Shown: one piece after another, positions 1-64,000 of the stretch
Layout of the letters: each line of letters begins with the position of its first letter
Numbering within the stretch: the first letter of the stretch is position 1
Made by a program: the position numbers and the translations under genes
From: Bacteroidota bacterium
GTDB lineage: Bacteria > Bacteroidota > Bacteroidia > UKL13-3
Assembly: GCA_027482225.1 (NCBI GenBank)
Contig: JAIXWD010000006.1
Coordinates: forward strand, 1 to 64,000
Reading direction: 5' to 3'
Length of the DNA stretch: 64,000 nt
The notes under the pieces: model-generated
The model's input: only the letters and a program-made list of their open reading frames with translations
Told to the model about the DNA's origin: nothing
Databases searched by the model: none

Positions 1-1
1 A

Positions 2-106
2 GCTTACCAATTAACAGAATTAAACGAGTTGAGCTCAGGTATGTACTTTGTACGCATCATTACAGCAAGTGGTAATAGTTATACCATCAAAACAATAAAG
101 AGATAA
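2..106 (+). CDS. C-terminal end of a T9SS type A sorting-domain protein (partial)
   Basis: Only the last 34 codons lie in the window; the gene starts before base 1. The frame reads AYQLTELNELSSGMYFVRII and ends ...IKTIKR before a TAA stop. The pattern leu-rich strand, SSGMYFVRI, then a short basic end is the usual final part of a T9SS type A C-terminal sorting domain, which directs proteins through the SprA translocon to the cell surface. It is followed 24 bases later by a strong terminator. Nothing can be said about the function of the missing passenger part. Confidence 0.8.
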   Translation, partial: AYQLTELNELSSGMYFVRIITASGNSYTIKTIKR

Positions 107-130
107 GTTAGTGCACTAAGCAATAAAACA

Positions 131-159
131 AAAAGCCGCTCCATGGAGCGGCTTTTTTT
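131..159 (+). terminator. Rho-independent terminator
   Basis: A perfect palindrome with a GCCGCTCC/GGAGCGGC stem is flanked by A-run and T-run, directly after the sorting-domain gene. The symmetric A/T flanks mean it could work in both directions. Confidence 0.9.
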
Positions 160-407
160 ATGTTAGTACAACAAAGCGTCACCGCCTGATCGTTTGAGCC
201 CCGAGCTCTCGGGTTATCGAAAGTAGGAGGCGGGTATGAAATTAATGTGAACAATCCCTTCTCGATATGCCTCGATATGAAATTGTAATATTAGAATTGG
301 ATGAGATTTTCATTTACTAAACATGATTTTTTAATTATTACCAAACACAAAATTAAAACGTTATCGCCAACCATAATTTTAACGAAACAAAAAACCATAT
401 AAAAATT

Positions 408-512
408 AAACCCGGCCTAGGGATGGAAGTAGTTACCTTGTAACTCGCACAGCCCGACTATGAAGTAACTTGGGCAGCCATTACGCTGGGTTTACTTCAT
501 AGGAAGCCCCAA
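408..512. ncRNA. Candidate structured RNA in a convergent intergenic gap
   Basis: The gap 161-560 has no gene. Its first part (161-300) carries short decayed repeat-like pieces such as CTCGATATG. The second part folds strongly: AGTTAC (431-436) pairs with GTAACT (440-445) across a three-base loop; CTATGAAGTAA (458-468) pairs perfectly with TTACTTCATAG (492-502), an 11-bp stem; inside it CAGC (475-478) pairs with GCTG (485-488) over a six-base loop. This stretch is also much richer in G and C than its surroundings. It could be a small RNA (a 6S-like RNA of this phylum is one thought), a decayed mobile-element end, or a cis element. Strand is undecided, because the stems read on either strand and I see no clear TAnnTTTG box. 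Confidence 0.4.
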
Positions 513-560
513 ATTAATCTGCTGCTGATATCCGGTTAAGTTTATTGGTGAGAATTTTTG

Positions 561-3482
561 TTACCTCACTACCAATTTTTGTTTAAAAATTGCGTCTCCC
601 ATTTCTGCAAAAATGAGGTATAAGCCATGTGGTAATTGCGTGCAATTAAAATAGGTTTCTTGATTGGAAGCAATTGTAGCTGTTACTAATTTTTCACCTG
701 TTGAATGATAAAGGTGCCAAGTTATCGGTTGGTTAATTTTATTTTTTAACGTAAAGCTTGTGGTCACGGGGTTAGGATAAACCTGAATAAAATGGTCGTT
801 CAATGCATAGTTATTTATTGCGGTTTGTTTGCTAATGGTTACTTGAAACTGCATGGTATCTCCAATACAATTTATGGTGTCGGTTTCTATTGCTTTAATC
901 ATCCCAGTAGTTATTTCATTTGGCCACTCAATAGTAACACTATCGGCTTGAGTAGTTAAAAGGGTACCGTTTGTAACTACCCAATTAAAGTGAGATGTTG
1001 GACTTGCATTTTTTATGCGATAGGTATTTATAGATGAAGTTAATACTTCTTTTGCGCCTGTAATTGTAGTTGCAGATGGGTAATTGATACGAACAAAAAC
1101 TGCTGCTGAGGTATCGCATCTGCCTCCCGAAATGACGAGGCGTTTGTACCAATAGGTTACTGTTTCTGAGGGTGGTGAATAGGTTAAGTTGGTATTTACA
1201 CCTGGTGCAATAGTGTAACCGCTGATTGCCGATTTTTTAGAGCGAAACCATAGGTAACTATATACGCCCGAACCCCCATTAGGTAATGTCCCGATTAGCG
1301 TATCAGGAACCTGATTTTTACAAATAGTTTGGGAGTTATAAACTACATTGGCTTGAATGGGTGGTAAGCTATTAGCAATTTTACAAATTACATTTCCGTT
1401 ACCACTATAAGTAAAATAAATATTTCCTTGATGATCGCAGGCTACTGAATGAGGGAAAAATACAGATGACTTTAATGCTGAATCGAGTTTGTATTCTAAA
1501 TCATTTTGTCCGTTTCCAGCAACAGTACTTATCTTTTGTGTTAGTGCATCAATTCTTCTAATACGATTATTCCAAGCATCAGAAAAATATAAGTTACCTG
1601 AGGCATCCGTTGCCAAACCTCTTACATTATTTAATAAGGCATATTTTGCGCTATCACCATCACCAGAATAACCAGATTGATTATTTAAATTACCGGCTAT
1701 GGTATTGATAAGACCTGTTTTTGCGTCAATTTTTCTGATGCGGTGCATATTGGCTAAATAAATATTTCCTTCTGCATCCACTGTCATTGGTCCGCCTAGA
1801 TCAAGTGCTGTTTGTAAAGCAGGTGCATTTTCTGTTGTTTCCCCAAATGTTCCTTTTCCGGCTACTGTACTTATAATGTATGTGTTTGTGTTGATTTTTC
1901 TGATCCTGTTATTATTCACATCGCATACATAAATATTGCCCATTAGATCAGCACCTAAATTACCTGTATGGTAAAAAAGTGCTTTTAGGGCACTATCCCC
2001 ATCGCCCGAAAAACCAACTTGATTAAATGGATATCCTTTACCTGCATAATGCGTGATGATACCTGTTTGGTTGTTTATTTTCTTTATTCTGCCCAATTCA
2101 GATAAGAAAACATGACCATTGATATCTGTAGTAACACCACCAATATCATTCCATAAATACGTGTATGGTCCTGGAACGTTATCAAGTAAAGAATCTATTC
2201 TAACCGTATACCCTTTTCCGGCTATGGTTATCAGTTTTTTATCTGCACCATTTACCATACGTATTCTGTTGTTGTATGAATCAGAAAAAATTAGATTACC
2301 ATAACCATCAAACCTTAGGTGTTGCGGAGTTGAAATTAACGATTGGTTGGCTAATCCACTATCTCCATCAAAACTTGAATAACCGTTACCTGCAATCGTT
2401 GAAATGATTTTGCTGTTACTATCTACTTTTCGTAAAAGCGCATTGCCTGCATCAACAATGAGTAAGTTTCCTAAATTATCTATTTTAACATCTGTAGGAT
2501 AAAGAAGTTTGGCCTGAGTAGCAGGAATACTCTCTGCTGTATTTTGAAGTGGAAAGGAGCCAGCATAAGTATTTATAATAGTAGTTAGTATGTTGATTTT
2601 TCTGATGCGGCTATTGCCACCATCGCAAACAAATAATTGGCCATGCATATCTAACGCAATACCATTTAATCCACTAAATACGGCCCTAAAAGCAGAGTCG
2701 TTTTCGCCTGCATAACCGTCCATACCTGTGCCTGCAAACGAATAAATTTTACCTGTACTTAAATTTACACGTTTAATTTTATCGTGTCCAGCATCTGCTA
2801 TATAAAGGGTATTTGTTTTACTGTCTAAAGCCAACCCTTTGGGTTCATACAAGCCATCTGTTACGTCTAAATCGCCAAAATCTTCAGCTATCCCATTTCC
2901 TGCAACTCTAGAAATAAGTCCTGTTGTACTACTTATTTTTCTAACCTGGTTGTTCCCCATATCACTAAAATAAATATTGCCTAAACTATCTAGTATAATA
3001 GGTCCTGGAGAACTTAATTTTGCATTAATCGCTAAAACAGTACTATCTGTATAGCCCACTACCCCTTTACCGGCAATGGTTTGTATAACGCCAGTGTTGG
3101 CATCAATTTTCCTTATTCGGTGGTTTTCTGTATCAGATAGGTAAAGATTACCCGAAGAGTCTAAAGCAATAAAACACATGCTTCCAATGCGTGCTTGTGT
3201 TGCTGGGCCATCATCTCCTGTATATCCTTTTTTTTGCGTTCCTGCAAAAGTTGTAATAATGCCATTGCTAATTTTTCTAATTCTAAAATCATAAGAATCG
3301 TAAACATAAATATCTCCATTTTTATGGCAAGCTACTGTGTTTGGATTTACCGAAGTTGACTTAGCGTTACGATAGTCTCCTTTACTTCCTCCAGCATATA
3401 TTTCTATTAGTTGTGCATTTGCTTGTTGGGATAAACAAATGATACCAAGTAATGTATAAACAAAATGGAATGTTATTTTCAT
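561..3482 (-). CDS. Secreted NHL-repeat propeller protein with T9SS sorting tail
   Basis: A protein of 973 residues if started at the ATG at 3482, which begins a clean signal peptide (MKITFHFVYTLLGIICLSQQ, then ANAQ). A longer reading from 3521 would put 13 extra residues before the signal peptide and is unlikely. About twelve repeats ending in variants of NRIRKIN/D-x-x-TG, each with a GNxYxxD-type strand and a GDGGPA-like or TxAGxG turn, fill residues 25 to about 690; twelve blades would make two six-bladed NHL propellers. Next comes an Ig/PKD-like region, then YPNPVTTSFTLK and a C-terminal sorting domain ending KLVVR. NHL propellers usually bind proteins or glycans; the ligand here is unknown. 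It is a likely SprA-dependent surface or secreted protein. A TATCTTCG box lies six bases before the start. Confidence 0.85.
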   Translation of the reverse strand: MKITFHFVYTLLGIICLSQQANAQLIEIYAGGSKGDYRNAKSTSVNPNTVACHKNGDIYVYDSYDFRIRKISNGIITTFAGTQKKGYTGDDGPATQARIGSMCFIALDSSGNLYLSDTENHRIRKIDANTGVIQTIAGKGVVGYTDSTVLAINAKLSSPGPIILDSLGNIYFSDMGNNQVRKISSTTGLISRVAGNGIAEDFGDLDVTDGLYEPKGLALDSKTNTLYIADAGHDKIKRVNLSTGKIYSFAGTGMDGYAGENDSAFRAVFSGLNGIALDMHGQLFVCDGGNSRIRKINILTTIINTYAGSFPLQNTAESIPATQAKLLYPTDVKIDNLGNLLIVDAGNALLRKVDSNSKIISTIAGNGYSSFDGDSGLANQSLISTPQHLRFDGYGNLIFSDSYNNRIRMVNGADKKLITIAGKGYTVRIDSLLDNVPGPYTYLWNDIGGVTTDINGHVFLSELGRIKKINNQTGIITHYAGKGYPFNQVGFSGDGDSALKALFYHTGNLGADLMGNIYVCDVNNNRIRKINTNTYIISTVAGKGTFGETTENAPALQTALDLGGPMTVDAEGNIYLANMHRIRKIDAKTGLINTIAGNLNNQSGYSGDGDSAKYALLNNVRGLATDASGNLYFSDAWNNRIRRIDALTQKISTVAGNGQNDLEYKLDSALKSSVFFPHSVACDHQGNIYFTYSGNGNVICKIANSLPPIQANVVYNSQTICKNQVPDTLIGTLPNGGSGVYSYLWFRSKKSAISGYTIAPGVNTNLTYSPPSETVTYWYKRLVISGGRCDTSAAVFVRINYPSATTITGAKEVLTSSINTYRIKNASPTSHFNWVVTNGTLLTTQADSVTIEWPNEITTGMIKAIETDTINCIGDTMQFQVTISKQTAINNYALNDHFIQVYPNPVTTSFTLKNKINQPITWHLYHSTGEKLVTATIASNQETYFNCTQLPHGLYLIFAEMGDAIFKQKLVVR

Positions 3483-3663
3483 GTGATTCGAAGATAAGTT
3501 TATTTGATAAGTTGAACACAAATTCCTAAAAATTGAGCTAACCTTACCTGTTGGTCTTTTTATGTGTTGTGCACTATACCCCCAAGTACCGAATCCTTTT
3601 GGGATGGTGATTTAATTGTAGTAAAAAAACTATTTTCGCCCAAAATTCTTTTATAGAGTAATT

Positions 3664-5349
3664 ATGGCAAACAGACGAGAATTACGCGCAGCAACAGGTA
3701 ATACATTAAGCTGCAAAGGATGGGTACAAGAAGCGGCCTTGCGCATGTTACACAATAATTTAGATCCTGAAGTGGCTGAAAGACCTGAGGATTTGGTAGT
3801 GTATGGCGGTATTGGTAAAGCGGCCCGCAACTGGGAAAGTTTTGATTTAATTGTAAAGGCTTTACAAGATTTAGAGGAAGACGAAACATTATTGGTACAA
3901 AGTGGTAAACCGGTGGGTATTTTACCTACACACAAGGATGCACCACGTGTTATTATATCGAACAGTATGTTGGTGCCTAAGTGGGCCAATTGGGAAACTT
4001 TCCACGAGTTGGATAAAAAGGGTTTGATGATGTACGGCCAAATGACTGCAGGTAGCTGGATTTACATTGGTTCGCAGGGTATTGTGCAAGGTACTTATGA
4101 AACGTTTGCCGAGGCTGCTCGTCAGCATTTTGGCGGTACGCTTAAAGGTACTTTATCTGTTACTGCCGGTTTGGGTGGTATGGGTGGCGCACAACCTTTG
4201 GCGGTTACCATGTGTGATGGTGTTTGCCTTGCTGCCGAAATGGTAGAATGGCGTATTAAAAAACGTATTGAAACACGTTACTTAGATGTAATGAGCCGTG
4301 ATATTGACCAGGCGATTGATATGGCTTTGAAAGCGAAGGCTGAGGGCAGGCGTTTATCTATTGGTGTATTATGTAATGTAATTGATTTATTGGAGCGTTT
4401 AATTGAACGTAACATTACGCCTGATTTGTTAACGGATCAAACATCGGCACACGACCCATTGAATGGTTATTACCCTGAAGGCATAGCTGAAGAGGTGGCA
4501 GATAGAATGCGTAAAACGGAGCCTGGAAAGTATGTAGAAAAATCGTTGGATACCATGGCACACCATGTAAAGTTGATGATTGAATTGCAAAAGCGTGGTG
4601 CTATTACGTTTGATTACGGTAACAATTTACGAGGACAAGCAAAAGACCAGCGCCATGTAGAAAATGCATTTGCGTTTCCGGGTTTTGTTCCTGCATATAT
4701 TCGTCCGTTGTTTTGCGAAGGTAAAGGTCCTTTCCGTTGGGTAGCACTAAGTGGCGACCCTAATGATATTTATGTAACCGACCAAGTGATGAAAGAATTG
4801 TTTCCTGAAAACACTTCGTTGCACCGTTGGTTAGATATGGCTAAAGAGCGCATTGCTTTCCAAGGGTTACCTGCACGTATTTGCTGGATTGGTCAGGGCG
4901 ATAGAGAAAAAGCTGCGTTAGCATTTAATGAATTGGTGCGCACTGGTAAAGTAAAAGGTCCGATTGTAATTGGCCGCGACCATTTAGATACTGGTTCGGT
5001 AGCATCTCCTAACCGAGAAACAGAAGCGATGAAAGATGGTAGTGATGCCGTGGCCGATTGGCCAATATTAAATTCGTTGATTAATACTGCGGGTGGTGCA
5101 AGTTGGGTATCTATACACCACGGTGGTGGAGTAGGTATGGGTTACAGTATACATGCAGGTATGGTAATAGTGGCCGATGGTACAGAAGATGCCGCACGCA
5201 GGTTAAAACGTGTGTTGCACAACGATCCAGCAATGGGTGTAATTAGGCATGCTGATGCAGGTTATGATATTGCGATTGATACTGCGCGTAAACACAGATT
5301 AGATATTAAAGAGCGTTTGAAAGATAAACCTGAAAAATCAGCGTTTTAA
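3664..5349 (+). CDS. hutU: Urocanate hydratase (urocanase)
   Basis: Converts urocanate to 4-imidazolone-5-propionate in histidine breakdown, in the cytoplasm, using tightly bound NAD+. The 561 residues match the family length. Recognisable blocks are the N-terminal [12 protein letters not shown], the NAD-binding [12 protein letters not shown], the [14 protein letters not shown] loop, and [14 protein letters not shown], whose Cys407 is the position of the family's active-site cysteine. [19 protein letters not shown] near the end is also typical. The ATG at 3664 is the natural start. No other hut gene is in the window, so histidine catabolism is not encoded as a cluster here. A strong bidirectional terminator follows. 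Identification is secure. Confidence 0.97.
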
Positions 5350-5394
5350 TTCCCTGTCAGCGTTTAAAAAACCTAATTGTGGTTAAATAAAAGT

Positions 5395-5429
5395 AAAATC
5401 CCGCTCAGTTTCTGAGCGGGATTTTTTTT
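5395..5429. terminator. Bidirectional terminator between hutU and the PLP enzyme gene
   Basis: A 14-bp stem (AATCCCGCTCAG core) with a TTT loop is flanked by A-run and T-run. It lies between two convergent genes and can end transcription of both. Confidence 0.93.
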
Positions 5430-5436
5430 GGTTTGA

Positions 5437-6300
5437 TTACATCACACTCATCATACCTAATAAACCACCGGTGTGTATGGCTAAAATCTTACTTTTTTTC
5501 GGGTAATAATTTCCTGCAATCAGTTTACTTAAGGCTAACATCATTTTTGCGGTATACACTTGGTCTAATAAAATACCAGTATGTTGTGCAAAGTGTTGCA
5601 TAAATTCCAATAACTCGGAATCGGTTTTGGCATAACCACCACAACTAAAATTATGGTGTACTTTAATATCAAACCCAGCCAATGCTGCAATTTCTTGGTT
5701 CATTGCTTCAGCACCTTTTAGTACACAAATTCCTTCTGCAATAATGTTTTTAGGTTGTGCACCTTTTGCTAGTCCAGCCAATGTAGTGCCTGTGCCAACA
5801 GCACAAATGGTATGCGTAAACCCATCGGCATCATCTAAAATATGTGTACATCCTTTAGTTGCTAATTCACCCTTTCCACCCTCATCAATAAAGTAAGTAT
5901 TTACATGTTGTTGTGCAAACTCATAGTATAAATCCAGTTTGTTTTTATATGCCTCGCGTGATACGAAAATTAAATGCATGCCATACAACTTACATAAGTT
6001 AAGCATGTGGTTGTTTACTTCTTCGCCCCGAACAAAACCTGTTGTTTTAAAGTTATACATGGCGCCTGCACAAGCCAATGCAACTAAATGATTGCTAAAC
6101 GCGCCACCAAAACTCACCAAATGACGGCTATTTTTTTGTTGTGCATCATCCAAAACATAAAATAATTTACGCCACTTATTACCCGATACAAAAGGATGTA
6201 ACATGTCGTCACGTTTTATGTAAACGGTTACACCATTGGCATTAAAATCGGGTAAGTTAATATGTTGTATAGGAGGATTAAATGGCAATTCCATCATCAT
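5437..6300 (-). CDS. PLP-dependent D-cysteine desulfhydrase / ACC deaminase family enzyme
   Basis: A fold-type II pyridoxal-phosphate enzyme of 287 residues, cytoplasmic. KRDDMLHPFVSGNKWRKL holds the PLP-binding lysine (Lys42), and VSFGGAFSNHLVALA and AVGTGTTLAGLAKG are the cofactor phosphate and substrate loops. This family includes D-cysteine desulfhydrase and 1-aminocyclopropane-1-carboxylate deaminase. Bacteroidota members are shorter than the roughly 330 residues of DcyD, and the true substrate cannot be told from sequence. The start codon overlaps the stop of the upstream gene in a CGATGA arrangement (4-base overlap), so the two are translationally coupled. Three ATGs lie in a row at 6300, 6297 and 6294; the first gives the overlap and is chosen. 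Confidence 0.85.
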   Translation of the reverse strand: MMMELPFNPPIQHINLPDFNANGVTVYIKRDDMLHPFVSGNKWRKLFYVLDDAQQKNSRHLVSFGGAFSNHLVALACAGAMYNFKTTGFVRGEEVNNHMLNLCKLYGMHLIFVSREAYKNKLDLYYEFAQQHVNTYFIDEGGKGELATKGCTHILDDADGFTHTICAVGTGTTLAGLAKGAQPKNIIAEGICVLKGAEAMNQEIAALAGFDIKVHHNFSCGGYAKTDSELLEFMQHFAQHTGILLDQVYTAKMMLALSKLIAGNYYPKKSKILAIHTGGLLGMMSVM

Positions 6301-7904
6301 CGTATGCGTAGCTTTTGTCCAACCGAAATGGTATTATCAATCATGTTATTTAACTTCCTGATATCTTCAACCAATACATTATATTTACGTGCAATACTGT
6401 ATAAGTTTTCTTTCTCTAATACCTCGTGATATATTGGTTCTGTAGAGTTTAAATCGGGTTCCTTGTAATCGGTTTTCTCTCCATTTAAAGGAACAACCAC
6501 CAATTCGTCACCCACACGTAAGGTGTCGCTTGTAAGTTCGTTTAAAGCCCTTAGTTCAATCACAGATGTATTGTATTTGCGTGCAATACTGTATAATGTT
6601 TCACCTTGTTTAACCATATGATAGCCCGGAACTACAGCTTCTTCATTTTCGTTAATTGCAGGTTGATTTGGGTTAATAATTAATCTCGCTCCTTCAAAAA
6701 TATCTTCATTATGCAAGTGGTTAATTTCCATAATACCTTCTACTCGCACATTATATTTTTTTGCGATATGGAACAATGTTTCTCCTTTTTGTACGGTATG
6801 AAAAAATGCCATATCGTTTTTATTGTCGGTGATGTTTATGGCAAATTCATCTTCAGGTAAAACCGGCCTGCTGGTAGAAACATTTTTTCTTGCGTCATCG
6901 TAAATTAAGTTGTTGTATGTGCTATCAACATTAGCAATACTGCTTACCCTAAGCGCAGGTGTTTTGTGGTTTAATCCGCGTAACGAAAGTTGCTCTCCAG
7001 CCTCAGGTTCTTGACCTTCTTTCATGTTGTTACGCGAATAAAGTTTACTTAGTTTGATGCCAAAACGTTGCGATATCATGCGCATGTTATCACCAGTTGA
7101 CACGGTATAATGTTCAACACTTCCATTATAATTTTTTGGCTTGATGTATATGGTATCACCAGCTTTTATAACGGCATCTTTAGGTAAATCATTGTATTTA
7201 TATATCTGCCATACACGCATACCATTTTCTAAAGCAATGCTTGCATAACTGTCTTTTGGTTTTGCCACCAATACTGGAATACCATTTATGATAAGTTGTG
7301 TGTGCGATGCTGCAAAAACGTTTTGGTCTTCTTTAATTTTAAAATTTTCTTTCTCTGTAGGTTTTATTTGATCGAAACGTTGCAGGTTATGGCGTTCTAT
7401 TAAACTAATTAACAAGTTCGGATAGTTCGGATTAGTAGCGTATCCTGCACGTTTCAATCCCTCGGCCCAACCTTTGTAATCAGTTTGTTCCAAATCAAAT
7501 AAAAAGGCATATCGTTGGCCTTTCATTAAAAAATCTGAGTGATCGCGATAACTGTCTTCTGCGGTTGGATATTTTCTGAAACATTCTTGCGCTTCATCGT
7601 CATCTTCTTTTATAGATTCTCCAGTCCAATCTTTTTTGCATTTAATACCAAAGTGATTGTTAGCTACCAATGCAAGTCTGCTATTTCCGTTTCCACTTTC
7701 AAGTAAACCCTGAGCAAGAGTAATACTTGCGGGTATACGACTGCGATGCATTTCGGCAATGGCAACAGCACTGTATTTATCTAAGTATTGCTCTACTGTT
7801 AATTTAAATGGAAAGTCTTTTGTTGGAACGGGTTGTGCATTAATCGTGTTACCTCCAAAAAGAGCTAACAGCATTAAACCAATAAATACATTAACATGCC
7901 TCAT
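6297..7904 (-). CDS. Secreted glucosaminidase with LysM repeats (peptidoglycan hydrolase)
   Basis: A 535-residue exported cell-wall enzyme. A signal peptide (MRHVNVFIGLMLLALFGGN, cleaved near INAQ) is followed by a FlgJ/Bax-type N-acetylglucosaminidase domain, about residues 35-180: IPASITLAQGLLESGNGNS with the expected glutamate, NNHFGIKC, and AGYATNPNYPNLL. Four LysM-like modules follow, at roughly 263, 365, 428 and 490 to the end, with signatures such as VKQGETLYSIARKYNTSV and VQKGETLFHIAKKYNV. LysM binds peptidoglycan glycan strands, and the catalytic domain would cut N-acetylglucosaminyl bonds during growth or division. First gene of a two-gene minus-strand operon with the PLP enzyme, an unexpected partner. 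Confidence 0.92.
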   Translation of the reverse strand: MRHVNVFIGLMLLALFGGNTINAQPVPTKDFPFKLTVEQYLDKYSAVAIAEMHRSRIPASITLAQGLLESGNGNSRLALVANNHFGIKCKKDWTGESIKEDDDEAQECFRKYPTAEDSYRDHSDFLMKGQRYAFLFDLEQTDYKGWAEGLKRAGYATNPNYPNLLISLIERHNLQRFDQIKPTEKENFKIKEDQNVFAASHTQLIINGIPVLVAKPKDSYASIALENGMRVWQIYKYNDLPKDAVIKAGDTIYIKPKNYNGSVEHYTVSTGDNMRMISQRFGIKLSKLYSRNNMKEGQEPEAGEQLSLRGLNHKTPALRVSSIANVDSTYNNLIYDDARKNVSTSRPVLPEDEFAINITDNKNDMAFFHTVQKGETLFHIAKKYNVRVEGIMEINHLHNEDIFEGARLIINPNQPAINENEEAVVPGYHMVKQGETLYSIARKYNTSVIELRALNELTSDTLRVGDELVVVPLNGEKTDYKEPDLNSTEPIYHEVLEKENLYSIARKYNVLVEDIRKLNNMIDNTISVGQKLRIR

Positions 7905-8053
7905 GCAACAAATTTAACTTTACCCTTATTGCTATTGTTATTTGTTTTAAGTTGATTACCCACAGGTGTATGTGGTTTTGGGCAATTGGTTTGTATTTGA
8001 TTAGAAGTTTAAGTTTAAAATAAACTTATCTGGTTTTAACGCAGAGGTATGCA

Positions 8054-8130
8054 AATAGTCATACGAATATTTAAGCATGGTCGATTTGAACTTTTGATGT
8101 TTGCAGCGCAAAGTCTTCTAAATTGGGGAG
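8054..8130 (+). repeat. Diverged direct repeat, copy A
   Basis: Runs from AATAGTCATACGAATATTT to AATTGGGGAG. It matches the copy at 8500-8564 in order and spacing of several blocks (AATAGTC, CGAATATTT, GCAT-GT, GCGCAA, ATTGGGGAG) with many substitutions and a length difference. Confidence 0.6.
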
Positions 8131-8499
8131 TGTTAAATTAATCAGAACAATTAATGTATAGACGATTCAGTCACTTCGAGTGATTACTGCTAAGGTTATG
8201 CTGTGGAGTAATCGTATCGAGAAGTGGAATGGTAAAATGATATGTTGTTCATCAGTCCTATTCTCGATACACGCACTCACCCACAGACAGACTAAAGCGC
8301 AATCAGACGCTGTGGTCTGTTCTTTAAACTTGAACAGGCTATTAATAATGCAGTTAGCTCGATGAGGCTCTGATTTTTTGAAGTCTAATATCTTTGCGTA
8401 TCAAACTCTTTTACCTCAGAAGCGGTATACTTTGCTCTCTAAAACCTCAGCGAAAAACTCCTATCCCTCTGCGGTATAAAGAAAGCGCAAAGGGTTGTG

Positions 8500-8564
8500 A
8501 ATAGTCCTGCGAATATTTGTGCATTGTTGCTTAAAAGGAGCGCAACGCCTGCGGCATTGGGGAG
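8500..8564 (+). repeat. Diverged direct repeat, copy B
   Basis: Second copy of the unit at 8054-8130, reading AATAGTCCTGCGAATATTT through to ATTGGGGAG. It is preceded by GCGCAAAGG, as copy A is preceded by GCAGAGG. Confidence 0.6.
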
Positions 8565-8852
8565 AATTTTATTCATAGAAATTTATTTGCCATGTGAAAG
8601 GAAATCTATCGTCTTCCTTTGAAGGAAGATAAGAGATGGATGTTTGAGGTAAATTAGCAAAGCCGAACAGCGTTTATTAAATTACGAATGATGCATAATG
8701 AATAACAAAGCTTTAACTAAATCTCCTCAACAATTCAATCAATACATAAGCTACTGCTAAATTGTTAGATAAGATTTTCTTAAAATAAAGGTGCTTTCAT
8801 ATTAAATCTTAAATTTGTGTGTTAGTTTAAATCAGCTTTACACCGCGCATTT

Positions 8853-10952
8853 ATGATAAAAAAAGCATCGCTTAATTGGATAAGCATTTTATTACTGTTT
8901 GGATTAAACAATTTAATTTGGGCGCAGAACTCGCCAACATCATTGAGTAAAACGCCTGAGTGGAGCATTAGTGTTGATAAAAAAGATATCAAAGTTGGGG
9001 ATGAGATTACGGTTACTTTTACCAGTATTATCGAAAAGGATTGGTACATGTACAGTAACGATTTTGACCCTAACTTAGGTCCCATAGCAGCTGAGTTTAC
9101 TTGGGGAAAACACACATCTTACCAACTTGTAGGCAAACCGACTCCATTAGGTGCACACAAACATTACGAAGAGGTTTGGAAAGGTGATGTTTCTGTGTTT
9201 AAAAAGAAGGCTGTATTTAAACAGAAAATTAAAATATTAAGCGATAAACCTATTATAAAAGGTTCAATATACTTCCAAGAGTGTAATGAAATTAGCGGGA
9301 TATGCATGCCACCTTTTGATGTAGCTTTTGATGTGAAAGTAAATGTGCAATCATCAGCAGAAATTGCGGCAATTCCATCAACCCAAACTACAGAAAATAT
9401 TGACACTACAAGTAATGCTAATATTCAAGTTGAAACATCATCAATTTCAACTGATACAAACAATCAAACCAATAATACAGAGAATGCAGTGGAAACTGCA
9501 CCGCCAGCAACTACAAGTTTTTTTAGCTTTTTATTGATTGCGTTTTTGGGCGGATTAATTGCAGTAGCCACGCCTTGTGTGTTTCCGATGTTGCCTATGA
9601 CAGTAAGTTTCTTTACTAAAAAGAGCGAAACCCGTGCACAAGGTATTTCTCGTGCATTTACTTTTGGTTTATCTATTGTCGGAATATACGCATCATTAGG
9701 GTTAATATTCGCTTTCTTTGGTTTAGGTCCTGATTTCGGAAATTGGTTAAGCACTCATTGGTTACCAAATATTTTGTTCTTCATCATTTTTATGGTGTTT
9801 GCTGCATCATTCTTAGGCCTGTTCGAAATTACTTTACCACATGGTATGGTAAATAAAATAGATAGTAAAAGCAGCATGAGCAGTTTAGGTGGTATCTTTT
9901 TTATGGCCTTCACTTTGGTGTTGGTTTCATTTAGCTGCACTGGGCCTATTGTCGGTAGTTTATTGATTGAAGCAGTTGGTGGTAAATTTTTAAAACCATT
10001 ATTAGGTATGGCTTCATTTGGTGCTGGTTTAGCTTTGCCATTTACCTTGTTTGCTATTTTCCCAAGTTTCCTTCAAAATCTTCCTAAGTCGGGAGGTTGG
10101 TTAAACTCGGTTAAAGTAGTGTTGGGTTTTGTTGAAGTAGCTTTTGCATTTAAGTTTTTAAGTATTGCCGATGTAGTTTACCATTGGGGTATTTTAGATC
10201 GTGAGATTTATTTAGCTATATGGATAGTGCTTGCATTTATGTTAGGTATGTACCTATTGGGTAAACTTAAGTTTAGTCATGATAGCGATTTGCCATTTGT
10301 AAGTGTTCCGCGATTTGGTTTAGCTTTAATTTCCTTCTCTTTTGGTGTGTATATGATTCCGGGTTTATTTGGTGCGCCACTTAAGGGTTTATCTGGATTG
10401 TTACCTCCAATGCAAACACAAGATTTTGTATTAGGAGGAGGTGTATCAACAGCACCACATACAGAACAAACCAATGATGGTACAAAAATTAAGCACGCTG
10501 ATTTCTTGCATTTACCTCATGGCCTAACAGGTTATTTCGATTACAAACAAGCGTTGGAAGAATCTAAAAAACAAAATAAACCCATATTTGTGGATTTTAC
10601 AGGACATGCTTGTGTTAACTGTCGTAAAATGGAAGAGTATGTTTGGGCTAAACCAGAAGTGTTAAAGCGTTTACAAAACGATTTTATTATAGTGAGTTTG
10701 TATGCCGATGAAAGAAAAGTATTGCCAGAAAATGAGTGGTACACTTCAAAACGTGATGGCAAAGTAAAGAAAACCATTGGTGAGCAAAACCACGATTTAC
10801 AAATTACCAAATACAACTTTAGTGCTCAACCGCAATATGTTATTATTGATGGTAACGAAAAGCAATTATCAGGTCCAAGTTTTTTTGATACTGAAGAACA
10901 AAAGTTTGTCGACTTTTTAGATAAAGGTAAAAACGCATTTGGAACCAAATAG
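8853..10952 (+). CDS. dsbD: Thiol:disulfide interchange protein DsbD
   Basis: Carries electrons from cytoplasmic thioredoxin across the inner membrane to periplasmic thiol proteins. All three DsbD modules are present in 699 residues. After a signal peptide comes an N-terminal periplasmic domain with [14 protein letters not shown], giving the redox pair Cys144 and Cys151. Residues about 222-480 form the multi-helix membrane domain, with its cysteine pair in TPCVFPMLP (Cys242) and FSCTGPIVG (Cys362). A C-terminal thioredoxin domain carries CVNC at 587-590. A TAAATTTG box lies 35 bases upstream of the start. The gene ends 10 bases before gmhA, so the two are probably cotranscribed although unrelated in role. 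Confidence 0.93.
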
Positions 10953-10962
10953 GTTAATTTTT

Positions 10963-11529
10963 ATGCATAATCTGAAACAACATTTTACTGAAGCACAAGA
11001 TATATTGGCCAAGTTTATTGCCAATGATAAAAACTTTGAAGCTATAGCCATGGCAGGTGCATTAATGGTTGATGCTTTAAAAAATGATAAAAAAATTATT
11101 AGTTGTGGTAATGGTGGTAGTTTGTGTGATGCCATGCATTTTGCCGAAGAATTAACAGGTAGGTACCGTGACGATCGCAAGCCTTTTGCCGCGATAGCAA
11201 TGAGCGATGTCTCGCACATGGCATGTGTTGGCAATGATTATGGATATGATTTTGTATTTAGCAGGTACCTAGAGGCCGTTGGAAATAGTGGTGATGTTTT
11301 GTTGGCCATTTCTACAAGTGGCAACAGCAAAAATGTGCTTAATGCCATAGAAGTTGCCAAACTTAAAGGAATTAAGGTGGTAGGCTTAACTGGTAAAGAT
11401 GGTGGCAGAATGGGCAGTTTGTGTGATGTAGAAATTCGTGCTCCACATAGTACTTACGCGGATAGGGCTCAGGAAATCCACATCAAGTGCATACATGCAT
11501 TAATAGATTACATAGAGCAAAGCATGTAA
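10963..11529 (+). CDS. gmhA: Phosphoheptose isomerase (sedoheptulose 7-phosphate isomerase)
   Basis: Converts sedoheptulose 7-phosphate to D-glycero-D-manno-heptose 7-phosphate, the first step toward ADP-heptose for lipopolysaccharide core. The 188 residues form a single SIS domain: [23 protein letters not shown] with His59 and Glu63, [15 protein letters not shown] for phosphate binding, and [15 protein letters not shown] with the catalytic or metal-binding His173. The start is the ATG at 10963; a longer frame from 10939 would run into the end of dsbD. A second pathway gene, the GmhB-like phosphatase, lies 31 kb downstream. A terminator follows directly. Confidence 0.94.
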
Positions 11530-11531
11530 TT

Positions 11532-11566
11532 AAAAAAGCCATTTTACTTGAGTAAATGGCTTTTTA
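11532..11566 (+). terminator. Terminator after gmhA
   Basis: A hairpin with an AAAAAGCCATTT/AAATGGCTTTTT stem and one bulged T begins three bases after the gmhA stop. Confidence 0.88.
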
Positions 11567-11695
11567 GGTTTATACTAATTAAAGTGAGGGGCTTAATCGT
11601 TCTTCATGCAAAGATAACCACTGAAGTATATCTTATTGTGTTATTCAGCCAAACAACCATTTGGCATTATGAAAGACTTATTAAACGCCTTAAAC

Positions 11696-11730
11696 AAAAA
11701 AATCCCGCAGTTTACTGCGGGATTTTTTTG
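11696..11730. terminator. Terminator for the minus-strand esterase-fold gene
   Basis: An AATCCCGCAGT/ACTGCGGGATT stem with a two-base loop, flanked by A-run and T-run. It sits just past the minus-strand stop codon; the symmetry would let it stop plus-strand readthrough too. Confidence 0.9.
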
Positions 11731-11748
11731 TTTATGTTATTGTGTTAA

Positions 11749-13665
11749 TTATTGAATTACCACACGTTTAGTAGCTACGCTACCATCTTTTAATGTAATG
11801 TTTACGAAGTATAAACCTGGATTAACACCATCCACATTTAAACTAAATGCGTTATTTTCTGCATTTCCGTTTAATAGTAAACGACCAGTAACATCCACTA
11901 ACTGATAAGTTGCGATACTTCCTGCAGCTGCATCAAGGTTAATGTTTAATACATCATTAGCTGGGTTAGGATAAACACTTAAGAATTTGCTTAGGTTTGC
12001 AATTTCTTTTACTGAAGTTATTTCGCCACGAATTAATTTAAGATTGAAAGTATCTGAAGACCACTTTTTATTGCTGTTTAAAGATCCTTCAACTGTCCAT
12101 TTCAAATTAGCAGTATCACCAATATTTACATTTAAAGATGAAAGTAAAGTTTTGATGGTATTGTAATCTACAGAAAGCGTTGGTCTTGGTCCACAAGGAA
12201 CGCTAACCAATGGTGTACCAAAGTTTGTATTAGCAGCTGTACTTAATTTCCAAGCATAGCTCATAGCACCAAAACCTGTTGTATTAGCTACATCCCAGTT
12301 GATATCAACTTTAGTATTACCATCACCTTTAACAACAAGTATAGCGTTATTAGCTGGGCTTACTAAACCGAATGATGTTTTAAATTGATCATTACTAGCA
12401 GGTACTAAATCAAATTGAACTGCCATACGTCTTACTGAAAAATCTACTAAAGTATCAATGTATTTTTTTGCTTTTGTTTCACTCATGTCTGGGTTGCCTA
12501 ACATAGATAATGAATCTGCAAGATATCCATCAGCAGGTATAGGGGTAGTATAAAAAGTAGTTGATACTCTTGCTTTAACAGCTGCTCTATTCCACCACTC
12601 CCATGGTGCACCATCTTGAGGGAAATTTGTTCGAACAGGGTATAAATGTTCAACACCGCTGGTACGTGCTCTTAAAACATTTGAAATTGGATCTACTAAA
12701 TATTTACTGTTTAATTTTGCATTAACACCTAATTCGTTCGCTTTAGGAACAACAACTCCAGCACCTGAAGCACTTGGTATAACGGTTGTCATGTTGGTAG
12801 GAACAATTACGTTACCTGTATTAAATGGAGCAAATGGATCACGATCTGATTGCATACCAACAATTGGTAAGCTGTTTGAATCTAACCAAATTAAATCGCC
12901 CATTGCACCTCCATAATGAAACACCATTTGTGCACTTGAAGAAACATTGGCATCACCAGAAACGTTAAAAATAGGATTTCCGCCAACACCTCTCCAATCT
13001 CCTAACGTATCAATACTTACCATTGGCGTAAAGTCATTACGCTGAAATTTAGCGATGTTATTAACTTCTGATGCTTTGTTAACCGTAGCATAAGCTAATG
13101 CAATGTAACCTCCTGTACCTTGTCCACCAATGATAATTTTGTTGGTATCAATGCCATAAGTAGCCGCGTTTAAATTTAAAAAACGAACTGCGTTCCTTAT
13201 ATCTTGTGCACCGCGATACGTGGCTTTTAATAATTGCTCTGTTGATGTAGGTGGTTCTGAATTCGCATTCCATCCTTGGCGGTAGTTAACTGCTATTGCG
13301 TTAAAGCCTCTTTTGGCCAATCGTGTACACATTTCAACCACAGCGCTGTCATCTTTGCTTCCTGTAGCTTGACGGTTTGTTAATACAGGTAAATAACTTC
13401 CAGTATGGGCAATAATTACAGTTGGTCTGCTTGTTACAGTACTTCCAACAGGTGTGTACACATCACAACGTAAGTTAGCACTAATAATAGGTGGTTGGCC
13501 AGGCGATCCAAACAGGATGTTTACACTCCTGTTACTATCGTAAACAATGTTTGCTTGCTTAGAAACATTAAACATTTCATCAAGGTACATAGTTTGGGCA
13601 AACAATGTTGCTGAACCGAAGGTCATAACGCCCAGGCTTAACAATTTAAGTAGTGTTTTTTTCAT
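11749..13665 (-). CDS. Alpha/beta-hydrolase-fold esterase-like protein with T9SS tail
   Basis: 638 residues with a signal peptide (MKKTLLKLLSLGVMTFGSAT, then LFAQ). Residues about 60-250 read as a carboxylesterase/lipase fold: RPTVIIAHTGSY at the oxyanion region, FNAIAVNYRQGW, QDIRNAVRFLN, and the elbow strand NKIIIGGQGTGGYIALAY. The elbow lacks the expected serine: the family's G-x-S-x-G appears as GQGTG, so the usual nucleophile is glycine. A PKD-like stretch and YPNPANDVLNINL start a C-terminal sorting domain ending TKRVVIQ. It lies 64 bases after a TonB-dependent receptor gene, probably as one operon. It may be a surface binding protein or an enzyme using another residue; activity should not be assumed. 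Confidence 0.82.
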   Translation of the reverse strand: MKKTLLKLLSLGVMTFGSATLFAQTMYLDEMFNVSKQANIVYDSNRSVNILFGSPGQPPIISANLRCDVYTPVGSTVTSRPTVIIAHTGSYLPVLTNRQATGSKDDSAVVEMCTRLAKRGFNAIAVNYRQGWNANSEPPTSTEQLLKATYRGAQDIRNAVRFLNLNAATYGIDTNKIIIGGQGTGGYIALAYATVNKASEVNNIAKFQRNDFTPMVSIDTLGDWRGVGGNPIFNVSGDANVSSSAQMVFHYGGAMGDLIWLDSNSLPIVGMQSDRDPFAPFNTGNVIVPTNMTTVIPSASGAGVVVPKANELGVNAKLNSKYLVDPISNVLRARTSGVEHLYPVRTNFPQDGAPWEWWNRAAVKARVSTTFYTTPIPADGYLADSLSMLGNPDMSETKAKKYIDTLVDFSVRRMAVQFDLVPASNDQFKTSFGLVSPANNAILVVKGDGNTKVDINWDVANTTGFGAMSYAWKLSTAANTNFGTPLVSVPCGPRPTLSVDYNTIKTLLSSLNVNIGDTANLKWTVEGSLNSNKKWSSDTFNLKLIRGEITSVKEIANLSKFLSVYPNPANDVLNINLDAAAGSIATYQLVDVTGRLLLNGNAENNAFSLNVDGVNPGLYFVNITLKDGSVATKRVVIQ

Positions 13666-13729
13666 ATTTCTTGGTTTTTAAGTTTTGCTAAAATAAGATT
13701 TTTTAATATAAAAACATATTGATGTACAT

Positions 13730-16543
13730 TTATCTTTGTGCATCAAGTTCAAATAACAAAGAAAAATAGGCTAATCTTCCTACTCTTGGGCCTCCATATA
13801 CCTGAATAACACGGTTATCTGTTAAATTGTTTGATCCCAATTTAAATGTGCAAAACCAGGCAGGTACACGCTTACTTATTTGGGCATCTACCATATAATA
13901 AGCAGGTACATTTCCTGTAAACTGTGGCGATCCTTCAAAAATAAACCCTGTTTGGTATTTATAATTTAAACCATAACTCCAAAACTTACTCGATTTACCA
14001 AATACATTAATATCAAAATCTCTACCATTTATTCCAATATTGTATTTGTGCTCTGGTGTATTAAAGGCAGGTATTAAAGGATCGGTTGATCCTCCACGAT
14101 CTAATACATTCCACGAATAGTTTGTGGCAAGGCCGAGGTATTTTTTATAAAAATAGTTTATCCCAGCTGTAAAACCTTGTGTGGTTACTTGGTCTTTTGA
14201 GTTGGTTGCTACACGATACACGGAAGGGTTATTAGTTGGAAAAGGACTGCCTTCTGGCCAATTGGGTCTTGCTCCAATTTTATACCCAATAAAATTGGTA
14301 TACCAACTAAAATAATAATTTATGTCAATGTAAAGTTTGTCCTTAAACAAAGAAGTTCTCCATCCCAATTCTATGGTTTTTACTTGCTCTGGTTTAATGG
14401 GGTCTACATTAAAATAAGTTAGTTGTGCTCTATTTGTTCTAAAAGCACTTAGTAAAGAAGAAATAGTTACCAAACTGTCAAACCCATTTAAATTGCCCAA
14501 CAAGGTTGCCCTGCCTACATTTAGGTTAATGTATTGATCTGTTAATGTGGGGTTACGAATGGCTGATGAAAATGAACCACGTAGGATGTGTTTTTTGTAG
14601 GAGTAAACTCCTGTACCAGCGCTTGACCAAAGGGTATTAAAATTTTGATTTTTATCTACACGGTTGGTCCAACTTATTTTTACTTTATCCTTTAACACCT
14701 TTTTCTCTAAACCAATGTATACACCCATTTCTCTATTGTATATCCTTGTGTTACCTGTGTCTAAAAAAATAGTTCCATCACTAAATGGAGCATAAAGTCT
14801 GAAGCTGCCTCCTGTTTTGATATCAGTATTTAGAAAAATAAATTGATATTCTCCAGCTAGATGATATAATGCAGACCTATCAAAAAAGCGTGATCCTCCT
14901 TGACGATTTGATAGTGAAGTAATACTCTGAAATGCGGAGTCGAATTGATAGGTGCCTGGCTCAAACCTGGGTAATCCGGTATTGTTTGAACTGGGATCTA
15001 GGTTTGCAGCGTTTCTAGCTATGCGGTGAAAATAGGTTAACGAATCAAATAAATTATTTTGCCAATAGTTTTCGATAAAATTCAATCTTTTTCCGCCTGC
15101 ACCCGGTATCGTATCCACTTGAAGTCCTTGTCCATTTGTATTTCTGTTATACCATTCTAACATATAACTTCCTAATGTACCTTCCATTTTAGAGTTATAA
15201 TCTGCTCCCCAAATTTGATTTGATTTAGCCGCATTTTGAAGTAAAATAGCTGTCGAATAGGCATCATAGCTTTTTCCAGCATCTTCGTTAGTGGCATAAG
15301 CACGTATGAAGAATTTTCCTTCTTTTCTAATTTCTAATTTGTTCTGAAAAAATAAAATGTCTTTTAAACTAAAGCGATTATCTCCTTGATAAACTGTAGT
15401 GCCTGTTCCGAAGTTTGATGAGGCAATAAACTCAATATCTTTTTTAACTTTATAATGAAAAGCGGCATTCAACTTCAAGTTGCGTGAGTTGTAATCTACT
15501 AACTGGTCTTCTTTGTATCCGTTTCTTAAAAAATAGCCTCTACCCACACTTGGCACATTTGATGATGGCACAAAAAAATTCGCTGAAACGTACTCATCAC
15601 CATACACGTTAACAGCATCATAACCTCCCGGATTAGAGATTCCAGTGGGCGATTGGAGTGTAGGTTCGTAGTTACGTGCTTCCCAATCGTTTGCTCTCAT
15701 ATAAAAAAAGTTCAGTTTGTATGCGTACCTGTCTTCACCTTTTTTATCTTTAAAAACCTGTGCCCAACGCATTGCCGTCTCAATCAATGCGCGTTCACCG
15801 CCCTTCATACTTACACTTAAACCTGGGTATAAAAATGGCGATTTGGTTTGCATATTAATAACCCCATTAAAAGCATTTGGGCCATAATAAGCACTGCTTG
15901 CTCCAACTATCAAATCTACTTTTTGTACATCTAATTCGCTTGCACCTAAAAAGTTTCCTAAACTAAAATTAAGTCCCGGACTTTGGTTATCAACCCCATC
16001 AATTAATTGTAAACTGCGCACAGGTGAAGTACTATTAAATCCACGTGTATTAATAATTTTAAAGCCAATGCTTGCCGATGTTAAATCAACTCCTTTTAAA
16101 TGAGCCAACCCTTCATAAAAATTTGCTGCTGGAGTTTGTTTAATGGCTGTTGCATCCATTGTTTCAACAGTAATGGGGTTCTGTTTTTGTTTTTCTGTGA
16201 TGCGGCTGTCACTTATTTGAGCTTCTTTTAACTCAGTAACATTTTGTTCAAGTTTAATGGCAAGTGGTTTATCTGTTGATGTAACCGTGTATTCCAACTT
16301 GATGTAGCCCATGTAATTGATTACTAATATCAGGGGCAATTCTTTATCTGTTTTCAAGGTGAAGTTACCATCAAAATCAGTTGAAGTGCCCGTGTTGGTG
16401 CCTTTAATCATTAATGATGCACCTATTAGACCCTCGGCTGTTTTTTTGTCTTTAATATTGCCTTTAACAGTACGCATGGTTTGCGCAAATACAATGTTAA
16501 AAGTAAATAGTAATATTACTAATGGAAGTAAATGTCTTTTCAA
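13730..16543 (-). CDS. TonB-dependent receptor with carboxypeptidase-regulatory-like N-terminal domain
   Basis: A 937-residue outer-membrane transporter. The signal peptide (MKRHLLPLVILLFTFNIVFA) is followed by a carboxypeptidase-D regulatory-like domain, about 24-110 (TVKGNIKDKKTAEGLIGASL, TSTDFDGNFTL). A plug domain, about 125-240, contains INTRGFNSTSPVRSLQLIDG and ASSAYYGPNAFNGVINMQTK. The rest is a beta-barrel of about 22 strands ending in LAYFSLLFELDAQR. Such receptors use TonB energy to import siderophores, cobalamin, oligosaccharides or peptides. No SusD-like partner follows, so a SusCD pair is unlikely; instead the esterase-fold T9SS gene follows. Substrate unknown. About 270 bases of AT-rich non-coding DNA lie upstream. 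Confidence 0.92.
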   Translation of the reverse strand: MKRHLLPLVILLFTFNIVFAQTMRTVKGNIKDKKTAEGLIGASLMIKGTNTGTSTDFDGNFTLKTDKELPLILVINYMGYIKLEYTVTSTDKPLAIKLEQNVTELKEAQISDSRITEKQKQNPITVETMDATAIKQTPAANFYEGLAHLKGVDLTSASIGFKIINTRGFNSTSPVRSLQLIDGVDNQSPGLNFSLGNFLGASELDVQKVDLIVGASSAYYGPNAFNGVINMQTKSPFLYPGLSVSMKGGERALIETAMRWAQVFKDKKGEDRYAYKLNFFYMRANDWEARNYEPTLQSPTGISNPGGYDAVNVYGDEYVSANFFVPSSNVPSVGRGYFLRNGYKEDQLVDYNSRNLKLNAAFHYKVKKDIEFIASSNFGTGTTVYQGDNRFSLKDILFFQNKLEIRKEGKFFIRAYATNEDAGKSYDAYSTAILLQNAAKSNQIWGADYNSKMEGTLGSYMLEWYNRNTNGQGLQVDTIPGAGGKRLNFIENYWQNNLFDSLTYFHRIARNAANLDPSSNNTGLPRFEPGTYQFDSAFQSITSLSNRQGGSRFFDRSALYHLAGEYQFIFLNTDIKTGGSFRLYAPFSDGTIFLDTGNTRIYNREMGVYIGLEKKVLKDKVKISWTNRVDKNQNFNTLWSSAGTGVYSYKKHILRGSFSSAIRNPTLTDQYINLNVGRATLLGNLNGFDSLVTISSLLSAFRTNRAQLTYFNVDPIKPEQVKTIELGWRTSLFKDKLYIDINYYFSWYTNFIGYKIGARPNWPEGSPFPTNNPSVYRVATNSKDQVTTQGFTAGINYFYKKYLGLATNYSWNVLDRGGSTDPLIPAFNTPEHKYNIGINGRDFDINVFGKSSKFWSYGLNYKYQTGFIFEGSPQFTGNVPAYYMVDAQISKRVPAWFCTFKLGSNNLTDNRVIQVYGGPRVGRLAYFSLLFELDAQR

Positions 16544-16810
16544 AGTTGGGATATTTATAAACTCTAAAACTAGTATTAATCAAACTAAATGCAATTCACA
16601 TCTTACAAACACAATTATATATAATAAGCTGTTATATTAATTTCTAATAGTCAGTAATAACCATAAAATGTAATTTTAGTTTAATTCAAATTTGGTGTTA
16701 TGAACTCAAAAATTTGATCAAATCAAAGCTAACTATTTTCATAAAATCTATTGCAAATACAATTATGGATGATATTCAATTCATATTTTATCAATAAACG
16801 AGTTATCATT

Positions 16811-17455
16811 CTATTCATTCGCATTTAAAAATGGATTATTCGTCTTTTCAAATCCAATACTCGTTTTTGGCCCGTGACCACTGTATACAATTGTTTCATC
16901 TGGTAACACAAATAGTTTTGTTTTGATAGATGTAATTAATGTTTCGAAATTACCTCCCGGCAAATCAGTACGACCAATGCTTTGGTAAAAAAGTACATCC
17001 CCAGATATAAGTTGTTTGTTTTTAGGTTCATAAAAACTTAAACTAGCTACAGAGTGCCCGGGTGTTAATAGAATTTGCAAATTTGTATTACCGAAATTTA
17101 ATGTTTGACCCTCATTAATGTATACTTGGGGTTCGGGTATTTCTTCTACCACCATGCCAAACATTTTGGCCCAACGGTCTGTATCCTTATAGGTTTCAAG
17201 TTCTTTTTGATGAAGGTATAAAGGCAGGTTATATTTTTTAGCAACAAATGCATTTCCTAACACATGATCAATGTGACAGTGTGTGTTTAATAATAGTGTT
17301 GGCTTAAGGTTGTGTTGTGTAATAAAATTTACCAACTCAGCTTGTTCGCTTGCGCTGTAGCAGCCTGGGTCAATTATTGCGCATTGTTTGGTGTCATCTA
17401 ACAAGACATACGTATTTTCAGAAAACTCATTAAAAGTGAATGTTGCTATCTGCAT
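16811..17455 (-). CDS. Metallo-beta-lactamase-fold hydrolase, glyoxalase II-like
   Basis: 214 residues, no signal peptide. THCHIDH at 58-64 is the zinc-binding HxHxDH motif (His59, His61, Asp63, His64). LLTPGHSVASLSFY, LISGDVLFYQSIGRTDLPGG and VYSGHGPKTSIGFE supply the remaining metal ligands. The length and the GRTDLPGG block place it in the short GloB-like group found widely in Bacteroidota, whose substrates may be hydroxyacyl thioesters or other esters. The canonical glutathione-specific C-terminal domain of GloB is missing, so a strict glyoxalase II role is not supported. Minus-strand neighbour of the MORN-like gene, 26 bases downstream of it. Confidence 0.88.
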   Translation of the reverse strand: MQIATFTFNEFSENTYVLLDDTKQCAIIDPGCYSASEQAELVNFITQHNLKPTLLLNTHCHIDHVLGNAFVAKKYNLPLYLHQKELETYKDTDRWAKMFGMVVEEIPEPQVYINEGQTLNFGNTNLQILLTPGHSVASLSFYEPKNKQLISGDVLFYQSIGRTDLPGGNFETLITSIKTKLFVLPDETIVYSGHGPKTSIGFEKTNNPFLNANE

Positions 17456-17480
17456 GGCGCAAATATGTTACTTTTTATAT

Positions 17481-17810
17481 TTACTGGCAACCACAAGCTG
17501 GTTTGGTATGCACATTGCCTTTATCATCTTCTATTACAGCTAATTGCCCTTTTAAATTATATGTATAGGTGCGTTTAAGCTTACCTTTTCGATATAACAG
17601 TCGTTTTTCAAGAATTTTTTTTTCAGTGTAATAATACCAGTTACCTGTTTTTTTGCCATAGAAATATCGGCCTTTTGTTTTTACTTTTCCATTTGGGTAA
17701 AACTCTTTGTAAGCCCCATGCAATGGTTCTTGAGCCTTGCTATCAAGCAATAAAAACACAAATATGGTGCAGGCAAAAAGGGTTAAAAAAGAGGATTTAA
17801 GTTTTAACAT
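17481..17810 (-). CDS. Small secreted MORN-2/YwqK-like repeat protein
   Basis: 109 residues from the ATG at 17810; a longer frame from 17903 adds 31 residues that would spoil the signal peptide and is not used. After the signal peptide (MLKLKSSFLTLFACTIFVFL, then LLDSKAQ) come repeats of the form G-x-Y-K-E-F-Y-P-N-G-K-V-K-x-x-G, seen as GAYKEFYPNGKVKTKGRYFY, GKKTGNWYYY and RKGKLKRTYTYNLKGQL. This is the MORN-2 pattern, common in Bacteroidota surface or periplasmic proteins and sometimes labelled YwqK antitoxin. It ends in PACGCQ. The antitoxin label has no support here, as no toxin gene is nearby. Divergent from ruvA. Confidence 0.75.
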   Translation of the reverse strand: MLKLKSSFLTLFACTIFVFLLLDSKAQEPLHGAYKEFYPNGKVKTKGRYFYGKKTGNWYYYTEKKILEKRLLYRKGKLKRTYTYNLKGQLAVIEDDKGNVHTKPACGCQ

Positions 17811-17917
17811 AAAAAAGGTAAATATAAATTGTTTTTGCCTGTAAGGTTCAAAATTAAAAACATTTACTATTTTAGCGGCCCTTGTTCTAAAAAAACTTAA
17901 CAATAAGGATAACTAAA

Positions 17918-18508
17918 GTGATTGCATTTATTGAAGGAAAATTAGTAGTAAAATCGCCTGCCCAAGTTGTGGTTAGTTGCGGTGGAGTGGGATATGCTAT
18001 TAACATATCATTAAACACTTATGACCAACTTGCTTCGTTAGAAAATGCCCGTGTGCTCACGCACTTGGTGGTTAAAGAAGATAGCCATACGCTTTATGGT
18101 TTTGCTGAAGAAGATGAACGTCAATTGTTTTTGTTGCTTATCTCGGTAAACGGTGTTGGCGCAAATACTGCCCGCATGATTCTATCTTCTATGAAACCTA
18201 CCGAGTTAAAGCAGGCAATAACTTCGGGTAATTGGGCGTTATTAAAATCAGTGAAAGGTATAGGCCCCAAAACAGCTCAGCGTATTGTGATTGACTTACA
18301 AGATAAAGTACAGAAAACAGAAGGATTCACAGGAGAGCAATTAACAGCATTTACCACAGCCAACAAAGCAACTGAAGAAGCGCTTGCTGCATTAGTTATG
18401 TTAGGATTTGCTCGTGGTGAGGCTGAAAAAGGTTTACAAAAAGTGAAGCAACAAAACCCCAATTATTCTGTTGAAGAATTAGTAAAAAACACCTTAAAAG
18501 TAATTTGA
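17918..18508 (+). CDS. ruvA: Holliday junction DNA helicase subunit RuvA
   Basis: Binds four-way DNA junctions as a tetramer and loads RuvB for branch migration. The 196 residues show the three RuvA domains: the N-terminal OB fold (MIAFIEGKLVVKSPAQVVV, GVGYAINIS), the helix-hairpin-helix pair in domain II (LLISVNGVGANTARMILSS and LLKSVKGIGPKTAQRIVIDL), and the C-terminal three-helix domain (EEALAALVMLGFARGEAEKG). The start codon is GTG at 17918. It is immediately upstream of sprA, a gene order I recall from other T9SS-bearing Bacteroidota. Confidence 0.95.
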   Translation: MIAFIEGKLVVKSPAQVVVSCGGVGYAINISLNTYDQLASLENARVLTHLVVKEDSHTLYGFAEEDERQLFLLLISVNGVGANTARMILSSMKPTELKQAITSGNWALLKSVKGIGPKTAQRIVIDLQDKVQKTEGFTGEQLTAFTTANKATEEALAALVMLGFARGEAEKGLQKVKQQNPNYSVEELVKNTLKVI

Positions 18509-18523
18509 TGGCGAAACTCTACA

Positions 18524-21500
18524 TTGTTTACTCTCTCTAAAATAAAACACATATCGCTCTCTTCCCTTTTCACCATGCTTGTTACTATGGTGTGGGGAGT
18601 TACGCCCGATTTTTTCTCGTTTCATGAGTTAGATGTATACAAAAAATTAGCCAATAAATCTTTTAGTTTCGCGCCACCGGATAGCTCTTCTAGCTCTGAT
18701 ACCACAAGAAAAAAACTACCTTACCCAATTCAAGACAGAAAGCCTTACGAACTCAACCAAAAAACACATCCGTTTGATTTGGGTGAGCCATCTAACATCA
18801 AAAACAAGTATGAGTTAGATCCAAAAACAAACCAATACAACTATAAATCAACAGTAGGCAGTCAGGAATATCGCTTGGGCGCAACAGTACCAGTTAAAGA
18901 GCAACTTAAACGTGAAAACGACCGTCAAAATGCACAATACTTTAAGCAACGTGCACAAGCACAAAATTTTGTAAAGGGTGGTGGTTTAATTCCACCTTTA
19001 AAGGTTGGCCCTAAAATTTTTGATAAAATATTTGGTAGTGGTGTAATTGATATTAGGCCACGTGGTACTGCCGAACTTATTTTTCAGGGTAATTTTAATA
19101 CAGTTCGTAATCCTGCCATTGCCTTGCGTCAACAAAGTACTGGCCAGTTTGATTTTCGTCAAAAAATACAGCTCAATGTTTCGGGTAGTGTTGGCGATAA
19201 AATGAAAGTGAATATGAACTATGATACCGAAGCCACTTTCGATTTTGAAAACCAAATGAAATTGGATTATTCGGGTAAAGACGATGACATCATAAAAAAA
19301 ATAGAACTAGGTAATGTAACCTTACCGCTAAACTCATCGCTTATACAAGGTAGCCAAAGCTTATTTGGGGTAAAAGCCACCATGCAGTTTGGTAAATTAA
19401 CCGTAACTTCTATTGTTACACAACAACGCGGAAAAACCACTGAAACAGAGTTACAGGGAGGTGTACAAACCACCCGTTTTGATATTCAGGCAGATAATTA
19501 CGATATGAATAAGCATTATTTCTTGGCTCAATATTTTAGAGACAATTATGATGCTTGGTTGGGTAACCTTCCAATAATCTCATCGCCTATTGTTATTAAC
19601 CGCGTGGAAGTTTGGGTTACTAATCGTACAGGGGTTTTTGATAATGCGAGAGATGTTATTGGTTTTAGCGATTTGGGTGAGGCCGGAAAACGCGACAACA
19701 AATATTGGGAACTTAACCCTAATCCAAATGATACTTTCCCTGGTAATAGCTCTAATAATTTGTATGGTTACTTAAGTGGTCAAGGATTAAATCCTGATAC
19801 CGCATTATTGCGTCAGTCTTTCCAAATACAAAATCAATTATTCCGCCATCAAAATACCACTAACTTACAGGCCATATCGCAATATCAACTGATTAATTAC
19901 GCGCGATTGTTAAGTCCTAGCGAGTACGCTATAAATACCCGTTTAGGTTACATCTCTCTAAATAGCGCCTTAAATAATGATGAGGTTTTATGCGTAGCTT
20001 TTGAATACACGATGGATGGCCGATATTTTAAAGTGGGTGAGTTTACTACAGACTTACCTCCAAATCCGGAAGTGCCAAATGTGTTATATACCAAAATGCT
20101 TAAAGGTCCGTCTCAACGCCCCGATTTACCAATGTGGGACCTGATGATGAAAAATATTTACGCTTTAGGTACATTTAATATTCAACCCAAAGATTTCAAA
20201 TTAAATGTTGTGTATGCTGATGACCCATCAGGTGCCGACTTGAATTACATTCCTCAACAAAATGAGCCTTTGCTAACAGGTGTACCATTAATCACTGTGT
20301 TAAACCTCGATAATTTAAACACACAACAAGAACGAGCTCCCGATGGTATTTTTGATTACATTGATGGTGTTACAATTAATGCAATGCAAGGACGTGTTAT
20401 TTTTCCTGTAGTTGAACCATTTGGAGCGCATTTAACATCTAAATTCATTAACAATAAAGACAGAGCTCGGTATTATTCTTTTTATGAATTATATGATTCA
20501 ACTCGATTTGCAGCTATACAGTTACCACAATACAATAAATTCTTTTTACGAGGTACTTATCAGGGCTCATCAAGTAATGAAATTTCTTTAAACAGCACAA
20601 ATATTCCGCGAGGTTCGGTAAGGGTAACAGCAAATGGTGCACCATTAACAGAAAACACCGATTTTGTGGTTGATTACAATCTTGGTCGTGTAAAAATATT
20701 GAATACCAGTTTACTTAACTCGGGAGCATCAATAAAAGTATCATCAGAAAGTAACTCTTTATTTAGTGTTCAACAAAAAACATTATTGGGTAGTCGTTTC
20801 GATTATAAATACAATAAAGATTTATTGTTTGGGGGGACATTTTTATATCTTAACGAAAGGCCTTTAACACCTAAAGTAAATATCGGTGAGGAACCCATTT
20901 CAAACATGATTGTTGGTCTTGATGGTTCTTATAACCGCAATTCTAGATTCTTAACTAAGTTAGTTGATAAACTTCCGTTTATTCAAACCAAAGAAATTTC
21001 AACCATTACAGTTAGTGGTGAGTTTGCTCAATTAATTCCTGGTGTTCAAGGTGCATTGGCTCAAAGCGGTACAGCTTATCTAGATGATTTTGAAGGCAGT
21101 GAAACTCCCTTTGATTTGCGTTCACCCGCATTAAACTGGACGTTAGCTTCAACACCTCAAGGTCAACCCGATTTATTTCCTGAAGGCAATACTTTAAATA
21201 GTTTAGAGTATGGTTTTAAACGTGCAAATTTTGCTTGGTACAATATTGCTACCACTTTTTATCGTGAAGACAACTTTACACCACAACACATACAAGATGA
21301 CGATGAACAATTAAGTAATGATTGCGTACGTGAGATTGATTTGAAAGAGATATTTCCCGAACGCCAACTACAGCAAGGTCTACCAACTAACGTATCAACT
21401 TTAGATTTAGCTTTTTATCCTAAAGATAGAGGTCCGTATAATTACAATGTGGATGAGCTGAATGAAGACGGTAGCATGGCTAACCCAACTAACAAATGGG

Positions 21501-24500
21501 GTGGTATTATGCGTAAAATAGATCAAAATGATTTTGAAGCCACTAATATTGATTACGTAGAAGTATGGATGATGGATCCCTATGCATGCAAAAATGATGC
21601 ATCAAATCAAGGATCATTTTATTTAAACTTAGGAAACATTTCAGAAGATATTTTACGTGATAATCGCAGATCGGCTGAAAATGGTTTACCAAGAACAGAG
21701 GCGGATAATTTATATATGGATAGTACCATATGGGGTCGTGTACCAGGTAAACCAGTAATTAATTTCGCCTTTGATGCCGATCCTGAAATTAGACAACAAC
21801 AAGATGTAGGATTAGATGGTTTTAATGATGATGGTGAACGTGCTTGGTTTGATACTGCTTATCTTCAAAAAGTTGCGAATCGATATGGAACAACAAGTGT
21901 AGCTTATCAAAATGCATTAAACGACCCGTCAAATGATAATTACAGCTATTATTTAAATACACCTTATAATAATGCGAGCACGTCTATTCTAGATCGATAC
22001 AAACGCTTCAACCGTCACCAAGGTAATTCACCAACCATTGAACAATCGCCAGAGGCTTATCCAATTACTGCTACAAATACCCCCGATAATGAAGACATCA
22101 ATCGTGATTTTACGTTAAATGACATTGAAGAATACTATCAATACAAAATAGATATCAGCAAAAATCGTTTGGCGGTTGGGCAAAATTATGTAACAGATAG
22201 CGTGCGTAGGTTAGCAACACTTAAAAATGGTAGCACGCGTGAAATTACTTGGTATCAGTTAAAAATACCTGTGCGTGAATACGAGAAAAAGGTTGGTCAG
22301 ATTTATGATTTTAAATCGATACGTTTCATGCGCATGTTTATGCGTGGTTTCAATGATGACATGATACTTCGTTTTGCTTATTTTCAATTAGTACGTGCTG
22401 ATTGGCGTAAATATTTGGGGAATTTAGAAGCAGGTAAAGAAAATATTCCTACAGATAATGTAGATAGAACTCAGTTTGTGGTATCTACAGTTAACCTAGA
22501 AAAAAACAGTGCCCGCTCTCCAATAAAATATGTAACACCTCCAGGAATTCAACGTGAGATTGATTTTAGCGCTCCACAGGCGGTTCAACAAAATGAGCAA
22601 TCGCTGTCGGTTCTTGTTTGCGATTTGCGTGATGGGGATGCACGAGGCGCATTTAAAAACATCAGCACCGACCTAAGACGTTATGGTAAATTACGTATGT
22701 TTTTACATGCAGAAGGTGTAAATGATGCACTAAAGGATGATGATGTAAATGCATTTATTCGTATAGGTACTGATTTAACAAATAACTATTACGAATTTGA
22801 AATGCCTTTAAAAGTTACAGTTCCACCAACTGGAAATCCAAGTGATATTTGGCCTAGTGCAAATGAAATGACCATAACACTTGAGGAGTTAATCAATACC
22901 AAAATTGCCCGTACCAATGCTAACTATCCTTTTACAGCGGTGTATGAGCGTCAAGGTGGTAATGGTATTTACCGCGTTGTTGGTTTGCCAGATTTAAGTC
23001 AGGCACGTATAGTTATGGTTGGTATACGAAACCCTAAAGCAAAGCCGGGTATAAATAATGATGACGCATTGCCTAAATGCGCAGAAGTTTGGTTTAATGA
23101 ATTGCGCATGACCGAGTTTAGCAACCAAGGTGGTTGGGCTGCTACAGGAAGGGTTTTAGCTAAATTAGCCGATTTTGGAAACTTACAATTTACAGGCAGT
23201 ATATCTACTGTAGGTTGGGGTGGAATTGATAAAAAATTAAACGAGCGTAGTTTAAATGATCAATACAATTACGATTTACAAAGTAATTTTGAGTTAGGGA
23301 AATTTTTTCCTAAAAACATCGGCTTATCTATTCCAATGTTTTTGTCTTATGGTAACACTACAATTCGGCCATTTTATAATCCGCTTAATCCTGATGTAAA
23401 ATTGCAAAAAGAAATAGACGAGAGTACTAACCCCGCTTATGTTGATAGGATTAGCCGTGCTGCTGACGATTACACTACTAGGCGTAGTATTAACTTTACC
23501 AATATTAGAAAAAATAGAATGGGTACCGGTAAACAGCATTTTTACGATATAGAAAACTTAACATTTACATATGCCTATACAGAAACATTCAGACGCAATC
23601 AATCAATAGAGTATTTTATTTTGCAGAATTACCGTGGTATGGTAGGCTATACTTATAATTTCGCAACAAAACCATGGGAGCCGTTTAAAGAAATAATTAA
23701 ATCAAAACAGCTTCAATTGATAAAAGACTTTAACCTTAATTTTAAACCAGCATCTTGGGGTGCACGTATGGAGGCCGACAGAAGATACGGAGTAACCATC
23801 AACCGAAATAATGACAACCCTAATACAATAATTCCTACTCTGTTTGATAAGTTGTTTACCATGAATAGGTATTACGATTTTAGGTATGACATTACTAGGG
23901 GTTTAAAACTAGATTATAATTCAACTGCAATGGCTCGAGTTGATGAACCAATTGGAAGAATTGATGAAAGCACTCCACAAAAACAAGATAGCATGTGGAA
24001 TAATTTCTGGAATGGCGGAAGATTAACTCAGTTCGATCAAGTAATGCGTTTAAATTATGCCATACCGATTAATAAAATTCAGTTATTAAGCTGGACAAAC
24101 TTAACATATAATTACACTGCAAATTTCCAATGGAAACAAGCTCCACCAGCTGCAGATAGTTTAGGGAATACCATTCAAAATTCTCGTGTACAAACTTGGA
24201 ATGCTAACCTAAACTTAATTATGTTGTATAATAAGTTTGCCATATTACGTGAGCTGAATAATCCAGGTGGGTCCAAGGCTCCTGCTTCACCTAAAAAACC
24301 AAAACCTAAAAAGAAGCTAGCCGTAAAAAAAGATAAAAACGGAAAAGAAATTAAACAAGAGGATGAGGAGAATGAAGAAAAGCCAGCCCCCAAGTTAAAC
24401 CCAGCCATGAAATTTGCTTTGCGTTTATTAACCAGTACTAAAAATGTAACTTACCAGCATACAATAAATAATGGTATGGTATTGCCAGGGTTTAATGCAA

Positions 24501-25753
24501 AACCACAATACATAGGTCAGAATTTTGATTTGGGAGCACCTGGTTTTGATTTTTTACTTGCAATGCAAGATCCTGAATACCGATTTCAGGCCAGCCAAAA
24601 AGGTTGGTTAACAAAAGATACCCGAGTAAGCAGTTATTATGTCACAGATTTTAGAGAGAATATTACAGGACGTGCAACACTTGAGCCTATTCAAGATTTT
24701 AGGGTTGAGTTAAATGTATCAAAACAACAATCACTTGCTCAACAATCATTATTTAGATTTGATTCTGTATTGGAATTGCACCGCGATGTAGGTCCTTTGG
24801 TTGAGTCGGGAACCTATTCATTAACCTATAATATTTTTGCAACTACTTTCTCTAAAGAGTTGTCGGATGGAACATCTGATGTGTTTAATCAATTTCAAGA
24901 TAACCGTAAGATTATTGCAGAGCGCCTGTCTCAGGATACTAAACGTCCTGGCTTAGGACTTGATAGTAATGGATTTCCTATTGGTTATAGCCGCAATGCA
25001 CAAGAAGTGCTTATTCCAGCATTTTTATCTGCCTATTCAGATAAAGATGCTAAAAGTGCTGCATTAACAGCTTTTCCTCAAATTCCTGTTCCAAATTGGC
25101 GTGTTACTTATACTGGTTTAACTCGAATCGAAAAAATTAAAGAATATGCAAGTAATGTTACCATTAACCACGCATATACTTCTACCTATTCAGTGGCATC
25201 ATTCCAAACCATTACAGATACGGCTTCAACAAATCTTAATGGAGATTATAGTCCTCAGTATCAAATACGAAGTATAAGTATTGTTGAACGTTGGGGTCCT
25301 TTTATAGGTATTGATGTTACTTTAGTAAATAATTTAACAGCTAAGTTTGAGTACAAACGCGATCGTAGTTTGAATTTTGCTTTAACTAATGGACAGTTGA
25401 GCGAGCAAAAAGGAAGCGAGTTTGTATTTGGTACAGGTTACCGTACCCAAAAATTACGCATTCCGTTTATAAGTGGAGGCAGAACTTTGGTGTTAAAAAA
25501 TGATGTAAATTTCAGGTTTGATTTCAGTATACGTGAGCAAGTAACCAAAGTGCGTAACTTAGACAGACCAAGTAATGATCCGGTATTGGGTCAAACCGTT
25601 ATATCTATCCGCCCAACCATTGAGTACATGATAAACGAGAAATTGATGTTACGTATTTTCTACGACAGACGTCAAACCAATCCTGCAACATCAAACCAAT
25701 TTCCAACCATTATAACTAGCGGTGGATTTAGTTTAAGGTATACTATACAATAG
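18524..25753 (+). CDS. sprA: T9SS outer-membrane translocon SprA
   Basis: The 2409-residue size, the position after ruvA, and blocks such as FDFRQKIQLNVSGSVGDKMK, GTAYLDDFEGSETPFDLRS and EVWFNELRMTEF identify SprA (also called Sov), the very large barrel through which T9SS cargo crosses the outer membrane. Residues about 1917-1960 form a Lys/Glu-rich charged insert (PKKPKPKKKLAVKKDKNGK) that looks unstructured. The frame opens just after the ruvA stop and has no ATG in the expected place: TTG at 18524 gives a plausible export signal, and the next ATG, at 18575, would leave only a short hydrophobic start. The ATG at 18508 is out of frame and stops after ten codons. The stop codon abuts that of the convergent GNAT gene, with no room for a terminator. 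Confidence 0.95.
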   Translation: MFTLSKIKHISLSSLFTMLVTMVWGVTPDFFSFHELDVYKKLANKSFSFAPPDSSSSSDTTRKKLPYPIQDRKPYELNQKTHPFDLGEPSNIKNKYELDPKTNQYNYKSTVGSQEYRLGATVPVKEQLKRENDRQNAQYFKQRAQAQNFVKGGGLIPPLKVGPKIFDKIFGSGVIDIRPRGTAELIFQGNFNTVRNPAIALRQQSTGQFDFRQKIQLNVSGSVGDKMKVNMNYDTEATFDFENQMKLDYSGKDDDIIKKIELGNVTLPLNSSLIQGSQSLFGVKATMQFGKLTVTSIVTQQRGKTTETELQGGVQTTRFDIQADNYDMNKHYFLAQYFRDNYDAWLGNLPIISSPIVINRVEVWVTNRTGVFDNARDVIGFSDLGEAGKRDNKYWELNPNPNDTFPGNSSNNLYGYLSGQGLNPDTALLRQSFQIQNQLFRHQNTTNLQAISQYQLINYARLLSPSEYAINTRLGYISLNSALNNDEVLCVAFEYTMDGRYFKVGEFTTDLPPNPEVPNVLYTKMLKGPSQRPDLPMWDLMMKNIYALGTFNIQPKDFKLNVVYADDPSGADLNYIPQQNEPLLTGVPLITVLNLDNLNTQQERAPDGIFDYIDGVTINAMQGRVIFPVVEPFGAHLTSKFINNKDRARYYSFYELYDSTRFAAIQLPQYNKFFLRGTYQGSSSNEISLNSTNIPRGSVRVTANGAPLTENTDFVVDYNLGRVKILNTSLLNSGASIKVSSESNSLFSVQQKTLLGSRFDYKYNKDLLFGGTFLYLNERPLTPKVNIGEEPISNMIVGLDGSYNRNSRFLTKLVDKLPFIQTKEISTITVSGEFAQLIPGVQGALAQSGTAYLDDFEGSETPFDLRSPALNWTLASTPQGQPDLFPEGNTLNSLEYGFKRANFAWYNIATTFYREDNFTPQHIQDDDEQLSNDCVREIDLKEIFPERQLQQGLPTNVSTLDLAFYPKDRGPYNYNVDELNEDGSMANPTNKWGGIMRKIDQNDFEATNIDYVEVWMMDPYACKNDASNQGSFYLNLGNISEDILRDNRRSAENGLPRTEADNLYMDSTIWGRVPGKPVINFAFDADPEIRQQQDVGLDGFNDDGERAWFDTAYLQKVANRYGTTSVAYQNALNDPSNDNYSYYLNTPYNNASTSILDRYKRFNRHQGNSPTIEQSPEAYPITATNTPDNEDINRDFTLNDIEEYYQYKIDISKNRLAVGQNYVTDSVRRLATLKNGSTREITWYQLKIPVREYEKKVGQIYDFKSIRFMRMFMRGFNDDMILRFAYFQLVRADWRKYLGNLEAGKENIPTDNVDRTQFVVSTVNLEKNSARSPIKYVTPPGIQREIDFSAPQAVQQNEQSLSVLVCDLRDGDARGAFKNISTDLRRYGKLRMFLHAEGVNDALKDDDVNAFIRIGTDLTNNYYEFEMPLKVTVPPTGNPSDIWPSANEMTITLEELINTKIARTNANYPFTAVYERQGGNGIYRVVGLPDLSQARIVMVGIRNPKAKPGINNDDALPKCAEVWFNELRMTEFSNQGGWAATGRVLAKLADFGNLQFTGSISTVGWGGIDKKLNERSLNDQYNYDLQSNFELGKFFPKNIGLSIPMFLSYGNTTIRPFYNPLNPDVKLQKEIDESTNPAYVDRISRAADDYTTRRSINFTNIRKNRMGTGKQHFYDIENLTFTYAYTETFRRNQSIEYFILQNYRGMVGYTYNFATKPWEPFKEIIKSKQLQLIKDFNLNFKPASWGARMEADRRYGVTINRNNDNPNTIIPTLFDKLFTMNRYYDFRYDITRGLKLDYNSTAMARVDEPIGRIDESTPQKQDSMWNNFWNGGRLTQFDQVMRLNYAIPINKIQLLSWTNLTYNYTANFQWKQAPPAADSLGNTIQNSRVQTWNANLNLIMLYNKFAILRELNNPGGSKAPASPKKPKPKKKLAVKKDKNGKEIKQEDEENEEKPAPKLNPAMKFALRLLTSTKNVTYQHTINNGMVLPGFNAKPQYIGQNFDLGAPGFDFLLAMQDPEYRFQASQKGWLTKDTRVSSYYVTDFRENITGRATLEPIQDFRVELNVSKQQSLAQQSLFRFDSVLELHRDVGPLVESGTYSLTYNIFATTFSKELSDGTSDVFNQFQDNRKIIAERLSQDTKRPGLGLDSNGFPIGYSRNAQEVLIPAFLSAYSDKDAKSAALTAFPQIPVPNWRVTYTGLTRIEKIKEYASNVTINHAYTSTYSVASFQTITDTASTNLNGDYSPQYQIRSISIVERWGPFIGIDVTLVNNLTAKFEYKRDRSLNFALTNGQLSEQKGSEFVFGTGYRTQKLRIPFISGGRTLVLKNDVNFRFDFSIREQVTKVRNLDRPSNDPVLGQTVISIRPTIEYMINEKLMLRIFYDRRQTNPATSNQFPTIITSGGFSLRYTIQ

Positions 25754-26170
25754 TTACCTCACATACATTTTTACATGTTCAATGCCACCTTCCCAAAAGT
25801 GTTCTCCTTTTGGCAACAAGCCGTGTCGCAGGTAAAAGTTTTTAGCAGCTAGTTGTGCATGTAAGTATACTGGTTTTTCATCATTGGGTAAATCTGCAAT
25901 AATTCGAATTAATAAGGCAGCCCCAACTTGTTGGTTTCTGAATTCTTTAGTAACAGCAAATCGCTCTAACTTGTATCCTTTTTCTGTTTGGCGCCATCGG
26001 GCTGTGCCTACTGCATTATTATCAATCAGCGCAATATAATGATGGCTCTCTTCTTCAAACTCCCACTCAATATCTTCTGGGCAATTTTGCTCAATTACAA
26101 ATACTTCTTTGCGAATTTTATGAGCTTCATTTAGTTCTTCAGCCGTTTCAATCAACTTTACCTTTATCAT
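25754..26170 (-). CDS. GNAT family N-acetyltransferase
   Basis: 138 residues from the ATG at 26170. An upstream extension to 26290 would run across the promoter region and into fbaB, so it is rejected. The GNAT fold is shown by [25 protein letters not shown], the acetyl-CoA loop region [20 protein letters not shown], and [21 protein letters not shown]. The arrangement resembles the ElaA/YjcF group of small acetyltransferases, whose substrates are mostly unknown. Its promoter appears to overlap that of the divergent fbaB in a perfect palindrome. Confidence 0.85.
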
Positions 26171-26173
26171 ACC

Positions 26174-26201
26174 TTGAGTTTGTAAAAAAAGTTTATGTTT
26201 G
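26174..26201 (+). promoter_or_regulatory. fbaB promoter (TTG-N17-TATGTTTG)
   Basis: TTG at 26174-26176, then 17 bases, then TATGTTTG at 26194-26201, 22 bases before the fbaB ATG. This fits the Bacteroidota primary sigma consensus. Confidence 0.65.
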
Positions 26202-26210
26202 CAAACATAA
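26193..26210. promoter_or_regulatory. 18-bp perfect palindrome shared by two divergent promoters
   Basis: TTATGTTTGCAAACATAA is its own reverse complement and supplies a TATGTTTG -7 box on each strand. It is a possible operator as well as the shared promoter core. Confidence 0.7.
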
Positions 26211-26231
26211 TACATCAAGTAACATGAGCAA
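26202..26231 (-). promoter_or_regulatory. GNAT gene promoter (TTG-N19-TATGTTTG)
   Basis: Read on the minus strand: TTG at 26231-26229, 19 bases, then TATGTTTG at 26209-26202. It overlaps the first codons of fbaB and the plus-strand -7 box palindrome. Confidence 0.6.
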
Positions 26232-27276
26232 CATAGTTGAATTATTAGGCGAAAATGCCGACAGCTTATTAAAGCACGAGTGTAAAACAATTAGCAAAGA
26301 GCATATTCATGCTCCAAGCCCAACTTTTGTAAACGATATTTTCGGTCAAAGTAACCGTAACCCTCAAGTTTTACGTAGCTTACAACAGATTTACAGTACT
26401 GGCCGTTTAGCAAATACTGGATATGTTTCGATTTTGCCTGTTGATCAGGGTATTGAGCATAGCGGTGGAGCTTCATTTGCACCAAACCCTCGTTATTTCG
26501 ATCCTCAGAATATTATAGAATTAGCTATTGAAGGCGGATGTAATGCTGTAGCTTCAACATATGGTGTTTTGGCGTCTTGTTCGCGCAAGTATGCGCACAA
26601 AATTCCGTTTATAGTTAAAATTAACCACAACGAGTTTTTAAGTTATCCGAATAAATTCGACCAAATTATGTTTGGTTCTGTAGATGAGGCTTGGAATTTA
26701 GGTGCTGTAGCTGTTGGTGCTACTATTTATTTTGGTAGTGATGAAAGTGCACGTCAAATACAAGAGGTTGCTGCCGCATTTGAGCGTGCGCATGAGTTAG
26801 GTATGGCTACTATTTTATGGTGCTACTTACGTAATAACTCATTTAAAAAGGATGGTGTTGATTACCATACTGCAGCTGATTTAACTGGACAAGCAAATCA
26901 CTTGGGAGTTACCATACAAGCAGATATTATTAAACAAAAATTACCAACTGTTAATGGTGGTTACACCGCGTTAAACTTTGGTAAAACACATAATAAAGTA
27001 TATACAGAACTTTCGTCAAACAATCCTATTGATTTGGCTCGTTACCAAGTAGCAAATTGCTACATGGGTCGCCAAGGTTTAATAAACTCTGGTGGAGAAA
27101 GTAAAGGTGCTAGCGATTTAGCTGAAGCAGTTACTACAGCTGTAATTAACAAGCGTGCTGGTGGTCAAGGCTTAATTTCAGGTCGTAAAGCCTTTCAAAA
27201 GCCGGTTAACGAAGGTGTTGCATTATTAAATGCAATTCAAGATGTTTACCTAGATAATTCTATTACTTTAGCTTAA
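26224..27276 (+). CDS. fbaB: Class I fructose-bisphosphate aldolase (DhnA/FbaB type)
   Basis: Cleaves fructose 1,6-bisphosphate to dihydroxyacetone phosphate and glyceraldehyde 3-phosphate, or runs the reverse in gluconeogenesis, by a lysine Schiff base rather than a metal. The 350 residues show [63 protein letters not shown], and [12 protein letters not shown], which carries the expected Schiff-base lysine. This matches the archaeal-type class I family of FbaB. It is monocistronic, with its own promoter and a terminator after it. The TATGTTTG box lies within a perfect palindrome, so regulation in common with the GNAT gene is possible. Confidence 0.93.
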
Positions 27277-27292
27277 TTAAGTTAATAAGTTA

Positions 27293-27340
27293 TTGGTTGG
27301 TTGGGTGATTTGATTTGCCCAATCAACCATTTTTGTTTTT
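27293..27340 (+). terminator. Terminator after fbaB
   Basis: TTGGTTGGTTGGG pairs with CCCAATCAACCA (one G-U pair), followed by a T-rich run. Confidence 0.8.
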
Positions 27341-27384
27341 AACACAAAAATTATAGCATTAGTTATATCTCAAATACTAAAAAA

Positions 27385-28257
27385 ATGAGTTGGTTTAAAC
27401 GTGTAAAAGAAGGTATTACAACCTCAACCGAAGATAAAAAATCGGTGCCTGATGGTTTGTGGCATAAGTGCCCTAGATGTAAAAAAGCCGTTACTACTGC
27501 TGAACATGAAGCTAATCAGTTTGTTTGCCCTGGTTGTAACTACCACGATAAAATTGGTTCGAAAGAATATTTTGAACTGTTGTTTGATGAAAGCAATTAC
27601 ACTGAGTTGTTTGCTAATATTTATCCAACCGACCCACTAGAATTTAAAGATACCAAAGACTATAAATCACGTTTGGCTGATAGCCAGAAGAAAAGTGGCA
27701 TGACAGATGCCATGCGTGTTGGGACAGGAACTATTCAAAGTTTCCCTATTGTTATTGCCTGTATGGACTTTAACTTTATTGGCGGAAGTATGGGTAGTGT
27801 AATGGGAGAAAAAATTGCACGAGCCATTGACTATGGTCGCGAAAATAAAATGCCAGTAATGGTTATTTCCAAATCGGGTGGTGCACGTATGATGGAAGCA
27901 GCGTTTAGCTTAATGCAAATGGCTAAAACATCTGCTAAATTAGCCTTGTTGGCAAAAGATGGCATTCCTTACATCAGTTTATTAACAGATCCTACAACAG
28001 GTGGTGTTACGGCATCGTTTGCTATGTTGGGCGATTTTAACATTGCCGAACCTGAAGCGTTAATTGGTTTTGCCGGACCTCGTGTAATTCGCGAAACCAT
28101 TGGTAAAGATTTACCTAAAGGTTTCCAAAGCTCTGAGTTTTTATTAGAGCATGGTTTTGTAGATATGATTGTAAACCGCACCAATTTAAGAAGTCAATTG
28201 GGGCAACTACTTTCTTTGTTGGCTAATAAACCTTTGGTTAAACCTGAAGTGGAATAA
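27385..28257 (+). CDS. accD: Acetyl-CoA carboxylase carboxyltransferase subunit beta
   Basis: Transfers the carboxyl group from carboxybiotin to acetyl-CoA to form malonyl-CoA, together with AccA. The 290 residues begin with a zinc ribbon, Cys29-x2-Cys32 and Cys48-x2-Cys51 (HKCPRCKK, VCPGCNYHDK), which distinguishes AccD from other carboxyltransferases. The crotonase-like core follows: DFNFIGGSMGSVMGEKIARA, SGGARMMEAAFSLMQMAK, TDPTTGGVTASFAMLGD, and EALIGFAGPRVIRETIG. It sits upstream of rpsO, which has its own promoter, so they are probably separate units. No accA, accB or accC is in the window. Confidence 0.96.
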   Translation: MSWFKRVKEGITTSTEDKKSVPDGLWHKCPRCKKAVTTAEHEANQFVCPGCNYHDKIGSKEYFELLFDESNYTELFANIYPTDPLEFKDTKDYKSRLADSQKKSGMTDAMRVGTGTIQSFPIVIACMDFNFIGGSMGSVMGEKIARAIDYGRENKMPVMVISKSGGARMMEAAFSLMQMAKTSAKLALLAKDGIPYISLLTDPTTGGVTASFAMLGDFNIAEPEALIGFAGPRVIRETIGKDLPKGFQSSEFLLEHGFVDMIVNRTNLRSQLGQLLSLLANKPLVKPEVE

Positions 28258-28292
28258 CAACTTAGGTGCTATTCCTACAGATGATAGAACAT

Positions 28293-28322
28293 TTGTAACT
28301 ATCAAATATTTACATACCTTTG
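28293..28322 (+). promoter_or_regulatory. rpsO promoter (TTG-N19-TACCTTTG)
   Basis: TTG at 28293-28295 and TACCTTTG at 28315-28322 with a 19-base spacer, 34 bases before the rpsO ATG. This is one of the best consensus matches in the window. Confidence 0.8.
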
Positions 28323-28356
28323 CATCTCATTTTATTAAACAATAAATTTTTAAATT

Positions 28357-28632
28357 ATGTATTTGACCACAGACACGAAGCAATCAATCTTCGAAAAGTA
28401 CGGTAAAGCCAAGTCTAAAACAGACACAGGCTCAGCTGAGAGTCAGATCGCATTATTTACTCACCGTATTAATCACATTACGGGCCACTTAAAGCAGAAC
28501 AAAAAAGATTATTCTGCTGAGTTGAGCCTAGTGAAATTGGTAGGTAAAAGACGCGCTCTACTAGACTATCTTGTTAAAAATGATATCTTCCGTTACAGGG
28601 CGATCATTAAAGAATTAGAAATCCGTAAATAA
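28357..28632 (+). CDS. rpsO: 30S ribosomal protein S15
   Basis: A primary 16S rRNA binder that organises the central domain of the small subunit. The 91 residues are full length. Signature blocks are GSAESQIALFTHRINHITGHLKQN with the conserved rRNA-contacting glutamine, histidines and RI, and SLVKLVGKRRALLDYLVKND near the end. Start ATG at 28357, with a good promoter just upstream. pnp follows after 217 bases, the order also seen in enterobacteria, although a terminator-like hairpin separates them here. Confidence 0.97.
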   Translation: MYLTTDTKQSIFEKYGKAKSKTDTGSAESQIALFTHRINHITGHLKQNKKDYSAELSLVKLVGKRRALLDYLVKNDIFRYRAIIKELEIRK

Positions 28633-28701
28633 TGTTCAGTTATTTTGGATTAACGATACACCTTCCGGCATCTTTGTCGGTTTCTATATCGTAAATTTAA
28701 T

Positions 28702-28733
28702 AAAAGCAGGGGCCAATAAAAGCCTCTGCTTTT
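28702..28733 (+). terminator. Terminator between rpsO and pnp
   Basis: AAAAGCAGGGGC pairs with GCCTCTGCTTTT (one G-U pair) around an eight-base A-rich loop, followed by T residues. Readthrough into pnp cannot be excluded. Confidence 0.8.
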
Positions 28734-28849
28734 GTGTTTATTGAGGCTTTAATAAAATGAAAACCTTTATAATAATGGGTTTAACTAAAGTAAAAAACTT
28801 AAACAATAATAAACCTTGCAGGGAATAGGCCCTGTAAACAATTAGAAAA

Positions 28850-31021
28850 ATGAGTAAAGCAACAACAAAAACGATTGAAATAGGTGGTAAAACCATTTCG
28901 ATTGAAACAGGCCGCTTAGCACGTCAGGCTGATGGTGCTGTGGTAGTAAAAATGGGCGATACGATGATTCTTGCAACAGCAGTATCAGCACGTGAAGCTA
29001 AAGAAGATGTGGATTTTATGCCACTAACGGTAGATTACCAAGAGAAATTTGCAGCTGTAGGCCGTATTCCTGGTAGTTTCCACAAACGTGAAGCGAAATT
29101 GAGTGATTACGAAGTATTGGTTAGCCGTATTGTTGACCGTGCATTGCGTCCGCTTTTTCCTGAAAATTACCATGCCGATACGCAGGTAATGTTACAGTTA
29201 ATTTCATCAGACAAGAACTTAAACCCTGATTGCTTAGTAGGTTTAGCTGCTTCGGCTGCTTTAATGGTAAGTGATATTCCGTTTAACGGACCAATTTCTG
29301 AGGTGCGTATTGCACGTATTAATGGAGAGTTTGTGTTAAATCCTTACATCGACCAATTGGCTAATGCTGATATGGATTTGATTGTTGCAGGTACCGAACA
29401 CGATTTAAATATGGTGGAAGGTGAGTGCAGTGAGGTAAGTGAACTAGACATGTTAGCTGCTTTAAAAATTGCTCACGAAGCCATTAAACTTCAGTGCAAA
29501 GCACAGTGGGAATTATGTGAAATGTTAGGTGGTAGAAAACCTGCACGTGAATACAAACACGAGCGCAGTGATGATACTTTAGCTGCACACATACGTGAGT
29601 TTGCTTACGATAAAATTATGGCTATAGCTAAAGGTGCGTTAGGTAAAAATGAACGTAGTGAAGCATTTAAAGCCGTTCGTAAAGAATACATCAACCAATT
29701 TTATCCTGAAGGCAGCGAAACCGCTCATGATAAATTTTTATTGAACAAGTACTTCCACGATGTAGAGTATGATGCGGTTCGTGCCATGATTTTAAACGAT
29801 AAAATGCGTTTAGATGGCCGTAAGTTAGATGAAGTTCGCCCTATTTGGAGTGAAGTTAGTTATTTGCCTGCTGCACACGGTAGTGCAGTGTTTACACGTG
29901 GCGAAACACAATCGTTAACAACGGTAACTTTAGGTACTAAGTTAGATGAGCAATTATTAGATGCACCAATGAATGCTGGTTATGCTAAATTTTTGTTGCA
30001 TTATAATTTCCCTTCGTTTTCAACAGGTGAGGTAAAACCTAACCGTGGTCCAGGACGTAGAGAGATAGGACATGGTAACTTAGCTTTACGTGGTTTAAAA
30101 CGTATTTTACCACCATTAAGCGAAAGTCCTTACACCATTCGTATTGTAAGTGATATTTTAGAGTCTAATGGTTCATCATCAATGGCTACAGTTTGTGCTG
30201 GTTCGTTAGCATTAATGGACGCAGGTATTAAAATTAAAGGTGCAGTGAGTGGTGTTGCTATGGGTTTAATTAGTGATGAAAGCACAGGAAAATACGCCAT
30301 CTTAACCGATATTTTAGGTGATGAAGATCACTTAGGTGATATGGATTTTAAAGTAGTAGGAACAGCTAAAGGTATTACTGCTTGCCAAATGGACATCAAG
30401 ATTAATGGCTTGAAATGGGAAATGGTTGAAGAAGCTTTAAAACAAGCTAACGCAGGCCGTTTACACATCATGAACGAGATGAATAAAACCATTAGCAAAG
30501 CTAATGACGACTACAAGCCACATGCTCCACGTATCGAAACCATTATTATTGATAAAGATTTTATTGGTGCGGTAATTGGTCCAGGTGGAAAAGTAATTCA
30601 AGGTATACAAAAAGATACAGGTGCTACAATTTCTATTACCGAAGTGGGTAATACAGGTGTTGTTGAAGTAGCTGCAACCAATGGCGACAGCATGCGTAGG
30701 GCGGTTGATATCATTAAAGGTATTACTGCAGTTCCTGTAGTAGGTGAAGAATACGTTGGTAAAGTTAAAACCATCGTTGATTTCGGTGCCTTTGTTGAAT
30801 ATTTACCTGGTAAAGATGGTTTATTACACATTAGTGAAGTAAGCTGGAACCGTTTACCAAGCATGGAAGGTGTGTTGCAAGTAGGCGAAGAAATAAAAGT
30901 GAAACTGATTGAAATTGATAAGAAAACGGGTAAGGTTAAATTATCACATAAAGTTTTATTGCCTCGTCCGCCACGCCCCGAAAACAAGCCAGAAGGAACA
31001 AGTTCTGAAAATAACGCATAA
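28850..31021 (+). CDS. pnp: Polyribonucleotide nucleotidyltransferase (PNPase)
   Basis: Phosphorolytic 3'-to-5' exoribonuclease of mRNA decay, a trimer. The 723 residues carry two RNase PH domains (first about 5-230: [32 protein letters not shown]; second about 310-540: [29 protein letters not shown], and the [16 protein letters not shown] metal site). A KH domain follows with the GPGG loop ([20 protein letters not shown]), then an S1 domain ([32 protein letters not shown]). Length and order are standard. The leader contains a short CAGGG/CCCTG hairpin at 28819-28834. A strong terminator follows. Confidence 0.97.
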
Positions 31022-31044
31022 TTACTTTTAAGTAATCATGTAAA

Positions 31045-31077
31045 AAAAACAGGCCACCCATGGGTGGCCTGTTTGCG
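31045..31077. terminator. Bidirectional terminator between pnp and the convergent PKD gene
   Basis: AAACAGGCCACCCA at 31047-31060 and its exact reverse complement at 31061-31074 form a perfect 28-base palindrome, with an A-run on the left and Ts on the right. Confidence 0.88.
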
Positions 31078-31099
31078 TTTATAAATGTAGCAAGAAGTT

Positions 31100-34000
31100 T
31101 TATTGCTTTACAATCTTAACCGTATTCGATTGTCCTTGCGATGTGATGCGTAGGAAATACATCGCTGGACTTAATGATTTTACATCAATATTTAACCTAT
31201 TAATTGGTGTATTGCAAGTTTGATTAATCAACACTTTGCCATTTACATCCATCAATTCAAAACGAGACTCATTTAAAGGTTTGTTAGATTCAATGATAAT
31301 TTCTGCGCTAACCGGATTAGGGAAGATGGAATATGATTGTGATGCAAACTCTGAAACCATGGTACTATTATTAATGTTGACCATTAAAGAAGTGGTGTCA
31401 AAACAACCATTTGCTGATATGATTGTGCCCTCAACTATACCATTTCCGAAATTTAACCACTTTACTTTTAATGTATTTGTGCCTTGGCCACTGATAATGT
31501 TGCCATTGGTTAACTTCCAGTTATAATTATGATTTACTTGTTGAGTTAGCGTATAATCATATGTTTGCTGATTAGACAACCCTGTTGTTAATCCTGATAT
31601 AGATCCTGCGTTAGGTTTTGGTAAGACATTAAGTAACATACTACTGGTGTCAATACAGCCATCATTAAATGTGGCTTTTAGTTTAACAGGATATGCTCCA
31701 GACATTGAAAAGGATAAATTCAGGTTCGATTGATTACTTGAATTATTGTTCCATGTCCATGATCTAATGTAACTTCCAGCCAATGAATTAGAGGTGTCTT
31801 TCAAAATAAACTGATTTCCAATCAAACATTGTGTTGGGTTATTAACGCTGAATCCTATTCGAGATCTACCATTTAATCCAGTCACTTTAACTTTACAGAA
31901 AGCAGTGTCCCAGCAACCGTTTTTATCGCGGCTAAGCATAGTTACCGTGTATTCGCCTGCTTGTTTGTATTTATGCACAGGGCTAGTCCACATAGCTGAG
32001 TCACCGTCTCCAAAATAGTATTTTACTTTTTCTATAAAATCTCCATTTGGATAGTACTCGTTAATATCTAAAGAACCGTCTCTCCAATAGTTTATGGTAT
32101 CGTAGTGATAGCTATTGAAAGGGTCATCATAAGGAACACCGGTTTTAGGATTAAAATTAGGGTTAAATATTGGATCAGATAAAGAGCAATCATTACGGTA
32201 ATAACGAATCGAATCATAAAAATGAACTGGCTCGTTTTTACAGAACACATCGTCAAAGTTTCCTTTTGCATCGCGTGTCATTACCGAATCTATTACACCA
32301 CGAACCAATAGTTTGTTATCTACCGTTTGTTTTTTACACTCTTTGGTGCTTAACAATTGGTGGCGCACAGCCCTTGGAGTAGAGCCGCTTCGTTTACAAT
32401 CAGCTTCGAATGTACTCGACCAATATTTGTGTGTAACAGGCAATAACATTTTTGCACGATCTAATACCTCGGTGCGATAAAATTGTTTAATGGTATCTTT
32501 ATCAGCAACTCTAAAATTCCTACCACACTCTTCCCAAATAGTAGAGTCGTTAGTAACTACCCTACCAATACGATTTAAAGAGCCGTTTGGATTACTAGTT
32601 ACATTGTATATGCGCATGGTGTAATTATCAATATACCGTGTTGTAGCATTTGCACCCGGTAAACCATTAGGGAAAGGCAAGCTGTCTATTAAATCACCAA
32701 TGGTTTTTTCGCCACACACACCAAAATAGTAATTGTAACGCACCCTGCGGAAACCATTAACAAAATAACCATTAGTTAAGCCTTTATTAGGGCTATAATA
32801 AAAACTATCAACGGTAACAGAGTTATCGCCCCAATCAATGGTACTGCTGTGTATAAAAGATTGCACACTATCTAGGTAAACGAAGTTAATCATGTCGTTT
32901 TTACAATAGTATTTACATGCTCCATTGGTTGGTATGTTAGTAATTGGCGCGTATACTGGATCAACATAAAAACGTCCGTCCAAATCGGTAATATTTAAAA
33001 AATTGTGATACCAAACCGTATCCGAAATACAAGGGTTGTTAGGGTCGCCAGTACCAACTATTAAACCAATGGTAATATCGCCTGTTGGGTTGGCTGGAGG
33101 AATAAAAGTAACACCACTAATTGGAGATACTTCTAACGGAAAGGTATTTGTTCCGTAATGGTACCAGAAGTTAGTACCACCAGGAGCATTCCATCTATTA
33201 GGTGGCATAAAAAACTGGTTATAATCTGGGTTTAAAGAAAATGGAGGATAGGTTAGGCCACCCGGTGTGGTAGAAAAAGTACCACCCGCTTGAGGTGCTG
33301 GACCCGTTCCCCCCGTATAATTAATAAAACCATCCAAGGCGCAAGGAGTTTGATCCCTTCTATCAGCCATAGAATCTAAATTCATACGTATCCATGAAGC
33401 ACCACAATCTGGGCTAATGCCCGGATATTGGCCTAAAGCGTTATCTACAGCGCCCAGCATAAAATTAATACCCGCTTGGTCTGGGTTAAAAAAACTACCC
33501 GGGCACTCTTTACCTCTCATGCCTAAACCAGTTGCATCGGGGCGCATTAATTTTAATTGTACTTGGTCGTCATCATTACAATCTAAAGCATCTAACTTGG
33601 TGAAGTCATTTACAACCAAGTGTTTTTTATTGCCAACGTTATTGAATGAATCTTGTAAAAACTGTGTTACGCTGATACATTTCTGTACTGCTTTATCAAA
33701 TAAATAGCGGTATAATGTTCTTGATGGATCTACCATGGTTTCATAGTTGTGGCGATAAAACACACCATTTATGCCGGTATATTTAGCTTCCATAGCATCC
33801 GTAATTGGGTCTACAACAAAGCCTTTTGGGAAAAATCCATAGCCCCCACGTTTGGTATTACCCCAAAAACCAGCAACCGGATCAGGTGCACCATTTTGCA
33901 ACGTAAATTTGTTGTAAGGCTTTAAATCTTGCGGACTTGGTTGGCCATTCGCATCAAATGATTTAATCGTATCTATCCTAGGCCATAAACCATAAGGGGC

Positions 34001-35836
34001 TGGGCCACTTCCTTGTGTTAAACTCCAAATACCTGTTGTAGGGTTTAAATACACTGGTTTACCCCACCATACGGTATCTGCTGGATGTACTAAAATCTTT
34101 CTTGGGTTAGCGGTAGGTAGGGTATCGGCAGGGTTTTTTGAATATTGGTTTGGGTTCCATGGCATAAAATCATGGCCAAAGCGGTAACGCCTGAAAATTT
34201 CGTCCCAACTGGTGTAACGGTGCAATGGAAGGGTATCACTAGAGTAACGACAATCTAAACGCTTGCCAGCAAAAACCTTTCCCCCTTGACGCCAGTAACC
34301 GTTACTGTTATTATATTGGTCAGTGGCATCAACCCAGCCACCAGGAAGCGGATATCCGGCCTTTGGCACCAAATAAGAGGTACACTGAGGCGCAACATCA
34401 TCACCAAAATCCCAACGCCTAAAAACATGATTTGATTTATAATATTGGGCAGTATTAACAAAGTTTACTATTCTATAGTAGTTACCAAGCGGGTTACATT
34501 GGTTTTGATCAATAGGAGTTAAAGTAATCATGTTTTGCGGATCTTCAATCCTAGCTCTGGGGCCTAGTACCTCCACCACAATGGTGGTGTCTTTTCTACA
34601 AGCAGGGTTAGGGCGAAGCGGCCATACCAACAAGTTAACATTGTATGCACCTAAACCCCTTACAAAGGTGTGCGGTGGGTTCCATGAATTGTTATTAAAA
34701 TTTTGTTGCATTGACGGTGGATCTCCAAAGTTCCACAAAACCTCTCCGTTACCTACACTAATTTCTGGATTTGGTGTTTGTACAAAAGTTAATGTACTTA
34801 AACCTTCCTTATCAAAACAAACAGAATCACGCCTTAAACCCAAAACAGTATCTGTCAAAGAAAGGAAAGGCCTAGGATCTAGGCCAATAACAATATTTCT
34901 AGGTTTATTATCAGTCATTTCCTCCGTGAATCGGAAAGTATCTTTGCAACCATTAATGTCTTCAATGGTTAAAGCTGGTAAAAACGTTCCATTTTTACAG
35001 TAAGTATGCCATATCGTATCATATTTATATCTATCTGTGGGTAAGTTCCACGGTTGTTTTCTTGTGAAAGTTTGTCCATCACCAAAACTCCAAGTATAGC
35101 TTAGTAACTGGCTGAATGGCAATGAATTTGCATTATTTTGCAGCATGAATGGGGTACAAAAACAACCTGGAGAGCCTAAAACTACAAAAGATGGGGTGAT
35201 TTTTTGTCTTATGGTTACAATATTCTGATATGTGGTATCTTTTGAGCAACCAAGACTATCTGTGGCTTTCATAGAAACATTAAACGGCCCACTTTTAGTA
35301 TAAGTGTGCGAATAGTTCTGTCCTGTTAATGGGTTATTATAGATATTGCTGTTACTATCCCCCCAGTTTATTTCTGCTTTGAATATACGACTGTCTGTTT
35401 TAACCGATGTATTATTTAACACCAATAAGTTGTTTTTAAAACACTGTACATTTTGACTATTTAATGTAAAAGCCGGTATAGGCAAACGATAAACAACAAC
35501 TGAAATTGTTTGCGATACTTTCGAATTATTGCTTAAGTTAACTTCAACTTTTATGGTGTAATTACCTGCCGTTGTATATAAGTGTTGCGTGTTGTAATTA
35601 GGTCCACTATTTGTGATGGTTCTATCCACTATCCCATCGTTGTTAAAATCAAATGTACAGTTGTTTGCGATAACTCCTGTTGGTGTTCCGGTTAAGGTTG
35701 CATTCAAATTTAATTGGCTCCCAAAACAAATGTAGGGTGAGTTTAAACTTACAGCTAATGATTGCCCTTTAGAGTGCGAGGCAAAAATAAATGTAAAAAT
35801 AACTATCAGGTAGTTGATTAAATATTTAGTTTTCAT
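31100..35836 (-). CDS. Giant PKD-domain T9SS cargo protein
   Basis: 1578 residues with a signal peptide (MKTKYLINYLIVIFTFIFAS, then HSKGQS). Several PKD-type beta-sandwiches are recognisable from LYTTAGNYTIKV, HTYTKSGPFNVSMKATDS, SFGDGQTFTRKQ, YFGDGDSAMWTSPVHKYK and AGEYTVTMLSRDKNGC. The long middle, about residues 420-1150, is rich in Asn, Pro, Tyr and Trp with WDFGDD-like motifs but no domain I can name. The C-terminus is a T9SS sorting domain (SYSIFPNPVSAEIIIESN ... TVKIVKQ). Likely a surface adhesin or matrix protein. Its final quarter-kilobase, and in looser form the preceding PKD module, match the neighbouring gene, so the pair arose by duplication or exchange. Upstream of it on the same strand, 83 bases away, is that paralogue. 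Confidence 0.85.
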   Translation of the reverse strand: MKTKYLINYLIVIFTFIFASHSKGQSLAVSLNSPYICFGSQLNLNATLTGTPTGVIANNCTFDFNNDGIVDRTITNSGPNYNTQHLYTTAGNYTIKVEVNLSNNSKVSQTISVVVYRLPIPAFTLNSQNVQCFKNNLLVLNNTSVKTDSRIFKAEINWGDSNSNIYNNPLTGQNYSHTYTKSGPFNVSMKATDSLGCSKDTTYQNIVTIRQKITPSFVVLGSPGCFCTPFMLQNNANSLPFSQLLSYTWSFGDGQTFTRKQPWNLPTDRYKYDTIWHTYCKNGTFLPALTIEDINGCKDTFRFTEEMTDNKPRNIVIGLDPRPFLSLTDTVLGLRRDSVCFDKEGLSTLTFVQTPNPEISVGNGEVLWNFGDPPSMQQNFNNNSWNPPHTFVRGLGAYNVNLLVWPLRPNPACRKDTTIVVEVLGPRARIEDPQNMITLTPIDQNQCNPLGNYYRIVNFVNTAQYYKSNHVFRRWDFGDDVAPQCTSYLVPKAGYPLPGGWVDATDQYNNSNGYWRQGGKVFAGKRLDCRYSSDTLPLHRYTSWDEIFRRYRFGHDFMPWNPNQYSKNPADTLPTANPRKILVHPADTVWWGKPVYLNPTTGIWSLTQGSGPAPYGLWPRIDTIKSFDANGQPSPQDLKPYNKFTLQNGAPDPVAGFWGNTKRGGYGFFPKGFVVDPITDAMEAKYTGINGVFYRHNYETMVDPSRTLYRYLFDKAVQKCISVTQFLQDSFNNVGNKKHLVVNDFTKLDALDCNDDDQVQLKLMRPDATGLGMRGKECPGSFFNPDQAGINFMLGAVDNALGQYPGISPDCGASWIRMNLDSMADRRDQTPCALDGFINYTGGTGPAPQAGGTFSTTPGGLTYPPFSLNPDYNQFFMPPNRWNAPGGTNFWYHYGTNTFPLEVSPISGVTFIPPANPTGDITIGLIVGTGDPNNPCISDTVWYHNFLNITDLDGRFYVDPVYAPITNIPTNGACKYYCKNDMINFVYLDSVQSFIHSSTIDWGDNSVTVDSFYYSPNKGLTNGYFVNGFRRVRYNYYFGVCGEKTIGDLIDSLPFPNGLPGANATTRYIDNYTMRIYNVTSNPNGSLNRIGRVVTNDSTIWEECGRNFRVADKDTIKQFYRTEVLDRAKMLLPVTHKYWSSTFEADCKRSGSTPRAVRHQLLSTKECKKQTVDNKLLVRGVIDSVMTRDAKGNFDDVFCKNEPVHFYDSIRYYRNDCSLSDPIFNPNFNPKTGVPYDDPFNSYHYDTINYWRDGSLDINEYYPNGDFIEKVKYYFGDGDSAMWTSPVHKYKQAGEYTVTMLSRDKNGCWDTAFCKVKVTGLNGRSRIGFSVNNPTQCLIGNQFILKDTSNSLAGSYIRSWTWNNNSSNQSNLNLSFSMSGAYPVKLKATFNDGCIDTSSMLLNVLPKPNAGSISGLTTGLSNQQTYDYTLTQQVNHNYNWKLTNGNIISGQGTNTLKVKWLNFGNGIVEGTIISANGCFDTTSLMVNINNSTMVSEFASQSYSIFPNPVSAEIIIESNKPLNESRFELMDVNGKVLINQTCNTPINRLNIDVKSLSPAMYFLRITSQGQSNTVKIVKQ
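31101..31350 (-). repeat. Near-identical 3' gene end, copy 1
   Basis: Matches 35921-36170 at roughly nine bases in ten by eye, with an unbroken 47-base identity ending at GATTGTGATG. It encodes the sorting domain of the PKD protein. Confidence 0.85.
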
Positions 35837-35919
35837 TTCAATTTAATGATTAAGTAAATATCATATTGAGCTTATTTATACTAGCTATTTTTTATTCAGT
35901 ATTCGAATGTATATTAAAT

Positions 35920-38900
35920 CTATTGCTTTACAACCTTAACCGTATTCGATTGTCCTTGCGATGTAATACGTAGTAAATATATCGCTGGACTTAATGATTT
36001 CACATCCATATTTAACCTGTTGGTTGGTGTATTGCACGTGGTATTGATCAATACTTTACCATTTACATCCATCAATTCAAAACGAGATTCATTTAATGAT
36101 TTGTTAGATTCAATTACAATTTCTGCGCTAACCGGATTAGGGAAGATGGAATATGATTGTGATGAAAACTTAGTAATACCTGTATTGGTGGTATAAGTAA
36201 ACCCATTTAATAGTGCGGTTCCGTTTGGTGTAACCACACTTACATTGCCTGTGGCCCCGCTATCAACTATTGCCGTTATCATTAATGGTGATACAACAGT
36301 ATAACTTTTAGCGTTTACACCACCAAAAGTAACCGAACTTACATTGTTAAAATTTGTTCCATTAATAGTTATTAACGTGCCATTGGTTCCTGTTTGCGGT
36401 GTAAAAGAGGTGATGGTAGGAGCTTGTCCTACTGCTAATACACTTACATTTATAATTGTGCTATCGCTACAACCTACATTGTTGGTTATAACAGCTTGTA
36501 AACGACCAGTGCCAGGAGTTAGCCATTGTACTTTAATGGCGTTGGTGCCTTGTCCACTTATAATATTTCCGTTCGTTATAGTCCAATTATAGCTGTGGTT
36601 TAACTGTTGGTTTAGGTTGTAATCGTAGGTTTGTTGGGTTGATAAATTATTGGTTGGTCCCGCTAAGGTTCCAATATTCGGTTTAGCGAGAATGGTTAAT
36701 GTTTTTAGTATACTATCACTACATCCGTTATTAGAAGTAGCTTTTAATTTAATTGATTTTGTACCTACATTATTAAATGATAAGTCTAAATTAGTTTGAG
36801 TACTTGTATTGTTATCCCAAGTCCAGACCCTGTTGAATGTGCCGCTACCAATTTTAGTAGTATCAACTAAAGAAAATAAATTGGCATTTACGCATTGACT
36901 AGGGTTGTTAATTGTAAATCCAACTTGAGGTGAAGGGTATAGTTCTGTTGATATGACATTGGATGTATCCTTGCAATTATTGCCTAGGTCAACAATTAAT
37001 TTATAATTGCCTGCTTCGCTAACTGTTAATGTAGAACTATTGGCATTACTTAACAGCACATTGTTTTTATACCAGAAATAATTACCATTAAAATTCGAGC
37101 TACTGCTTAACATTACAGATTTTCCCTTGCAAAAAGTGGTATTCGAGTTGGATGTAATGTTAAGGTTTGTTGGGTTTGCAATGGTAACATTTGACACGAT
37201 AGAATCTTTACAGCTCATATTGCTTGTAATTAATAATTTAACTAAGTAGTTACCTGGAGAGTTATATAGCTTTGTTCCTAATAGTGTAGTGGAAGTAGTT
37301 CCATCACCAAAATGCCACAATCGGTTGTAAGTTCCTGAGCTAATTGTTGAGCTATCAAAATAATTTATTCCGTTTAGGTTAAAAGCACAATTGGTATTTT
37401 GTATTAAGGAAGGTTTTATCATTACCCTTGGATTAGCTGTAAAACTAATTGAATTAGAATAATTGTTACAATTCAAAAAAGTATCTGTTACCAAAAGTCT
37501 ATACGAACCTGAATGTTTTGCGTATAGAATACTTGATTTACTGTTTGGAATATTTACTGCATTTATTTGCCATTGGTATTTATATTTTGGATTATTAATT
37601 AAACTGGAAACCAGTGCACTATCTCCATTGCAAAATGATCCGTTGTTGCTAGATCCAATCAACGCCTGTGTAATTGAATCAGCAACTATAGTTATACTAT
37701 CCAACAACTGATATGGGGTGGTTTGCCCTGTGGCTTTGTAGTTAAACAAAATATAATATTTACCTGGTTGTGTGTATCGGAAGGAGTCAGTAAACATCAA
37801 TCTTGGTTGCCCGACAGAATCTTGTGGGGTACTTTGTGGGTTAATGTTAATGGGTGTTATGTTTCTAAATCCTGAGGTAAAGTTTTTGTCATTTGGGGAG
37901 ATTGCTATTTTTAACGTGGCACTGTCAAGCGAAACATAAGGAGCAGCTTTTAGTATTTTGTACATTGATGTACCACATCTTGCATTTGTTTTATTTAATA
38001 AATGATTAGGTGCCAAAACAGCTCCATTTACTTTAACACTAAATGCTTTACTAATTTGGCCAATGTTAGGGCAAAATTTATCTACTGCTGTTACGGTAAA
38101 GTAGTAGGGAAGCGTACGTACATCAATTGGTTCGGTTTGCCAACAAAATTGCCAAGAGTCCTCCCTTGGTCTCGGTTGGTTGGGGGTAATGTTGTAGTTG
38201 GGTGCAAATGTCAGTTTCCCTGGCCTAACTATCCCTTGGTTCCAAGAAATAAAGGTGGTATCATATCTTGGGATGAGCGGATAAACATCCGTATCTTTTG
38301 CTGTAATCGTAAAGCAAATTTGTTGTCCTGCAGTAATTTCGTGGTTGTATTTAGGTTGGTTATTAGGTAGTGAAGGTGTTGTGATGAAACGCGGTGGATT
38401 ATTACCCGAACTATTAAGTACAAATAATTGTAAATCGTGCTGAGTAATACCAACTAAAATGGGAACCCCATTTATGCCATAAGACCATTGCTTGATTCTT
38501 ACACTCAGGTTCCCATAAATATACCCTGCTGTGTTATTTAATGGGGTAAAACTAATGTCACCATTCACTGAATCTATGATTACATAAGGTCCGTTAGGTT
38601 GAGGGGAATTAATGTGTGGAGACTTGCTTGAGTCCAGGGGAAATGGCTTATTGGCACTACCCGGTGCTTGGTAAAATACTGGGCCACCTCCTTGTTGCAT
38701 AGCGGGTGAAATTTCATACGATAAGGAATCGCCATCAGGATCGAAAGTCCCCAAATTAAATATATATTCTTGCCCTGAGTTAAAAGTTAATTTGGTCTCA
38801 TTTTTTAACACAGGGGAATTGTTTGTACAAGGATTTTGTGAGCGATTAAATATATTAATGGTTGCTCCAATTCTAAATGATTGCCCACTAGAACCCGTTA

Positions 38901-39402
38901 AGTTCCAAATGGCACTATTGCGGCAGCAAAGTTCCCAATAAACATCCCAATAAGGGCAGTTGCTATTGTTTAGTGAGGCCATACTCAAGTTTAAAGTACC
39001 CTCAAACACATATTTTTCTATGGATGGGTTATATGGCCCTGCGGTAACTTGCCCGAGGTTATTACATCCATTTTTTGCCACATTACCACACAATGCCACG
39101 CTTGCTTTTCCCACGTCTTCAACCTTTACCAATGATAATGTCATAGGTACATTATTAGGTGTTGCGGCACAACCTGATGGATTGAGTGTTGTATTTGGCC
39201 TTGCTGTCATGGGTTGTGTACAACTCATGTTTGAGCAAAGGGCCACACCATTGCAAAAGCGGTAAATGGTTAACCGTATTTTCCAAATGCGCGGCCCTGT
39301 GCATTCGTACTCTACATCGCCTCCAACAATGTGGGATGCATTTACATTAAACGATAAAAAGGCAAGCGTAACAAAAAAGATTACTCGGAATAGTTTTTTC
39401 AT
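35920..39402 (-). CDS. Large T9SS cargo protein with PKD, Ig-like and IPT/TIG domains
   Basis: 1160 residues with a signal peptide (MKKLFRVIFFVTLAFLSFNV, then NASHIVGGD). The N-terminal part, SHIVGGDVEYECTGPRIWKI followed by several cysteines, is a start I recognise from large Bacteroidota gliding or adhesion proteins. PKD modules (WHFGDGTTSTTLLGTKLYNS) and Ig-like segments (YKYQWQINAVNIPNSKSSIL) follow, then an IPT/TIG domain near residues 1000-1080 (TITSFTPQTGTNGTLITING). The C-terminus is a type A sorting domain (SYSIFPNPVSAEIVIESN ... TVKVVKQ). It is probably displayed on the surface by SprA. The PKD-plus-tail end is shared with the downstream gene at both protein and DNA level. Confidence 0.86.
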   Translation of the reverse strand: MKKLFRVIFFVTLAFLSFNVNASHIVGGDVEYECTGPRIWKIRLTIYRFCNGVALCSNMSCTQPMTARPNTTLNPSGCAATPNNVPMTLSLVKVEDVGKASVALCGNVAKNGCNNLGQVTAGPYNPSIEKYVFEGTLNLSMASLNNSNCPYWDVYWELCCRNSAIWNLTGSSGQSFRIGATINIFNRSQNPCTNNSPVLKNETKLTFNSGQEYIFNLGTFDPDGDSLSYEISPAMQQGGGPVFYQAPGSANKPFPLDSSKSPHINSPQPNGPYVIIDSVNGDISFTPLNNTAGYIYGNLSVRIKQWSYGINGVPILVGITQHDLQLFVLNSSGNNPPRFITTPSLPNNQPKYNHEITAGQQICFTITAKDTDVYPLIPRYDTTFISWNQGIVRPGKLTFAPNYNITPNQPRPREDSWQFCWQTEPIDVRTLPYYFTVTAVDKFCPNIGQISKAFSVKVNGAVLAPNHLLNKTNARCGTSMYKILKAAPYVSLDSATLKIAISPNDKNFTSGFRNITPININPQSTPQDSVGQPRLMFTDSFRYTQPGKYYILFNYKATGQTTPYQLLDSITIVADSITQALIGSSNNGSFCNGDSALVSSLINNPKYKYQWQINAVNIPNSKSSILYAKHSGSYRLLVTDTFLNCNNYSNSISFTANPRVMIKPSLIQNTNCAFNLNGINYFDSSTISSGTYNRLWHFGDGTTSTTLLGTKLYNSPGNYLVKLLITSNMSCKDSIVSNVTIANPTNLNITSNSNTTFCKGKSVMLSSSSNFNGNYFWYKNNVLLSNANSSTLTVSEAGNYKLIVDLGNNCKDTSNVISTELYPSPQVGFTINNPSQCVNANLFSLVDTTKIGSGTFNRVWTWDNNTSTQTNLDLSFNNVGTKSIKLKATSNNGCSDSILKTLTILAKPNIGTLAGPTNNLSTQQTYDYNLNQQLNHSYNWTITNGNIISGQGTNAIKVQWLTPGTGRLQAVITNNVGCSDSTIINVSVLAVGQAPTITSFTPQTGTNGTLITINGTNFNNVSSVTFGGVNAKSYTVVSPLMITAIVDSGATGNVSVVTPNGTALLNGFTYTTNTGITKFSSQSYSIFPNPVSAEIVIESNKSLNESRFELMDVNGKVLINTTCNTPTNRLNMDVKSLSPAIYLLRITSQGQSNTVKVVKQ
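35921..36170 (-). repeat. Near-identical 3' gene end, copy 2
   Basis: Second copy of the sorting-domain segment at 31101-31350, in direct orientation 4.8 kb away. Confidence 0.85.
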
Positions 39403-41267
<1,865 letters not shown>

Positions 41268-41321
41268 TACTTTAAAAAGCATCAACCCTTATTTGTTTTT
41301 AAACAACAAAAAAATTAACAC

Positions 41322-41555
41322 ATGCAATTAGATATATTAACACCTGATAAAGCCTTATTTAGTGGTCAAATTACTTCCATTATATTACCAGGTAGTAAAG
41401 GTCAGTTTGAGATATTAAATAACCATGCTGCTATTGTTTCTAGTTTAGAAAAAGGAACAATTAAAGTTAAGACAGCTGATGGCAAAGCCGAAATGTTTGA
41501 GGTTAATGGCGGTGTTGTAGAGGTAATGGACAACAAAATTGTTGTATTGGCATAA
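41322..41555 (+). CDS. atpC: F1Fo ATP synthase subunit epsilon, short form
   Basis: The 77 residues match only the N-terminal beta-sandwich of epsilon (MQLDILTPDKALFSGQITSI, GSKGQFEILNNHAAIVSSLE, GVVEVMDNKIVVLA). The C-terminal two-helix domain, which in longer epsilons brakes ATP hydrolysis, is absent. Short forms like this are known in the phylum, so I read it as intact rather than truncated. It is 54 bases after atpD in the same operon, and a terminator follows. Confidence 0.92.
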   Translation: MQLDILTPDKALFSGQITSIILPGSKGQFEILNNHAAIVSSLEKGTIKVKTADGKAEMFEVNGGVVEVMDNKIVVLA

Positions 41556-41571
41556 AATTATTTAAAAAAGT

Positions 41572-41607
41572 AAAAGCCCCTTCATTAAAATGTGAAGGGG
41601 CTTTTTT
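41572..41607. terminator. Terminator after atpC
   Basis: AAAAGCCCCTTCA pairs with TGAAGGGGCTTTT around a short A-rich loop. It lies between convergent genes and probably acts on both strands. Confidence 0.92.
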
Positions 41608-41651
41608 GTTATATAATATTTTTGAATCTGCTTTTTATAGCATAAATAAGT

Positions 41652-42383
41652 TTAATCAACTTGCTTATAGGTGTGGAATAAACTTTTTATCTTCATGCTA
41701 ATTACACCCCAAACAGCTTCTTTAATAATTCCCTTGCTTATTTTTGATTCACCGCGGGTTCTATCGGTAAAAATAATAGGCACTTCTGTTACTTTAAACC
41801 CGTGTTTCCATGCAGTAAATTTCATTTCAATTTGAAATGCATAACCGCGGAATTTTATTCTATCTAAATTAATTGTTTCTAAAACCCTTTTGTGATAACA
41901 TACAAAACCAGCAGTTGTATCATGTACATCTAAACCGGTTATAAATCGCACGTACTTACTTGCAAAAAAAGAAAGCATAACCCTACTCATAGGCCAGTTT
42001 ACTACATTTACACCTGTTACATATCGGCTGCCAATGGTCATTCCATGATGTGTTGTGCACGCTTCATACAAGCGCATCAAATCAGCAGGATTATGGCTAA
42101 AATCGGCATCCATTTCAAAAATATACTCGTAGCCTTTTTGTAAACACCATTTAAATCCATCAATGTATGCAGTACCTAAACCGTTTTTTTCTTTACGTTC
42201 AAGTAAGTGTAAGTGGGGATATTTTTGTTGAAGATCTTTGATGCGTTTACCCGTTCCATCAGGTGAGTTGTCATCAACAATCAATACATCGAAATCCATT
42301 GGCAATTCAAAAACAGCTTGTGTTATTAAGTCAATGTTCTCAATTTCGTTGTACGTAGGTATGATGACTATGCGCGTTTTCAA
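41652..42383 (-). CDS. Polyprenol-phosphate mannose synthase-like glycosyltransferase (GT2)
   Basis: 243 residues, no transmembrane tail. The GT2 core is clear: IIPTYNEIENIDLI, VDDNSPDGTG (nucleotide-sugar binding aspartates), ERKEKNGLGTAYIDGFKWC, the metal-binding MDADFSHNPADL, GLDVHDTTAGFVCYHK and FTDRTRGESKIS. The last two blocks are hallmarks of the DPM1 group, which moves mannose (or another hexose) from GDP-sugar to polyprenyl phosphate at the inner membrane. The exact sugar is not fixed by sequence. It is divergent from the GmhB-like gene with a 71-base gap. Confidence 0.88.
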   Translation of the reverse strand: MKTRIVIIPTYNEIENIDLITQAVFELPMDFDVLIVDDNSPDGTGKRIKDLQQKYPHLHLLERKEKNGLGTAYIDGFKWCLQKGYEYIFEMDADFSHNPADLMRLYEACTTHHGMTIGSRYVTGVNVVNWPMSRVMLSFFASKYVRFITGLDVHDTTAGFVCYHKRVLETINLDRIKFRGYAFQIEMKFTAWKHGFKVTEVPIIFTDRTRGESKISKGIIKEAVWGVISMKIKSLFHTYKQVD

Positions 42384-42454
42384 GGATGTAAATTTTATTC
42401 AAAAGTATCAATTAACATTAAATTATTCAATTTATTACTTTATTGCGGTATATT

Positions 42455-42943
42455 ATGTTTAAGTTAATTTTATTAGATAGAGACGGAGTAATTAATAAGG
42501 AACTAGGAGCTTATGTTACTAATCCTAATGATTTTGAGTTGTTACCACATGTTATTCCTAACCTACTTAAGTTAAAAAGGGCAGGAGTATTGGTTGTGGT
42601 TATTACTAACCAAGGTGGTATTGCAAAAGGATTATACGCTCATCAAACCCTATCCCAAATTCATCAGAAACTAAAATTGGCAATAGCCGAGCATCAATTG
42701 TTTTTTGATGAAATTTATTATTGCCCGCATCACCCCGAATATGGTAAATGTTTGTGCCGTAAACCGGGTAGTATCATGATAGAGAAAGCACTGGCCAGAT
42801 TTGGTGTTAACCCCAAAGAGGCTTTTATGATTGGAGATACACAACGAGATGTTGATGCAGCAAATGCCGCTGGTGTAAAGGCGGTTAAAATAGAATCAAA
42901 CCAAGATTGGTCCCCAATAATTGATGAAATAGTAGCACATTAA
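42455..42943 (+). CDS. gmhB: HAD phosphatase, D-glycero-D-manno-heptose 1,7-bisphosphate phosphatase family
   Basis: 162 residues from the ATG at 42455; a TTG 12 bases upstream gives MRYI before it and is less likely. HAD motif I is LLDRDGVIN (Asp8 nucleophile, Asp10 acid/base), motif II VITNQGGIAKG, and motif IV MIGDTQRDVDAA. CPHHPEYGKCLCRKP with Cys90, His92, Cys99 and Cys101 is the zinc site of the GmhB/HisB-N subfamily. In lipopolysaccharide synthesis GmhB removes the C7 phosphate of heptose 1,7-bisphosphate. The presence of gmhA in the same window supports that role over histidinol phosphatase. rpe follows after 67 bases. Confidence 0.85.
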   Translation: MFKLILLDRDGVINKELGAYVTNPNDFELLPHVIPNLLKLKRAGVLVVVITNQGGIAKGLYAHQTLSQIHQKLKLAIAEHQLFFDEIYYCPHHPEYGKCLCRKPGSIMIEKALARFGVNPKEAFMIGDTQRDVDAANAAGVKAVKIESNQDWSPIIDEIVAH

Positions 42944-43010
42944 TTAAAAAATACCCAAATGCGTCTGGTATATCCTTAAACCTCAAACTAGTTGATTATA
43001 TTCGCAGCAT

Positions 43011-43676
43011 ATGTCAGTTATAATAGCTCCTTCAATTTTATCGGCAGATTTTGCCAATATTCAACGTGATACTGAAATGATTAACCAAAGCAATGCAGAT
43101 TGGTTTCATGTTGACATTATGGATGGAATGTTTGTTCCTAATATCTCATTTGGGTTTCCAGTGGTTAAAGCGATAAAAAAACACGCAACAAAGCCATTAG
43201 ATGTACATTTAATGATTGTAGACCCCGACAGGTATTTAAATGATTTTAAACAAGCAGGTGCAGATATTTTAACAGTTCATATAGAGGCTTGCACACATTT
43301 ACACCGTACCATTTCTGCTATAAAAGATATGGGGATGAAAGCAGGTGTGGCGCTTAATCCTCATACTTCAGTTGGATTATTAAAAGATATTATTACCGAT
43401 CTTGATTTGGTTTGTTTAATGAGTGTAAATCCTGGTTTTGGCGGACAAAAATTTATAGAAAACACCTACTCAAAAACAACCGAATTAAAAGAATTAATCA
43501 TACAAAAAAATAGCAGTGCACGTATAGAAATTGACGGTGGTGTAAACCAAGCTAATGCAGGAAAACTGATGGCCTCAGGTGCAGATGTTTTAGTTGCTGG
43601 TAACTTTGTGTTTAGCTCCGATAACCCTTCTGAAACTATTGCTATTTTAAAGCAAACTGTTGCACATACGCTTTAA
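43011..43676 (+). CDS. rpe: Ribulose-phosphate 3-epimerase
   Basis: Interconverts ribulose 5-phosphate and xylulose 5-phosphate in the pentose phosphate pathway. The 221-residue TIM barrel shows IIAPSILSADFANI, WFHVDIMDGMFVPNISFG with metal-binding His33 and Asp35, LDVHLMIVDPDRYL, LVCLMSVNPGFGGQKF with the phosphate-binding loop, and IEIDGGVNQANAGKLMASGA. All active-site positions are present. A TATATTCG box ends six bases before the ATG. A TonB-dependent receptor begins 25 bases after the stop, so the two may share a transcript. Confidence 0.96.
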   Translation: MSVIIAPSILSADFANIQRDTEMINQSNADWFHVDIMDGMFVPNISFGFPVVKAIKKHATKPLDVHLMIVDPDRYLNDFKQAGADILTVHIEACTHLHRTISAIKDMGMKAGVALNPHTSVGLLKDIITDLDLVCLMSVNPGFGGQKFIENTYSKTTELKELIIQKNSSARIEIDGGVNQANAGKLMASGADVLVAGNFVFSSDNPSETIAILKQTVAHTL

Positions 43677-43701
43677 TACAATTATTCGTTAAACAAAATT
43701 A

Positions 43702-46188
43702 ATGCGCAAACTCCTCTCTCTAATTTTCATATCATTACTTTCTTTTGCAGCCTATGCTCAGCAAAAAGATTTTGCAGTGGTGTATGGAACTGTTAATGAT
43801 AGTTTAGGTAGAAGTTTTGCTGATGTTAACGTGTATGTGGTAGGAACCAATATTTCTACAACTAGTCGCGAAGATGGTTTTTATCAGGTTAAAATTCCTG
43901 TTAATAAAGAATTTGAACTTGCGTTTAGCTTTGTAGGAAGACCTTCATTTAAAACAATTGTAGGTCCGCTTAAAGTTAACGAACGTTTTTTGCTTGATGT
44001 AACCATGAGTTACGTTCTGAGTTTAAAAACCTTTACTTACATGGAGGAACAAAACAGAGACAAGGCCAGTACCATAACAATTGATATTAAAGAAATAAAG
44101 CAACTACCTAATGTATCGGGTAGTTTTGAGCAAATTTTGAAAACACTTCCTGGCGTAACCTCCAATAACGAACTAAGTTCTCAATACAATGTTCGTGGCG
44201 GCAATTACGATGAGAATTTAATTTATGTTAATGATATAGAAATATATCGTCCGTTTTTACCACGTGGTGGGCAACAAGAAGGGTTAAGTTTTATTCATAC
44301 CGAATTGGTTCAAAATATTCGATTTTCGGCAGGTGGTTTTGAAGCTCGTTATGGTGATAAGTTGTCATCAGTACTTGATATAAAATATAAAACGCCTAAA
44401 AAGTTTGCTTCGTCAGCTAACGTAAGTTTAATGGGTGCACAGGCTCATGCCGAAGGTGCTACTAAAAATTTACGTTTCACTTATTTGCTTAGTGCACGTT
44501 ATTGGACCAACCAATATGTACTTTCTACTTTGGATGTGCAAGCTGATTATAAACCCAGTTTTAGTGATGTACAGTCATTAGTTACTTGGAATCCTACATC
44601 AAACCTTACCATTAGTGCATTGGGTAGTTATGCCCGCAATAAATATTTAGTTATTCCTCAAACACGAGAAACCACATTTGGAACTGTTAAAGAAGCCTTA
44701 CAATTAAAAATGTTTTTTGATGGTCAGGATTTAATGGAATATCAAACAGCTACTGGCGCTTTATCATTTAATTATACGCCAAATAAACAAACTCAATTAA
44801 AACTCATCAGCAGCATATTTAACTCAAACGAAAATGAACTATTTACAGTTGAAGGTGCATATCGATTGGAAGAAGTAGAGACAGATTTTGGGAACGATAA
44901 TTTCGGAAAATCACGTGCTACAAAAGGTATTGGATATTTTTTAAATAATGCCCGTAATCGCATCAATGCAACAGTGTATAATGTTGGTCATAGGGGATAT
45001 CATACTATAAATAACCACAGCATACAATGGGGTATGCAGGCACAAGGCGAAAGTATAACCGATAAAATTAACGAGTGGGATTACAAGGACTCGTTGGGCT
45101 TTGCCCAGCCATCGCAAATAAACGGAATGCCTGTTGTTCTAAATTATTTAAACACCACCATTAATTTAAACAGTTATAGATTAAGTGGCTATATACAAAA
45201 TACCCAAACCTTAAATAAAGATTATAACTTGTATGTTACCTATGGTATACGAACCAATTGGTGGAGTTTTAATAATGAAAATGTGTTTAGTCCGCGAATA
45301 CAAATTAGTATGGAGCCTAATCGCAAGCACAATAGGGCTGTTGCTAATGGTTCTCGTATAGGAAAAATTAAGCGTGATGTAAATTTAAAAGCTGCCTTTG
45401 GTTATTATTATCAGCCACCTTTTTATCGCGAATTGCGTGGGTTTGATGGTGTACTTAACCCAAATATAAAAGCACAAAAAGCCATACATTATGTGTTAGG
45501 TGGCGATATGAATTTTAAATTATGGAACAGGAAATTCCGCTTTTTTGCCGAAGCATATTATAAGCAGTTAGAGAATTTAATTCCTTACGAAATTGATAAT
45601 GTGCGTATACGTTATTATGCTGATAATATTGCCGAAGGTTATGCAGGAGGTATTGACATGCGAGTTAATGGCGAGTTTGTAAAAGGTGCCGAAAGTTGGA
45701 TGAGTTTAAGTTTAATGAAAACCCAAGAGCGTATTCCAAGTGCTATTTTATTTGATGATGCAGGCAATAGAGTAACCCCTGGTTACATTCCCCGCCCAAC
45801 AGATCAGCGTGTTACATTTAGTATGTTTTTTCAAGACTACCTTCAAAATAATAAAAACTATAAAGTTAATTTAACCATGGTGTATGGCACAGGTTTGCCA
45901 TTTGGCCCTCCAGACAAAAACCGATATACTGATACGCAGCGGATGCCTTCTTATCGCAGGGTTGATATTGGTTTTTTACGCGTATTAATTGATGAAAACG
46001 ATAAGGATAAAAAGGGCTGGAAAAAACATATAAAATCGGCATGGATTGGACTTGATGTATTTAACCTATTGGCTATAAACAACACCATCTCGCATATTTG
46101 GATTGAAGATATTGAAGGCCGAACTTGGGCTGTGCCTAATTACTTAACAAATAGAAGGGTAAATTTAAGGTTACAAGTTTATTTTTAG
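43702..46188 (+). CDS. TonB-dependent receptor with carboxypeptidase-regulatory-like domain
   Basis: An 828-residue outer-membrane transporter. It has a signal peptide (MRKLLSLIFISLLSFAAYAQ), then a regulatory-like domain (VVYGTVNDSLGRSFADVNVY, STTSREDGFYQVKI) to about residue 110. The plug domain, about 125-230, contains LKTLPGVTSNNELSSQYNVR and GGFEARYGDKLSSVLDIKYK. The remainder is barrel, ending in VNLRLQVYF with the terminal phenylalanine common in outer-membrane barrels. It is a different subfamily from the receptor at 13.7 kb. No SusD partner. The substrate cannot be inferred. The gene ends six bases before the U-run of the opposing SRP RNA, so transcripts may collide. Confidence 0.92.
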   Translation: MRKLLSLIFISLLSFAAYAQQKDFAVVYGTVNDSLGRSFADVNVYVVGTNISTTSREDGFYQVKIPVNKEFELAFSFVGRPSFKTIVGPLKVNERFLLDVTMSYVLSLKTFTYMEEQNRDKASTITIDIKEIKQLPNVSGSFEQILKTLPGVTSNNELSSQYNVRGGNYDENLIYVNDIEIYRPFLPRGGQQEGLSFIHTELVQNIRFSAGGFEARYGDKLSSVLDIKYKTPKKFASSANVSLMGAQAHAEGATKNLRFTYLLSARYWTNQYVLSTLDVQADYKPSFSDVQSLVTWNPTSNLTISALGSYARNKYLVIPQTRETTFGTVKEALQLKMFFDGQDLMEYQTATGALSFNYTPNKQTQLKLISSIFNSNENELFTVEGAYRLEEVETDFGNDNFGKSRATKGIGYFLNNARNRINATVYNVGHRGYHTINNHSIQWGMQAQGESITDKINEWDYKDSLGFAQPSQINGMPVVLNYLNTTINLNSYRLSGYIQNTQTLNKDYNLYVTYGIRTNWWSFNNENVFSPRIQISMEPNRKHNRAVANGSRIGKIKRDVNLKAAFGYYYQPPFYRELRGFDGVLNPNIKAQKAIHYVLGGDMNFKLWNRKFRFFAEAYYKQLENLIPYEIDNVRIRYYADNIAEGYAGGIDMRVNGEFVKGAESWMSLSLMKTQERIPSAILFDDAGNRVTPGYIPRPTDQRVTFSMFFQDYLQNNKNYKVNLTMVYGTGLPFGPPDKNRYTDTQRMPSYRRVDIGFLRVLIDENDKDKKGWKKHIKSAWIGLDVFNLLAINNTISHIWIEDIEGRTWAVPNYLTNRRVNLRLQVYF

Positions 46189-46194
46189 GGCACA

Positions 46195-46294
46195 AAAAAG
46201 GGCAAGCCAAAGTATCGCACCGCTACAACTACTTACCCTTGCTATATTCCTATCCTGGGGGATTCAGTAGGAGCTGGTCGTACCCGACTTACCC
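46195..46294 (-). ncRNA. ffs: Signal recognition particle RNA, bacterial small type
   Basis: On the minus strand the ends pair (GGGTAAGTC at 46294-46286 with GGCTTGCCC at 46208-46200, with G-U pairs). The tip of the hairpin reads CCCCCAGGATAGGAATATAG followed by CAAGGG, which contains the SRP domain IV signature CAGG...GGAA...AGCA bound by Ffh. GTTGTAGCGGTGCGAT on the 3' side is a block I associate with SRP RNA of this phylum. A T-run (46199-46194) follows the closing stem as a terminator. A TACTTTTG box with TTG 19 bases further upstream places the transcription start at about 46294. This RNA guides membrane protein targeting with Ffh and FtsY. Confidence 0.88.
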
Positions 46295-46299
46295 AATTG

Positions 46300-46329
46300 C
46301 AAAAGTATGTTTTAAAACTATTTCAGCAA
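46300..46329 (-). promoter_or_regulatory. SRP RNA promoter (TTG-N19-TACTTTTG)
   Basis: Minus strand TTG at 46329-46327 and TACTTTTG at 46307-46300, five bases before the predicted first G of the RNA. Both spacing and sequence match the other promoters in the window. Confidence 0.78.
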
Positions 46330-46386
46330 ACTTATTCTTTATAAAACACTTAATTTATTTAGCTTTGAGCACGTTAAAATACAAAT

Positions 46387-47427
46387 ATGAAGAAGCTTGC
46401 TAACCTGCTGATTGTAATTACGCTCCTTACATTTACAGTATATGGTTTATACGCACAAGATAGACCATCTAACAAAACCATTCAGGTATATGTAACCAAG
46501 TTGCAATTAAGCACTAATGTATTATCCAATTTTATCGCCTCTAAAAATGGTGTAGTGTATCAAACCGATTTAAGTACTAATCGTTATTACACCGAATTCT
46601 TAATTGCTCATTCAGAATTACATGGTCTCGATTCGTTGGCAAGCAAAATGGGTTATGTTACTCAAAATGTATTCAATACCGAAAATTTTAAAGAGAAGAT
46701 AAGTGCTTTGGAAAAAAGAATTGACGGACTGAAATATGAAAATAATATTTATGCACGTCAGTTAAATGATTCTTTAGTAAACGGAATAAGGGGTGAGGAT
46801 TTAAAACGTAAAATATCAAATAACCTACAAACTATAGCAACATTAGATTTAGAAATCAATCAACTGCAACAAAATGCAAGCGAACAAATGTGTAAAGTTC
46901 AATTTACCATTAACGATGAAATGAGTACACCTAATAATTCTCGTGTATCATTTGTTAACATGCCGGGTATAGAGTACGGTTTTTTAAATATTGAAAATCC
47001 TACTTTAGGAATAAGTGCTAAATCTTATCAGGGCGCATCTATTAAGTATATGTTTACACGAGGTAAAAGTTATTTTAATTTAGGCGTATACCGCGCAATG
47101 GATAACAATACTGCAGATACATCACTAATTAATGAGTTGTTTATTATTAATTTTGGGCAAGATTTTTACCCGCGTAATTTTGGAAGGGGTAAACGTAGGT
47201 TCTTTAACTTATACACTGGCTATCAAATTGGTGGTTTTATTACTAATCAAAACAATAATAAAAACAGTATGTTTATTCCCAATGCGAATTTAAGTTTTGG
47301 AGTTGAACTGATCAAAACAAAACACATTTTGGTTGATAATAAAGTGAGTTATTTTTTACCGCTAAACGAATTGAATCGGAACCTGCGCGGTATACTTTAT
47401 CAGGCATCATTTAACTTTGTTTTTTAA
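46387..47427 (+). CDS. Exported coiled-coil protein with outer-membrane barrel-like C-terminus, unrecognised
   Basis: 346 residues that I cannot assign to a named family. A signal peptide (MKKLANLLIVITLLTFTVYG, then LYAQD) is followed by a domain at about 25-95. Residues about 96-165 are a predicted coiled coil (FKEKISALEKRIDGLKYENN, LDLEINQLQQN). From about 170 on, alternating polar/hydrophobic strands with many aromatic residues end in LYQASFNFVF, like an outer-membrane beta-barrel. The N-terminal half faintly recalls DUF4349-type proteins. A TAGCTTTG box lies 20 bases upstream without a clear TTG. It is followed after 43 bases by the carboxylase gene. Confidence 0.7.
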   Translation: MKKLANLLIVITLLTFTVYGLYAQDRPSNKTIQVYVTKLQLSTNVLSNFIASKNGVVYQTDLSTNRYYTEFLIAHSELHGLDSLASKMGYVTQNVFNTENFKEKISALEKRIDGLKYENNIYARQLNDSLVNGIRGEDLKRKISNNLQTIATLDLEINQLQQNASEQMCKVQFTINDEMSTPNNSRVSFVNMPGIEYGFLNIENPTLGISAKSYQGASIKYMFTRGKSYFNLGVYRAMDNNTADTSLINELFIINFGQDFYPRNFGRGKRRFFNLYTGYQIGGFITNQNNNKNSMFIPNANLSFGVELIKTKHILVDNKVSYFLPLNELNRNLRGILYQASFNFVF

Positions 47428-47470
47428 CATTAATTGAATAATTACTTATTATTATATTCTTTGAAATAAC

Positions 47471-49090
47471 ATGCAACATTTAGTAAACGAATTAAATACT
47501 CGATTAGAAAAAATATACGAAGGTGGTGGTAAAAAAGCCGCTGCCAAGCAAAAAGAAAAAGGTAAAATGTTGGCACGTGAGCGTGTTGATTATTTAATTG
47601 ATAACGATAAACCACGCATTGAAATAGGTGCTTTAGCAGGATATGAAATGTATGAAGATCATGGTGGTTGTCCAGGTGGAGGAGTTATTGTTGAGATAGG
47701 ATACGTGAGCGGCCGTCAGTGTATTATTGTTGCAAACGATGCAACTGTAAAAGCCGGTGCATGGTTTCCCATTACTGGAAAGAAAAATTTACGAGCACAA
47801 GAGATTGCCATAGAAAATAAACTACCCATTATTTATTTAGTTGATAGTGCAGGAGTTTACTTACCGATGCAAGATGAAATTTTTCCAGATAAAGAACACT
47901 TCGGAAGAATTTTTAGGAATAATGCAGTAATGAGCAGTATGGGTATTACCCAAATTGCTGCTGTAATGGGTAGCTGTGTTGCTGGTGGTGCATATTTACC
48001 AATTATGAGTGATGAAGCCATGATAGTAGATAAAACAGGTTCAATATTTTTGGCAGGAAGTTACTTGGTTAAGGCAGCTATTGGCGAAGACATAGATAAC
48101 GAAACATTAGGTGGTGCTAACACGCACTGCGAAATTAGTGGTGTAACTGATTATAAATTTGAAAATGATGCCGCTTGTTTAGATAGGATTAAACGCATCA
48201 TGGACAAAATTGGTGATTATGATAAAGCAGGATTTAATCGTGCAAAATCAATTGCTCCATCAAAAAGTATGGATGATGTGTATGATGCAGTTGCCAATTT
48301 CACAAAACCTTTTGATGTAATGGAAATTATTGAACGCCTTGTTGATGCCGATAGTTTTGATCCATACAAAGAACTTTATGGTAAAACCATTACTTGTGGT
48401 TATGCACGTATTGATGGTTGGGCGGTTGGTATTGTTGCTAATAACCGCCAGGTGGTAAAGGCAAAAAAGCCAAAACAAAATGCTGCTGATAATCCTACAG
48501 AAATGCAAATTGGGGGTGTTATTTACAGCGATAGTGCAGATAAGGCAGCTCATTTTATTATGAACTGTAATCAGAAAAAAATCCCTTTGGTTTTTTTACA
48601 AGATGTAACCGGTTTTATGGTTGGAAGTAGAAGCGAGCATGGCGGAATTATTAAAGATGGAGCTAAACTTGTAAATGCTCAAGCCAACTCGGTAGTTCCT
48701 AAGTTTACCATCATAACAGGAAATAGTTATGGTGCAGGTAATTATGCCATGTGTGGCAAAGCCTACGATCCAAGATTAATTGCTGCATGGCCTAACGCAA
48801 GTATTGCTGTTATGGGTGGCGCACAAGCAGCAAAGGTTTTATTACAGATAGAAGAAGCCAGCTTAAAAGCAAAAGGCGAAGTGATTGATGAAACCAAAAA
48901 AGCAGAAATGTTACAACACATCACAGATAGATACACTAAACAAACATCACCCTATTATGCTGCTGCTAGGCTATGGGTTGATGCAATTATTAATCCAACA
49001 GAAACACGTAAATGGATTAGTATGGGAATAGAAGCCGCAAATCATGCACCGATAACAAAGGAGTTTAGACCCGGTGTTATAAGAGCATAA
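47471..49090 (+). CDS. Acyl-CoA carboxylase carboxyltransferase (beta) subunit, methylcrotonyl/propionyl type
   Basis: A 539-residue biotin-dependent carboxyltransferase with two crotonase-like halves. ARERVDYLIDND, GGGVIVEIGYVSGRQCIIVA, LVDSAGVYLPMQDEIFPDKE, and MGSCVAGGAYLPIMSDEAM belong to the N half; PLVFLQDVTGFMVGSRSEHG, GNSYGAGNYAMCGKAYDPR and GGAQAAKVLLQIEEASLKAK to the C half. The HFGRIFRNNAVMSSMGI region and the overall pattern are closer to methylcrotonyl-CoA carboxylase beta (leucine breakdown) than to PccB, but I cannot settle it. The biotin-bearing alpha subunit is not in the window. A terminator follows. Confidence 0.87.
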   Translation: MQHLVNELNTRLEKIYEGGGKKAAAKQKEKGKMLARERVDYLIDNDKPRIEIGALAGYEMYEDHGGCPGGGVIVEIGYVSGRQCIIVANDATVKAGAWFPITGKKNLRAQEIAIENKLPIIYLVDSAGVYLPMQDEIFPDKEHFGRIFRNNAVMSSMGITQIAAVMGSCVAGGAYLPIMSDEAMIVDKTGSIFLAGSYLVKAAIGEDIDNETLGGANTHCEISGVTDYKFENDAACLDRIKRIMDKIGDYDKAGFNRAKSIAPSKSMDDVYDAVANFTKPFDVMEIIERLVDADSFDPYKELYGKTITCGYARIDGWAVGIVANNRQVVKAKKPKQNAADNPTEMQIGGVIYSDSADKAAHFIMNCNQKKIPLVFLQDVTGFMVGSRSEHGGIIKDGAKLVNAQANSVVPKFTIITGNSYGAGNYAMCGKAYDPRLIAAWPNASIAVMGGAQAAKVLLQIEEASLKAKGEVIDETKKAEMLQHITDRYTKQTSPYYAAARLWVDAIINPTETRKWISMGIEAANHAPITKEFRPGVIRA

Positions 49091-49091
49091 T

Positions 49092-49127
49092 AACAAAAGC
49101 CACTTTAATTTTTAAAGTGGCTTTTGT
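49092..49127. terminator. Bidirectional terminator after the carboxylase gene
   Basis: ACAAAAGCCACTTTAA and its reverse complement face each other across a TTT loop. It sits between convergent genes and abuts the stop of the GreA-like gene. Confidence 0.9.
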
Positions 49128-49128
49128 T

Positions 49129-49593
49129 TTATAAGATGATGCTGATTGTAGATTTTTTTTGTGCAATGGAAATTTCATCGCCAATACCTTTATTGAGTAT
49201 GGCTTGAGCTATGGGTGCTTCTGGAGAAACTACAGCAATTTTAAAACCATCAAATTCAATTACACCAATGCTGGTGGCTATAAATATAGTTTGGTTGCTT
49301 GATGTTTGAACCAACGCTCCTTTTTGTGCTTTAATGTATGCCGCTGTAGGATTTATTAACAATAAATTTGATAGCTCTAGTTTAGCAGCTTGTAATTGTT
49401 TTGCATTCATATCGCGAGCAATTTGGCTCATTGCTCTTCCCGTTTCATATTTGTCACCAGCGCTACTTTTATCCTCGCTGTTTGCACTTTCTTGTGCATC
49501 CAACATAGCATACTGAAAGTTGGCTATGCGTCTTTCTATCTCATTTTTACAATGTTCAAATAGCCTTGATTTAAATGTTAATGTTAATTCCAT
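49129..49593 (-). CDS. GreA/GreB-like transcription elongation factor homologue
   Basis: 154 residues from the ATG at 49593; a GTG just before it is not needed. The N half is helical and reads like the Gre coiled coil (ANSEDKSSAGDKYETGRAMS, then QLQAAKLELSNL). The C half is a small beta domain (GALVQTSSNQTIFIATSIGV, VSPEAPIAQAILNKGIGDEI), like the FKBP-like domain of GreA. Database entries often call this Bacteroidota family 3-oxoacyl-ACP synthase, which the sequence does not support, as there is no thiolase fold or active-site cysteine. It may rescue stalled RNA polymerase or bind it in another way. Confidence 0.6.
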   Translation of the reverse strand: MELTLTFKSRLFEHCKNEIERRIANFQYAMLDAQESANSEDKSSAGDKYETGRAMSQIARDMNAKQLQAAKLELSNLLLINPTAAYIKAQKGALVQTSSNQTIFIATSIGVIEFDGFKIAVVSPEAPIAQAILNKGIGDEISIAQKKSTISIIL

Positions 49594-49655
49594 CACTAAT
49601 GTGCAATAGTAAATATTCTCAGTTAAATTCTTTTTTTATATTTACCTCAAAATAA

Positions 49656-50540
49656 ATGTTCATGTCAAAACAACCTAAATGGTATTACTACATACTAGCA
49701 GCGCCAATCTATTTACTTATGCTTTTGCCATTTCCAGTACTGTATTTTATTTCCGATGTGCTCAGTTTTATTGCTTATTATATTATCAAGTATAGAAGAA
49801 AAATTGTTCACACAAACCTAAAGAATGCATTTCCTGAAAAGAGTGAAGCTGAAATTAAGCTAATAGAAAAGCGTTATTACCGTAACATGATTGATGTTTT
49901 TATTGAAACATTTAAAACGTTAACAGTGGGAAGAAGCACCATTGTTAATCGCGTAAAAATGCAGAATACGGAGTTTATTAAAGAACTCCATAGAAATAAT
50001 AAATCGGTAATTTTATTGATGGGTCATTTGGGTAACTGGGAGTGGGGTGGGTTTTCTTATACTTATCAATTGGGCTTTCCTGTAGGTACCCTATACCATC
50101 CACTTTCTAATCCATTTTTTGAATGGTTAAGTTATAAACTAAGATTAAAGTGTGGTGTTGAGTTGATAGCGATGCAACAATCAGCTAGAAACTTTGCTGA
50201 AAATAAAAATAAGGTTAGAACTGTTGCATTTATTGCTGATCAATCTCCACAACCTTCCCATGCTTATTGGACACAATTTTTAAATCAAGAAACAGGATTT
50301 TTTACTGGAGCCGAAAAATTAGCTATTAAGTATGATTCTGCTGTAGTTTATGTAGATATCATCAAACATGCTAGGGGTAAATACACCGTATTTTTTGAAC
50401 TAATTACTGAACATCCTACTGAAAAGAAACCAAATGAAATTACCCAATTATTTGCCGATAAATTAGAAAGTAGTATTCGTTTACAACCAGAGTTATGGTT
50501 ATGGAGCCACAGACGTTGGAAACACAAACGAACAAATTAA
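49656..50540 (+). CDS. Lipid A acyltransferase family protein (LpxL/HtrB-like)
   Basis: 294 residues with one hydrophobic N-terminal segment (about 10-45) that anchors it to the inner membrane. The acyltransferase HX4E motif is His124 to Glu129 in LMGHLGNWEWGG. VGTLYHPLSNPFFEWL, FIADQSPQP, GFFTGAEKLAIKYDSAVVYV and LWLWSHRRWKHKR complete the family pattern. It would add a secondary acyl chain to Kdo-lipid A. Some Bacteroidota members instead make flavolipin- or ornithine-type lipids, so the acceptor is uncertain. The ATG at 49656 and the ATG at 49662 are both possible starts. Its stop overlaps the stop of the convergent DUF4421 gene by four bases. Confidence 0.88.
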   Translation: MFMSKQPKWYYYILAAPIYLLMLLPFPVLYFISDVLSFIAYYIIKYRRKIVHTNLKNAFPEKSEAEIKLIEKRYYRNMIDVFIETFKTLTVGRSTIVNRVKMQNTEFIKELHRNNKSVILLMGHLGNWEWGGFSYTYQLGFPVGTLYHPLSNPFFEWLSYKLRLKCGVELIAMQQSARNFAENKNKVRTVAFIADQSPQPSHAYWTQFLNQETGFFTGAEKLAIKYDSAVVYVDIIKHARGKYTVFFELITEHPTEKKPNEITQLFADKLESSIRLQPELWLWSHRRWKHKRTN

Positions 50541-51571
50541 GGCTTGATTATTTTATCCATTTGAGTGGATATTTTTTGAGTGATTCCTTTTGTTTTAAAT
50601 CTGTATCCAACAATCAATCGAGCCTCGCTTATTTGCGTTTGCATTTGAACTTTGGGCGCCAATTGGTAATTATAGGTATCATTTACGCCAGTTAATGCAG
50701 CATAAAAACGGTTGCTGTTGTAGCCTAGTGCAATTCTGCCGATAGATCTAAATGCAAGGGTGTTTCTATTTCTTGTTTTATCATCTGCATTGGTAAAGTT
50801 TTGGTGTTGGGCTACAAAACCTAAACTAGGTGCTATGGTAAAAAATAATTTTCTTAAAATAAAGGTGTGCGCATATCCGGGTAAAATACTTCCACCATAA
50901 AATTTACCACTCACCAGCATTTCTTCAGGTAAAGATTGTATCATTAACTGAGGTAAATCGATAAAAGGGTTAACTATACCTAAAGCATTTACTGAAACAC
51001 CTAATATGAATGAACCTGCACTCCTTTTCTGTATTTCATTCATTAAATAGCTAGATCGTAAAGAGTATTTTTTATGGTTAAAAACATAAAAGTAGTTCAA
51101 TCCAATGCTATTTACTTGCATATTGGGCAATAATGGAAAGCTGTTAAAGTTGTTATTTAAATTAGCGTTCCTTTTATAGTTCTCAATATAAAATCCTGTA
51201 TAACCTACATAGTATGCATCAAAGTAATTTCGTTTTCCATACATAAAAACATGTAAATCTAATTCTTCAGTTGTTCCACGTGCCTTATCTTGTAATGATT
51301 TTGGCGAATAGCCGAATGCTATACCCAACCACTTATGTTGCAATCTAATTCCTTGTGTATTTGCATCATTAGGATTGTAAGTTGTCGCATGTACACCACT
51401 TATGGTAATCTGATTATCCGGATTTCGGTTAAAAATAGATACACCTAACTCGCCTGTCTTATCAGTAATAAACTTTGATCTGGTTGCATAATAAAGGCTA
51501 TCTTTATTTTCGGCTTGTATTTTTAAAAAACCGAACAGCAACAGCAGTAAAATAACTATTTTGTTTTTCAA
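50537..51571 (-). CDS. DUF4421 family outer-membrane-like protein
   Basis: 344 residues with a signal peptide (MKNKIVILLLLLFGFLKIQA). The mature part is built of alternating strands with many Tyr, Phe and Asn (GIRLQHKWLGIAFGYSPKS, NYFDAYYVGYTGFYIENYK, VNSIGLNYFYVFNHKKYSLR), consistent with a beta-barrel of 12 to 14 strands. I recognise it as DUF4421, a family with no established function. It is divergent from the marR-yceI operon. A TGTATATACA palindrome in the shared upstream region also occurs in the MarR promoter, so it may be under the same regulator. Confidence 0.75.
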   Translation of the reverse strand: MKNKIVILLLLLFGFLKIQAENKDSLYYATRSKFITDKTGELGVSIFNRNPDNQITISGVHATTYNPNDANTQGIRLQHKWLGIAFGYSPKSLQDKARGTTEELDLHVFMYGKRNYFDAYYVGYTGFYIENYKRNANLNNNFNSFPLLPNMQVNSIGLNYFYVFNHKKYSLRSSYLMNEIQKRSAGSFILGVSVNALGIVNPFIDLPQLMIQSLPEEMLVSGKFYGGSILPGYAHTFILRKLFFTIAPSLGFVAQHQNFTNADDKTRNRNTLAFRSIGRIALGYNSNRFYAALTGVNDTYNYQLAPKVQMQTQISEARLIVGYRFKTKGITQKISTQMDKIIKP

Positions 51572-51623
51572 TGTAGCTAAGGTAGGATAAAATAATTTAT
51601 CTGTGTAATTACCATTTTATTAT

Positions 51624-51633
51624 TGTATATACA
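51624..51633. promoter_or_regulatory. TGTATATACA palindrome, distal copy
   Basis: A perfect 10-bp palindrome in the gap between the DUF4421 and marR genes, identical to the copy inside the marR promoter 73 bases away centre to centre. Confidence 0.55.
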
Positions 51634-51685
51634 TATTTTATTTAATTGAATATCAATATAATAAATATAATTTAAAAATAATGTA

Positions 51686-51715
51686 TTGACAATATATGTA
51701 TATACACTAAATTTG
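51686..51715 (+). promoter_or_regulatory. marR promoter (TTG-N19-TAAATTTG)
   Basis: TTG at 51686-51688 and TAAATTTG at 51708-51715 with a 19-base spacer; the start codon is 14 bases further on. The spacer contains the second TGTATATACA. Confidence 0.8.
51697..51706. promoter_or_regulatory. Probable MarR operator within its own promoter
   Basis: TGTATATACA lies between the two promoter boxes, ending one base before the -7 box. A bound dimer here would block RNA polymerase, so autorepression is the simple reading. Confidence 0.6.
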
Positions 51716-51728
51716 TTTTGTATTAAAA

Positions 51729-52178
51729 ATGAAATTAGAAGACGCAATAAAACAAACTGCTTTTAAATCTGAAGAGGAGCGATTGGTTATAAATTTAATG
51801 TATACATCTGGTTGGTTATCTTCTGAACAGAATAGGTTTTTTAAGCGGTTCCATATTTCATCACAACAATATAATGTACTTCGTATTTTAAGAGGTCAAT
51901 ATCCAAACCCGGCAAGTGTTGGTTTAATTCAAGAACGCATGTTGGATAAAATGAGTAATGCATCAAGGCTTATTGAGAAGTTAAAGCAAAAAAAGCTAAT
52001 TAAACGTTCAGAATGTAGTAAAGATAGACGTCAGGTTGATGTGTTGGTTACGCAAGAAGGATTATTGTTGCTAGAAGAAATTGACAAACTGAGTGACGAA
52101 ATGAATGGTATTTGCGATACGCTGAATTTGAATGAGAAAAAGACACTAAATAAATTACTTGATAAATTAAGAAAATAA
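51729..52178 (+). CDS. MarR family transcriptional regulator
   Basis: 149 residues. The winged helix-turn-helix is seen as HISSQQYNVLRILRGQYPNP, the recognition region MLDKMSNASRLIEKLKQKKL, and the wing IKRSECSKDRRQVDVLVTQE. The flanking helices dimerise. MarR proteins usually bind short palindromes and are released by small ligands or oxidation. Two copies of TGTATATACA upstream, one within the promoter, suggest autoregulation and perhaps control of the divergent DUF4421 gene. yceI begins 15 bases after the stop and is surely in the same operon, a pairing I have seen in other Bacteroidota. No cysteine pattern pointing to redox sensing stands out. Confidence 0.93.
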   Translation: MKLEDAIKQTAFKSEEERLVINLMYTSGWLSSEQNRFFKRFHISSQQYNVLRILRGQYPNPASVGLIQERMLDKMSNASRLIEKLKQKKLIKRSECSKDRRQVDVLVTQEGLLLLEEIDKLSDEMNGICDTLNLNEKKTLNKLLDKLRK

Positions 52179-52193
52179 TAACTAAAAAAAAAA

Positions 52194-52793
52194 ATGAAAA
52201 AACTATTCACTTTAGCTGCTATTGCAGGATTAGCATTATCAGTTGTGGCTACAAGCCAACCAAAATCACAAAACGCTTCAACTTTAAAAGTTGACTCAAA
52301 AGAATCTAGCTTTAAATGGACAGGTAAAAAAGTTACTGGCGATCATTGGGGTTATGTAAAATTTAACGATGGTACTTTAACTGTTGATGGTAAAAAATTA
52401 ACGGGTGGGGTTTTAACCATCGATATGGCTTCAATCTCTGTTCAAGATATGCAAGGCGAATACCAACAAAAATTGGAAGGCCATTTAAAATCTGATGATT
52501 TTTTCTCAACAGAAAAATTCCCTACCAGTACTTTAAAAATTAAATCTTTAACTGAAATTGCTGGTGCTTTAGCTGGTTCTAATAACCAAAATGTAGTAGC
52601 TGATTTAACCGTTAAGGGTATTACAAAAGAAATTAACTTTCCAGCTCAAATTATTGTAACTAAAGATAAAGTAATTGCTATCGCTGAGTTTTCAATAGAT
52701 CGCACTTTATTTGATGTGAAATATACAGGTATGGCTGACAACTTAATTGATAATAACTTTAAAGTTAATGTACGCTTGGTAGCAAAAAAGTAA
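52194..52793 (+). CDS. YceI family periplasmic lipid-binding protein
   Basis: 199 residues with a signal peptide (MKKLFTLAAIAGLALSVVAT). The lipocalin-like YceI barrel is shown by LKVDSKESSFKWTGKKVTGD, GTLTVDGKKLTGGVLTIDMA, EGHLKSDDFFSTEKFPTSTL, ADLTVKGITKEINFP and FSIDRTLFDVKYTG. Family members bind polyisoprenoids or other amphiphiles in the periplasm. Within an operon with a MarR regulator it may respond to membrane or isoprenoid-quinone stress, but that is inference. A hairpin terminator follows. Confidence 0.92.
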   Translation: MKKLFTLAAIAGLALSVVATSQPKSQNASTLKVDSKESSFKWTGKKVTGDHWGYVKFNDGTLTVDGKKLTGGVLTIDMASISVQDMQGEYQQKLEGHLKSDDFFSTEKFPTSTLKIKSLTEIAGALAGSNNQNVVADLTVKGITKEINFPAQIIVTKDKVIAIAEFSIDRTLFDVKYTGMADNLIDNNFKVNVRLVAKK

Positions 52794-52816
52794 CTACAGA
52801 TTACTAAATCAAGTTT

Positions 52817-52862
52817 AAATAGCATAGTTAACTAGTTATATTTACTATGCTATTTTTTTTTC
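52817..52862 (+). terminator. Terminator after yceI
   Basis: AAATAGCATAGT pairs with ACTATGCTATTT over a 15-base loop, ending in a run of nine Ts. Confidence 0.82.
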
Positions 52863-53053
52863 GCAACTTAAAAACAGGAACTCACCTGGCACTAGTTGAT
52901 TATTTCAATGCTGTATCTGTACCTAAAAACGAACACTATCTGCCTATGGTTTACGTGTTAGGAATTCAAGAAAAATACCAACAGCTCAAATTTATACACC
53001 ATAGTTTTGATATGGGAAGTATAAGTATGCGCAGTTTTATGTTACAAGGGTGA
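52847..53053 (+). CDS. Possible small protein, 68 residues, doubtful
   Basis: An open frame whose ATG lies in the terminator stem of the yceI operon. The first residues (MLFFFRNLK) come from the T-run. The later part (VDYFNAVSVPKNEHYLPMVY, GIQEKYQQLKFIHHSFDMGS) has an ordinary amino acid mixture and could be protein. It has no promoter, no recognisable family and overlaps the end of the convergent gene by 12 bases. It could equally be chance. Confidence 0.25.
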   Translation: MLFFFRNLKTGTHLALVDYFNAVSVPKNEHYLPMVYVLGIQEKYQQLKFIHHSFDMGSISMRSFMLQG

Positions 53054-53623
53054 TTTTATAATACGCAGTTTATTCTTACTTTTTCGCAAGAATTCTTCTG
53101 ATGAAAAACTGCTTTGATAATTACTTTTTATTTTTGATCCACTATTAATCATCACTATTCCGCCTGTTAATATTCCTCCTGTAAAAGCAGAAAAAACCAA
53201 TCCTGGCCCTACTTCATTAAATAAGGTAATAAGGGTTGCAGGTAACAATAATGCGCCTAATGTTACTAATGCAACTCCTCCTACTTGTAGGATTGTTCCA
53301 TCAGATTTTGAATAATTTTTACTATTACCAATAAAGCCATTGCTTTCAATGATACCTTTAACATTTTCTGGATTAATTAAATAAACAGAGTCTCTGGTGG
53401 CAAACAAAAAGTTGTCGTCATACACTGCATCAAAATATCCTTTAAGCAACCCTGTATCATTAACTAGAATAACATAAGGACGAAATGGTATTACTTTCTG
53501 GTAACTGTTATTTTTAATATCAAAAACAAATAATTGATTGGCTAAATTTTGCGCATTTGACGATAGCGTATATGCATAGATAATAATAAAAGAGAAGAGC
53601 CATTTAACAAGAGTTGCTTTCAT
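53042..53623 (-). CDS. Exported protein with C-terminal hydrophobic hairpin, unrecognised
   Basis: 193 residues from the ATG at 53623, which places the signal peptide (MKATLVKWLFSFIIIYAYTL) at the very start; an ATG eight codons earlier is possible. The mature N half is a small beta-rich domain (QLFVFDIKNNSYQKVIPFRP, GLLKGYFDAVYDDNFLFATR). Residues about 110-160 contain two hydrophobic segments (ILQVGGVALVTLGALLLPAT and LVFSAFTGGILTGGIVMI), rich in Gly. The end is basic (KSKNKLRIIK). I know no family name. The Crp/Fnr gene ends 37 bases upstream on the same strand, so they may be cotranscribed. Confidence 0.65.
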   Translation of the reverse strand: MKATLVKWLFSFIIIYAYTLSSNAQNLANQLFVFDIKNNSYQKVIPFRPYVILVNDTGLLKGYFDAVYDDNFLFATRDSVYLINPENVKGIIESNGFIGNSKNYSKSDGTILQVGGVALVTLGALLLPATLITLFNEVGPGLVFSAFTGGILTGGIVMINSGSKIKSNYQSSFSSEEFLRKSKNKLRIIKSPL

Positions 53624-53659
53624 GGTATGGAGTATTTTGTTTGTCAATAATAAGAAAAA

Positions 53660-54367
53660 TTAAACACTTGCATGCGAAATTTTTTCGAGCTTAGATTTTT
53701 CAAGAATTCGAATTTTTTTTCCATCAAGTTCAATCAATTTATCGCTTTTAAATTCACTTAATAGCCTGATAACTGTTTCTGTTGCTGTACCTACAATATT
53801 TGCAATATCTTCACGAGGAAGTGTAATGGCAATAACATCAGTATCTAAGTTGTTTGATTTGAATGTTGCATGTAAAAACAACAAGGTTTCTGCCAAACGT
53901 TCTCTCACACTCTTCTGTGCTAAACTTTGAACACGTTCTTCAACTACTCCTAATTCGTGGCTAATTGCTTTTAACAAATTTTTACTGATAGCAGCATTTT
54001 CATCCATTATTTGAAGGAAAATTTGTTTGGGTATAAAACAAGCAATTGTATCCTCTAGACAAATTGCCGATGAAATGAGTGGTTCGTCAGCTATAAGTGC
54101 CCTATATCCAAGAACATCACCAGGCTGAGCAAAACGTAGTATTTGTTCTTTACCATCTAAATTGGTGCGAACCAATTTTATTACTCCGCTAACTATGCAG
54201 TATACACCAAGTGGTATGGCACTTTCATTAAAAAGTAATTCTCCTTTTTTATAAGACCCACATGATTTAGACTGCTCAACTATTTCGGCTTGCTCAGACG
54301 TGCATTGGTTTAAAAACGAAATTTTGTTTGATTCACAAAGTTTGTAATCCATGTTGGCTCTATGCAT
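53660..54367 (-). CDS. Crp/Fnr family transcriptional regulator
   Basis: 235 residues from the ATG at 54367; the ATG at 54352 is equally possible, and a TTG frame start at 54394 is not needed because it lies in a TATTTTTG box. An N-terminal cyclic-nucleotide-binding-type barrel (YKKGELLFNESAIPLGVYCI, GVIKLVRTNLDGKEQILRFA, PGDVLGYRALIADEP) is joined by a dimer helix to a winged helix (LPREDIANIVGTATETVIRL, LLSEFKSDKLIELDGKKI). No N-terminal cysteine cluster like that of FNR is evident, and the barrel lacks an obvious cAMP phosphate site, so the signal is unknown. Confidence 0.9.
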   Translation of the reverse strand: MHRANMDYKLCESNKISFLNQCTSEQAEIVEQSKSCGSYKKGELLFNESAIPLGVYCIVSGVIKLVRTNLDGKEQILRFAQPGDVLGYRALIADEPLISSAICLEDTIACFIPKQIFLQIMDENAAISKNLLKAISHELGVVEERVQSLAQKSVRERLAETLLFLHATFKSNNLDTDVIAITLPREDIANIVGTATETVIRLLSEFKSDKLIELDGKKIRILEKSKLEKISHASV

Positions 54368-54422
54368 AGTATAGGTTTGGTTATTTGAATTCAAAAATAA
54401 TAAAAAAATGTATCCTTATTTA

Positions 54423-55883
54423 CTAATCTAGAATATTAGTCCATTTAGTAAATAATAGTTTTTGTAATGCATTGGTTTCCGTTAATTTAGTTAAATATAA
54501 ATCTCCTTTGTCATCTTCACTAAGTGCACATCCCACGCATGCTAATGCTTCTTTAAGGCCATTTTGTAGTTCGCCTTTGCCCCAAATAAACGTACGAAAA
54601 TAATTTTCAAAACTTTCGCCAGCATATTTTTCCAGTAGTTCTCTGTATATGGTATCGTTATATCCTAAATTATGATTAGCATATTGCTGATACAAATCTT
54701 GCATCACATTACTCAAACTATATTTACCATTACTGTTTTTTATAATGTAAATATCTGCAATAACAGCGGCTATCATTCCTTCAATGTATATAGAAACTTT
54801 ACGACCAATTACACCAGGTACATAACCATCTAGCCAAGTATCCCAGCTTGATTCTGCAACCGAATAATTGTATCGGCCAGGGTTTGATGTATGTCTTTTT
54901 AGGTCGCTTGAAAAACTTGCTGCGTATTGATCCCAACTCCAAACCCCACTTTGAAGTAACATCAAATCGCCATAATATGTGGTTACACCTTCATAAACAT
55001 AACCTAATGTACTATAATTTTCTTTGGTAAAATCGTATGGTAACATTTCAGTTGGCCTAATACGTTTTATATTCCATAAATGAAATAATTCGTGTGAGCT
55101 GATTGCCAATAAATCATGATAAAATTCTTCTGCAGTTTGATCGGGAGCTTGTCCCATAGTGATAACAGTACTGTCTAAGTGTTCAACACCATGACGTGCT
55201 GGATAAGGATGCATTAAATACAAGAAGTGATATTCGCTACATGGCAATTCACCAAAAACTTCAATTTGTTTGAGTGTGTATCGCTTAGTGTCTTCTATTA
55301 ATCTTTCTATTTCAAACGGATGTTCGCCTTGAAACCAGATATGTATTTGTGTTTGCTCAACTTTAAAGGTATTACAAGTTAAACTATTACTTGCAAAAAG
55401 AGGCGAATCGGCTAGATAGTCAAACGATGGTGCAGCTAACTGATGTTTACTATTTTGTTTCATTTGTGAAGCAATACAGTAATCTTCAGGCAAAATAAAA
55501 TCTATGGTATAAGGCTCATCAGCCCGGCCTTCCATATACATAAAACAATGTACAGGGTTGATGTACAAATAATTTTCATCAACATAACAAGCCCCAGCAT
55601 CAGGTTGATTGGCGTAATATTGATAACTAATATGTATCGTTGAAACATCTTTGGTTTCAATTTGCCACCTATCCTTGGTAATTTTACGATAGGTAATTTG
55701 ATTACTCTTTTCATCCATTACAACATAACATCTTACATTTTTGGCGAAGTTTTGCAATTCATATCTACCCGGACGCCAAGCTGGTAATTGTACTTCTATA
55801 CTATCTTGATTAATGTTTGAAATGGTATATACCAATTGTATAAAATGTTGTTGTGTATCGGCAATAGATATTTGGTAATGCAT
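54423..55883 (-). CDS. M61 family (glycyl aminopeptidase-like) metallopeptidase without PDZ domain
   Basis: 486 residues, no signal peptide. The N-terminal beta domain (VQLPAWRPGRYELQNFAKNV) is typical of M61. The zinc site is HELFH at 264-268 within SSHELFHLWNIKRIRP, and YVYEGVTTYYGDL supplies the third ligand glutamate. GYVPGVIGRKVSIYIEGMI is the conserved region after it. M61 enzymes usually reach about 600 residues with a C-terminal PDZ domain; here the protein ends soon after the helical part (KEALACVGCALSED...), so the PDZ domain is missing. The stop is clean, so I read a natural short form. Function is N-terminal amino acid removal with preference for Gly or Ala in known members. Confidence 0.9.
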   Translation of the reverse strand: MHYQISIADTQQHFIQLVYTISNINQDSIEVQLPAWRPGRYELQNFAKNVRCYVVMDEKSNQITYRKITKDRWQIETKDVSTIHISYQYYANQPDAGACYVDENYLYINPVHCFMYMEGRADEPYTIDFILPEDYCIASQMKQNSKHQLAAPSFDYLADSPLFASNSLTCNTFKVEQTQIHIWFQGEHPFEIERLIEDTKRYTLKQIEVFGELPCSEYHFLYLMHPYPARHGVEHLDSTVITMGQAPDQTAEEFYHDLLAISSHELFHLWNIKRIRPTEMLPYDFTKENYSTLGYVYEGVTTYYGDLMLLQSGVWSWDQYAASFSSDLKRHTSNPGRYNYSVAESSWDTWLDGYVPGVIGRKVSIYIEGMIAAVIADIYIIKNSNGKYSLSNVMQDLYQQYANHNLGYNDTIYRELLEKYAGESFENYFRTFIWGKGELQNGLKEALACVGCALSEDDKGDLYLTKLTETNALQKLLFTKWTNILD

Positions 55884-55945
55884 GTGGTAATTTTTAGTGC
55901 AAAAATAGATTTACAGTTTAAAATAAAAATATCGATAAATAAGGC

Positions 55946-56734
55946 TTAGAAATGTTCATCTACCCCTAAGCCAAATAGGGCGAAATCGTATTTAACGGGG
56001 TCTTTTTTATCTAAGGTTTTTAATGTTTGAGTAAGCTCTAGTGCTGCTTGCCAATTGCTTTGTGTTCTTTGTAATAAACCTAATTTAGTAGCAACACGCT
56101 GCACATGAACATCCAAAGGGCATATAAGTTGAGCGGGTTTTATGTTATTCCAAATTCCAAAATCAACACCTTTGTCATCTTTTCTTACCATCCAGCGTAA
56201 ATACATATTAATACGTTTACATGCAGAGTTTTGTTCGGGCGAGGCCACATGCTTAAATGTTCTTGTGGGTGCATCATCTAAACTAAAAAAAAGTTTCCTA
56301 AAATGATTTAATCCATTTTCCACCGTTTCATCTTTGGGTTTCATACCATTACTAAAAGCGGTTTCAAGTGTATTATGTTTTTTATACCAATGCTTAAAAA
56401 AATGAATGAAATAAAGTAAATCAGTATCGTTAAATGTTCGGTGTTTAAAACCTAACATGTTTTGTAAATCTTTATCCGTATGCTGTAAAATAAACTGGTG
56501 TGGCGAGTTATCCATTCTTTCTATGAGTTCTTTACATTTATTTATGATAGTAACTCGCTGTCCCCACGCAAAAATTGCTGCAAAAAATCCCATAATTTCA
56601 ATGTCTTGTTTTTGGGTAAACAAATGTGGTATGCAAATAGGATCGTTTTCAATAAAACTTTTATGGTTGTATTGTTTTTCCTTTTGGTTTAAAAGAGAAA
56701 TTATTAGCTTTTGCATACCTTGTTTTATCCTCAA
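55946..56734 (-). CDS. TIGR02757 / DUF2400 family protein
   Basis: 262 residues; the ATG at 56716 (MQKLIISLLNQ) would give 256 and is an alternative start. Recognisable family blocks are FIENDPICIPHLFTQKQDIE, EIMGFFAAIFAWGQRVTII, NKCKELIERMDNSPHQFI, SACKRINMYLRWMVRKDD and CPLDVHVQRVATKLGLLQR. The family is all-helical and conserved across Bacteroidota and some others. Parts such as CPLDVHVQRVA resemble helix-hairpin-helix base-excision glycosylases, which suggests a DNA-repair ancestry, but no activity is established. Same strand as the M61 gene, 62 bases before it. Confidence 0.85.
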   Translation of the reverse strand: MRIKQGMQKLIISLLNQKEKQYNHKSFIENDPICIPHLFTQKQDIEIMGFFAAIFAWGQRVTIINKCKELIERMDNSPHQFILQHTDKDLQNMLGFKHRTFNDTDLLYFIHFFKHWYKKHNTLETAFSNGMKPKDETVENGLNHFRKLFFSLDDAPTRTFKHVASPEQNSACKRINMYLRWMVRKDDKGVDFGIWNNIKPAQLICPLDVHVQRVATKLGLLQRTQSNWQAALELTQTLKTLDKKDPVKYDFALFGLGVDEHF

Positions 56735-56867
56735 AATATCACTTAAATTAATGTTTATTGGGTGCTCAAATGTATTATTTAATAAACTATTTTACCGCTG
56801 TTGTAAACTTTATTGCATTTAATCTTGTAAGTACGTAGTTTGCCATTAAGAAATATATTAAATAATC

Positions 56868-58931
56868 ATGAAATTAAAAACAATGATGATGTTATCTGCG
56901 ATGAGTGCTGGCGTGCTTTTGCACAGTTGTAAAAGTGATAACAAAACTGCTACTACTAATGGTGGTGATGATAATTTTAACTACGAGTGTGATCGTTTTG
57001 CAGACATTCAGGTTTTACGTTATGAGATTCCTGGTTTTGATGAATTAACACCAAAACAAAAAGAGTTGGCTTATTACTTAAGCGAGGCCGCAAATTGTGG
57101 TCGTGATATTATTTACGACCAGAAGTACAAACACAATTTGGCCATACGTAAAACCATCGAAGCTATTTTAACTTCATACCAAGGTGATAAGAGCATTGAT
57201 GATTATAAGAAATTTGAAACCTATGCCAAGAAAGTATTTTTTGCAAATGGTATTCATCATCATTATAGCAATATGAAATTTGTACCTGAGTGTAGTTTTG
57301 ATTTTTTTGCATCGGCAGTTAAAGCTACTCCTTTTGAAATGCTTCCTTTAAATGGTAGAACTGTTGATGCATTTTTAACTGAAATGAAACCTATTATTTT
57401 TGATTCTAAAGTTGATGCGAAAATCGTTGACTTATCAACCGGAATTGATAACGTGAAAGCATCTGCTAATAATTTTTATGAAGGATTATCTCAAGCTGAA
57501 GTTGAGGCTTATTATGATAGCCGAATGAATAAAAATGATGAGCAACCAATTTCATGGGGGTTAAACAGCAAGATGATTAAAGATAATGGTGTTGTTACCG
57601 AGAAGGTTTGGAAAGTTGGTGGTATGTACACAGCAGCAATAGAAAAAATTGTATATTGGTTGGAAAAAGCTGTTGCGGTTGCCGAAAACGATAAGCAAAA
57701 AAAGACATTAGAACTATTGGTTGAGTATTACAAAACCGGTGATTTAAAAAAATGGGATGAATACAACATTGCTTGGGTTAACGATACTGAAAGTAGACTG
57801 GATGTGGTCAATGGATTTATAGAAGTTTATGGTGATGCAATCGGTAAACGTGGTACATTTGAGTCTGTAGTTTCTATGAAAGATATGGAAGCTACAAAAC
57901 GCATTGCAAAAATTGCAGCTAATGCGCAATGGTTTGAAGATCATTCTCCATTATTACCTGAGCACAAAAAGAAAGAAGTTAAGGGCATTACAGCTAAAGT
58001 AATTACAGTTATTCAGGAATCAGGCGATGCAGCTCCTTCAACACCAATAGGTATTAACTTACCAAATGCAAATTGGATTCGTCAACAACATGGTTCTAAA
58101 TCGGTTTCTTTAGGTAACATCGTTCATTCATATAATGTAGTTGGAGCTAAAAGTCCAATGATGCAAGAGTTTGCTTTAACTCCTGAAGAAATTGAATTGA
58201 ACAAAAAATATGGTTCCTTAGCTGGCGATTTGCATACAGATATGCATGAGGTTATCGGTCATGCTTCAGGTCAAATTAATAAAGGTGTTGGCGATCCAGA
58301 TCAAACATTAAAAAATTATGCCAGTACATTAGAAGAAGCGCGTGCAGATTTAGTTGCTTTGTATTACGTATACGATCAAAAATTAGTAGAGTTAGGCGTT
58401 ATGCCAAATTTAGATGCTGGTAAGTGCGAATATGATGGTTACATGCGTAATGGTTTAATTACACAATTAACACGAATTGAGCTAGGTGATAATTTAGAGG
58501 AAGCACACATGCGTAACCGCCAATTGGTTGCTGCCTGGGCTATGGAAAAAGGTAAGTCAAATAACGTGGTAGAATGGGTGAAAAAAGACGGAAAAACATA
58601 TGTACGTGTTAACGACTATGCTAAACTTCGCGTCTTATTCGGACAATTGTTGCGCGAGATACAACGTATAAAATCGGAAGGTGATTATGCTGCTGCAACT
58701 GCATTGGTTGAAGGTTACGGTGTTAAAGTAGATCAAACTTTATTAAAAGAAGTGCGTGATCGTTTTGCTAAATTAAATACTGCACCTTATAAAGGTTTTA
58801 TACAACCACAACTTAAAGCTGTTGCGAATGGCGAGGAAATTAAAAATGTAACAGTTACTTACCCTGATAATTTTTTACAAAACCAATTGGAGCTAAGTAA
58901 GAAATATAGTTTTTTGCCTGCCTACAATTAA
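56868..58931 (+). CDS. Dipeptidyl peptidase III (M49), probable lipoprotein
   Basis: Removes dipeptides from the N-terminus of peptides using zinc. The M49 signature HEVIGH is at 460-465 and EEARAD at 489-494, giving the three zinc ligands and the catalytic glutamate. Other family blocks are GINLPNANWIRQQHGSKSVS and LGQLLREIQRIKSEGD. The length of 687 fits DPP III. The N-terminus (MKLKTMMMLSAMSAGVLLHS, then CKSD) is a lipoprotein signal with the cleavage cysteine at 21, so this member is probably tethered to a membrane, unlike the cytosolic eukaryotic enzyme. Such proteins are often misannotated as dihydrofolate reductase. A terminator follows. Confidence 0.93.
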   Translation: MKLKTMMMLSAMSAGVLLHSCKSDNKTATTNGGDDNFNYECDRFADIQVLRYEIPGFDELTPKQKELAYYLSEAANCGRDIIYDQKYKHNLAIRKTIEAILTSYQGDKSIDDYKKFETYAKKVFFANGIHHHYSNMKFVPECSFDFFASAVKATPFEMLPLNGRTVDAFLTEMKPIIFDSKVDAKIVDLSTGIDNVKASANNFYEGLSQAEVEAYYDSRMNKNDEQPISWGLNSKMIKDNGVVTEKVWKVGGMYTAAIEKIVYWLEKAVAVAENDKQKKTLELLVEYYKTGDLKKWDEYNIAWVNDTESRLDVVNGFIEVYGDAIGKRGTFESVVSMKDMEATKRIAKIAANAQWFEDHSPLLPEHKKKEVKGITAKVITVIQESGDAAPSTPIGINLPNANWIRQQHGSKSVSLGNIVHSYNVVGAKSPMMQEFALTPEEIELNKKYGSLAGDLHTDMHEVIGHASGQINKGVGDPDQTLKNYASTLEEARADLVALYYVYDQKLVELGVMPNLDAGKCEYDGYMRNGLITQLTRIELGDNLEEAHMRNRQLVAAWAMEKGKSNNVVEWVKKDGKTYVRVNDYAKLRVLFGQLLREIQRIKSEGDYAAATALVEGYGVKVDQTLLKEVRDRFAKLNTAPYKGFIQPQLKAVANGEEIKNVTVTYPDNFLQNQLELSKKYSFLPAYN

Positions 58932-58939
58932 AATATTTG

Positions 58940-58994
58940 TTTTAAACTTTACATAACGCCCGCATGCAAATGCGGGGGTTTTTTGTATTTTTGA
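58940..58994 (+). repeat. Terminator plus promoter-box module, copy 1
   Basis: Almost identical to 60768-60821: a TTTTAAACTTTACATAACG lead, a CCCGCAT/ATGCGGG hairpin, T-run, then TATTTTTGA. The only differences lie in the G/T run after the hairpin. Confidence 0.9.
58956..58985 (+). terminator. Terminator after the DPP III gene
   Basis: CCCGCAT (58959-58965) pairs with ATGCGGG (58970-58976) over a GCAA loop, followed by GG and six Ts. Confidence 0.85.
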
Positions 58995-59091
58995 GTGCAG
59001 AAAATTTATTTGTTTTAAAACGGATATAAACGGATATTGCTCGTAATAAGTTGAGTGTTGATTTACTTTTGTTAAACAAATAATAATTGTT

Positions 59092-59784
59092 ATGAAAACA
59101 CAACACAACACTACACAACACAACACGAGTCATGACATCCTAAAAGCTTTTTTACTTTTAGCTGTCATCATGTTTTATTCAAGTTTTTGTTATGCGCAAT
59201 CTACAGTTGGGAAAGGTCCAAAACCTCAGGAAACTGATTTGAATAGGCCCACTGGATGTTATTATCTTGGCCTTGAGGATGGCGTTGAGGGATACGTTGA
59301 CAAATGCGTACCGTGCGCCTTACCCGATTTAATGCGCCAAATGCAGCCACCCTCTCTTTGCGAAAAAGTGCTTCTAGATAAAGCCAAATATGGTTGTTGC
59401 CCTGTATGCTGGGTAGTAATTGATCCTGAAAACTTTACCATTATGGTTAATTATCTTAGAGATTTGTATTGGAATAGAGGGTGGAGGCCCACAAGTAACG
59501 ATAATACAGGACTAACTCAATTAATTACTGCAAAAGATAGTTCGGGTGTTGGGCCAAAATGGGGTGTTTTCTTTCCAAAAACTAACCAGTTTGTTGTTAG
59601 CAACACAAGTCCAACCAATATTACTTTAGTTAATCCTATTAATAATACCTTTATGGGCTATGGTCTTAATACTAACCCTGTTAATGGTCGTATTCAAATG
59701 GGAGCATCCTATCTTATTGATCAAATTAAAGTTAGCTTACAGCTCATTAATCCTTGTGATTTGGGAATAAGTATTCCTGAATAA
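59092..59784 (+). CDS. Cysteine-rich exported protein, unrecognised
   Basis: 230 residues with no family I can name. The N-terminus has a tandem TQHNT-TQHNT, then SHDILKAFLLLAVIMFYSSF and CYAQ, a signal peptide with an unusually long polar n-region. The mature part has three clusters of cysteines (GCYYLG, VDKCVPCALPD, KYGCCPVCWVVI) within about 60 residues and one near the end, which suggests disulfides or a metal site outside the cytoplasm. The second half is Asn/Thr-rich and beta-like. There is no sorting tail. It is followed after 12 bases by a T9SS-tailed protein, and the pair lies between two copies of a terminator-promoter module. Confidence 0.7.
   Translation: MKTQHNTTQHNTSHDILKAFLLLAVIMFYSSFCYAQSTVGKGPKPQETDLNRPTGCYYLGLEDGVEGYVDKCVPCALPDLMRQMQPPSLCEKVLLDKAKYGCCPVCWVVIDPENFTIMVNYLRDLYWNRGWRPTSNDNTGLTQLITAKDSSGVGPKWGVFFPKTNQFVVSNTSPTNITLVNPINNTFMGYGLNTNPVNGRIQMGASYLIDQIKVSLQLINPCDLGISIPE
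59098..59127 (+). repeat. 15-bp tandem repeat, two copies
   Basis: ACACAACACAACACT followed by ACACAACACAACACG, encoding TQHNT twice, just after the start codon. Copy number change would keep the reading frame. Confidence 0.85.
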
Positions 59785-59796
59785 ATTTATAAAATT

Positions 59797-60759
59797 ATGA
59801 TACAAAAAAAAGTCATTATAGCCATTTTTGTTTGTAACAGTTTTCTAGCTTTAAGTCAACCTTATTTTAAGGTTACAAACTATCAATCTAATTATACCAA
59901 TTTGGGTCAACCATTTCCAATATTTGCAGATAAGTATTGGGATGTATTTACTGGTCAATGTGCATATTTACCACTTCCATTCACATATAGTTTTGTTGGG
60001 GTTAGTTATTCAAATGTTTGTATTTCAAAATCGGGATTAATAACATTTTATCATCCTCAAAGTTTTCTTGCCAATCGAATATTTGGATTACATACAAGAT
60101 ATAAGGAGCGAAACTCAACTGCTCCATTTATATCTTCCATAAATACTCAAACAGAGTTTATTGATGGGCAAAATGTTTTTAAAGTTGAATACCGTAACGC
60201 TGGATTTTATCAATCAACAAGCCCTGATTTATATGCTAATTTCCAGATTTGGTTGTATGAGCGTACAGGAGTTTTTGAGGTACACTTTGGGGATATAAAT
60301 GCAGATACTAGTGCATGGTTACCAAGTAGCAGTAACACCAAAGGCCCTTACTGTGGTATAAGTTTAAATGAAGACAGATTGTTTGTTTTATTGGGAGGTA
60401 GTTCTGATAACCCTACATGGTTGGTTCATAATGATACTTTTTTGTTAGATGTGCCCAAAGCAAACTTGGTATATAGGTTTACACCTGTAACAACGGGTTT
60501 GGATGCTGAGCCTAGTGATATTGATGCCTTCAATGTTTATCCAAATCCAACTACAAGTGGAATAAATATAAATCCGCACTACAATTATTCATACTATGAT
60601 TATGTAGTGACAGATATATTCGGTCGTGAATTGCTAAGAGAAAATAACTTAAATGGAGAGGTTAATATTCCTCACTCACGCCTAAACGCAGGGCTTGTTT
60701 TTGTTACAGTTACACTTCATAATGGTAGTAAATTTACCAGAAAAATAATTGTTAATTAA
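59797..60759 (+). CDS. Secreted protein with T9SS type A sorting tail
   Basis: 320 residues with a signal peptide (MIQKKVIIAIFVCNSFLALS, then QPYF). The passenger, about 20-225, is a beta-rich domain containing LPLPFTYSFVGVSYSNVCIS, SKSGLITFYHPQSF, FKVEYRNAGFYQS and NFQIWLYERTGVFEVHFGDI. This layout (a surface shown to be non-flat, then FQIWLYE-TG-IEVHFG) is common in Bacteroidota secreted proteins and somewhat like nidogen-type domains. The sorting tail starts at FNVYPNPTTSGINI and ends KFTRKIIVN. Probably cotranscribed with the cysteine-rich protein 12 bases upstream and perhaps acting with it. Function unknown. Confidence 0.82.
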   Translation: MIQKKVIIAIFVCNSFLALSQPYFKVTNYQSNYTNLGQPFPIFADKYWDVFTGQCAYLPLPFTYSFVGVSYSNVCISKSGLITFYHPQSFLANRIFGLHTRYKERNSTAPFISSINTQTEFIDGQNVFKVEYRNAGFYQSTSPDLYANFQIWLYERTGVFEVHFGDINADTSAWLPSSSNTKGPYCGISLNEDRLFVLLGGSSDNPTWLVHNDTFLLDVPKANLVYRFTPVTTGLDAEPSDIDAFNVYPNPTTSGININPHYNYSYYDYVVTDIFGRELLRENNLNGEVNIPHSRLNAGLVFVTVTLHNGSKFTRKIIVN

Positions 60760-60767
60760 GATTCAAT

Positions 60768-60821
60768 TTTTAAACTTTACATAACGCCCGCATGCAAATG
60801 CGGGTTTTTTTGTATTTTTGA
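60768..60821 (+). repeat. Terminator plus promoter-box module, copy 2
   Basis: Second copy of the module at 58940-58994, 1.83 kb away in the same orientation. Its TATTTTTG box ends only four bases before the start codon of the beta-barrel gene. Confidence 0.9.
60784..60811 (+). terminator. Terminator after the T9SS-tailed gene
   Basis: CCCGCAT (60787-60793) pairs with ATGCGGG (60798-60804) over GCAA, followed by seven Ts. Confidence 0.85.
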
Positions 60822-60824
60822 TTT

Positions 60825-61427
60825 ATGAAAAAAATTGCAGCAATATTATTTGTCATTTTATTTGTGCATACAACACAAGCACAACCTTTTGTGGTTGGTG
60901 TAAAGGCGGGTATAAATGTTAGCACATTAAGTAAGGCACCTAATTTAGGTGATGCCAACTCAACTACTGGTTTTGTTTTTGGTGGTTTTATGCGAGCAAG
61001 TGCTGCAGGCTTTTTTATTCAGCCAGAAGTATTACTTACACAACGCAGAGGCGTATTTACTGATGAATTAAGTAAGTTAACTGTAACCAATACACTTACT
61101 TATTTGGATGTTCCTGTATTGTTTGGATATAAACTAGCTAATTTCCGCTTTAGTGCAGGGCCTAATTTTCAGTTTTTAATGGGTGCTAATCAAGATGCAC
61201 CTCAATTACTTAAAGATCCACATTTTTCTAAAGATAATTTTAATGCTGCTACAATTGGATTTCAAGCTGGTTTGGGGGTAAGCTTAGGTAAAATTAGTAT
61301 AGATGCAAGATATGATGCCAGTATTGGTGATTTAGGTAAAACAATTACCACAACTGCGGGCAAACATATAAACTACAGTACCCGAGCAAATATGTTTCAA
61401 TTTACTTTAGGTTACCGTATTTTGTAA
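60825..61427 (+). CDS. Outer-membrane beta-barrel protein (porin family, PorT-like fold)
   Basis: 200 residues with a signal peptide (MKKIAAILFVILFVHTTQAQ). The mature sequence is a small eight-stranded barrel pattern: FVVGVKAGINVSTLSKAPNL, GFVFGGFMRASAAGFFIQPE, LTYLDVPVLFGYKLANFRFS, AATIGFQAGLGVSLGKISID, and a final strand ANMFQFTLGYRIL. This is the generic Bacteroidota outer-membrane beta-barrel family that includes PorT, but it cannot be assigned to PorT itself. Its start codon lies five bases after a TATTTTTG box. The YjbR gene follows after two bases. Confidence 0.85.
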   Translation: MKKIAAILFVILFVHTTQAQPFVVGVKAGINVSTLSKAPNLGDANSTTGFVFGGFMRASAAGFFIQPEVLLTQRRGVFTDELSKLTVTNTLTYLDVPVLFGYKLANFRFSAGPNFQFLMGANQDAPQLLKDPHFSKDNFNAATIGFQAGLGVSLGKISIDARYDASIGDLGKTITTTAGKHINYSTRANMFQFTLGYRIL

Positions 61428-61429
61428 TC

Positions 61430-61783
61430 ATGAATATTGAATTATTCAGAGAATATTGCATGAGTAAAAAGGGTGTTGAAGAAACCTTACCTTTTGGCGA
61501 AGATACTCTGGTGTTCAAAGTAATGGGAAAGATGTTTGCATTAACTAGCTTTAGTGAACCCAATAGGTGCAACCTAAAATGCAACCCCGATTATGCTTTA
61601 GATTTAAGATCGCAATATTCAGCTGTTACACCTGGTTTTCATATGAATAAAATGCATTGGAATACGGTGGTGTTCAATCAAAATGTAACTGATAAACTTG
61701 TATTTGAATTGATTGATCATTCATATAAACTAGTGGTAAATGGACTTACCCAAAAACTTAAAAAAGAACTTTTAAACGGATGA
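61430..61783 (+). CDS. MmcQ/YjbR family protein
   Basis: 117 residues, full length for the family, cytoplasmic. Characteristic blocks are FREYCMSKKGVEETLPFGED, LVFKVMGKMFALTSFSEPNR, CNLKCNPDYALDLRSQYSAV, GFHMNKMHWNTVVFNQNVTD and LIDHSYKLVVNGLTQKLKKE. The fold is CyaY-like alpha/beta, and members are labelled DNA-binding on structural grounds without firm function. It is two bases after the barrel gene and shares its last four bases with the start of a 30-codon gene, so three genes probably form one operon. Confidence 0.92.
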   Translation: MNIELFREYCMSKKGVEETLPFGEDTLVFKVMGKMFALTSFSEPNRCNLKCNPDYALDLRSQYSAVTPGFHMNKMHWNTVVFNQNVTDKLVFELIDHSYKLVVNGLTQKLKKELLNG

Positions 61784-61872
61784 AATCAGCTTTATTTTTA
61801 GACCTTGCAGGCAGTTTAATACTTATTATAATTTGCGTTGTTGCCCTTTATCGCATGCGCAGCAAAAAGTAA
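61780..61872 (+). CDS. Small single-span membrane protein, 30 residues
   Basis: A short frame starting at an ATG that overlaps the YjbR stop in an ATGA arrangement. The product begins MKSALFLDLAGSLILIIICV and ends VALYRMRSKK: a charged start, about 18 hydrophobic residues, then a strongly basic tail, which predicts a single membrane helix with its C-terminus in the cytoplasm. The 4-base overlap, the exact fit of the helix and a stop that abuts the end of the convergent gene all argue that it is real. No known family recognised. Confidence 0.55.
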   Translation: MKSALFLDLAGSLILIIICVVALYRMRSKK

Positions 61873-63750
61873 CTAATATGTTTTGTTGGTAATTAATTTG
61901 TGGTTGTATTGTTGAATGAAAGCCTGTAAATATTTTTCCATTTCCTGCACCTTTTTTATAGATGCCGTTTTGTTTTCTATCAGGTTTTTTAGCATCAAAC
62001 TGTCGTTTTTTAAATTATAAAATTCAACGCTTATTTTACCATCAAATTTTAATACATAAGGATATTGTATGAATTGATATAGGCCACCGTCAAATTGAAT
62101 AGCTCCCTTTCCTCCAAAGCTAAAGTATGGTGTTTTTGTAGCGGTGACTTTATTTAAAATTAAAGGCATTATTCCAAGTTGATCAATAGTTTCCTGCACC
62201 AAAAATGGTTCATTCTTTTTTTGCATTTTTGCTGCATCAAATATAAAAAGTGGTATGGCATATTTACCTTGTGCTGTTTGGTAATATGTTAACGTATTCT
62301 CACTGCTGTGATCGGCAGTAAAAACAAATATAGTATTGCCATACCAAGGCTCTTTTTTAATTGTTTCGAAAAAGTTTCTTATTGCATAATCAGTGTATTC
62401 AACTGTAGCGTGAATGGGTAATGGGCCACCTTTAAATTTGTTTTTACACGTTACAGGGACTTGGTATGGATGATGAGATGATAGGGTAAAAACGGTTGAA
62501 AAAAATGGCTCATGATTTTCTGATAACTCATGTGCAACGTATTGCAAATATGGTTCATCCGGAATGCCCCAATTTCCGTCAAAGTCTTTTTCCTTGTTCG
62601 GATATTCATTAAGTCCGTAATAAGCTCCAGCTTGCGTATTAGCTATAAACCTATCAAAGCTCATGGTGCCGTTTTTACCACCATGATAAAATGAAGTTTG
62701 ATAACCACTTATGGCCAGGTAATATCCAATGCTATGTAATTTATTTGTTTGATAAAAGCTATTAATGTAATCGCCTTGTATTAAACTTGGCATTGATGCA
62801 GTAATTGCCGGAATGCCTTCAATACTTCGCTTACCATTGGCGTAGGCATTCATATATACCTCGCTATTTTGCATTAGCGAATCTAAAAAAGGAGTATATC
62901 CAACACCATGGTTATAAAAACCAACATACTCTTTACCTACACTTTCTAGAATAAAAAGCACTATATTTTTACCTGGTTTTGCTTGTTTATTTAAGTTGGT
63001 ATGGCTTGGGTTGAATAGGTTATTGGCTTCAGTCTCTAACATGTAATATTTCTCTTCAACTCCTTTTTGCTCAATAGTCATTAGCATTTGAAAAGGCGTA
63101 TTTAATGATAATGCCATTAAATCTGCACCAGCAATTTTAGCCGCATCTAAAGTGTTTAAGGGCTTCAATCCAATGCTGCCTCTTGCACCTAAAAAGGACA
63201 AGCCGATTATAATTAGCATCACCAATAACTCAAGTCCTTTATTGGTTTTTGGTGATTTATGTTCTGCTATATTAAGCTTTGGAAATATACGCCAGGTGAT
63301 AATTAAAGTTGTAATAAGTATAAGTAGCAAATACCAATAATCAATTAAATAGATTATTGGCGATACAATTTGTTTGCGTTGTAATTCCATCAATTCAAAG
63401 CCACTTCTTTTCCCACTAAAAGTAAAATAGCCAATGTCTACAAAGTTTAAAGTTAGACATATAATTACAGCCAACATAAACAGTAACTTTATAGCAAATT
63501 GATAAGCTTTTTTATTTCTTATAGGTAAAGGGATTATATGCATCAATATGACCAAACCAAAAGAGTATACTACTGCTGATGTATCAAACCAAATACCCGA
63601 AATAAAAGCTAAAATAATTTTAGTTACTTGTTGTGCTGAAAATATTTGAAAATAGGTAATGAAAAAAAATATTCTGCAAAAAGTATATAAGCCAAAGGCT
63701 AATAGCAGTCTTTTTAAAAGTAAGCTGATGTGCGGCAACTTTATATTCAC
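61873..63750 (-). CDS. LtaS-like sulfatase-family membrane phosphotransferase
   Basis: 625 residues. Five hydrophobic segments in the first 200 residues are followed by an extracytoplasmic alkaline-phosphatase/sulfatase-fold domain. NIVLFILESVGKEYVGFYNH carries the first metal-binding glutamate, YANGKRSIEGIPAITASMPS the position of the nucleophile (Ser in GKRS, where staphylococcal LtaS has Thr), and TIFVFTADHSSE the Asp-His pair. Gram-positive relatives make lipoteichoic acid. In Bacteroidota, which lack it, the enzyme more likely transfers phosphoglycerol or phosphoethanolamine to a glycan or lipid. Divergent from murB; its stop abuts that of the 30-codon gene. Confidence 0.87.
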   Translation of the reverse strand: MNIKLPHISLLLKRLLLAFGLYTFCRIFFFITYFQIFSAQQVTKIILAFISGIWFDTSAVVYSFGLVILMHIIPLPIRNKKAYQFAIKLLFMLAVIICLTLNFVDIGYFTFSGKRSGFELMELQRKQIVSPIIYLIDYWYLLLILITTLIITWRIFPKLNIAEHKSPKTNKGLELLVMLIIIGLSFLGARGSIGLKPLNTLDAAKIAGADLMALSLNTPFQMLMTIEQKGVEEKYYMLETEANNLFNPSHTNLNKQAKPGKNIVLFILESVGKEYVGFYNHGVGYTPFLDSLMQNSEVYMNAYANGKRSIEGIPAITASMPSLIQGDYINSFYQTNKLHSIGYYLAISGYQTSFYHGGKNGTMSFDRFIANTQAGAYYGLNEYPNKEKDFDGNWGIPDEPYLQYVAHELSENHEPFFSTVFTLSSHHPYQVPVTCKNKFKGGPLPIHATVEYTDYAIRNFFETIKKEPWYGNTIFVFTADHSSENTLTYYQTAQGKYAIPLFIFDAAKMQKKNEPFLVQETIDQLGIMPLILNKVTATKTPYFSFGGKGAIQFDGGLYQFIQYPYVLKFDGKISVEFYNLKNDSLMLKNLIENKTASIKKVQEMEKYLQAFIQQYNHKLITNKTY

Positions 63751-63818
63751 GCTGACAAATATAGTATTTGAAAATTTAGCATGGTATTTTAAAAGGCTTT
63801 TGTTTAATTGCCAACGAG

Positions 63819-64000
63819 ATGAATATTCAGCAGAACATATCGCTAAAAGAGTTTAACACATTTGGTATTGATGCCAAAGCAAGGGAGTTTGTTGTTATTA
63901 ATACGGTAGAAGAACTATGTATATTTTGTGCAGCTTTTAATTTAAGTGATAGAAACATTTTGGTGCTTGGTGGAGGAAGTAACGTTTTACTTACTGGCGA
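63819..64000 (+). CDS. murB: UDP-N-acetylenolpyruvoylglucosamine reductase, N-terminal part (partial)
   Basis: The first 60 codons of MurB, cut by the window end. MNIQQNISLKEFNTFGIDAK is the usual MurB opening (SLKxxNTFGI), and NILVLGGGSNVLLTG is the FAD-binding glycine-rich loop of this VAO-type flavoprotein. It reduces UDP-GlcNAc-enolpyruvate to UDP-MurNAc in peptidoglycan synthesis. The ATG at 63819 is a clear start. Confidence 0.93.
   Translation, partial: MNIQQNISLKEFNTFGIDAKAREFVVINTVEELCIFCAAFNLSDRNILVLGGGSNVLLTG

Follow-up and report, generated by a model that had tools for sequence, protein, structure and literature searches.

A diverged Flavo-1-type three-way-junction element in a convergent intergenic gap of a Bacteroidota genome

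Introduction

What is the short, GC-rich, stem-bearing segment that lies between two convergent protein genes near the start of contig JAIXWD010000006.1 of a Bacteroidota bacterium (Bacteroidia, UKL13-3; assembly GCA_027482225.1)? We analyzed the first 64,000 nt of this contig, referred to here as the window, and all coordinates are those of its forward strand. A sequence-only reading of positions 408 to 512 had described a strongly folded element that serves as leader to neither neighbor and could be a small RNA (6S-like or new) or the end of a decayed mobile element. Other genomes (G), contigs (C), and loci (L) are cited by our own codes.

Results

The GC content of 408 to 512 is 50.5%, versus 22% at 300 to 407 and 33% at 513 to 620, and equally GC-rich 105-bp stretches make up only 0.43% of all such stretches in the window, in agreement with the earlier description of a GC-richer element in AT-rich surroundings. 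The left neighbor is a gene fragment on the + strand with a T9SS-like C terminus, ending at about 106; the right neighbor, at 561 to 3521 on the − strand, encodes an NHL-repeat protein with a T9SS sorting domain and separates the element from hutU, the gene for urocanate hydratase (3664 to 5349, +). Both genes converge on the element, as had been noted, and the segment is structured, conserved, noncoding, and a leader of neither.

The whole element, as delimited on the + strand by two covariance models described below (R1 and R2), spans 414 to 510, and all of the stems reported earlier are present within 408 to 512. The closing helix P1 joins GGCCT (414 to 418) to AAGCC (504 to 508), with one pair lost to a C.A at 417/505. 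The P2 arm (420 to 455), defined by the minimum-energy fold of 414 to 510 and by covariation in the family, consists of GGG/CCC (420 to 422/453 to 455), UG/CA (424 to 425/450 to 451), G429/C446, and a tip hairpin seen in the fold (hp1; 431 to 445), which has 6 bp (431 to 436/440 to 445) around a CTT loop; this short form of hp1 is common to the window copy and its orthologues in G004 and G002:C10. P3 (458 to 502) is a perfect 11-bp stem (458 to 468/492 to 502) that encloses a 4-bp hairpin, CAGC/GCTG (475 to 478/485 to 488), and most other copies have a hairpin of different sequence at this place.

The earlier wording “strongly folded” does not hold for energy. Compared with shuffled sequences of equal dinucleotide content, the segment has z-scores of only −0.7 to −1.5 (for 400 to 520, −1.5 on the + strand and −1.2 on the − strand; for 414 to 510, −1.2 on either strand), so that the folding energy of the window element alone is within chance and mildly unusual at most. 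When 414 to 510 is cut at the ends defined by the family, however, its unconstrained minimum-energy RNA fold is the three-way junction of the family, and because this is so and the helices covary across copies, we judge the fold to be real by comparison among copies.

No Rfam family matched the segment at gathering strength. Below that level, RF01705 (Flavo-1) matched the window copy with 17.7 bits (E of 0.16 in a 161-base stretch), short of the cutoff of 42, and it likewise scored the copies at syntenic positions in G005 and G004 under 42 (31.0 and 24.3 bits), whereas other copies of the genus reached up to 63.1 bits. A blastn search over 97 relatives found partial copies within the genus, including two in G004. 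Covariance model R1 was based on an alignment (A1) of 33 of 44 copies; the window copy (L001) was excluded, and L035, L039, L040, L059, L062, L070 to L073, and L093 were omitted for an unclear 3′ end or as near-duplicates. R1 matches the window at 414 to 509 (+) with 42.3 bits (E of 1.3e-7). Since A1 contains copies from the genus, including two orthologues of the window copy, a second and stricter model, R2, was trained on 22 copies, all from other genera, and it matches 414 to 510 with 28.4 bits (E of 6e-4). Each match is the sole one in the 64 kb, and the tool itself describes E-values of such models as rough. The R2 training set includes copies accepted by Rfam (e.g., L080, L081, and L075), which ties the window copy to them by homology, and 420 to 455 keeps GGGAUGGAAG and ACAGCCCG of the P2 core with the covarying G-C step. 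On these comparisons, the window element is a diverged member of Flavo-1 (RF01705), i.e., an extended variant of the known family. A blastn search of plasmid records gave just one 27-nt match (E of 0.4) and one of phage records gave none; an 18-base motif scan of genome contigs returned one Thiomicrospira match, which we took as chance.

The likeness to Flavo-1 lies in the P2 arm, whose internal loops and conserved core (GAU.G.AG ... A.AG) agree, in the multicopy occurrence in Bacteroidota, and in the Rfam scores of close relatives of the window copy, which are above or near the cutoff. The differences are that the base of P2 is GGG/CCC in the window copy but CC-G/C-GG in the Rfam form, that the tip is short with a 3-base loop, and that closing P1 and the P3 hairpin are both missing from the Rfam consensus, which has P2 only and unpaired ends. 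In three genomes with an Rfam-like form, the P3 hairpin is absent by inspection.

Copies of the family fold into a three-way junction of P1 (5 bp, closing), a long P2 arm (GGG/CCC, a two-pair step, 3x3 internal loops, and a tip hairpin), and the P3 hairpin, in an element of about 55 to 145 nt, and base conservation drops within some 4 bases of its ends. Among 97 distinct copies, in an alignment fitted to the structure, 90.4% of 1,430 cells are paired, 14 of 15 pairs show changes on both sides, and the covariation score is 0.339, compared to 0.099 for shuffled and a maximum of 0.088 for slid versions. A cleaner, genus-free MAFFT set has 242 of 242 cells paired with 5 of 11 pairs covarying, although its structure, too, was named after such copies had been seen. 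One P2 pair is A-U in 19, G-C in 7, and U-A in 7 copies (33 of 33 paired), and a further P2 pair in the three Rfam-like-form genomes is C-G in 20, U-A in 23, G-C in 3, A-U in 3, and U.G in 1 (n = 50).

P1 takes the forms GCGTG/CACGC (24 copies), GGCTT/AAGCC (23), GCGTT/AACGC (19), and GCATG/CATGC (8), plus 17 rarer forms, and is fully paired in 87 and paired at 4 of 5 positions in 10 of the 97 copies (mean of 4.90 pairs, versus 3.84 with the 5′ sides permuted); in a count of 85 copies, the 29 without a 3′ anchor under a strict pattern were scored for P1 alone. A P3 stem with 4 or more pairs is found in 62 of the 84 copies (among the 97) that had an anchor, compared to 28 of 73 after the region was shuffled; family-wide, 107 copies have such a stem and 15 are missing the region. 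The alignments indicate that P1, lower P2, and the P3 hairpin are kept through compensatory changes, and the expectation that covarying stems would be found was borne out.

Outside hp1, G.U outnumbers A.C by only 27 to 23 in 153 distinct copies, versus 55 to 5 in the small SRP RNA (69 to 5 over all pairs; 4 of the 30 loci were excluded for a truncated flank). A further 50 copies of the Rfam-like form have few non-Watson-Crick cells in the core, 4 of them G.U and 0 A.C. Within hp1, A.C exceeds G.U by 106 to 6 in the 153-copy set and by 49 to 1 in the 50-copy set, an excess that we attribute to a single conserved C.A or bulged C common to the copies rather than to independent changes. The window itself encodes a small SRP RNA at 46196 to 46301 (−; Bacteroidales_small_SRP, 95.5 bits). 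A module, CGAAGCGAGTTCGGGATTTTCAACCC, occurs within the P2 arm or at the junction at G000:C17:84846, G002:C53/C90, and G004:C35/C17/C210, and it looks like a small repeat inserted at the CCC of a larger one.

At an E-value of ≤0.05, R1 finds a copy in 32 of 64 genomes of the taxonomic family, with 0 to 24 copies per genome (24 in G007, 16 in G034, 14 in G023, and 12 in G011) and wide differences between close relatives. The window's own genome has 6 copies at an E-value of ≤1, 5 of them at ≤0.05. Class-wide, 60 of 247 genomes are above the Rfam cutoff, with a maximum of at least 18 copies in a genome, and it was exceeded in 0 of 14 control genomes. The housekeeping small SRP RNA is single-copy in 38 of 39 genomes, the other having two.

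G007 has four 75-nt copies that are 97 to 99% identical in the pairs listed, and the flanks of those pairs are identical at a proportion of 0.47 to 0.56, compared to a background mean of 0.52; G034, G023, G011, and G010 have pairs of 85 to 98% identity in unlike flanks. Because near-identical copies have flanks as unlike as the background, the comparison shows recent copy spread in these relatives. It is not seen in the window's own genome, whose 6 copies include no near-identical pair. Many pairs are alike in the 5′ part only or the 3′ part only, and the copies look like mosaics for this reason.

The repeated unit is the element itself, with 60 to 150 nt of upstream sequence added in some pairs; it is thus not the end of a larger transposon. 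Among the pairs listed for G007, G034, and G010, ten full-length pairs have homology over more than 25 nt upstream, and none has it over more than 25 nt downstream; in some pairs of these genomes, the common sequence upstream of P1 is matched by a sharp stop at the 3′ end. A fixed 3′ end with a variable 5′ end as a general rule is refuted by the three Rfam-like-form genomes, where homology beyond the ends extends upstream in 0 and downstream in 2 of 94 pairs.

When 87 copies were compared to simple ORF calls of at least 80 amino acids, 74 were intergenic and 13 lay within a called ORF. Among the 67 with both neighbors called, 21 are antisense to both, 20 are convergent, 14 are sense, and 12 are divergent. 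The copies have no strand preference relative to genes, and the convergent gap seen in the window is not a feature of the family (47 of 67 copies lie elsewhere). The motif TANNTTTG, which we take to be the Bacteroidota −7 box, is found within 70 nt of 3 of 154 copies (upstream, + strand) and 4 of 157 (other strand), with no excess over the 3 to 12 occurrences in 130 to 157 control stretches. T-runs after the element are likewise not in excess (22 of 157, versus 19 of 157 and 16 of 156 in controls).

hutU is present in 8 of 9 genomes of the genus, and R1 places an element immediately 5′ of the gene in G002, G004, G005, and G007 but finds none upstream at the hutU loci of G008, G001, and G003; the flanks in G008 are too different for any scar to be read. 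The window's own hutU locus, as taken for this comparison, does not reach 414. The left flank of the window copy (181 to 316, +) is homologous to that of its orthologues in G004 and G005 (71 to 73% identity). Flank and locus comparison thus shows the window copy to be an orthologue of the copy just upstream of hutU in relatives, inherited from that site, and here the expected same locus type was found. At that site, the tip hairpins vary between species while the core is constant.

Among the loci compared, only the window has the NHL gene in the interval from element to hutU, and this gene is apparently a later arrival. A second repeat family (motif CTTCTCGATAY) is found beside the element, at 181 to 316 and 258 to 268 in the window and nine times in G007, within a stretch of about 1 kb preceding the hutU element (L317, 3485 to 4420). 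Retron-type reverse transcriptases of 338 to 368 amino acids are encoded upstream of the orthologous, hutU-adjacent element in G005 (L036:201-1307) and G004 (L033:36-1052); their best PADLOC matches are RT XI, XII, and I-C, minus the fused effector part. The window's own genome has no reverse transcriptase match.

Discussion

The reading that we favor, and hold to be fairly probable, is that the window segment represents a slightly decayed resident copy of a nonautonomous, structured, dispersed repeat of Bacteroidota, of the Flavo-1 type. Of the two origins first proposed, small RNA or decayed mobile element, the latter is nearest, with a small structured repeat in place of a transposon end. 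There are many dispersed copies, long inverted ends are absent, the 5-bp P1 being the sole terminal pairing, and no target duplication was seen by eye. The window copy is probably passive, without a role for its neighbors or host. Copies would spread as a folded single strand of DNA or RNA recognized by a trans-acting enzyme, and foldability may be selected at that spreading step, accompanied by template switching or conversion between copies, so that helices would stay paired while hairpin tips change quickly. We suggest more tentatively, as a possibility somewhat short of even, that Flavo-1 as a whole is a Bacteroidota-wide mobile three-way-junction family, moved as folded single strands with tips swapped, and that the Rfam “RNA” is its P2 arm.

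Strong covariation and conserved internal-loop bases would be equally compatible with a functional RNA, and Rfam types the family as “Gene; sRNA,” implying that the copies are transcribed as small RNAs or as processed elements in longer transcripts. The lack of A.C cells in the core of the Rfam-like form and the retention of the hutU-upstream copy in several species point the same way. We nevertheless regard this explanation as rather unlikely, given a promoter motif enriched on neither strand, the wide copy-number variation among close relatives, and, in the family set outside hp1, G.U cells that are no commoner than A.C, unlike the SRP RNA. The excerpted text of an F. psychrophilum transcriptome (PMC9723704) has Flavo-1 matches sense or antisense to transcribed regions and many outside them, without consistency of strand or transcript. 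Flavo-1 appears in a table in the excerpted original description by Weinberg et al. 2010 (PMC2864571), and the portion of a 2022 review that covers it (PMC9029176) places it under the most abundant small RNAs with no function given; none of these three excerpts states a mobile-repeat status for Flavo-1, and the part of PMC12306157 retrieved by a search on dispersed or palindromic repeats in the group does not name it. Even less credible is a 6S RNA or another listed family, which we consider next to excluded. It had been raised from the look of the stems, no 6S-Flavo or other 6S model was among the Rfam matches at gathering strength or at an E-value of ≤10, and the element is multicopy, unlike 6S RNA, of which a genome has one or few copies.

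Action at the DNA level is another conceivable but improbable account, drawn by analogy with REP/BIME repeats, which bind gyrase or IHF: the junction, extruded or on single-stranded DNA, would be bound by a host protein, and copies would be spread by ordinary recombination. Dispersed intergenic copies with no strand preference, and helices that stay paired, with G.U not in excess relative to A.C across the family set, would suit such a site, whereas no protein partner is known and the DNA fold of the window copy is weak (−14.7 kcal/mol; z of −1.65). A role as common transcription terminator of the convergent genes fits the gap in the window and the 20 of 67 copies in convergent gaps, but it is very improbable in view of the ordinary frequency of T-runs, the different gene contexts of orthologous copies, and the 12-bp terminator-like hairpin that the left gene has of its own outside the element (130 to 157, +).

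Among known mobile structures, the Flavo-1-type repeat resembles REP/BIME elements (RAYT, Y1 transposases) in being short, dispersed, intergenic, structured, and without genes of its own, but it differs in forming a three-way junction of 55 to 145 nt and in that copy-richest G007 has no Y1_Tnp match. Like MITEs, it is small, noncoding, and dispersed, with near-identical copies in unrelated flanks; unlike them, it has 5-bp paired ends (P1) and no long terminal inverted repeat. Integron attC sites are known by an AAC/GTT core triplet, its orientation, and arrays. The similarities are a kept structure with variable tips, a similar length range, and many copies starting with GCGTTAGGG, but AAC/GTT is not invariant here (GGCTT/AAGCC and GCATG/CATGC are common), the GTT arm is inversely oriented, and the copies are single and dispersed rather than in arrays. 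Core triplet and orientation rule out attC identity.

Neither of two candidate movers was retained. Y1 transposases (REP/RAYT) do not track copy number, since PF01797 has no match at an E-value of ≤1e-5 in G007 (24 copies), G023 (14 copies), G010, G005, or G027. Reverse transcriptases, although encoded beside the orthologues in G004 and G005, are missing from several copy-rich genomes, with no PF00078 match at an E-value of ≤1e-5 in G000, G011, G023, G010, or G018.

For the window alone, the result is a modest one: an ordinary gap with a worn repeat copy. Should the family prove to be a mobile repeat, many of the “sRNA genes” annotated in Bacteroidota would be repeat copies, the Rfam family model would miss two of three helices, and a mobilization system that reads a nucleic-acid junction would await discovery.
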